From an uncultured Reyranella sp. (GTDB lineage Bacteria > Pseudomonadota > Alphaproteobacteria > Reyranellales > Reyranellaceae), in contig CALFRN010000302.1 of the NCBI GenBank assembly GCA_937919085.1, positions 1-34,276 of the forward strand: a stretch of DNA of 34,276 nucleotides, read 5' to 3'. Below the pieces are notes generated by a model. It was not told the origin of the DNA, did not search any database, and saw nothing but the letters and a program-made list of their open reading frames with translations. Below, one piece after another: positions 1 through 34,276 of this stretch. Every line of letters starts with the position of its first letter. Position 1 is the stretch's first letter. A program made the translations under genes and the position numbers.

Positions 1-1
1 A

Positions 2-3000
2 ACCGATATCAACGACCGCTTCACGTATTTCTCCATCGCGACGTCGCAGATGGGGATGGACTTGACGGGGTGGATTGGCCGGTCACGCGCCGATTTCGCC
101 TTCGCCGATCCTGACAACTTCGCGCGACTTGCGGCGCTGGAATCCATCACTCGCGCGCGCCGGCCCTTCCGGGACGTGATCTACCGAGCCCTCAATGGCG
201 ACGAACCGGCGCGGTGGTGTTCGATCGGCGGCGATCCGAAATTCAGTCCCGAGGCGATTTTTGAGGGCTATCGCGGCGTGGGTCGCGACGTCACCGCACT
301 GTTCGAGGCGCAGGCCGAACTCCGGATCAAGAGCCGCGCACTCGACGCCATCCTTGCCGCCATCCCCGACGGCGTACAGGTGATCGACAGTGCGAGCCGG
401 ACGCTGGCCGTCAACGACCAGCTCTTCCAAATCCTCGATGCACCCAACCAGGCGCAAACCGGAGAGGCCGATGTAACGTTCCAGGTCTTGCTCACTATGG
501 CGAAGCGCGGCGAGTATGGGCCAGGCGATCCGCAGGCGCAGGCCAGCGAGCGCGCACGCGGCATGGGCGAGCTCTTGCGTACCCAGCGCCAAATTACCTA
601 CGAAAAGCAGCTCACCACTGGGCGCTGGATCGAAGGACGCCTGCGGGCACTCGACGATCAGGGCTATCTGGCGATCTACCGTGACATCACCGAGGATAAG
701 AAGCGCAAGGCTGAACTGGAACGCCAGTCGGCCCTGCTGTCGACCGTCATTTCCAATATCGATGGCGGCATCGCTGTCTACGACAAGGACATGCGACTCG
801 TAGCCTGGAACGACCGGTTCGCCGATCTGCTCGGCATCGAACCATCTCTCGTTCGGCATGGCGTGTCAGCACGTGAACTCATGATGTCGCAGGCGATGGC
901 GGGGGAGTTCGGTCCCGGCGACCCCAAGGCGGCCGTCGAGCGCCGCCTCGAGGGATTTCTCGTCGGGTCGACCGTGAGCGAGCGTACGCGCCCCAACGGG
1001 CGGACTATCGAGTTGCGGCGCAACCCGATTCCGGACGGCGGCACAGTGACGATTTACATCGACATCACCGATCGCAAGCGCATTGAGCAGGGTCTGCAGG
1101 AGTTCAACGCCACGCTGGAGCGGCGCATTATCGAGCGTACCGGGGAACTGGCCGAGACGGAGCGCTTCCAGAGATCGCTGGTCGCCAGTGTGCCAGGCAT
1201 GGTCTACCGCTCGAAATACGATGGCTACTGGCAGATCGATTTCGCGAGCGAGGGTGCCCGAGAATTATTGGGCGTAGAGCCGGAGCAACTCACCGATGGG
1301 ACGGTGGTCTACCTTGGATTGATCCATCCCGATGATCGCGCGCGGATTTGGCAGGAGTGGCGGGAAGATTCCGCGGCGGGGCGGATGTTTGAGCTGGAGT
1401 ACCGCGTGCGACACGCCGACGGGTCATGGCGTTGGGTGCTCGACCGCGCGCATGGCGTTCGCGATGCGTCCGGCGAAATTGTCCGGCTTGAGGGCTTGGT
1501 GATGGACGTCACCGCGCGCAAGGTGGCCGAGAGCGAGCTGGCTCGAGCGCGCGACAATCTTTCGGACGCCATCGAAAGTCTCGACCAGAATATGATTCTC
1601 TACGACAGCGAAGACAGGCTGGTTCTGATGACGCACCATATTCAGGATCACTATGCCAACGCGGACTTGCACTTCGTCCCGGGGCGTACCTTCGGAGAGA
1701 TATTCCGAAGCACTGTCGAAAGTGGTGTCACGACGATTCCACCGGACCTGACGAAGGAACAGTTCATAGCCGATCGTCTCGAAGCCCACCGGCGAGCCGA
1801 CGGCAGCGTGACGGTCCGCAAGCTTCCCGACGGCCGCGTCCTGCACATTTCCGAACATCGATCGCGAAGTGGAGGGATCGTTGCAACCGGCCGCGACGTG
1901 ACTGAAAGGCTCAAGCTCGAACAGAAGCTGCATGAAGCCAAGCGTATGGAATCGATCGGCCAGATTTCCGCTGGCGTGGCGCACGACCTCAACAACTATC
2001 TTGCCATCATCATGGGCAATCTCGACTTGCTGGCTGAATGCCCGCGCGTCGACAAGCAGATGAGCCAGCTGATCGAATCGGCGCTTGCCGGTGTGCAGCG
2101 CAGCGCCGATTTGACAGGCAATCTGCTCGCCTTCTCGCGACGCCAGCCGCTCAATCCCGGAGTGCTGGATGTCGGTGAGCGCATCGCCCACGTGGTACGA
2201 CGTCTGAATCGTACGATCGGCGAGACGATCACCATCGTGGTCGATATCGCGCCGGACATTTGGCCCGTGGAGATAGACGGTGTGCAGTTCGACAGCGCCA
2301 TGGCCAAACTGATCGACAATGCGCGTGAGGGCATGCCCGAATGCGGCACGCTAACCATCGGGGTGCGCAACATCCCAAAGGACGTCGCAGGAAGCGCGGG
2401 GTCGGGCAATGTTCTCATCGAAGTCGCCGACACCGGCACCGGCATGGACGAGCAGACGATGGCGCTGGCCTTCGAACCGTTCTTCTCGACCAAGGGGGAA
2501 CGCCACGGCGTCGGGCTCGGCCTCAGCATGGTTCATGGCTTCGTGAACCAGTCGGGGGGCGAGATCGACCTCCAGAGTGCTCCGGGCAAGGGTACGATCG
2601 TGCGGCTCCTGCTGCCCCGCACTCTGAAACGGCCGCGCGTCACTGCACCGCCCGCGGCCGGCGAGAGCGTGCCCAGCGGGACCGAGAGCATCCTCCTGGT
2701 CGAAGACAACGACTATGTTCGCGAGGCCGTGCTCGGACAGTTGAAGTCGTTGGGATATCGGGTGGCCGTTGCTGAAAGCTGTGATGCAGCTCTGTTGGTG
2801 CTCGAAGAGCGCGCCGGCGAATTCGACCTGGTACTTAGCGATGTCGTGATGCCTGGCAAGGTCGACGGCGTGGCGCTGGCCAAGATAGTGCATGAGCGCT
2901 GGCCGGTGATGCGTTTGCTGCTGACGTCCGGTTTCTCGGCCGATGCGGTCGGCGGTCAGGATTTCAACTTCCTGAGCAAGCCCTATCGCAAGGCCGACCT

Positions 3001-3031
3001 GGCACGTGCGGTTCGTGCGGCCCTGGTGTAA
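2..3031 (+). CDS. Multi-PAS hybrid sensor histidine kinase with C-terminal receiver domain (5' end outside window)
   Basis: The frame is open to the left edge, so the first in-frame ATG at 50 is internal: the codons before it (DINDRFTYFSIATSQ) already belong to a PAS fold. Counting from that ATG, I see the rest of PAS1 to about 85, PAS2 about 95-215, PAS3 about 225-345, PAS4 about 365-490, PAS5 about 500-620, HisKA with phospho-acceptor His645 in GVAHDLNN, HATPase_c about 745-857 (N box KLIDNAREGM, G boxes DTGTGMD and GVGLGLS) and a receiver domain about 877-993 with Asp931 in LVLSDVVMP and the late Lys in SKPY. No membrane segment is visible, so it is probably a cytoplasmic sensor that autophosphorylates and passes phosphate to its own receiver. 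The signal and output partner are not evident. It converges on the next gene with only 9 bp between stops. Confidence 0.93.
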   Translation, partial: TDINDRFTYFSIATSQMGMDLTGWIGRSRADFAFADPDNFARLAALESITRARRPFRDVIYRALNGDEPARWCSIGGDPKFSPEAIFEGYRGVGRDVTALFEAQAELRIKSRALDAILAAIPDGVQVIDSASRTLAVNDQLFQILDAPNQAQTGEADVTFQVLLTMAKRGEYGPGDPQAQASERARGMGELLRTQRQITYEKQLTTGRWIEGRLRALDDQGYLAIYRDITEDKKRKAELERQSALLSTVISNIDGGIAVYDKDMRLVAWNDRFADLLGIEPSLVRHGVSARELMMSQAMAGEFGPGDPKAAVERRLEGFLVGSTVSERTRPNGRTIELRRNPIPDGGTVTIYIDITDRKRIEQGLQEFNATLERRIIERTGELAETERFQRSLVASVPGMVYRSKYDGYWQIDFASEGARELLGVEPEQLTDGTVVYLGLIHPDDRARIWQEWREDSAAGRMFELEYRVRHADGSWRWVLDRAHGVRDASGEIVRLEGLVMDVTARKVAESELARARDNLSDAIESLDQNMILYDSEDRLVLMTHHIQDHYANADLHFVPGRTFGEIFRSTVESGVTTIPPDLTKEQFIADRLEAHRRADGSVTVRKLPDGRVLHISEHRSRSGGIVATGRDVTERLKLEQKLHEAKRMESIGQISAGVAHDLNNYLAIIMGNLDLLAECPRVDKQMSQLIESALAGVQRSADLTGNLLAFSRRQPLNPGVLDVGERIAHVVRRLNRTIGETITIVVDIAPDIWPVEIDGVQFDSAMAKLIDNAREGMPECGTLTIGVRNIPKDVAGSAGSGNVLIEVADTGTGMDEQTMALAFEPFFSTKGERHGVGLGLSMVHGFVNQSGGEIDLQSAPGKGTIVRLLLPRTLKRPRVTAPPAAGESVPSGTESILLVEDNDYVREAVLGQLKSLGYRVAVAESCDAALLVLEERAGEFDLVLSDVVMPGKVDGVALAKIVHERWPVMRLLLTSGFSADAVGGQDFNFLSKPYRKADLARAVRAALV

Positions 3032-3040
3032 GGCTCTTCC

Positions 3041-5491
3041 CTATCGCGCCGGAGGCGCCAGCGTGAGCGTGCCGATGGCGGTGTGGGCGGCGGCGGCGCG
3101 GGTACCGAAAATCTCGATGTAGCGCAGCGACTGCCAGCGGTCGACGAAGTTGCGGGCCCATGGCGACAGCATGTTGCCGGATTGCCCCAGCGGAATGGCA
3201 AAGCGGCTGTTGTCGAGATCGGCGAAATCATAGACCGCGCGGTAGCCGGCGCCATGCACGGCATCGAACGGGCGCGCACCGCGATAGGAGGGTTGAGCGC
3301 GATTCAGGGTTCGCGCGCCACCGTCGGACGGAAAGCGCACCGAGGCCAGATCGCGGAGCAGGGGAATGCCGTCGAACAGTGGATGGCGGTGTACGGCCAG
3401 GTGATCGCGGCCCCACTGCCAGGTCTCGATGGTGCCGCCCTGCCGGCGCGCGATGCCGTTGAGCGCACGCTCAAGCGCGAGTGCGATCGCGTCATCGCAG
3501 GTTTCGGTGACGCGGGTGCCGCCGTCGTCGCACCAGCCCGGCTGCTCGCGCAGGACGCGCATCATCAGGGGCACATTGGGAATGGCGAGTGATTCGTAAA
3601 GTTCGTCGCCCAGTTCGTCGGCAAGCGCGCCGCGCTGCAGTTCGGTGAGCCAGGCCGTATAGATCAGCGGCTCCGGTCGGCTCGCCAGCATGAAGTGGTT
3701 CCAGCGACTCATCAGTTCGCGCACCCTGGCGGCGCGCGGATTGCGTGGCGCTGGCTTCAGCAGGAGTGGGACCATGTCGACGGCGTCGAGCGTGAGATTG
3801 TCGGCCTGGATGGCGATCATGCCATAAACTGGATGACGTTCGACCTCGCGCAGAAGCTGGTTGGCGCGGCGCTGGCGGTAAGGCTCGGCCCAGTCGCGAC
3901 TGATGAAGTGGCGGTAGTCGTCCGGCACCAGTCGGGCATTGGCGTTGACCACGACGCCGCCGGCCGGATTGAAGACGCGCGGCAGTTCGTCGAACGGCAC
4001 GAACCCGGCCCAGTCATATTCACCGGTCCAGCCCGGCACCGGCATCGAGCCATCGCCCTTGCGCCGGATCGGCACGCGGGCGGGCGAGATCAGCCCGGTA
4101 TTTCCGGCGGTGTCGGCGTAGACGATGTTCTGCATCGGAGAGACGATCTTGCGCGTGGCGGCGAGGAAATCGTCCCAGTTCTGCGCTACCCCGATGCGGC
4201 TGAAGCCCTCGGCCGAGGTGTCCGAGCCATCGAGTGCGGTTGCCTGCAGCGCCAGGACATGGCCGGTCGGCGTGAGGTCGTCCGCGCGGCGCATGAAGTC
4301 GTCGACCACCACGCCGTGACGGGTCTGGCGCACCTTGAGCGATACGGGATCGCCCCACAGGACGTTGATGGTCTCTTCACGCACGGCGAATGGGCGGGCG
4401 CCGTCAGGCGTGATGTAACGGCCGGGATCGGTCGGGTCGACGCGCTCGATGAACAGGTCCTGGCTGTCAAGGTTGGTAGTAGTGAAGCCCCAGCCGATGG
4501 TGCCGTTATGGCCGAGCACGATGGCGGGTGAGCCCGGCGAGGAGGCGCCGCGGATATCGAAACCCGGCCCGACGAGGCGCGCGAGATACCAGACGCCTGG
4601 AAAGGTGAGGGCAAGGTGCGGGTCGTTGGCGAGCAGCGGCATGCCGGAAATCGCATGCGCGCCCGACAGAACCCATTCATTGGAAGCCTCGCGCTTGCGA
4701 GTCGCGGCATTGTCGGTGAAGCGGTAGAGGCGGTCGAGATCGATGCCCTGAGTGACCTCGCGCGCCAGTGTGAGCGTCGAGTCCTGACTGCTGCCCGACG
4801 GTTCGATCAGGAATTTGACACCGTCCTCGCCGATTTTCTGTGCCAGCCGCAGGCGCAACAGCTCGGCGCGCCAGTTGCCATCGAGACCCAGCGCCATGAG
4901 CTTGCCCCACGCTAACGAATCGGCGGGCTGCCACGGCTCGGGCCGGTAGTGGCCGCCCGACAGAAGCTTGATGACGGTGAGCTCGAGACCGTACTGCTGA
5001 TTGTCGTTCTTCAGCCAGGCATTCACGCCGGTGGCATAGGAATCGATCGTGGCGCGCGTGCCCGGCGACAGGGCGTTCAAGCTCTCCCTGGCCTGACGGT
5101 AGAGGCCGAGCCCGCGCAGCGTGCGGTCGGTGTCGACGATGCTGCCGCCGACCAGCATCGGCGGCAGTATTTCGGCGAGACGTCCCTGCGCCAGCCGCCG
5201 CATCAGCTCCATCTGCCAGAAGCGGTCCTGGGCGTGAACATAGCCCAGGCCAAAGGCGGCATCCTCGAGCGAACCGGCGATGATGTGGGGTACCGCATTG
5301 CGGTCGCGCAGGATCTCGACCGGACCTTTCAGCCCGGCAGCGTCGATGTGACCGCTGTAGGGCGGCAGGGCGCCGCGCACCTGGAAATACGCACCCGTCA
5401 GGAAAACCAGGATCGCCAGTGCGGCGCACGCCGCGAATTTCGCCAGGCCGGTGCCGAGCCTGATGGCAAATGCGGCGGCGGGTGCCGGCAC
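3041..5491 (-). CDS. Penicillin acylase family (Ntn) amidohydrolase
   Basis: This 816-residue protein matches the penicillin/acyl-homoserine-lactone acylase superfamily in length and layout: an N-terminal hydrophobic segment (about 15-35) that could be a signal or anchor, an alpha chain beginning VEILRDRNAVPHI, the YVHAQDRFWQMELMRR motif, and a beta chain that would start at Ser270 (ASNEWVLSG), the autocatalytic N-terminal nucleophile exposed by processing. The downstream PLLANDPHL and GHNGTIGWGFT blocks are also typical. It should cleave an amide bond in the periplasm; the natural substrate (beta-lactam side chain, AHL or N-acyl amino acid) cannot be read from sequence. Translation starts at GTG, three bases after the stop of the CoA-transferase gene, which indicates cotranscription and probably translational coupling. 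Confidence 0.92.
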   Translation of the reverse strand: MPAPAAAFAIRLGTGLAKFAACAALAILVFLTGAYFQVRGALPPYSGHIDAAGLKGPVEILRDRNAVPHIIAGSLEDAAFGLGYVHAQDRFWQMELMRRLAQGRLAEILPPMLVGGSIVDTDRTLRGLGLYRQARESLNALSPGTRATIDSYATGVNAWLKNDNQQYGLELTVIKLLSGGHYRPEPWQPADSLAWGKLMALGLDGNWRAELLRLRLAQKIGEDGVKFLIEPSGSSQDSTLTLAREVTQGIDLDRLYRFTDNAATRKREASNEWVLSGAHAISGMPLLANDPHLALTFPGVWYLARLVGPGFDIRGASSPGSPAIVLGHNGTIGWGFTTTNLDSQDLFIERVDPTDPGRYITPDGARPFAVREETINVLWGDPVSLKVRQTRHGVVVDDFMRRADDLTPTGHVLALQATALDGSDTSAEGFSRIGVAQNWDDFLAATRKIVSPMQNIVYADTAGNTGLISPARVPIRRKGDGSMPVPGWTGEYDWAGFVPFDELPRVFNPAGGVVVNANARLVPDDYRHFISRDWAEPYRQRRANQLLREVERHPVYGMIAIQADNLTLDAVDMVPLLLKPAPRNPRAARVRELMSRWNHFMLASRPEPLIYTAWLTELQRGALADELGDELYESLAIPNVPLMMRVLREQPGWCDDGGTRVTETCDDAIALALERALNGIARRQGGTIETWQWGRDHLAVHRHPLFDGIPLLRDLASVRFPSDGGARTLNRAQPSYRGARPFDAVHGAGYRAVYDFADLDNSRFAIPLGQSGNMLSPWARNFVDRWQSLRYIEIFGTRAAAAHTAIGTLTLAPPAR

Positions 5492-5494
5492 GTT

Positions 5495-6655
5495 CTAGCC
5501 GCCGAGGTAGGAGAGTATGGCGTCGCGGTCGCTGTCGAGATCGGGCGCCGGCGGCCGCGTCGGCGGGTCGGTGAAGGCCGACATCTTCAGCGGATTGCCG
5601 GCGAGTTTCAGCATACCGCCGCTGCCGTCGGGAACCTCCACGACCATATTTCGCGCGGCGACCTGCGGATGGGCCAGCGCCTGGGCAATGTTGTTGATCG
5701 GGCCGCAGGGCACGCCAGCCTTGCCGACGACGGCGATCCAGTGGGCTGTCGTGTTGGCTTTCAGCACGTCTTCCATTTCCTGTTCGAGCCTGCCGTGATG
5801 TTTCTGGCGCAGCGCGTTGGTCTTGTAATCGGCATTCGCGGCCATATCGGGGCGGCCCAGCGCCTCGCAGGTCTTGACGAAAAGTCCGTCGTTGCCGGCC
5901 GCGATGATGATGGCGCCGTCGGAAGTCTTGAAAGCCTGGAACGGCGTGATGGTGGGGTGGCGGGCGCCGAGCGGGCCGGGGATTTCGCCCTCGACGGTGT
6001 AGCGCATGATGGCGTTCTCGAGCAGTGCGAGCTGGCAGTCGAACATGCCGATATCGACCTTGGTCGATTCGCCGGTCTTGAGGCGATGAACCAGCGCGGC
6101 ATTGACGGCCACGGCGGTATAAAGCCCGGCGCCGATATCGCCGATCGACATGCCGACTCGCGATGGCGGCTGCCCTTCATTGCCGGTAATGCTCATGATG
6201 CCGCCCATGCCCTGCATGACCATGTCGTAGGCGGGGTCCTTCGAGTTGGGACCGCTGTGGCCGAAGCCGGACGCCGCGGCATAGATCAGTTTGGGGTATT
6301 TCGCGTGCAGTGCATCCCAACCGTAGCCGAGCTTCTCCATGGTGCCGGGGCGGAAGTTTTCGACCACTACGTCGGCCTTGGCGAGAAGCTTCTCGAAGGT
6401 GGCGCGGTCGGCATCGTTCTTGAGGTCGAGGGCGATGCTTTCCTTGCCGCGATTGACCGAGGCGAAGTACGTCGACTTGCCGTTGATGAAGGGGCCGTAA
6501 GCGCGCGCGTCGTCGCCACCCTTGGGCGGTTCGACCTTGATCACCCGCGCGCCCATTTCGGCCATCAGAAGGGTGCAGTAGGGGCCGGCCAGGATGCGGG
6601 AGAGGTCGACGACGACGATGCCCGACAGGGGGCCTTTGGTGCCATTTTGGGTCAT
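5495..6655 (-). CDS. CaiB/BaiF family (class III) CoA-transferase
   Basis: The 386-residue product starts at an ATG and has the class III CoA-transferase pattern: LSGIVVVDLSRILAGP at the N-terminus, GARVIKVEPPKGGDDAR, the NRGKESIALDLK block, VVVENFRPGTMEKLG, and the catalytic region PSRVGMSIGDIGAG with Asp173 in the position of the acyl-anhydride-forming aspartate. Enzymes of this family move CoA between carboxylic acids in the cytoplasm. The family includes formyl-CoA:oxalate, carnitine and succinyl-CoA:glutarate transferases, and nothing here fixes the acids used. It lies upstream of the penicillin-acylase-like gene with a 3-bp gap. Its own leader is part of a repeat shared with the hydrolase gene upstream. 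Confidence 0.93.
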   Translation of the reverse strand: MTQNGTKGPLSGIVVVDLSRILAGPYCTLLMAEMGARVIKVEPPKGGDDARAYGPFINGKSTYFASVNRGKESIALDLKNDADRATFEKLLAKADVVVENFRPGTMEKLGYGWDALHAKYPKLIYAAASGFGHSGPNSKDPAYDMVMQGMGGIMSITGNEGQPPSRVGMSIGDIGAGLYTAVAVNAALVHRLKTGESTKVDIGMFDCQLALLENAIMRYTVEGEIPGPLGARHPTITPFQAFKTSDGAIIIAAGNDGLFVKTCEALGRPDMAANADYKTNALRQKHHGRLEQEMEDVLKANTTAHWIAVVGKAGVPCGPINNIAQALAHPQVAARNMVVEVPDGSGGMLKLAGNPLKMSAFTDPPTRPPAPDLDSDRDAILSYLGG

Positions 6656-6706
6656 ATGCGGTTCTTAGCCAGTGGGCCGCCGTGAATCCAGCCGTACGTT
6701 GGTGGC
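6656..6706 (-). repeat. Relic copy of the EamA gene tail and leader (repeat copy A)
   Basis: Read on the minus strand this stretch encodes NVRLDSRRPTG followed by a stop, almost the same as the true C-terminus of the EamA exporter (NVWLDSRRPAG, stop) at 7730-7765. The similarity continues through the stop to the start codon of the next gene. By eye roughly 80 percent of bases match copy B. It lies between the hydrolase stop and the CoA-transferase start and has no reading frame of its own, so it is most likely a leftover from a duplication. Confidence 0.7.
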
Positions 6707-6709
6707 GGT

Positions 6710-7720
6710 TCACCGCACCGGAAGGTTGAAGGCCTGACGCAAAAAGGTCGCCACGTCGGCCTCGGCGCGCGCCAGGGCTGCGGGATTGCCGCCCATGGTG
6801 GCGCCGCGCTGCATGCAAGCGCGGAAGTAGGCCGAGATCACGGCCGGATCGCGCAGCCGTTCGCCGGTGTCGAGCCGGCGCACGGCGCCGTTGTCGACAT
6901 CGACTTCGGCGTTGCATCCACGGGCGCTCTGAAGGGCGGGCAGGAAGCGCGGCGGGTCGGCGATGTCGAAATCATGGTGCGCGCCGTTGTAGGCAACGAC
7001 GCGGACCGGAGCGCCCTTGGCGACAAACCAGTCGGCGTAGGCGTGGCAGGCGGCTGCGGGCGTGTAGTCGTCGGCGCCGCCCAGCAGCATGAGGATCGGT
7101 GCACCGCTCACCTCTGCCGCCCGATAGGGAATGCTGCAGGAGGGATAGAGCGCCACATGGGCCGCGAAGCGGAGGCCGCCATCGACGACACCGCGGCGCA
7201 GGGCATCCAGCGCACTGTAGAGGGCGACCTGTCCGCCTCGCGAAAAGCCCATCACACCGATCCGCGCCGGATCGATTTGTGGGTGGGAGGCCAGCAATTG
7301 AAGCGCTGCCAGCGCGTCGGCCAGGTTTGCCATCGTCGACAGCCGGGACTGGTCGCGCGAGGTCGACCGCAGGCCGCGCGGTGCAAAACTGTCGATGACG
7401 AAGGTGGCGATGCCGAGCGCGTTCAGGCGTGCTGCCCAGGCATCCTCGCGACCCTTCAGGATGCCGCCACTGCCGTGGGCGATGACCATCGCCGGCATCG
7501 GGCCGTCGGTGCCCGGCGGCAGGACAAGGGCACCGGAGACCACGGCGCCCTCCGCGGGATAGGTCTTGCGGACGAGCTCGGTCGGTCCGCCCGGCGTCAC
7601 CGACCGGAATTCGACGCGTCCGGTGCGGCCATCGGCCAGCGAGGAAACAGGTTCGGCGATCACCGGTGGTGCCAGCGTGAGGACAAGTGCTGCGATGGCG
7701 GTCGACATGGCGGTTCGCAT
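6710..7720 (-). CDS. Exported dienelactone-hydrolase-like alpha/beta hydrolase
   Basis: A 336-residue alpha/beta hydrolase with a Sec-type signal peptide (residues 1-22, cleavage after VIA). The oxyanion region is AHGSGGILKGRE, the nucleophile Ser160 sits in GFSRGG, the acid is Asp217 or Asp218 in GGADDYTP, and the histidine is in NGAHHDFD (248-249). This arrangement matches the dienelactone hydrolase family, but the classical cysteine nucleophile is replaced by serine, so an esterase or peptidase-like activity in the periplasm is more likely than true dienelactone cleavage. The stop of the EamA gene is 9 bp upstream of its ATG. The gene is bounded on both sides by copies of the EamA gene tail, which suggests it was inserted or rearranged into this operon. 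Confidence 0.85.
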   Translation of the reverse strand: MRTAMSTAIAALVLTLAPPVIAEPVSSLADGRTGRVEFRSVTPGGPTELVRKTYPAEGAVVSGALVLPPGTDGPMPAMVIAHGSGGILKGREDAWAARLNALGIATFVIDSFAPRGLRSTSRDQSRLSTMANLADALAALQLLASHPQIDPARIGVMGFSRGGQVALYSALDALRRGVVDGGLRFAAHVALYPSCSIPYRAAEVSGAPILMLLGGADDYTPAAACHAYADWFVAKGAPVRVVAYNGAHHDFDIADPPRFLPALQSARGCNAEVDVDNGAVRRLDTGERLRDPAVISAYFRACMQRGATMGGNPAALARAEADVATFLRQAFNLPVR

Positions 7721-7771
7721 GCGGGTTTCCTAGCCAGCGGGCCGGCGCGAATCCAGCCATACATTGGCGGC
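7721..7771 (-). repeat. EamA 3' end and leader (repeat copy B, functional copy)
   Basis: This is the matching partner of the relic at 6656-6706. It contains the last codons and stop of the EamA gene and the few bases before the hydrolase start codon. The two copies are in direct orientation about 1.06 kb apart and bracket the hydrolase gene. Confidence 0.65.
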
Positions 7772-8605
7772 GGCGGCACCGATGACGATGGCACCGCCAA
7801 GGAGCGTGAGATTGCCGGGACGTTCGCCATCGAAGGTCCAGACCCAGACCGGGCCGAGCACGAGTTCCAGCAGCCCGAGCAGGGCGGCTCGGCCGGCCGG
7901 AATGCGCCGGAGGCTCGCCATGTAAAGCAGCAGCCCGCAGCCGAGCTGGCCCGGGCTGAGTGCCAACAGCCACGGCACCTGCGACCAGGCGAGTGTTTCG
8001 GGTTGGGCGAAGGGAAGCGCGATCAGGCCGGAGATGAGCCCGGCCAGCCAGATCGCGGGCGCCATGCCGATATCGCGGCGGTGGCGCACGACGACATAGT
8101 TGCCGCTCATGCACAGCACGACGATGCCGGCCACCGCCATGCCCGCAAGGACGCCGGCCTGCAGCGAACCGGCGACCGACAGGGCGAGGCCCACGACCGC
8201 GACGGCCATCGCCAGCATGGTGTGGCGGTGCAGCGGCTCGCCGAGGAACAGCCGAGCGGCGAGCGCGGTTATGAAGGGCGTGGCGCCGAACATGATCAGC
8301 ACGTTGGCGACCGGTGCCAGACCCAGCGCGAGAATGAAGGACACGAAGCTGCCGGCGAGCAGAAGGGCGCTCAGCAACAGGGCCGGGCCGGCGTTGCGTA
8401 CGTCGATCCACACGCGGCGGCGTTGCCAGATCAACAGTGGCAGCAGGGCGGCGACCAGGAACGTCGAGCGCCAGAACGAAATGTCCCAGGCCGGCAAGTC
8501 GATGCGCCGCACGATGACGCCAGCGGTGCTGAAGAGGGTTGCGGCAGCGACGGCATAGAAGACGCCGAGGGCTGCGGATCGAGGTGAGGGGCTGGGCGTT
8601 GCCAT
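7730..8605 (-). CDS. EamA/DMT-superfamily transporter
   Basis: The 291-residue product is almost entirely hydrophobic, with about ten predicted membrane segments in two EamA repeats. The first begins LGVFYAVAAATLFSTAGVIVRR and the second begins near residue 155 (VLAGMAVAGIVVLCMSGNYVVVRHRRD). RxxF/WRS motifs and Pro/Gly-rich helices are typical of drug/metabolite exporters, which move small metabolites or amino acids out through the inner membrane; the substrate cannot be predicted. It heads the minus-strand group EamA-hydrolase-CoA-transferase-acylase and is divergent from a YheT-like hydrolase with only 30 bp between start codons, so the promoters must lie partly inside the opposing genes or overlap. 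Confidence 0.9.
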   Translation of the reverse strand: MATPSPSPRSAALGVFYAVAAATLFSTAGVIVRRIDLPAWDISFWRSTFLVAALLPLLIWQRRRVWIDVRNAGPALLLSALLLAGSFVSFILALGLAPVANVLIMFGATPFITALAARLFLGEPLHRHTMLAMAVAVVGLALSVAGSLQAGVLAGMAVAGIVVLCMSGNYVVVRHRRDIGMAPAIWLAGLISGLIALPFAQPETLAWSQVPWLLALSPGQLGCGLLLYMASLRRIPAGRAALLGLLELVLGPVWVWTFDGERPGNLTLLGGAIVIGAAAANVWLDSRRPAG

Positions 8606-8635
8606 CTTGATGCCGGCCGTGAATAAGGTCTAGCC

Positions 8636-9634
8636 GTGCTGACGTCCATCGCTTCCCCGGTTTTTCCGCCGTTCCGGCCGCGTTTTCCGTGGTGGGGCGG
8701 CGACCTGCAGACGCTGGCCAATCGCCTGCGCGGTGGTAGCGTCGACCTCGCACCGCATGCCGGTGAGCGACTGCGGTTTCCCCTGGCCGACGGCACCGGC
8801 GATACGCTGCTGGCCACGCTGCACCGGCCGTCAGTGCGGAAGTCCGGAACACCACTGGTCGTGCTGATTCATGGCCTGACCGGGAGCGAGGACAGCCAGT
8901 ACATCCGTAGCCAGGCGCGGCGGCTGCTAGAGCGCGGGCATCGCGTGCTGCGGCTGAACCTGCGCGGCGCCGGGCCGTCGCGCCCGTTGTGCGGCGGTCA
9001 CTACTATGCCGGCCGGAGCCAGGACTTGCGGGCGCTGTTGGCGCTTCTGCCGGACGATCTGCGGCGAGATGGCATGATGGCGGTTGGTTACTCGCTGGGC
9101 GGCGCGATGCTGCTGAAGTATCTCGGCGAGGAAGGGGCATCGTCACCGCTCGCGGCCGCCGCCACGGTATGTGCACCCATCGACCTGTCGGCCACCTGTG
9201 TCAGCATGATGCGGCCGCGCAATGCGATCTACCATCGCCACCTCCTGGGAGAGATGAAGCGCGAGGCGACGGGCACGGGCGCCTCGCTCTCCGCCGGTGA
9301 ACGGGCGGCGATCCTGGGGACGAAATCGATCTGGGAATATGACGACGTCTTCATCGCGCCGCGCCATGGCTTTGCCGGCTCCGAGGATTATTATGAACGC
9401 TGCAGGCCTGTGCGGTTCATGTCATCCATCCGCGTGCCGACACTTGTCTTAGCGGCAGGCGACGATCCGTGGATACCGGCCGCGCTCTATCGCGGCTATG
9501 ATTGGGCAACGAACAAGGCGCTGGTGCCGTTGCTGCCGGAGTCCGGTGGGCATGTCGGATTCCATGGGATTGGGCGCGACCGGCCGTGGAGTGACGATGT
9601 GGTGGCAGCGTTCCTGGAACATGGATGGATCTAG
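8636..9634 (+). CDS. YheT-family (UPF0017) alpha/beta hydrolase
   Basis: The 332-residue product has the YheT/ABHD hallmark features: an N-terminal GGDLQTLANRL block (the family NPHLQT-like segment), VVLIHGLTGSEDSQYI, NLRGAGPS, the nucleophile Ser153 in GYSLGG, an acidic residue at 276-277 in AAGDDPWIP and His306 in SGGHVGF. It is probably a cytoplasmic esterase, and the physiological substrate of the family is poorly known. It starts at GTG 8636, 30 bp from the divergent EamA gene. I see no strong Shine-Dalgarno sequence in front of it, so the exact start is less certain than the gene. Confidence 0.9.
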   Translation: MLTSIASPVFPPFRPRFPWWGGDLQTLANRLRGGSVDLAPHAGERLRFPLADGTGDTLLATLHRPSVRKSGTPLVVLIHGLTGSEDSQYIRSQARRLLERGHRVLRLNLRGAGPSRPLCGGHYYAGRSQDLRALLALLPDDLRRDGMMAVGYSLGGAMLLKYLGEEGASSPLAAAATVCAPIDLSATCVSMMRPRNAIYHRHLLGEMKREATGTGASLSAGERAAILGTKSIWEYDDVFIAPRHGFAGSEDYYERCRPVRFMSSIRVPTLVLAAGDDPWIPAALYRGYDWATNKALVPLLPESGGHVGFHGIGRDRPWSDDVVAAFLEHGWI

Positions 9635-9764
9635 ATCAGTGGCGATGATTGTGGGGGTTGCCTGCTCCCTTGTTGCACTCATCCTGGCCTGGCGGGCCTA
9701 TCGCGGCACCTCGGCCGAGCATGAGGCACGTAAACGCGAAGACGAAGACCGCGACCGCCGCTAG
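9621..9764 (+). CDS. Small single-pass membrane protein, unknown function
   Basis: A short ORF of up to 47 residues overlaps the last bases of the YheT-like gene. It encodes one hydrophobic helix (VAMIVGVACSLVALILAW) followed by a strongly charged tail (EHEARKREDEDRDRR). Starts are possible at ATG 9621, GTG 9639 or ATG 9645; GTG 9639 is reasonable because GGATGGA lies about 9 bases before it. The composition (a clean membrane helix plus charged C-terminus) is unlike a random GC-rich frame, but I recognise no family. If real, it is cotranscribed with the hydrolase gene. Confidence 0.5.
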   Translation: MDGSRSVAMIVGVACSLVALILAWRAYRGTSAEHEARKREDEDRDRR

Positions 9765-9874
9765 CTGGTAGTCAGCAGCGCGAGCAGCATCTTGGCCGCT
9801 GGGCTGAGATAGCCGGCGCGGCAGTAGTCGGCGCGTTGCAGGAATGTCCAGCGCAATACGGCACCTTCAGCGAA
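9765..9874 (-). other. Gap with a possible decayed coding remnant
   Basis: Directly beyond the Nudix stop, and in the same minus-strand frame, 37 open codons (FAEGAVLRWTFLQ, then ADYCRAGYLSPAAKMLLALL) run to a TAG at 9762-9764. There is no convincing start codon. The segment looks coding-like and slightly resembles the C-terminal tail of a LysR-type regulator, but it is too short to assign. It may be a gene remnant or chance. Confidence 0.25.
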
Positions 9875-12606
<2,732 letters not shown>

Positions 12607-12609
12607 TGG

Positions 12610-13683
12610 ATGTCTGAAGCCGAGATTTTATTCGAAGTGAAGGATGGACTGGGCGTCATGACGCTCAACCGGCCGAAGGTCCTGAATTCTCTGTCGCACG
12701 GCATCATCCTTGAGATGGAACGGATGATGCCGCAGTGGGAGAAGGATCCCGCGGTCAAGGCGGTGGTGCTGCGCGGAGCCGGCGACCGCGCGTTTTCCGC
12801 TGGAGGCGACGTGGCAGGTCTTTATCGTGAGATGCGTGACGATCCGTCGGGGACGCTACGCCGCGACTTCTTCCGCGACGAGTACGTCGTCAATCGCCGC
12901 ATCTACCGTTACGCCAAGCCGTGGATCTCGCTGATCGACGGCATCAACATGGGCGGCGGTGTCGGCCTTTCGGCGCACGGCTCTCACTCCATCGTGACCG
13001 AGAAGTACCTGTTCGCCATGCCCGAGACGACGATCGGGCTCTTCCCGGACGTCGGTGGCGGGTACTTCCTGACCCGGCTGGCGGGTGCGCTGGGCACCTT
13101 CCTCGCGCTTACCAGCTATCGCCTCAAGGCGGCAGACGCGCTGTGGGCGGGCATTGCTCACGCCTATGTTCCGAGCGCGAAGATCGAGGATCTCCAAGCC
13201 GCGCTGGGGGCTGCCGACCTGTCGGGCTCGCGGGCCAACGACAAGGTCGACGCGGTAGTCGCGAAGTTCGCGGCCGACGCAGGTGATCCGACGTTGCCGG
13301 CATTGATGCCGGAGATCGACCGCTGCTTTTCAGCAGAGACGTTGCAGGAGATCGTGGCCAGCCTCCGGCGGTCGCAGAGCGAGTTCGCGCAGAAGCAACT
13401 CGCCGCGCTGATGAAGCTCTCTCCGCTGTCGATGGCGATCACGCTGGAGCAGCTCAGGCGCTGCGCCAACCGGTCGTTCGAGGACACGATGACCATCGAG
13501 TACCGCATGTCGCAGCGCTGCATGCAGAAGGGCCATGACTTCTTCGAGGGGGTGCGCGCGCTCCTGATCGACAAGGACCAGAAGCCGCAGTGGAAGCCGC
13601 CGACCATCGAGGGCGTCACGCGCGCCATGGTCGAGGAGCACTTCCGGCCCGTCGCCAACGACCTGAAGTTCGACCAGTCCTAA
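12610..13683 (+). CDS. 3-hydroxyisobutyryl-CoA hydrolase (enoyl-CoA hydratase/isomerase superfamily)
   Basis: The 357-residue length fits HIBYL-CoA hydrolases rather than ordinary enoyl-CoA hydratases (about 260). Crotonase-fold landmarks are LNRPKVLNSLS, the oxyanion loop FSAGGDVAGL (62-71), INMGGGVGLSAHG (112-124) and the catalytic strand MPETTIGLFPDVGG with Glu139 and Asp147. The C-terminal extension with RCMQKGHDFFEGVRALLIDKD is characteristic of the hydrolase. It releases free 3-hydroxyisobutyrate from its CoA ester, so the next gene (3-hydroxyisobutyrate dehydrogenase) can act. Methacrylyl-CoA hydratase, the step between the first two enzymes, is not obviously encoded next to them. Confidence 0.93.
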   Translation: MSEAEILFEVKDGLGVMTLNRPKVLNSLSHGIILEMERMMPQWEKDPAVKAVVLRGAGDRAFSAGGDVAGLYREMRDDPSGTLRRDFFRDEYVVNRRIYRYAKPWISLIDGINMGGGVGLSAHGSHSIVTEKYLFAMPETTIGLFPDVGGGYFLTRLAGALGTFLALTSYRLKAADALWAGIAHAYVPSAKIEDLQAALGAADLSGSRANDKVDAVVAKFAADAGDPTLPALMPEIDRCFSAETLQEIVASLRRSQSEFAQKQLAALMKLSPLSMAITLEQLRRCANRSFEDTMTIEYRMSQRCMQKGHDFFEGVRALLIDKDQKPQWKPPTIEGVTRAMVEEHFRPVANDLKFDQS

Positions 13684-13695
13684 GGGAGCAACGCC

Positions 13696-14577
13696 ATGGC
13701 GAAAATCGCCTTTATCGGTCTCGGCAACATGGGCGGTCCGATGGCCGCCAATCTTGCGAAAGCTCAGCACCATGTGACGGCTTTCGACTTGTCGGACGCC
13801 GCGATGCGGGCGGCGGTGGAGAAGGGTGCCCACAAGGCTGCGTCCGCCGTCGAGGCGGTCAAGGGCGCCGAGATCGTGGTCACCATGCTACCTGCCGGCA
13901 AGCACGTCCGGGGCGTCTACGAGTCCGATGTGCTGCCAAATGTCGCCAAGGGGACATTGCTGATCGATTGCTCGACCATTGACGTCGTTAGTGCCCGCCA
14001 TGTTGCCGTTTTGGCCCAGAAGGCCGGGTTCGACATGGTGGATGCACCGGTTTCGGGCGGTGTCGGCGGTGCGACGGCGGGAACGCTCACTTTCATGGTC
14101 GGCGGCGGCGATGCGGCCTTCGCCAAGGCCAGGCCGATTCTGGAAAAGATGGGCAAGAACATTGTCCATGCCGGCGCCAGCGGAAACGGCCAGGCGGCCA
14201 AGATCTGCAACAACATGATCCTCGGCGTGTCGATGATCGCCGTCGGCGAAGCTTTCATGCTGGCCAAGCGGCTGGGGCTCGATGCCCAGAAGCTGTTCGA
14301 TGTGGCTTCGACTTCTTCGGGGCAGTGCTGGGCACTCACCAATTACTGCCCCGTGCCGGGCCCTGTCCCGGCCTCGCCTGCCAATCGCGACTATCAGGCG
14401 GGTTTCACGGCTGCAATGATGCTGAAGGACCTGATGCTCGCCCAGCAAGCCGCGAATGCGGCCGGCGCCAGCACTCCCCTGGGCGCCGAGGCTGCCCAGC
14501 TCTTCAATATGTTCGTCAACAGTGGCCACGCCGCGAAGGATTTTTCAGGCATCGTCAAGATGATTGATGGCAAATAG
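13696..14577 (+). CDS. mmsB: 3-hydroxyisobutyrate dehydrogenase
   Basis: The 293-residue protein has the beta-hydroxyacid dehydrogenase layout: the NAD-binding GLGNMGGPMAANL (8-20), substrate-binding DAPVSGGVGGATAGTL (116-131) and catalytic Lys169 in GNGQAAKICNN. It oxidises 3-hydroxyisobutyrate to methylmalonate semialdehyde using NAD+. The start ATG is preceded by GGGAG (13684-13688), 12 bp after the hydrolase stop. Its end overlaps the start of the first GST gene by 11 bp. The semialdehyde dehydrogenase (mmsA) that would finish the pathway is not in the window. Confidence 0.95.
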   Translation: MAKIAFIGLGNMGGPMAANLAKAQHHVTAFDLSDAAMRAAVEKGAHKAASAVEAVKGAEIVVTMLPAGKHVRGVYESDVLPNVAKGTLLIDCSTIDVVSARHVAVLAQKAGFDMVDAPVSGGVGGATAGTLTFMVGGGDAAFAKARPILEKMGKNIVHAGASGNGQAAKICNNMILGVSMIAVGEAFMLAKRLGLDAQKLFDVASTSSGQCWALTNYCPVPGPVPASPANRDYQAGFTAAMMLKDLMLAQQAANAAGASTPLGAEAAQLFNMFVNSGHAAKDFSGIVKMIDGK

Positions 14578-15244
14578 AGCGGCCGTGCCGCGGACACTTT
14601 ACGATATCAAGACGACCGACGGTCGCCGCCTCAGCCCTTTCGGGCAACGCGTTCATTTAATGCTAGCCCACAAGAATTTAGCCATCGACAAGATGGTGGC
14701 GGTGCGGTTCGTCGACAAGGATTCCATCGCCTTCGCCAATTCGCAGACCGTGCCGGTGCTCGTGGACGGCGAGACAGTGGTGGCCGATTCGTGGCGCATC
14801 GCCAATTACCTCGAGGATGACTATCCCGACCGGCCGTCGCTGTTCGGCGGCGATGCCGGCCGGTCGCTGGCGCGCTACTTCAACAACTGGTGTGGCCTGT
14901 GGCTGACGCCCGAGATCGCCCGCTTCATCCTTTTCGACATGCTGGCGCACATCGACGAGGAGGATCGCGCCTACATCCGCCGGACCCGCGAGCGGCGTTT
15001 CGGGCCGCTGGAGGCACTGAACGACGCGCGGATGGCGCGCCTGCCCGGCTTTCGCGCGGCGCTCGACCCGCTGCGGCTGACAGTGAAGCAGAACGGTAAC
15101 CTTCACGGCGAAAGCCCCGGCATGGCCGACTACATGGTGGCCGCGGGATTCCATTGGGCGGACCAGGCCAGCGATTTCGCCCTGCTCGCGCCGGACGATC
15201 CGCTCTACTCTTGGTCCCGTCGCATCAACGGAAGCCCGCCATGA
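14567..15244 (+). CDS. Glutathione S-transferase family protein
   Basis: The 225-residue product has a thioredoxin-like N-terminal domain (TLYDIKTTDGRRLSPFGQRV, then QTVPVLVDGETVVADSWRIANYL with the cis-Pro and the Asp-Ser glutathione-binding pair) and an all-helical C-terminal domain ending near WSRRINGSPP. The electrophilic or physiological partner is unknown. I start it at ATG 14567; a TTG three bases upstream is also in frame. It overlaps mmsB and shares an ATGA with the next GST gene, so the two GSTs are translationally coupled to each other and follow the valine genes. The two GSTs are clearly related (same SPF and TVPVL blocks) and arose by duplication. Confidence 0.88.
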   Translation: MANRAAVPRTLYDIKTTDGRRLSPFGQRVHLMLAHKNLAIDKMVAVRFVDKDSIAFANSQTVPVLVDGETVVADSWRIANYLEDDYPDRPSLFGGDAGRSLARYFNNWCGLWLTPEIARFILFDMLAHIDEEDRAYIRRTRERRFGPLEALNDARMARLPGFRAALDPLRLTVKQNGNLHGESPGMADYMVAAGFHWADQASDFALLAPDDPLYSWSRRINGSPP

Positions 15245-15927
15245 TCAAATTGTATGACCTTTCCCTGCAGAACGACTGCCGTCCCAGCCCGTTTTGCTGG
15301 CGCACCAAATTCGCTCTGGCTCACAAGGGCCTGAAATGGACCGAAGTGCCGATGGGCTTCACCGAAAAGGACAAGATTGCGTTCGCCGGCTCCAGCACCG
15401 TGCCCGTCCTGAAGGACGGGGAGACGACCGTGAAGGATAGCTGGGCGATCGCCCTTCACCTCGACAAGGCCCATACCGACCAGCCTCTGTTCAAGAGCGA
15501 GATGGCGCTGTCCTACGCCCACTTCGTCAACGGCTTTGTCGATACCGTCGTGCAGCCGGCACTATTTCCGATCGTGGTCGGCGATCTCTACGACCGCGTG
15601 CGCCCTGCCGATCAGGCGTATTTTAGGGAATCGCGGGGCAAGCGGCTGGGTACGACAGATTTCGCGGCGTTTCAGAACAAGGCACGCGAGAAGGGTGTCG
15701 CGGTCTTCCGCGGCGTACTCGAGCCGGCCCGCCGCGTGCTGAAGGCGCAGCCATTCCTGGCGGGCAACCACCCGGCCTATCCCGACTACGTGCTGGCCGG
15801 CGCCTTCATGTGGGCAGGCATCGTCAGCTCGCTCGTACTGCTCGACGGCGACGATGCCGTCCATGCCTGGCGAGAGCGCATGCTCGATTTGTACGATGGC
15901 ATGGCACGCAAGGCGCTGGCAGCGTAA
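15241..15927 (+). CDS. Glutathione S-transferase family protein (second tandem copy)
   Basis: The 228-residue product begins MIKLYDLSLQNDCRPSPFCW, a GST thioredoxin-fold N-terminus with a Ser-Pro-Phe-Cys active-site segment, followed by SSTVPVLKDGETTVKDSWAI (cis-Pro plus the Asp-Ser glutathione-contact pair). The helical C-terminal domain includes FLAGNHPAYPDYVLAGAFMW, the usual N-capping region. ATG 15241 overlaps the previous stop as ATGA. It belongs to the bacterial GST group often found beside acyl-CoA or aromatic catabolic genes. A role in detoxifying reactive intermediates such as methacrylyl-CoA is possible but is inference only. Confidence 0.9.
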   Translation: MIKLYDLSLQNDCRPSPFCWRTKFALAHKGLKWTEVPMGFTEKDKIAFAGSSTVPVLKDGETTVKDSWAIALHLDKAHTDQPLFKSEMALSYAHFVNGFVDTVVQPALFPIVVGDLYDRVRPADQAYFRESRGKRLGTTDFAAFQNKAREKGVAVFRGVLEPARRVLKAQPFLAGNHPAYPDYVLAGAFMWAGIVSSLVLLDGDDAVHAWRERMLDLYDGMARKALAA

Positions 15928-15954
15928 GAGTCGCGAAAGTCAGGAGAGACCATC

Positions 15955-16446
15955 TTGCCGGACAGCGACGCCAAACCCTTCGATCCGGCCGAGCATCGCT
16001 TCGGACCGACCCACTGGTTCGAGGACCTCAGGATCGGGCAGAAATTCTACATCAACTCGCGCACCCAGACGGAGGCGATGTTCGCCGCCTTCCAGCTCGC
16101 AAGCGGCGACAATCACCCGATCCACTATGACCGCGAGTATTGCAAGGCCCGCGGCCACCGCGACCTTCTGGCCCACGGTCTCCAGGTAGCAATTCAGGGC
16201 GCGGCAGGGGCGGGTATATTCCCGCATTTCATCGGCGACTCGCTGATCGGCTTTCTTGAGCAGTCCTCGCGGTTCCTGAAGCCGGTCTATTGCGGCGACA
16301 CGCTCTACCCAATGCTGGAGGTAACCGAGCTGAAACCCGGCCGCACCACCGGCGTGGCCGTCCTGAAACTCACGATTCATAACCAGAGCGGTGAACTGGC
16401 GTGTGACGGCGAGCACAGGTACCTGATCAAACGGAAACCGGCGTGA
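15955..16446 (+). CDS. MaoC-like hot-dog (R)-hydratase
   Basis: The 163-residue product has the MaoC dehydratase motif in FQLASGDNHPIHYD, with catalytic Asp52 and His57, followed by CKARGHRDLLAHGL. It should hydrate a 2-enoyl-CoA or related thioester. The start is TTG at 15955, chosen because AGGAGA at 15942-15947 is correctly spaced and no ATG fits. The stop overlaps the next start as GTGA. Given the upstream valine enzymes it could act on methacrylyl-CoA or a similar unsaturated thioester, filling the missing hydratase step, but this is only an inference from position. Confidence 0.88.
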   Translation: MPDSDAKPFDPAEHRFGPTHWFEDLRIGQKFYINSRTQTEAMFAAFQLASGDNHPIHYDREYCKARGHRDLLAHGLQVAIQGAAGAGIFPHFIGDSLIGFLEQSSRFLKPVYCGDTLYPMLEVTELKPGRTTGVAVLKLTIHNQSGELACDGEHRYLIKRKPA

Positions 16447-17231
16447 CTGCCGCCTTTGCAGGCAAAGTCGCTTGGGTGACGGGCGGCGGGACCGGGATCG
16501 GGCGGGCCGGCGCACGGGCGCTCGCCGAGGGCGGCTGCCGGGTCGTGATCTCGGGCCGCTCCGAGGCAACGCTTGCGGAAACCGCAAGGCTGATTCGCGA
16601 TGCCGGCGGGACCGTAGAGATCCGCAAGCTCGACGTTGCTGACAAGAAGGCGGTGGCCCGTGTCGCGACCGCGATCGAAAAGAAACATGGCCACATCGAC
16701 ATCTTGGTCAACAGCGCGGGCACCAACATTCCCGACCGGCGCTGGAGCCAGGTGACAGTCGAAGGTTGGGAGAGCGTGGTGCGGACCAACCTCGATGGTA
16801 TGTTCTATTGCTGCCACGCCGTGCTGTCGGGCATGCGCCGGCGGCGCGATGGCGTGGTGATCAATATTTCGAGCTGGCTCGGCAAGTTCGTGACGCCGCT
16901 TGCCGGTCCGAGCTACGCGGCTTCGAAGTTCGGTGCCGCGGCGCTCACCGAGACGATCAATGCCGAGGACGGGCTGCAGGGCATACGGGCCTGCGTCATT
17001 TGCCCGGCCGAAGTGGCGACCCCGATCCTTAACAGGCGGCCTATCGTGCCGCCCAAGGCGGAGCAGGAGCGGATGTTGCAGGAGGAGGACCTCGGGCGCA
17101 CCATCGCCTTCGTGGCGGCCATGCCGGCGCGTGCCTGCATCAACGAGATCATCATCAGTCCGACCTACAACCGCTTCTATTTCGGCGGCCGCGAAATAGA
17201 CCAGGTCAAATCGACCGCAAGAAAGAAGTGA
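16443..17231 (+). CDS. Short-chain dehydrogenase/reductase
   Basis: A classical SDR of 262 residues: the cofactor motif TGGGTGIG (13-20), NSAG (90-93), catalytic Ser143/144, Tyr158 and Lys162 (SYAASKFG). The GRSE segment after beta-2 suggests NADP(H) preference. It interconverts a hydroxyl and a keto group on an unknown substrate. It starts at GTG 16443, overlapping the MaoC stop, so the pair is probably translationally coupled and may act in sequence on one acyl thioester. The C-terminal PTYNRFYFGG tail is unusual for FabG and argues against a fatty-acid-synthesis role. Confidence 0.9.
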   Translation: MTAAFAGKVAWVTGGGTGIGRAGARALAEGGCRVVISGRSEATLAETARLIRDAGGTVEIRKLDVADKKAVARVATAIEKKHGHIDILVNSAGTNIPDRRWSQVTVEGWESVVRTNLDGMFYCCHAVLSGMRRRRDGVVINISSWLGKFVTPLAGPSYAASKFGAAALTETINAEDGLQGIRACVICPAEVATPILNRRPIVPPKAEQERMLQEEDLGRTIAFVAAMPARACINEIIISPTYNRFYFGGREIDQVKSTARKK

Positions 17232-17238
17232 GGAAGAC

Positions 17239-17523
17239 ATGCTGGGAGTGATCGCGAAGCTCACCATCAAGCCGGGCACCAATGCCGATTTCGAGGCGAC
17301 CATGAAGGCGTTGCAGGCAAAAGTGCAGGCCGACGAGCCGGGCAACAAGCTCTACGCCCTCCACAAGACCGCCGACGTTAATGTTTACGTCATGCTGGAG
17401 CGTTACGACGATGAGGCGGCGTTGGCCGCGCATCGCGCTGCGGCGCACTTCAAGGAACTCGGGCGCAAGCTCGGCGATTACCTGGCCGGCCGGCCTGACG
17501 TTCAGGTCCTTCAGGAAGTCTGA
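17239..17523 (+). CDS. Small antibiotic-biosynthesis-monooxygenase (ABM) fold protein
   Basis: The 94-residue product has the ABM/YgiN-type ferredoxin-like pattern: MLGVIAKLTIKPGTNADFEA, a central NKLYALHK strand, YVMLERYDDEAALAAHRAA with the conserved His, and a C-terminal strand. Such small dimers act as quinol monooxygenases or as poorly defined redox proteins. It starts 7 bp after the SDR stop with GAGGAAG just upstream, so it belongs to the same transcription unit. The exact activity cannot be told from sequence. Confidence 0.88.
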   Translation: MLGVIAKLTIKPGTNADFEATMKALQAKVQADEPGNKLYALHKTADVNVYVMLERYDDEAALAAHRAAAHFKELGRKLGDYLAGRPDVQVLQEV

Positions 17524-17548
17524 CGCCGGCACCAATGTGGAATGAGCA

Positions 17549-18616
17549 ATGGACGGACTTTTTCATCGCCACACCAAGCCCGGTACGGCACCCGGCACGC
17601 TTGCCGGGCGGGCGCCCGTGCCCGACGAGGCACTCGACTTCACCCTGGTCGAGTACAGCGCTGACGACGTCGAGGTCCTGAAGGGCGTCGAAGTCGACGA
17701 ATGCCGCTTCCATCTCGGAACGCCCGGTCATACCTGGATCGACGTCGCCGGACGGCCGAACTCGGAGATGCTGCGCGACCTCGGCATGGCCTTCAACCTG
17801 CATCCGCTGGCGCTGGAGGATGTGTTTCACGCCCACCAGCGCAGCAAGCTCGATCTCTACGAGGGCCAGGGCTTCATCGTGCTCAACGATCCCGCCTACG
17901 AAGACTGCCAGCTTCATTCGCGCCAGGTCAGCATTTTCTTCGGTGAGAACTATGTGATCTCGTTCCATGATCACAAGGGTGACATCTTCAAGCCGGTGAG
18001 GAAGCGCCTGCAGACGGTGGGCTCGAGGCTGCGGATATTCGGCGTCGACTACCTCGTCTATGCCCTGATCGATCTCGTCGTCGACCGGAAGTTCCCGCTG
18101 ATCGAGGCGCTGTCCGGTCATCTCGAGGAACTGGAGGACGAGGCGCTCGACCATCCGACCAAGGAAACTTTGGCGCATATCCACCAGGCACGGCGCGCAC
18201 TTGTCGCCTTTCACCGCATCCAATGGGCCGAGCGCGAAACCGTGCTGGCCGTCATGCGGCCCGACGTACCCTTTATCATGCCCGAGACTAGAACCTATCT
18301 TCGCGATTGCTTCGACCATGCCGTCGCCGTCCTCGATCTGGTGGAGAGCTACCGCGAAATGGCCAACGGCCTGATGGAACTCTATCTGATGGACTCTTCG
18401 AACCGCATGGGCGAGGTCATGAAGACGATGGCGGTCATTACCGTCTTCTTCCTGCCCCTGAGCTTTTTGGCTGGGGTCTACGGTATGAATTTCGACCGCG
18501 CCGACGGCAACATGCCGGAACTCGGCTGGAAGTACGGCTACGAGTTCTTCTGGGGTTCGGTTGTAATCATCGTCACAAGCATCTTCATCTGGGTTAAGCG
18601 CAAACACTGGATTTGA
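17549..18616 (+). CDS. CorA-family divalent metal transporter
   Basis: The 355-residue product has a long cytoplasmic N-terminal domain (DVEVLKGVEVDECRFHLG, HPLALEDVFHAHQRSKLDLY) and two C-terminal membrane helices. The signature GVYGMNF follows the first helix and the MPEL sequence in the periplasmic loop is the selectivity region. The C-terminus is the positively charged KRKHWI. It forms a pentameric Mg2+ (or Co2+/Ni2+) channel in the inner membrane. It follows the ABM gene by 25 bp, and I see no functional link to the catabolic genes beyond shared orientation. Confidence 0.95.
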   Translation: MDGLFHRHTKPGTAPGTLAGRAPVPDEALDFTLVEYSADDVEVLKGVEVDECRFHLGTPGHTWIDVAGRPNSEMLRDLGMAFNLHPLALEDVFHAHQRSKLDLYEGQGFIVLNDPAYEDCQLHSRQVSIFFGENYVISFHDHKGDIFKPVRKRLQTVGSRLRIFGVDYLVYALIDLVVDRKFPLIEALSGHLEELEDEALDHPTKETLAHIHQARRALVAFHRIQWAERETVLAVMRPDVPFIMPETRTYLRDCFDHAVAVLDLVESYREMANGLMELYLMDSSNRMGEVMKTMAVITVFFLPLSFLAGVYGMNFDRADGNMPELGWKYGYEFFWGSVVIIVTSIFIWVKRKHWI

Positions 18617-18628
18617 GGGAGGAGACCC

Positions 18629-19627
18629 GTGTCCAACTACCGGCTTTTCGGCTCGGAATTGTCGCCGTACTCGGTGAAGGTGCGTTCCTACTTCCGATTC
18701 AAGGACCTGCCGCACCAGTGGATTCCGCGCTCGCCGGCGGTTCAGGTCGAGTTCCAGAAGTACGCCAAGCTGCCGCTGGTGCCTTTGGTCGTGACGCCCG
18801 AGGACGAGGGCGTGCAGGACTCGACGCCGATCATCGAGCGCATCGAGGCGGCGAAGCCGGAACCGTCCATCATCCCTGCCGATCCCGCACTTGCCTTCCT
18901 CTCGGCGCTGCTCGAGGAATATGGCGACGAGTGGGGCAACAAATGGATGTTCCATTACCGCTGGCGCTACCTGGCGGATTGCTGGTCGACTGCCGAGCGC
19001 ATCGCGCAGCAGATGATGGGGGCGCAAGGCCCGTTGGCGGTGGCGCAGGCCCGGACCGCGATTGCCGAGCGCATGACGGGCCGGTTGAGTTTTGTCGGCT
19101 CCAACGACAGGACGCAGCCGCTGATAGAGGCATCGTTCAAGCGGGCGCTAGCGATCCTGGAGGTGCATCTTCAATCTCGGCCGTACCTTCTCGGTGCCCG
19201 TCCGGCGCTGGCCGATTTCGGCCTGTGGGGACAGCTCTACGAAGCCGCCACCGACCCGACACCCAGCGCCATCATGCGGACCCTGGCACCCAAGGTCATG
19301 GAGTGGGTACAGCGCATGGTCTCGCCTGCGGTGGCAGGGCCGTTCGAGTCCTGGTCCACGCTGGCGCCGACGCTCATGCCGTTGTTCGAAGAAGAAGTCA
19401 GCGCGCTTTTCCTGCCGTGGTCGGTCGCCAACGCGGCCGCCATCGCGGCCGGCGACATGACTTTCGAAGTCGCTCTTGCCGGCGCGATGTGGATTCAGGA
19501 ACCGCAGAAGTACCACGCGCGCTCGCTGGCCGAAATTCGCCGCAAGTACCTGGCGGCCAAGGATGCTACCGGCCTGGAGGCGATCCTGCGCGACAGCGGA
19601 TGCCTGCAGTGGCTAGCGCAGACTTGA
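18629..19627 (+). CDS. Large glutathione S-transferase family protein
   Basis: At 332 residues this is longer than ordinary GSTs (about 200-230). The N-terminal thioredoxin fold starts NYRLFGSELSPYSVKVRSYF with an SPYS active-site segment and continues LPLVPLVVTPEDEGVQDSTP (cis-Pro and Asp-Ser). The C-terminal part contains RPYLLGARPALADFGLWGQL, the typical GST helix. The extra roughly 80 C-terminal residues have no motif I recognise. It starts at GTG 18629 behind a strong GGAGGAG (18618-18624), 12 bp after corA. Its 3' end overlaps the convergent TSUP gene by 15 bp. Confidence 0.88.
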   Translation: MSNYRLFGSELSPYSVKVRSYFRFKDLPHQWIPRSPAVQVEFQKYAKLPLVPLVVTPEDEGVQDSTPIIERIEAAKPEPSIIPADPALAFLSALLEEYGDEWGNKWMFHYRWRYLADCWSTAERIAQQMMGAQGPLAVAQARTAIAERMTGRLSFVGSNDRTQPLIEASFKRALAILEVHLQSRPYLLGARPALADFGLWGQLYEAATDPTPSAIMRTLAPKVMEWVQRMVSPAVAGPFESWSTLAPTLMPLFEEEVSALFLPWSVANAAAIAAGDMTFEVALAGAMWIQEPQKYHARSLAEIRRKYLAAKDATGLEAILRDSGCLQWLAQT

Positions 19628-20359
19628 GCCGATCAGGGTAGCGCCCGAGACGACCAGCAGCACCAGGACGATGTGGCGGAACTGCGTGTCGTTGACGCGC
19701 CCATAGAGCGCGAGACCGAGGCGCGCACCGATCAGGGTCGTCGGCAGGCTGATCGCGGCCCAGACAAGAAAGGTCCTGTCGAGGAAGCCTGCGATGCCGG
19801 CCGACAAAAGAGCGAGCAGCAGGATGCTCATATTGAAGGGCTGGTTGACGCCGCGCTGCTCGTCCTTGCCGAAGCCGCGGAGTTGCGCCCAGATCGCCGG
19901 CGCCGGCCCGCTCAGACTTGCCATGCCGCCCATTACGCCGCCGGTGAATCCGACCGCGGCGTCGGCGGCGCGGCCGCCGCCGGTGATGACCGGCGGCCGG
20001 CGCACGAAGGCCATCCAGGCACTGTAGAGAACCAGCAAGACTCCGACGCCAATCTTCAGCGGATCCGGTCGCACATGCTCGAGGAGCATCGTGCCGACCG
20101 GAATGCCAACAATGCCGGCGGTGAGCATCGGCCAAAGGCGGGGCCAGCGGACGCCACTCCAGATCCGGGGCAGGGACTGGACATGGCCGGCCACGCCGCA
20201 CAGTGCGGTCAGGGGGGCCGCGGTCAGCGGCGACATCGCCTGCAGCCAGAAACCAAGGGCGACCAGCGCATAGCCGGTGCCGCTCAACCCGTTGACGAAG
20301 CCTGCGGCCAGGGCCCCAGCGGCGACGATTGCGATGTCGCCCGAGGGCGGCAATTCCAC
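19613..20359 (-). CDS. TSUP (TauE/SafE) family permease
   Basis: The 248-residue product is a hydrophobic protein with about eight membrane segments in two related halves: GFVNGLSGTGYALVALGFWL and TGGVMGGMASLSGPAPAIWA carry the repeated glycine-rich TSUP motif. Family members export sulfite, sulfoacetate or other organosulfur/organic anions; the substrate is not defined here. I choose GTG 20357-20359 (VELPPSGDIAIVAAG), five bases after the gcdH stop. A longer open frame in this register runs back to 21160, but that part is antiparallel noise over gcdH. Likely cotranscribed with gcdH. Confidence 0.88.
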   Translation of the reverse strand: MELPPSGDIAIVAAGALAAGFVNGLSGTGYALVALGFWLQAMSPLTAAPLTALCGVAGHVQSLPRIWSGVRWPRLWPMLTAGIVGIPVGTMLLEHVRPDPLKIGVGVLLVLYSAWMAFVRRPPVITGGGRAADAAVGFTGGVMGGMASLSGPAPAIWAQLRGFGKDEQRGVNQPFNMSILLLALLSAGIAGFLDRTFLVWAAISLPTTLIGARLGLALYGRVNDTQFRHIVLVLLVVSGATLIGSSLR

Positions 20360-20364
20360 GCCGG

Positions 20365-21600
20365 TCAGGCCCCGCTGGAGAAGGCCTGAATTCCGGTCAT
20401 TGCCCGGCCGAGGATCAGCGCGTGCACATCGTGGGTGCCTTCGTAGGTGTTCACCGCCTCGAGATTCATGACGTGGCGGATCACATGATATTCGTCCGAC
20501 ACACCATTGCCGCCGTGCATGTCGCGGGCGACGCGCGCGATGTCGAGCGCCTTGCCGCAGTTGTTGCGCTTGATCAGCGAGATCATCTCCGGCTGGGCGT
20601 GGCCGGCATCCTTCAAGCGACCGACGCGCATGCAGGCCTGGAGGCCCAGTGCAATCTCGGTCTGCATGTCGGCGAGCTTCTTCTGGATGAGCTGGTTGGC
20701 GGCCAGTGGCCGGCCGAACTGCTTGCGATCGAGGGTGTAGTTCCGCGCCTGCTTCCAGCAGAATTCGGCCGCGCCCATGGCGCCCCAGGCGATGCCGTAA
20801 CGGGCGTTGTTGAGGCAGCCGAACGGACCGCCAAGGCCGGCGACGTTGGGTAGCATATTTTCGGTAGGCACCATCACCTCCTCCATCATGATGCCGCCGG
20901 TCACCGAGGCACGCAGGCTGAACTTGCCCTCGATCTTGGGCGTCTCGAGGCCCTTCATGCCGCGCTCGAGGATGAAGCCGCGGATCGCGCCGCCGTCGAG
21001 CTTGGCCCAGATCACCAGAACGTCGGCGATCGGCGAGTTGGTGATCCACATCTTGGAGCCCGAGACTTTGTAACCGCCGGGGACCGTGACGGCGCGGGTC
21101 TTCATGCCGCCGGGATCGGAGCCATGGTCGGGCTCTGTGAGACCGAAGCAGCCGACCCATTCGCCCGTCGCGAGCTTCGGCAGATACTTCATGCGCTGTT
21201 CTTCGGTGCCGTAGGCGTAGATCGGATGCATGACCAGAGAGGATTGGACGCTCATCGCCGAGCGGTAGCCCGAATCGACGCGCTCCACTTCACGGGCGAC
21301 CAGGCCGTATGTCGTGTAGTTGGCGCCGGCGCAGCCGTATTTTTCCGGCAGGGTGGAGCCCAGCAGGCCGAGCGCTCCCATCTCGTTCATGATCTCGCGG
21401 TGGAACTTCTCGTGCCGGTTGGCTTCCAGCACGCGAGTCATCAACTTGTCCTGACAGTAGTCGCGCGCGGCATCGCGGATCGCGACTTCCTCCTCGGTGA
21501 GCTGGTCATCGAGGAAGAACGGGTCCTCCCAGTCGAACGGCTTGGCGTCGGCGCTGATGCCTTTGGCGGCGCCCTTAAGAGGTGTTGCGGCGGGGGACAT
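20365..21600 (-). CDS. gcdH: Glutaryl-CoA dehydrogenase
   Basis: The 411-residue product matches glutaryl-CoA dehydrogenase closely: [17 protein letters not shown] near the N-terminus, [20 protein letters not shown] (substrate region), [29 protein letters not shown] and the catalytic Glu387 in [15 protein letters not shown]. It oxidatively decarboxylates glutaryl-CoA to crotonyl-CoA in lysine, tryptophan and benzoate breakdown, passing electrons to ETF. ATG 21598-21600 is chosen because AGGAGAG lies just upstream; longer in-frame sequence to 21795 has no family similarity. It starts about 138 bp from the divergent membrane-protein gene, and the TSUP permease follows. Confidence 0.95.
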
Positions 21601-21738
21601 GATCTCTCCTGGCTGTCTGCGTCGGGTCTTATCAGGGACCGCCAGGGTCGCCAACCCGGGCCGTTTCGATCCGCGACTACGTTTCCCGAAGTCGAAGGGA
21701 GTGCGGTATGGTAGTATAGATGCGACCGGGGAGAGGAT

Positions 21739-22179
21739 ATGCGTACCGTCATCGCGGGATTTATCGCAGGGTTTCTTGGCATTCTGGTGTTTCACCAGCT
21801 CGGTTTTTTCATCGCTAACGAGCTTGGCCTTCTCAAGGTGCCGCTCTACAGCCAGAGACCAGTGGCGCCATTTGGCGTTCCGGCGATCCTTTCTTCCGCT
21901 TTCTGAGGCGGTCTGTGGGGAATTGTCGGTTCTTATGTCGCGCCCCGGGTGCCGTCGGCGGTGGATGGTCCCTGGGGCTGGATTCTGTTCGCAGGCGTGT
22001 TGGTCACGCTCGTCAACTGGTTTGTCGTGCTGCCGATCAAGGGTGCGCCGATCGGCGGCGGATTCCGTATGCCGGGCGTCGTGGTTGTACCGCTGGTCTA
22101 TGCCTTCTGGGGTTTTGGCATGTGGATGATCTTCGGCCTGGTGCGGCGCGCGCTGGGCGGCAAGAAGTGGAACGGCTAG
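21739..22179 (+). pseudogene. Polytopic membrane protein gene with an in-frame TGA
   Basis: Starting at ATG 21739 behind GGGGAGAGG, the frame encodes 55 residues ([20 protein letters not shown], then VPAILSSAF), meets TGA at 21904-21906, and continues in the same frame without a shift for 91 residues ([46 protein letters not shown]) to TAG at 22177-22179. The two halves together form one protein of about 146 residues with three or four membrane helices. The context AF-stop-GGLWG, similar to its own later AFWGFGMW, suggests the lost residue is Trp, so a single TGG-to-TGA change or a sequencing error. No hairpin follows, and a membrane Trp position does not fit selenocysteine. Confidence 0.75.
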
Positions 22180-22230
22180 AAGCCATACACGCTGATCGTC
22201 GATGCGGTGGCTGAAGACCTGAGGGCGGAA

Positions 22231-23202
22231 CTACAGGGCTCGCGTCACCATCTGCGAGCCGCCGCCCCAGATCGGCAGGTAGCTCATCTTGACACCCGCG
22301 CCACCGGTCAGGATGGGATGGATGGCGTCGGGTGCGCGCGCGACGCCGTCGCCCTCCTCGAACAGGTAGCGCTGGATGCGCGCCAGATCCCAGCCGTTGT
22401 GGCGGAAGATCTTCTCTGCCATCTCGGGCGGCAGCAGGAACACCTGCTCGCCACGTTCGTTCCGGCGGCTCATGCTTGACATCACGATTGCCGCCCGCAT
22501 CGCCGTGGCGATGGGCGACAGGATCGCCTCCGGCGTCGCGCCTTCGCCGTCGCCGGGCAGGATTTCCGCGGTGCCGGAGATGCCCATCACGGTAACGGCG
22601 TCGGCGTCGGCCGCCAAGCCGCGGCGGGCGGTCAGGGTCGGGAAGGGGCCACCGCTCCGTTCGGCGAAGCAGAAGGTGTACTTGCCGGGTTGGCCCATGG
22701 TCGCCATGTCGCCGACTTCGGGGCGCGCGCCGCCGATATTGCGGATCGTGAGCTGCAGCGCCCGGCCGATGCTGGCGTTCGCGCGGCTACCGGGACCAAG
22801 ACAATTGGTGCCAGCATTGATGCCGAGACTGCGCGCGATCGGCCCATGGACGCAGAGGGCGACGCAGGCGGTGCCGGTCGTGGTCGCGATCCCGAGCAGG
22901 TTGAAGTCGGCGTCGAGCGTGGCCTTGGCCGCCGCTACCACCACGCGCAGCTCAGCGGGCCGGCAGCCGGCGATCACGCATTGGTAGGCGATGGCTTCCG
23001 GACTGAGATCACCGAACAACGGCGGCATGGCCCCGAGGGAATCGGCGCGTGCCGCGACTCCCGCGACCATTGCCTCCAGGCGACGGCCCGTAGGCGGCAC
23101 CAATGGCAGGCCGTCAGAGAGGTCGGCGGCTTCAAGCGTGGCCTGGACGCTTTCCCAGACGGTTGTCTCCTCGACGACCGGCCAGCCGCACCACTCGCTC
23201 AT
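22231..23202 (-). CDS. Selenoprotein-operon protein B, four-cysteine paralog of the upstream gene
   Basis: The 323-residue product is homologous to the preceding gene product. Shared blocks are LSDGLPLVPPT, VIAGCRP, LGINAGTNCLGPGSRANASI and QPGKYTFCFAE, in the same order and spacing. Four cysteines line up between the two proteins: Cys80, Cys113, Cys134 and Cys178 here. I know no assigned reaction for the family, and no signal peptide or membrane helix is seen. ATG 23200-23202 overlaps the upstream stop as ATGA. It is the last gene of the selenoprotein operon. The conserved cysteines suggest a redox or metal-binding role linked to the UGSC selenoprotein, which is inference. Confidence 0.85.
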   Translation of the reverse strand: MSEWCGWPVVEETTVWESVQATLEAADLSDGLPLVPPTGRRLEAMVAGVAARADSLGAMPPLFGDLSPEAIAYQCVIAGCRPAELRVVVAAAKATLDADFNLLGIATTTGTACVALCVHGPIARSLGINAGTNCLGPGSRANASIGRALQLTIRNIGGARPEVGDMATMGQPGKYTFCFAERSGGPFPTLTARRGLAADADAVTVMGISGTAEILPGDGEGATPEAILSPIATAMRAAIVMSSMSRRNERGEQVFLLPPEMAEKIFRHNGWDLARIQRYLFEEGDGVARAPDAIHPILTGGAGVKMSYLPIWGGGSQMVTRAL

Positions 23203-24236
23203 GAAGCGATGCGCACGCAGGCGACAGTCGTGCCGCCGAACGAGGGGATGAAGGCGGAGTGCTTGCCCGGACCACCGGCCACCGTGATGTGGATGTCCTC
23301 TGGCGTCGGCGCGATCGTAAACCAGTCGCCATCGGGCTTGTGGCCCGTGGTGATGTAGGTTTGCTGGTTCTCCTCCGAAATTCGCGAGGCGTGCACCCGC
23401 GAACGGGTGAACAGTTCCGCACGGATGCTCTCGATGGAAAAGCCGTCGCGCTTCAGAGTCGCGGCATGCTCCGGGCCGATGACGATGAATAGCGGGCCCT
23501 TGCCGTAGATAGTGTTGGCGCCGGGCGTCGCCATACCGCCGGCGAATGTCGTGAGCAGGCCGACGCCGCTCGTGCTGCCGTGGTCATTGAGGTTATGCGG
23601 GCCCTCGCCGGACATGACCGTCACCACGCTGTCGGTCGGCGCGAAGCCCCGCTGCACATGGTAAGGCGTCCAGGGATTCTCTTCCTCGTTCTCGCCGAAG
23701 CAGAAGGTGAACTTGGCAGGGTTTCCCTGGGTCGAGCGGTCCATCTCGCCGGGCTTGGCGCCGGCGACATTGATCAGCATCAGTCCCAACGCACGGCCGA
23801 TGGTGGCGTTGGCGCGCCAGCCCTGGCCGAAACAGTTCGAGCCACAGTTGACGCCGAGTTCCTTGCGGGCGGGGCCGCTGATCATGACCATCGGTGCGCA
23901 GGAATGCGTGGTGGCCAACGTGCCGTGCAGATTGAAGGCAGGGTCGAGAACGCCGCGCATTGCCGCCGTCACGGCCGGGAAATACTCCGGCTTGCAGCCA
24001 GCCATCACGGCGTTGGCCGCAAGGCTCTGCAGGGTCGGCACCACCTGGCGGGGCGGCACCGGCGAGAAGGGCCGGTTGTCGCCACGTACCCGCTCGACGA
24101 ACTTCGCGACCTTTTCCTCGGTCGGGACAAAGAGCGGCATGCCGTCGCTCCAGCCTTGCTCCGTGGCGTACTCGTTGAACGCCTCGACATCGAGATCGCC
24201 GATCTCGATGACTTCCTGCTCGGTCGTGTCCTTCAT
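23199..24236 (-). CDS. Selenoprotein-operon protein A, four-cysteine family, unknown function
   Basis: The 345-residue product has WSDGMPLFVPT, VMAGCKPEYFPAVTAAMRG, TTHSCAPMVMISGP, GVNCGSNCFGQGWRANATIG and GNPAKFTFCFGENEEE. Cys81, Cys113, Cys135 and Cys179 align with cysteines of the next gene product; Cys131 (NCGSNC) is extra here. It appears cytoplasmic. The ATG at 24234-24236 shares its A with the selenoprotein stop (TGATG), so its translation is directly coupled to ribosomes that read through the selenocysteine codon. If the UGA is not decoded, those ribosomes never reach this start. I cannot name the reaction. Confidence 0.87.
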   Translation of the reverse strand: MKDTTEQEVIEIGDLDVEAFNEYATEQGWSDGMPLFVPTEEKVAKFVERVRGDNRPFSPVPPRQVVPTLQSLAANAVMAGCKPEYFPAVTAAMRGVLDPAFNLHGTLATTHSCAPMVMISGPARKELGVNCGSNCFGQGWRANATIGRALGLMLINVAGAKPGEMDRSTQGNPAKFTFCFGENEEENPWTPYHVQRGFAPTDSVVTVMSGEGPHNLNDHGSTSGVGLLTTFAGGMATPGANTIYGKGPLFIVIGPEHAATLKRDGFSIESIRAELFTRSRVHASRISEENQQTYITTGHKPDGDWFTIAPTPEDIHITVAGGPGKHSAFIPSFGGTTVACVRIAS

Positions 24237-24751
24237 CAGCGGGTCGCCTCAGCCAGTTCCTTGGTTGCCGTCGCGATACGCTCGGCCAGTTCGTCGGCAT
24301 TGAGGCCGCCGATCGGATGCTTCACCACGATCAGCCGTGGCGTCACCTTGCGGGCTTTGGCCTGCGCCAACACCAGCGGCTTGAAGGTCTCGGTGGCAAT
24401 GACGAAGGCCGTGATGCCGCGCTTCTCGAGTTCGATGCTGTCGTGGAAACTCCACGATGAACAGCTTCCTCAATCCGCTATGGCGAGTAGGGCTCCCCGG
24501 TAGTTGGCCGCGACTTTCTCGATCAGATCCTTGGAGGCACCCTGGCTGGCGCTGTTCTTGGCCACGAAGTCGATGTTGTCGACCGACCGGAAGGCACCCA
24601 GCTTGGTCCTGATGCCGTCGAGCAATTCACGTGCGTTGGGCTTGGAATTGGAAAACAGAGCGATGGCGTCGGTCTTCCAGTTGACCGGCTTCAGTGCCAC
24701 GGCCTCGCCGGCTGCGGCCGACAGGCCGAATGTGGGATTGACGATGCGCAT
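24236..24751 (-). CDS. UGSC-family selenoprotein (in-frame TGA = selenocysteine)
   Basis: The apparent ORF from ATG 24751 stops after 93 codons at TGA 24470-24472. Read through, the frame continues GSCSSWSFHDSIELEKRGIT, then TAFVIATETFKPL and LIVVKHPIGGLNADEL, to a second TGA at 24236-24238, giving 171 residues with selenocysteine 94 in U-G-S-C. The UGSC motif, the downstream W-S-x-H-D and E-x-E-K-R-G-I blocks and the late HP-x-GG are the hallmarks I know for the UGSC (seleno)protein family. The N-terminal half (LFSNSKPNARELLDGI) also fits. Codon use stays GC-rich after the TGA except within the hairpin, where unusual codons (tgt, tca, agt) appear. AGGAGG lies just before the start, 15 bp after the reductase stop. 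It is likely a redox protein with a Sec-Cys pair. SelA, SelB, SelD and tRNA-Sec must be elsewhere. Confidence 0.9.
24437..24465 (-). promoter_or_regulatory. Bacterial SECIS element directly after the selenocysteine codon
   Basis: In the mRNA, beginning 4 nt after the UGA, GCUGU pairs with ACAGC and, inside it, CGUGG pairs with CCACG. A four-base bulge UCAU sits on the 5' side and the apical loop is AGUUU (or GUU if A-U closes). Counting the U of UGA as 1, the loop G and U fall at 23 and 24, the positions I recall as critical in the E. coli fdhF SECIS. It should bind SelB carrying selenocysteyl-tRNA. Confidence 0.85.
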
Positions 24752-24766
24752 GGTGCTTGATCCTCC

Positions 24767-25648
24767 TCAATTCGCTTTGTTCAGAGCCGCTACTACGGCC
24801 TTGGCCGCGCGCCGACCGTCACCGATGGCGTCGACCAGGTATTGACGTCCGCTGGCACGAACGTCGCCCGCGGCAAAGACCGCTGGCGCCGAAGTGCGGC
24901 CATCCACATCCACCACGATATGCCCGGCAGCGTCGCGCGCAAGCGATTCCGGCAGAAATTCCGCCGCGGGAGACTGGCCGATGTAGACGAAGACCGCGCT
25001 GGCCGGAACGGTGTTTCGCGCACCTTCGGATTCGATCACCACCGACTCCAGGCCGTTGTCGCCCTCGAGCTCAACGATCTGGCCATCGATGAAGGCGATG
25101 TCCTCCGGGTCGGCCGCATCGGCAGGCGCCGGACCGATCACGGTGACCTCGCTGGCAAGGCCGACCAGTTCCCTTGCTTCATGGGTAGCCCATCCCGAGG
25201 CGCCAGCCACGATGACCGGCAGCCCGGCGTAGAGCGGTCCGTCACAGGCCGCGCAGTGGGAGAGGCCGCGGCCTTCGAATTGATCTTCATTGGGAACGCC
25301 GAGCCGGCCTTTGTTGAGGCCGGTTGCAATCACGACGGCGCGTCCGGTGTGGAGCTCACCCTCGGCGGTCTCGACCGTCCAGGGGCCGTCGCCAGACAGT
25401 TTCACAACCTCGCCATAGCCGACCTCGACGCCGGCTATGGCGGCATCGTCGGTCATGAGGGCGGCCGTCTGCGTGCCGGTGAACACGTCGTCGACCTCGT
25501 GCAGTTCGCCGAGATTTATCAACTGTCCGCCTGGCGCCAGCTTGTCCAGGCACAGGCATTTGAGGCCGGCGCGGGCGGCTTCGGTGGCGGCGGTCAGGCC
25601 GGCGGGGCCGGCACCGACGACGATAAGGTCGAAAGTGGGTGTTTTCAT
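24767..25648 (-). CDS. Thioredoxin-reductase-like flavoprotein
   Basis: The 293-residue product has the FAD-binding GAGPAG (12-17), PGGQLINL, ATGLNKGRLGVP, the redox pair CAAC (Cys132, Cys135) in SHCAACDGPLY, and the second FAD motif GDVRA near 261. This is the low-molecular-weight thioredoxin reductase layout. The pyridine-nucleotide region is unusual: GASGWATHEA replaces the common GGGNSA-type motif, and the HRR motif that binds the NADPH phosphate is replaced by GPAPAD. The electron donor may not be NADPH. It is the first gene of the selenoprotein operon, so it probably reduces the UGSC protein or its partners. Its start faces the PadR gene across 78 bp. Confidence 0.92.
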   Translation of the reverse strand: MKTPTFDLIVVGAGPAGLTAATEAARAGLKCLCLDKLAPGGQLINLGELHEVDDVFTGTQTAALMTDDAAIAGVEVGYGEVVKLSGDGPWTVETAEGELHTGRAVVIATGLNKGRLGVPNEDQFEGRGLSHCAACDGPLYAGLPVIVAGASGWATHEARELVGLASEVTVIGPAPADAADPEDIAFIDGQIVELEGDNGLESVVIESEGARNTVPASAVFVYIGQSPAAEFLPESLARDAAGHIVVDVDGRTSAPAVFAAGDVRASGRQYLVDAIGDGRRAAKAVVAALNKAN

Positions 25649-25707
25649 CCCGGCACTAATCGTGATTCAAGGCCCTAAACGCAAGCGACTTGACTCCCGG
25701 AAGATAT

Positions 25708-25728
25708 ATACCTAGCTACACTAGGTAT
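25708..25728. promoter_or_regulatory. Palindromic operator between PadR and the selenoprotein operon
   Basis: ATACCTAG at 25708-25715 and CTAGGTAT at 25721-25728 form a perfect 8-bp inverted repeat with a 5-bp spacer. It overlaps the PadR start codon (25727) and lies in the divergent promoter region. A TTGACT at 25690-25695 could be a -35 for padR. Position and symmetry fit autoregulation by PadR plus control of the divergent operon. Confidence 0.7.
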
Positions 25729-26065
25729 GGAAGCCGAAATGCTCAAGGGGCACCTCGATGCCATCGTCCTTGCCGCTTTGGAGGCGGAGCCGGCTCACGG
25801 CTACGGCATCATTGCCACCATCAAGCAGGGCAGTGGCAACACCTTCGACCTGCCGGAAGGGACCGTCTACCCGGCTCTGCATCGTCTCGAGGAGGCGGGG
25901 CTTCTTTCCAGCGCGTGGACGACACCGCAAGGCGGCCGGCGACGGCGCATGTATTCGCTTACCCGGGCTGGATCCGCCGCCCTGGCTAGCCGCCGCGATG
26001 CGTGGGGACGCTTCTCGCAGGCCGTCGACTCGCTGTTGAGGGGAAGCCGCACATGGCCGGCGTGA
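25727..26065 (+). CDS. PadR family transcriptional regulator
   Basis: The 112-residue product has the PadR winged helix: MLKGHLDAIVLAALEAEPAH at the N-terminus, HGYGIIATIKQ (helix 2), LPEGTVYPALHRLEEAGLLS (recognition helix) and a wing with GGRRRRMYSLTRAG. PadR proteins usually repress a divergent or adjacent operon and release it on ligand binding. Two starts are possible: ATG 25727, which lies inside the operator with no ribosome site (possibly leaderless), and ATG 25739, which has GGAAG 5 bases upstream. Downstream it overlaps the broken membrane-protein gene, a common PadR partnership. Confidence 0.92.
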   Translation: MEAEMLKGHLDAIVLAALEAEPAHGYGIIATIKQGSGNTFDLPEGTVYPALHRLEEAGLLSSAWTTPQGGRRRRMYSLTRAGSAALASRRDAWGRFSQAVDSLLRGSRTWPA

Positions 26066-26668
26066 TCCAGGATTACATTGCCGACTTGTGACGAGACCTG
26101 GACTTCGATCCGGTACTCGCCCGGCGTCTTGTTGAAGAAGTTGAGGGGCATCTCCGGGGCAGCCGAAGCCGACCAGGCATGGCCGTCTGCGGCGTCCGAA
26201 ATCCGGGCAGTTGCCCGTTTTGGTTTGGCGCGCGAGATCGCGGCACAGTTCGCAGCCGACGCCATCGACCGTCAGACCAAGCGGACCTGGATCGTGCTGG
26301 CCGCAACCGTTGCCGTCACCTTTGTGGCGATGCGCCTCCGAATCATATGGCTCGACGATCTCGGCAACGCGATGTCGGCGCTGGCGCCACTTGTCGATCG
26401 CTACGCGTTCGTCGCGGCGCTCGCGGCAGGCGTCATTGGCTGGTGCGCCTTCCGCCACTCGTGGGTTGCCTTGTCCGTCTGCCTCGGCGGACTCATGGCG
26501 TCGATCTCAGCAGGCATTGTGCGGGCTGGACTGTTTGTCGAAGGCGCGCCGCTTCATATGCTGGCTGCGGCGGCTGGCGAGGTTGCCCTGCTCGGGCTGT
26601 TTTCAGGGCACCTCTTCGACCTGCAAAGGCGTGTCCGACAGATGGCGGCCTTGAGGAGGACAGGATGA
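26053..26668 (+). pseudogene. PadR-associated membrane protein, broken by TGA and frameshift
   Basis: From ATG 26053, overlapping the padR end by 13 bp, the frame reads MAGVIQDYIADL, TGA (26089-26091), then RDLDFDPVLARRLVEEVEGH, a typical N-terminal region of proteins coupled to PadR regulators. At about 26153-26158, a run of four G, similarity switches to the next frame (AAEADQAWPSAASEIRAVAR, then about four membrane helices such as RTWIVLAATVAVTFVAM and ALAAGVIGWCAF) to TGA 26668. Two lesions (a nonsense codon and a shift of one base extra or two missing) make this a pseudogene unless both are sequence errors. A short TTG-initiated ORF at 26078 covers the second part but starts in a wrong-looking frame. 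Confidence 0.75.
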
Positions 26669-26901
26669 CGGCCACGTCGTTCGACAGCTCCGCGGCGTGG
26701 CTCGGTCCGCGCCAGTGGCGGCTGCTGCATCTCATTGGCGGCTGGTACATTTGGATAAGCCTTGCCATCGCTGTCGGTAAGCGTGTGCCGCTCGACAGCT
26801 TCTACTGGCCAATGGCGGCCCTCGTGCTGGCTGTCGCCGTGGTGCGACTGGTCGCCATGTTCCGGCGCAACGCTCGGCGCGCCGCGATTAGCGTCTCTTG
26901 A
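26665..26901 (+). CDS. Small two-helix membrane protein of the PadR cluster
   Basis: The 78-residue product starts at ATG 26665, overlapping the previous stop as ATGA, with GAGGAGGACAGG just upstream. It has two hydrophobic stretches (LLHLIGGWYIWISLAIAVG and WPMAALVLAVAVVRLVAMF) and a basic C-terminus (RRNARRAA). I recognise no named family. Position suggests it is the last gene of the padR unit and may form a complex with the preceding four-helix protein, which now appears broken. Confidence 0.72.
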   Translation: MTATSFDSSAAWLGPRQWRLLHLIGGWYIWISLAIAVGKRVPLDSFYWPMAALVLAVAVVRLVAMFRRNARRAAISVS

Positions 26902-27100
26902 CGACAGGGTCCGGATTTTCGATGGGGGTGTGCTGCGACTCCTCCGGATCCGCAGTGCGCTGCTGGCCCGCCGCCATGCCCCGTTCGAACCCGTAGCCGT
27001 TGCGCATTGCCACCTCCTCGACGCTGTTCCGGGCAATCCTGGCGGCGATGCAGGCGACGTGGTCCGCGATTTGCACATGGATCATTTTGAGATCGTCCAT
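26888..27100 (-). CDS. Small hypothetical protein
   Basis: A 70-residue minus-strand ORF with start ATG 27098-27100 and stop TAA 26888-26890 fills most of the gap before the liv operon. The product (MDDLKMIHVQIADHVACIAA, then RIARNSVEEVAMRNGYGFER, a Gln/Glu-rich middle and NPDPVVKRR) is mildly amphipathic and acidic-basic mixed. No domain is recognised, and the coding assignment rests on the absence of a better reading and on the protein-like composition. It overlaps the end of the plus-strand small membrane protein by 14 bp. Confidence 0.5.
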   Translation of the reverse strand: MDDLKMIHVQIADHVACIAARIARNSVEEVAMRNGYGFERGMAAGQQRTADPEESQHTPIENPDPVVKRR

Positions 27101-27140
27101 TTCAATCCGCCCCGGAAGGCCGGTACATTGGTGTGCAGGT

Positions 27141-27172
27141 CCCGTTGGAACCGCGGCCCGTTGAAACCGTGG
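27141..27172. repeat. Tandem 16-bp direct repeat upstream of the liv operon
   Basis: Two adjacent units, CCCGTTGGAACCGCGG and CCCGTTGAAACCGTGG, differ at two positions. They end 30 bp before the livH start codon. This could be a regulator-binding site or part of the leader; no known operator is recognised. Confidence 0.55.
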
Positions 27173-27202
27173 TAAGTCGCAGGACTGGGGGAAGGCGAGA
27201 GC

Positions 27203-28117
27203 ATGGCGTATTTTTCACAGCAGTTGATCAACGCCATCACGCTGGGCGCCATATATGGCCTGATCGCCATCGGCTACACCATGGTTTACGGCATCATCGG
27301 CATGATCAATTTCGCCCATGGCGAGGTCTTCATGATCGGTGCCTTCATCTCGCTCATCGGGTTCATGATCTGCAGCCTGCTCGGCATTGGCTCGGCACCG
27401 GTGGCGATCCTGCTCGTGCTGCTGACCGCCATGGCTTTTTCCGCCGTCTACGGCTGGGCGGTCGAGCGAGCGGCCTATCGTCCGTTGCGCGGTTCCTTTC
27501 GGCTGGCGCCGCTGATTTCGGCTATCGGCGTGTCGATTGCGCTGCAGAACTACGTGCAGCTCGTGCAGGGCGCCCGTCCCAAGCCTGGCCCCCAGATCGT
27601 GACCGGCGGCATCGACCTGTTCAGCATTGATGGCTTTGGCGTCCGCGTGAGTTGGCTGCAGATCATCATCGTGATCGTCACTGTCGTGCTGATGGCAGGA
27701 TTCACCTGGCTGATCGCCAGCACTTCGCTTGGCCGGCGTCAGCGCGCCTGCGAGCAGGACATGAAGATGGCGGCGTTGCTGGGCGTCAACGTCGATCGCA
27801 CGATCTCGCTGACGTTCGTGCTCGGCGCGGCACTGGCTGCTGTCGCCGGCATGCTGTTCCTGATGTACTACGGCGTCATCGACTTCTTCATCGGCTTTCT
27901 CGCCGGCATCAAGGCATTCACCGCCGCGGTTCTGGGCGGGATCGGCTCGTTGCCGGGGGCCATGCTGGGAGGTCTGCTGATCGGCCTGATCGAGGTGTTT
28001 TGGGCCGCCTACTTCTCGAGTGAATACAAGGACGTCGCGGTTTTCGCGATCCTCGTGCTGGTGCTGATCTTCCGCCCCTCCGGACTGCTCGGCAAACCGG
28101 AGATCGAGAAGGTCTAG
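27203..28117 (+). CDS. livH: Branched-chain amino acid ABC transporter permease LivH
   Basis: The 304-residue product is the LivH-type inner-membrane permease: QLINAITLGAIYGLIAIGYT at the N-terminus, MINFAHGEVFMIGAF, the ASTSLGRRQRACEQDMKMAA cytoplasmic loop that contacts the ATPases, and the C-terminal FRPSGLLGKPE. It has about eight hydrophobic segments. It forms the transport pore together with LivM. ATG 27203 has GGGGGAAGG upstream. It is the first gene of a six-gene operon. Specificity is for hydrophobic amino acids or a related small carboxylate and cannot be refined from the permease alone. Confidence 0.95.
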   Translation: MAYFSQQLINAITLGAIYGLIAIGYTMVYGIIGMINFAHGEVFMIGAFISLIGFMICSLLGIGSAPVAILLVLLTAMAFSAVYGWAVERAAYRPLRGSFRLAPLISAIGVSIALQNYVQLVQGARPKPGPQIVTGGIDLFSIDGFGVRVSWLQIIIVIVTVVLMAGFTWLIASTSLGRRQRACEQDMKMAALLGVNVDRTISLTFVLGAALAAVAGMLFLMYYGVIDFFIGFLAGIKAFTAAVLGGIGSLPGAMLGGLLIGLIEVFWAAYFSSEYKDVAVFAILVLVLIFRPSGLLGKPEIEKV

Positions 28118-28121
28118 GGCG

Positions 28122-29543
28122 ATGAAGCCGAATGTTCCCGCCATGCTGAAGGACGCGGGCCTTACCGCCTTCGTGGCCGCGGCTCTCGGCATTTTCATTG
28201 TCGGATTCCGCACGGTCGACGTGGGTTCACGCACCGGCCTGGAATTCGACTATCAGTTCGCCGACCTCGCCGTAGCCGTCGCGACCATCTTTCTCGGCCG
28301 CTTGGGATTGTCGCTGGCGGCAACCGGGCTGCGTTGGCCGGCGATCGGCCTCGGGGTTGTGATGATCGGGGCAGGCGCATCGCCGCTCAAAATGCCGTCG
28401 GGATTCCTGCACTGGTTCGTCGCCCTAGGCGGTGTGCTGCTGGTGGTCCGCGCGGTGTGGCCGTGGGCGAACGACGCGTTGAAGACCGCCTCCGGCACGC
28501 CCTCCGGGATATTGCTGCGACGGACCGGCGCGAAATGGTCGGGCGGGCTGCTGCTCGCGGCGGCGGTTGTGATGCCCTTCACGCCGTTCGGTGACCAGAA
28601 GACCATGGATCTCGGCGTGTTGATCCTGACCTACGTGATGTTGGGCTGGGGCCTCAACATCGTGGTCGGGCTCGCCGGCCTGCTCGATCTCGGCTACGTC
28701 GCCTTCTATGCTGTTGGTGCCTACGCCTACGCGCTGCTGAGCACGCAGCATGGATTGGGATTCTGGGTCGTGTTGCCGCTGGCCGGCATGATGGCGGCTC
28801 TGTTCGGAATTTTGCTCGGCTTTCCGGTGCTGAGGTTGCGGGGCGACTATCTCGCCATCGTGACCCTTGGCTTCGGCGAGATCATCCGGCTGGTCATCCT
28901 CAACTGGTTCGACCTCACCAACGGCCCGGCCGGCATCGGTTCGATCCCGGGGCCCACGCTTTTCGGGGCAGTTTTCTCGGAGACTGCACCGCCAGGCAAA
29001 CAGACCGTGTCGGAAATGCTGGGCATTCCGTTCGATGGCATCCATCGCCTGATATTCCTCTATTACATCATTCTTGTTCTCGCGCTGATTACCAACCTGT
29101 TCACCCAGCGCATGCGGCGCCTGCCGGTTGGGCGCGCCTGGGAAGCGTTGCGCGAGGATGAAACCGCGTGTCGGGCGCTTGGCATCAATCCGACCAACAC
29201 CAAGCTCACGGCCTTTGCCGTCGGCGCCATGTTTGCCGGTTTTGCCGGCTCGTTCTTCGCCGCCAAGCAGCGCTTCATCAGTCCGGAGAGCTTCGCCTTC
29301 ATCGAGTCGGCGATCATTCTGGCCATCGTCGTGCTGGGAGGCATGGGGAGCCAGATCGGTGTCGTGCTGGCGGCGATCCTGCTGATCGGCCTGCCGGAAT
29401 GGTTCCGGGACCTCGGCAACTACCGCATGCTGGCTTTCGGGTTGGCCATGGTGCTGATCATGGTGTTCCGCCCTCGCGGTCTCGTCGCCCATCGCGAGCC
29501 GTCGCTGCGGCTGTACCCGCTCAGACCGGGAGGCAGCGGATGA
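28122..29543 (+). CDS. livM: Branched-chain amino acid ABC transporter permease LivM
   Basis: The 473-residue permease carries the LivM core: YVMLGWGLNIVVGLAGLLDL, GYVAFYAVGAYAYALL, VLRLRGDYLAIVTLGFGEII, LREDETACRALGINPTNTKL and GGMGSQIGVVLAAILLIGLP, ending with FRPRGLVAHREPS. It is longer than minimal LivM proteins because of an N-terminal extension of about 160 residues with extra hydrophobic helices, as in alphaproteobacterial liv systems. It starts 4 bp after livH, and its stop overlaps the livG start as ATGA. It pairs with LivH in the membrane. Confidence 0.95.
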   Translation: MKPNVPAMLKDAGLTAFVAAALGIFIVGFRTVDVGSRTGLEFDYQFADLAVAVATIFLGRLGLSLAATGLRWPAIGLGVVMIGAGASPLKMPSGFLHWFVALGGVLLVVRAVWPWANDALKTASGTPSGILLRRTGAKWSGGLLLAAAVVMPFTPFGDQKTMDLGVLILTYVMLGWGLNIVVGLAGLLDLGYVAFYAVGAYAYALLSTQHGLGFWVVLPLAGMMAALFGILLGFPVLRLRGDYLAIVTLGFGEIIRLVILNWFDLTNGPAGIGSIPGPTLFGAVFSETAPPGKQTVSEMLGIPFDGIHRLIFLYYIILVLALITNLFTQRMRRLPVGRAWEALREDETACRALGINPTNTKLTAFAVGAMFAGFAGSFFAAKQRFISPESFAFIESAIILAIVVLGGMGSQIGVVLAAILLIGLPEWFRDLGNYRMLAFGLAMVLIMVFRPRGLVAHREPSLRLYPLRPGGSG

Positions 29544-30361
29544 GCATTCCGCAGAGCCACCCGCTCATCGATGTCGAGCACCTCACCATGCGCTTCGGTG
29601 GACTTGTGGCGGTCGACAACGTCTCGTTCTCCGCCCGGCCACGGGAGATTACCGCCATCATCGGCCCCAACGGGGCTGGCAAGACGACGGTATTCAACTG
29701 CATCACCGGCTTCTACAAGCCCACCGTCGGGCGCCTGACCTTGCGCGGCGGCGATCGCGACTATCTGCTGGAGCAGATGCTGGGGCACGAGATCGGTCAA
29801 CGGGCCAAGGTCGCTCGCACCTTCCAGAATATTCGCCTGTTTCCAGGCATGACGGTGCTCGAGAACCTGATGGTGGCGCAGCACAACAAGCTGATGAAGG
29901 CATCGGGCTGGAGCGTGTTCGGGCTGCTGGGACTCCGCGGCTTCCGCAAGGCCGAGGCCGCAGGTGTGGAACTGGCTCGCGCGTGGCTGGAGCGCATCGC
30001 GCTGCTCGAAGACGCCGACCGCGCGGCTGGTGAATTGCCTTACGGGGCGCAGCGGCGGCTGGAGATCGCCCGGGCCATGTGCACTGAGCCCCGGCTGCTC
30101 TGTCTCGATGAACCTGCCGCCGGACTCAATCCCCGCGAGTCGGCGGAACTCAACCAGCTCCTGGTCTCGATCCGCGATCGCGATGGCGTGGGCGTGCTCC
30201 TGATCGAGCACGACATGAGCGTGGTCATGAATATTTCCGATCGCATCGTCGTGCTCGACTATGGCCGCAAGATCGCCGAGGGCGCGCCGGCAGAAATCCA
30301 GAGTGATCCCGCGGTGATCCGCGCCTATCTCGGTACCGACGAGGACGGGCGTGATGGTTGA
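29540..30361 (+). CDS. livG: Branched-chain amino acid ABC transporter ATP-binding protein LivG
   Basis: The 273-residue ATPase has Walker A GPNGAGKT (about 42-49), a Q loop near ARTFQNIRLFPGMTVLEN, the LivG-type signature PYGAQRRLEIARAM, Walker B LLCLDEPAAGLNP and the switch His in LLIEHDMSVVM. The C-terminal AYLG tail is typical of LivG. I start it at ATG 29540 overlapping the livM stop. The open frame runs further upstream to 29168, but that is within livM. It energises transport together with LivF. Confidence 0.96.
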   Translation: MSIPQSHPLIDVEHLTMRFGGLVAVDNVSFSARPREITAIIGPNGAGKTTVFNCITGFYKPTVGRLTLRGGDRDYLLEQMLGHEIGQRAKVARTFQNIRLFPGMTVLENLMVAQHNKLMKASGWSVFGLLGLRGFRKAEAAGVELARAWLERIALLEDADRAAGELPYGAQRRLEIARAMCTEPRLLCLDEPAAGLNPRESAELNQLLVSIRDRDGVGVLLIEHDMSVVMNISDRIVVLDYGRKIAEGAPAEIQSDPAVIRAYLGTDEDGRDG

Positions 30362-31082
30362 GGCCCCGATCCTTGCCGTGAAGGAAGTGGCAACCTTCTA
30401 TGGCGCCATACAGGCACTCCACGGTGTCGATCTCGATGTCGCAAAGGGCGAGATCGTCGCCTTGATCGGTGCCAACGGGGCGGGGAAATCCACGCTGTTA
30501 ATGACGATCTGCGGCAACCCGCACGCCCGCTCGGGAAAGATCACGATGGCTGGCGAGGACATCACGGCTTTGCCTACTCATGAAATCGTGCGGCGTGGCA
30601 TTGCCCAGGTTCCCGAGGGGCGGCGCATCTTTCCGCGCATGAGCGTCTTCGAGAACCTCCAGATGGGCGCCACGCTCGCGGCCCCGGCACACTTTGCGCA
30701 AGACCTCGATCGTGTATTCGAGATGTTCCCGCGGCTGGCGGAGCGGCGGGACCAGCGCGGCGGTACGCTGTCAGGCGGCGAACAGCAGATGCTGGCAATC
30801 GGGCGGGCGCTGATGAGCCGGCCGCGGCTGCTCCTACTGGACGAGCCGTCGCTCGGTCTGGCGCCGCTGATCGTGCGTCAGATATTCGGCGCGATCGGCC
30901 GTATCGCGCGTGAAGAAGGGGTGACGATCTTCCTGGTCGAGCAGAACGCCTACCATGCACTCGGCCTTGCCGATCGCGGCTATGTGCTGGCCAATGGCCG
31001 GGTTCGCCTGAGCGGGACCGGCAAGGAATTGCTGGCCAACGCCGAAGTCCGGGCCGCCTACCTCGAGGGCGGTCACGCATGA
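30354..31082 (+). CDS. livF: Branched-chain amino acid ABC transporter ATP-binding protein LivF
   Basis: The 242-residue ATPase has Walker A GANGAGKST (about 39-47), ITALPTHEIVRRGIAQVPEG, the ABC signature LSGGEQQMLAIGRALMSRP, Walker B LLLLDEPSLGLAP and the switch region IFLVEQNAYHAL. These are LivF hallmarks. ATG 30354 overlaps the livG end; a GTG three bases earlier is also possible. The stop overlaps the next start as ATGA. The whole run livH-M-G-F is translationally linked. Confidence 0.96.
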   Translation: MVEAPILAVKEVATFYGAIQALHGVDLDVAKGEIVALIGANGAGKSTLLMTICGNPHARSGKITMAGEDITALPTHEIVRRGIAQVPEGRRIFPRMSVFENLQMGATLAAPAHFAQDLDRVFEMFPRLAERRDQRGGTLSGGEQQMLAIGRALMSRPRLLLLDEPSLGLAPLIVRQIFGAIGRIAREEGVTIFLVEQNAYHALGLADRGYVLANGRVRLSGTGKELLANAEVRAAYLEGGHA

Positions 31083-31441
31083 GCCCTTTCGATACCTTCA
31101 TGTTCGACTGGTTCGGCGATACGCTTTTCAATGTGCTCTTGCTGAACTTCGTCGTGATTGGCCCGGCCTCGTTTGCGGCCGGACAGGCAGTCGCCGCAAC
31201 CTGGCGTCACTGGGGGCAGGTAGTTTTCTACACGGCGCTTCTGTCGGCAACTCTGCGGTTTCTGGATTATGCCCTGGCCGGTGGAGAACTGTGGTCGGTT
31301 GCCGGCTTCCTGCTTGGCTGGATGATACAACTTGCGATTGGGGGGCTGGCCTACCGGATGACGGAGACTAGCCAGATGGTTCGTCAGTATCCGTGGCTCT
31401 ATCGGCGCAAGGGCTTGCTGGGCTGGGAGGAGCGGCACTAA
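31079..31441 (+). CDS. Small membrane protein of the liv operon (DUF6867-like)
   Basis: The 120-residue product has three hydrophobic segments (LFNVLLLNFVVIGPASFAAG, GQVVFYTALLSATLRFLDYA and WSVAGFLLGWMIQLAIGGLA) and a charged C-terminus (QYPWLYRRKGLLGWEERH). I recall that proteins of this type, called DUF6867, are encoded next to liv ABC transporters in alphaproteobacteria, but I cannot verify the family name here. It starts at ATG 31079, overlapping the livF stop, and lies between the ATPases and the binding protein. A role in assembly or regulation of the transporter is a guess. Confidence 0.8.
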   Translation: MSPFDTFMFDWFGDTLFNVLLLNFVVIGPASFAAGQAVAATWRHWGQVVFYTALLSATLRFLDYALAGGELWSVAGFLLGWMIQLAIGGLAYRMTETSQMVRQYPWLYRRKGLLGWEERH

Positions 31442-31454
31442 TCTACTGGCATTG

Positions 31455-31470
31455 CTCCACATCCGTGGAG
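31455..31470 (+). other. Intercistronic hairpin before the binding-protein gene
   Basis: CTCCAC and GTGGAG form a 6-bp stem with the loop ATCC in the 53-bp gap before the substrate-binding protein gene. No T-run follows, so it is not a terminator. Such hairpins often adjust the relative amount of binding-protein mRNA; this is inference. Confidence 0.4.
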
Positions 31471-31494
31471 GGGGCCCAGAACAGGGAGACTCAC

Positions 31495-32607
31495 ATGAGG
31501 AATATCTACGGCGTGCTGGCTGTTTCGGCGATTGCGCTGATGGCGTCGCCGGCGTTCGCACAGACCAAGATCGGTTCGGCCGGCCCGATGACCGGCCAGT
31601 ACGCGGCTTTCGGCGAACAGCTGAAGCGTGGCGCCGAAATGGCGGTCGCGGAAATCAATGCCACGGGTGGCGTGAACGGCAGCAAGGTCGAACTCATTAT
31701 CGGCGACGATGCCTGCGATCCCAAGCAGGCGACAGCTGTCGCCAACAAGATGGTGTCGGACAAGGTCGTATTCGTGGCCGGCCATTTCTGTTCCGGCTCG
31801 TCGATCCCGGCGTCGGACATCTACAAGGAAGGCAAGATCCTGCAGATCACGCCAGCCTCGACGAATCCCAAGCTGACCGATGACGCCGCCGCCAAGGGCA
31901 ATGCCACGGTGTTCCGCACCTGCGGCCGCGACGATGTGCAGGGCCTCACCGTCGGCAACTACATCCTGAAGAACAAGAAGAATGCCAAGGTCGCGATCCT
32001 CCACGACAAGTCGGCCTACGGCAAAGGCGTCGCCGACGAGACCAAGAAGGCCCTGAACAAGGGCGGCCTGCGCGAAGTGATGTACGAGGCCTACAACGAC
32101 ACCGACAAGGACTTCACGGCGATCATCAACAAGATGAAGCAGGCCAAGGTCGATATCATCGTCCTCGGCGGCTACCACACTGCGGGTGCGCTGATCATCA
32201 AGCAGTCGCGCGAGCAGGGGCTGGCGGCCCAGATGATGGGCTTCGACGCGCTCGAGACTGCTGAGTTCGCACAGCTCGGCGGTGCGGCCACCGACGGCGT
32301 GCTGATGTCGTTCCCGCCCAAAGCCGAGGACGACCCGAAGAATGCGGCGCTGGTGAAGAAATTCCGCGATGCCAAGTACAATCCGGAAGGCTACACGCTG
32401 TTCAGCTATGCCGCGGTGAAGGCGTGGGCTGATGCGGCCAAGAAGGCGAAGTCGACCGATGCTGCCGCAGTGGCGGCCGCTTTGCGGTCGGGCAAGTATG
32501 ACTCCGCCGTGGGCGTTCTCGAGTTCGACAAGAAGGGCGACGTCAAGGATGCCGTCTACGATATCTACGTCTGGAAGGATGGGAAGTCGTCGCCGATGAA
32601 GAAGTAG
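31495..32607 (+). CDS. Branched-chain amino acid ABC transporter substrate-binding protein
   Basis: The 370-residue product has a Sec signal peptide (MRNIYGVLAVSAIALMASPA, cleavage after AFA) and a Leu/Ile/Val-binding-protein fold: KIGSAGPMTGQYAAFGEQLK, GAEMAVAEINATGGVNG, VELIIGDDACDPKQATAVAN, FVAGHFCSGSSIPASDIYKE and the hinge segment VAILHDKSAYGKGVADETKK. It captures the ligand in the periplasm and delivers it to LivHM. I start it at ATG 31495 behind AGGGAG; the longer frame from 31393 lies in the preceding gene. It is the last gene of the operon, before a strong terminator. Confidence 0.96.
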   Translation: MRNIYGVLAVSAIALMASPAFAQTKIGSAGPMTGQYAAFGEQLKRGAEMAVAEINATGGVNGSKVELIIGDDACDPKQATAVANKMVSDKVVFVAGHFCSGSSIPASDIYKEGKILQITPASTNPKLTDDAAAKGNATVFRTCGRDDVQGLTVGNYILKNKKNAKVAILHDKSAYGKGVADETKKALNKGGLREVMYEAYNDTDKDFTAIINKMKQAKVDIIVLGGYHTAGALIIKQSREQGLAAQMMGFDALETAEFAQLGGAATDGVLMSFPPKAEDDPKNAALVKKFRDAKYNPEGYTLFSYAAVKAWADAAKKAKSTDAAAVAAALRSGKYDSAVGVLEFDKKGDVKDAVYDIYVWKDGKSSPMKK

Positions 32608-32629
32608 GCCCCGGGGCCTTCACGGGAAG

Positions 32630-32654
32630 GGCCTGGCGAAAGCCGGGCCTTTTT
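32630..32654 (+). terminator. Rho-independent terminator of the liv operon
   Basis: GGCCTGGC and GCCGGGCC make an 8-bp stem (one G-T pair) closed by a GAAA loop and followed by TTTTT, 22 bp after the binding-protein stop. Confidence 0.9.
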
Positions 32655-32767
32655 CTGTGGGATTCGGCGCCTTGTGCCGGCTTCCCCATGATTTTGGGGG
32701 ACAGTGACATCGGGACCCCGGATATGGTATCGGGGGACTCAACAGCTAGAGGGGATCGATCGTCGGG

Positions 32768-33208
32768 ATGGCGGGGGCCAGTATCGCGGTCGCGTCGGAT
32801 CATGCCGGCTTCGACCTGAAGGAATTGCTCAAGCGCGACTTGCAGGACGCAGGTCACGACGTGCTTGATCTCGGCACCAATTCGACGGCTTCCGTTGACT
32901 ACCCCGATTTTGGCAAGGCAATGGCCGATGCGATTGCGAGCGGCCGGGCTGGCCGTGGCGTGCTGGTGTGCGGCACGGGAATCGGCATTTCGATTGCCGC
33001 CAACCGCAACCCCAGGGTGCGGGCCGCGGTCATCCATGACGTGACCTCGGCCAGGTTGTCACGGGAACACAACGACGCCAACGTGATCGCCTTCGGCCAG
33101 AGGCTGATCGGGACTGAAGTCGCTCGTGAGGCATTGAAGATCTTCCTCGCGACGACATTCGAAGGCGGCCGGCATGCCGCCCGCGTTGCCAAACTTTCCA
33201 AGGACTGA
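32768..33208 (+). CDS. rpiB: Ribose-5-phosphate isomerase B
   Basis: The 146-residue product has the RpiB/LacAB signatures: [14 protein letters not shown] at the N-terminus with Asp11 and His12, DYPDFG, catalytic Cys68 in [16 protein letters not shown], and [15 protein letters not shown]. It interconverts ribose-5-phosphate and ribulose-5-phosphate in the pentose phosphate pathway. ATG 32768 follows a 160-bp region that contains the liv terminator and must hold its own promoter. The glyA start is 5 bp after its stop, an arrangement common in alphaproteobacteria. Confidence 0.95.
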
Positions 33209-33213
33209 ACGAC

Positions 33214-34276
33214 ATGAGCCAAGCCGCTGCCCAGATGTCCGAGTCGCCGCTGCCGATGTTTACCAAGGGCCTCGCCGAGGCCGATCCGGCAGTCTATGCC
33301 ACGGTGAAGGGCGAGCTCGAACGCCAGCGCGAGCAGATCGAATTGATCGCCTCGGAGAACATCGTCTCTCGCGCGGTGCTCGAAGCAGCGGGCTCCGTTC
33401 TCACCAACAAGTACGCCGAGGGTTACCCCGGCCGTCGTTACTACGGTGGCTGCGAGGAAGTCGACAAGGCCGAGCAACTCGCAATCGAACGGGCGTGCCG
33501 GCTCTTCAACTGCTCATTCGCCAATGTCCAGCCGCACTCCGGCGCACAGGCCAACCAGGCCGTATTCATGGCGTTGCTCAAACCCGGAGACACCTTTCTC
33601 GGTATGGCACTGGACCAGGGCGGCCATCTCACCCACGGCTCGCCGGCCAACCAGTCGGGAAAATGGTTCAAGGTCGTGTCGTACGGCGTCAAGCCTGACA
33701 GTCATCTGATTGACTACGAGCAGATGGAGGAAGTGGCGCGCCGGGACAAGCCCAAGCTGATCGTGGCGGGCGCCTCGGCCTACTCGCGACACATCGACTG
33801 GGCGCGCTTTCGTAAGGTGGCGGACGAAATCGGCGCGTTCTTCATGGTCGACATGGCTCACTACGCCGGCCTCGTTGCCGCCGGCGTCTATCCTAGCCCA
33901 CTGCCGCATGCCCATGTCGTGACGACGACGACGCACAAGACGTTGCGCGGCCCGCGCGGCGGTATGGTGCTGTCGAACGATCCCGAAATCGGCAAGAAGA
34001 TCAATTCCGCGGTGTTCCCCGGCCTGCAGGGCGGGCCGCTGATGCACATCATCGCCGGCAAGGCGGTGGCACTCGGCGAGGCGCTGCGGCCCGACTTCAA
34101 GATCTACGCCCAGAACGTCATCGACAATGCGCGCGCGCTCGCTGCGGCACTGACCGAACGCGGGCTGGCCATCGTCTCGGGCGGTACCGACAGCCACGTC
34201 ATGCTGGTCGACCTCCGGCCCAAGAAGGCGACCGGCGTATCGGCCGAGCAAGTCCTCGTCCGCGCCGGCATCACGG
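33214..34276 (+). CDS. glyA: Serine hydroxymethyltransferase (3' end outside window)
   Basis: The frame is open from ATG 33214 to the right edge (354 codons). It encodes the SHMT landmarks: [49 protein letters not shown], the active-site region [17 protein letters not shown] with PLP-binding Lys242, and [20 protein letters not shown]. The enzyme converts serine and tetrahydrofolate to glycine and methylene-tetrahydrofolate. HGSPAN-QSG is a slight variant of the usual HGSPVN-SG. It follows rpiB by 5 bp with no terminator between, so they are cotranscribed. About 80 codons of a typical SHMT are missing beyond the window. Confidence 0.97.

Follow-up and report, generated by a model that had tools for sequence, protein, structure and literature searches.

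A gene of an uncultured Reyranella sp. belongs to the UGSC selenoprotein family, and its in-frame TGA (codon 94) is almost certainly read by SelB and tRNA-Sec, directed by a hairpin just downstream. The gene lies in an operon with a constant partner gene, which we named o345. We propose, with a probability of about 0.5 for the whole reading, selenocysteine (Sec) insertion included, that the UGSC protein is the nucleophile and electron-transfer subunit of an NADPH-driven reductase. The window, that is, the whole stretch of DNA that we analysed, is 34,276 nucleotides long, and the relevant features in it are the following (the name o323 was also coined here).

22231..23202, minus strand: o323, 323 aa, overlapping o345 by four bases
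23199..24236, minus strand: o345, partner family, 345 aa, overlapping the UGSC stop by one base
24236..24751, minus strand: gene of the UGSC selenoprotein family, 171 residues with Sec94; the range includes the stop
24441..24457, minus strand: SECIS-type hairpin, 7 bp, apical loop GUU, nucleotides 16-32 (U of UGA = 1)
24470..24472, minus strand: in-frame TGA = Sec94; TGA in 80/80 kept relatives, aligned with the cysteine (Cys) of the relative in genome G143
24752..24766, minus strand: 15 bases between the upstream gene and UGSC, containing a GGAGG sequence that resembles a ribosome-binding site
24767..25648, minus strand: thioredoxin-reductase-like FAD/NAD(P)H enzyme, 293 aa, CxxC at C132/C135
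27203..32607, plus strand: divergent genes of a branched-chain-amino-acid-type ABC transporter (context)

Reading frame, Sec codon and hairpin

The UGSC gene starts at ATG 24751 on the minus strand, has a single in-frame TGA at 24472-24470 (codon 94), and ends at a TGA (24238-24236) that shares bases with the next ATG at 24236 (TGATG). The earlier note on this DNA had placed the start, both TGA codons and the TGATG overlap exactly. It had also described GSC followed by WSFHD; the UGSC and WSFHD elements are present, and the two serines between GSC and WSFHD had been omitted. The Sec site reads D-U-G-S-C-S-S-W-S-F-H-D, with the UGSC motif at U94-G-S-C97. The readthrough product matched the Pfam family UGSC (PF24696) end to end (E 1.4e-34, 120.1 bits against a gathering score of 25 bits; profile positions 2-168 of 172), which bore out the family identity given in the note. 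The head alone matched at 1e-09 and the tail alone at 2.9e-16. With the NCBIfam UGSC model NF041046 the product scored 110.9 bits (5.3e-32), below the curated equivalog cut-off of 125 bits, and we therefore filed it under PF24696 and not under the NF041046 equivalog. Its likeness to PF24696 consists of the whole-length match, the UGSC motif, and the TGA with a bacterial SECIS-type hairpin.

On the rival explanation of ordinary termination, the TGA would be a true stop, decayed or mis-sequenced, and the gene would make a 93-residue protein. Translation table 11 does stop the frame at this TGA, and the open tail of 77 codons is not rare by chance. Among 20,000 base-shuffled tails 9.6% remained open, so the open tail alone is weak evidence. 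GC3 was 0.81 both upstream and downstream of the TGA, and the tail thus keeps the GC-rich codon bias that had been noted for it. The case for readthrough rests on homology, as both halves match PF24696 independently and the tail is conserved.

We scanned named bacterial and archaeal genomes for relatives and kept the best 80 of 115. By record title these were mostly Reyranella and other alphaproteobacteria, with a best identity of 98%. Records of Reyranella soli and R. massiliensis were among those that carry the gene. All 80 kept relatives had TGA at the Sec codon with an open tail beyond it, and never TAA or TAG. For a protein-level comparison we aligned 49 sequences, namely the window and 48 relatives picked to reduce redundancy. 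The results showed that the tail is conserved as protein, and the invariant columns included D93, U94, G95, C97, W100, H103, D104, H145 and P146. When distant paralogues were included (25 sequences), P6, K37, K65, D93, U/C94, G95, C97, H103, D104, F123, H145 and P146 were invariant. More distant plasmid copies break some of these, with N before U in Paracoccus and Y for H103 in Natrinema. The window subfamily reads UGSCxxW, whereas 14 aligned Sec paralogues from other subfamilies read UGSCxxC.

The hairpin after the TGA was compared with the bacterial SECIS limits given in a figure legend of PMC13188914 (loop 3-9 nt, stem 4-16 bp, G in the first two loop positions, spacing 16-37 nt, MFE <= -7.5 kcal/mol). 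It falls within them, with a 3-nt GUU loop, a 7-bp stem, a spacing of 19 nt (the first loop base is nucleotide 20 after the TGA) and -16.6 kcal/mol over 51 nt. Its loop occupies the same positions, G23 and U24, as those named for the E. coli fdhF SECIS in a passage of a review (PMC8659212), on the reading that both numberings begin with the U of UGA. Folding was better than in most shuffled sequences for the 51-nt segment (z -2.45), but not for 61 and 91 nt (z about -1).

Within the window subfamily the hairpin alignment took 51 of 81 sequences; in 46 distinct sequences 100% of the cells paired and 6 of the 7 pairs were invariant, so that covariation is uninformative at this depth. Codon entropy at conserved amino acids in the 81 sequences was 0.14 bits in the hairpin (5 codons) versus 1.02 elsewhere (51 codons, all outside the first ten after the TGA). 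None of 20,000 random codon picks had an entropy as low, and the hairpin gave the lowest codon entropy of 51 six-codon windows. The hairpin also stood at the same place in 14/14 aligned Sec paralogues of other subfamilies, where the pair at positions 21 and 27 had changed from G-C to C-G. This compensated pair, the single one seen, appeared only when the paralogues were added (GC in 15 rows, CG in 14), and it could possibly reflect one event. In the paralogue-inclusive alignment 97% of the cells paired, and 3 rows failed at each of two end pairs. In genome G277 the stop falls elsewhere than at the Sec position, and for this reason its row was left out before the alignment.

Sec forms, Cys forms and the Sec machinery

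The genome that holds the window contains selA, selB, selC and selD. The tRNA-Sec gene (71.4 bits, ARAGORN anticodon tca) lies on contig C315 together with selB (451.6 bits) and selA (553.3 bits), and selD is on contig C90 (294.9 bits). The same genome carries five UGSC genes with one TGA each. The family was present in 61/61 genomes of the family sample, 75/76 of the order and 5/398 of the phylum sample.

Cys stood at the Sec position in the relatives from G143 and G277, two genomes that lack tRNA-Sec and have no selB above its cut-off, and also in plasmid copies from haloarchaea, Arthrobacter, Embleya, Roseovarius and Variovorax. The G277 gene has the Cys form and a broken frame; its single TGA is not at the Sec position, and we did not count it as a Sec form. 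We compared the machinery of eight genomes: five with the Sec form, the two with the Cys form, and one genome of the order that lacks UGSC. G000, G139, G311, G398 and G400, the Sec-form genomes, each had a tRNA-Sec of 71-79 bits and selB above the cut-off. In the two Cys-form genomes and the one without UGSC, the best tRNA matches reached 46.7 to 51.5 bits and were tRNA-Ser by ARAGORN, and none of the three had selB over the cut-off. One of these matches, in G143 (51.5 bits), passes the Rfam cut-off for tRNA-Sec, and ARAGORN calls it tRNA-Ser. Across the eight genomes compared, the Sec or Cys form tracks the Sec machinery. In G311, contig C31, a UGSC gene (5009-5515) and a tRNA-Sec gene (7168-7258) are about 1.7 kb apart, and selB matches the same contig at 8045-9163.

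These results weigh against ordinary termination, which we consider hardly credible: the TGA is kept in all 80 relatives, the tail is conserved, the hairpin has nearly frozen synonymous sites and a compensated pair among paralogues, the machinery is present and Cys relatives exist. The earlier note had argued for selenocysteine insertion and not decay, and the same lines of evidence support it. It had proposed looking for U or Cys at position 94 of the homologues, and for selA, selB, selD and tRNA-Sec; U (as TGA) was found in the 80 kept relatives and Cys in others, and all four machinery genes were found. Homologues ending at the TGA, or an unconserved tail, were the outcomes that it had named as contrary. 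All 80 read on, and conservation extends through the tail of the 49 aligned sequences.

The note had also called the gene hidden, which is too strong in one respect, as the family is already in Pfam and NCBIfam. UGSC was reportedly first described in 2007. The family is a known one, in print since at least 2008, and what we add is its genomic surroundings. A 2026 review names UGSC, in a passage of PMC13188914, among families with functions largely uncharacterised. The passages of PMC2398784, PMC13188914, PMC9312934, PMC7539508 and PMC8659212 contain no mention of the partner o345 or the operon and no biochemistry of UGSC. A possible exception is a fusion of UGSC to a domain called 'Unknown_1', which PMC2398784 reports in a supplementary figure; the domain may be o345.

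The note had expected automatic annotation to split or truncate the gene, and some public records do cut UGSC genes at the TGA. On the Acidovorax sp. T1 plasmid p2-T1 (NZ_CP021650.1; locus L181:3422-4000), the annotation stops the gene at the in-frame TGA and gives it as a hypothetical protein of 96 residues, and the frame reads on as UGSCTSWSVHD. On the Paracoccus ferrooxidans plasmid pFER4 (CP038202.1; L192:2360-2929), it is annotated as two hypothetical proteins flanking the in-frame TGA. A model of the partner family could help to recover such genes.

The partner o345 and the surrounding genes

Adjacency was counted at loci with enough flank, on the same strand and within 400 bases. The results showed o345 directly downstream of UGSC in 76/77 relatives; at the single exception (L095), another o345 copy is directly downstream. 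o323 followed o345 in 62/71. A reductase-like gene stood upstream of UGSC in 58/77, and the remaining 19 had none directly upstream. A divergent permease gene of the branched-chain type (the first permease) lay somewhere upstream in 37/63 relatives with enough flank, and this transporter is a possible importer of the substrate. Whole-locus counts were o345 80, o323 78 and reductase-like 64 of 80; we preferred the adjacency counts because whole-locus counts mix o345/o323 cross-hits with matches anywhere in the locus. Some relatives have two successive o345 copies ahead of o323 (L079:3908-5975, L095:6559-8697).

The upstream protein resembles thioredoxin-disulfide reductase (TIGR01292), matching profile positions 2-297 of 300 and keeping the CxxC, and differs from it in scoring 192 bits against a cut-off of 343; for this reason we regard it as a diverged, perhaps dedicated, reductase. 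Its CxxC (C132/C135) was invariant in 17 aligned sequences. o323 is a paralogue of o345 (profile-profile E 8.7e-60), and neither had a Pfam or NCBIfam match among those listed up to E 10. Downstream of the operon, on the minus strand, follow genes for a sulfite-exporter-like protein of the TauE/SafE type and for an acyl-CoA dehydrogenase (19613-20389, 20368-21795); the acyl-CoA dehydrogenase had matches in 8/80 relatives, many of them with short flanks.

At genome level UGSC and o345 relatives occurred in the same 5/398 genomes of the phylum sample and the same 75/76 of the order, and all five UGSC genes of the genome studied adjoin a partner. Of 24 plasmid records with an o345 relative we examined 16 regions, and 15 of them had a UGSC-like gene or domain beside or fused to the partner. 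Two of the 15 are fusions that read DMGTS, and Neorhizobium reads CSTC. The fused UGSC-like/o345-like proteins are those of Sporomusa termitida (L183:3323-5047) and Vibrio europaeus (L184:3368-5053), which have lost the Sec/Cys and lie near aconitase X and DUF126 genes; part of the family therefore works without Sec/Cys. Beside the Haladaptatus partner, in the sixteenth region, no UGSC was detected. Neighbours on the plasmids included CoA transferase, CoA ester lyase, isocitrate lyase/PEP mutase family proteins, aconitase X and parts of TRAP or tripartite tricarboxylate transporters. A thioredoxin-reductase-like gene lay within 5/15 plasmid regions tested; trxB and trxA adjoin the partner in Arthrobacter, and trxB is among the neighbours in Roseovarius and Variovorax. 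Four of 18 partner frames (L114, L115, L116, L123) have an N-terminal extension with CPTC, CETC or CHTC, which looks thioredoxin-like; in three of these proteins, scanned with Pfam, it stayed below the cut-offs (best E 0.01).

R148, N156, D166, C179 and E182 of the partner were kept in 26/26 rows, one of them an o323-type frame, and C179 in 33/34 once o323 rows were added. Foldseek had faintly matched o345 to class I fumarase and L-cysteine desulfidase (best E 3.6e-3, TM 0.22), and several cysteines of o345 are conserved in its own subfamily, which had raised the idea of an iron-sulphur protein. We dropped it because C179 alone is invariant in the 26 rows (C113 in 15, C131 in 9, C135 in 12). 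The best VIA-align match had Z 6.5 over 78 residues, which we took as no usable match and not as evidence of a new fold, and a sequence search found no significant solved relative of o345.

The constancy of Cys179 would also suit another explanation, in which the o345/o323 pair is the enzyme itself and UGSC merely activates it or keeps Cys179 reduced. It is also favoured by the fused forms without Sec/Cys, by the Haladaptatus partner, and by partner copies that exceed UGSC copies in many genomes. Against it, UGSC and the partner were never apart at genome level in the 398 and 76 genomes. We consider this explanation unlikely, but give it appreciable weight.

Predicted fold, distant kin and proposed function

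The UGSC model (pLDDT 83.6) was predicted to have five strand-helix units, (beta-alpha)x5, with Sec after strand 3, and its best structural matches were doubly wound alpha/beta folds (Z 8-11). The thioredoxin order of strands and helices puts UxxC at the first helix, and the order in the UGSC model differs. The predicted fold speaks against, without excluding, the thioredoxin-like fold suggested for UGSC in 2008 (in a passage of PMC2398784). No thioredoxin was among the Foldseek and VIA-align matches listed for the model, which by itself excludes nothing, and no solved relative of UGSC was significant by sequence.

The fold also bears on a third explanation, a thioredoxin- or peroxiredoxin-like general thiol oxidoreductase that serves redox homeostasis and has no metabolite substrate. 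The UxxC motif and the adjoining thioredoxin-reductase-like gene agree with it, but the predicted five units with Sec after strand 3 do not. The constant partner, the several paralogues per genome, and the changing neighbours (CoA transferases, CoA ester lyases, TRAP/tripartite tricarboxylate transporter genes) better suit substrate-specific enzymes. We regard a general oxidoreductase as improbable.

We then compared UGSC by hhalign with a PrdB/GrdB-like profile of 20 sequences of the same class, one of them from the genome studied. The alignment placed Sec on Sec with 21% probability and E 0.001. The score of 29.5 was reached by 0/150 column shuffles (maximum 23.4) and exceeded that of the reversed profile (14.2); masking both motifs lowered it to 27.9, over a shorter stretch. 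In control alignments E was 0.19 for o323 and 0.25 for the reductase. We regard this weak profile link as suggestive of a kinship between UGSC and GrdB/PrdB. The one nominal solved match of the PrdB-like profile was a designed repeat protein (E 3e-05), which we attribute to chance as only short stretches aligned. The GrdB/PrdB family PF07355 did not match the product, for which UGSC was the sole Pfam family listed at E 0.01, and we did not file it as a member; this absence speaks for the non-Sec part only, because the PF07355 model stops just before Sec. Like GrdB, whose motif is UxxCxxC according to a passage of PMC13188914, UGSC has UxxC (UxxCxxC in paralogues), and the likeness to GrdB/PrdB extends to the weak Sec-on-Sec profile match and a dithiol-type reductant nearby. 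Unlike them, UGSC has about 170 residues and no PF07355 match, and its partner o345 matches no named family.

Genomic pairing, Sec codon context, Sec machinery and conserved residues are computed results; the electron path, the complex, the chemistry and the substrate of the proposed reductase are inferred. NADPH would reduce the FAD and the CxxC of the thioredoxin-reductase-like protein; the role of this protein would fall, in other subfamilies, to a thioredoxin-like part that is fused to the partner or lies next to it. Electrons would then pass from the thioredoxin-reductase-like enzyme, or from thioredoxin, to the U94-x-x-C97 pair of UGSC. The target of Sec94 would be a small substrate, probably a carboxylic one, bound by the o345/o323 pair, in which the conserved Cys179 and Glu182 would take part and Arg148, Asn156 and Asp166 would help to hold the substrate; the resulting selenylsulfide would be re-reduced. 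The substrate-binding role of the partner is a guess. Small carboxylic acids are candidate substrates, suggested by the transporter and the CoA-acid enzymes that neighbour various copies. As a working likeness, the proposal follows glycine and proline reductase, and the nearest model is glycine reductase as described in a passage of PMC13188914.

A broader reading, which we offer tentatively and at odds below even, is that UGSC and o345 form a widespread two-part Sec- or Cys-dependent enzyme of bacteria and haloarchaea. It would carry out a GrdB/PrdB-like reductive cleavage of imported organic acids with a dedicated NADPH thioredoxin reductase, and the paralogues would serve different substrates. 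If the two-part enzyme reading is true, a major aquatic selenoprotein family would gain a function. The constant partner, the probable dedicated reductase and the changing metabolic neighbours turn an 'unknown selenoprotein' into a testable enzyme system.

The genome studied also holds a second selenoprotein candidate (L148; C120:11830-12309 and on), which is PrdB/GrdB-like, with the motif PVUPAC and a GUU-loop hairpin after its TGA.
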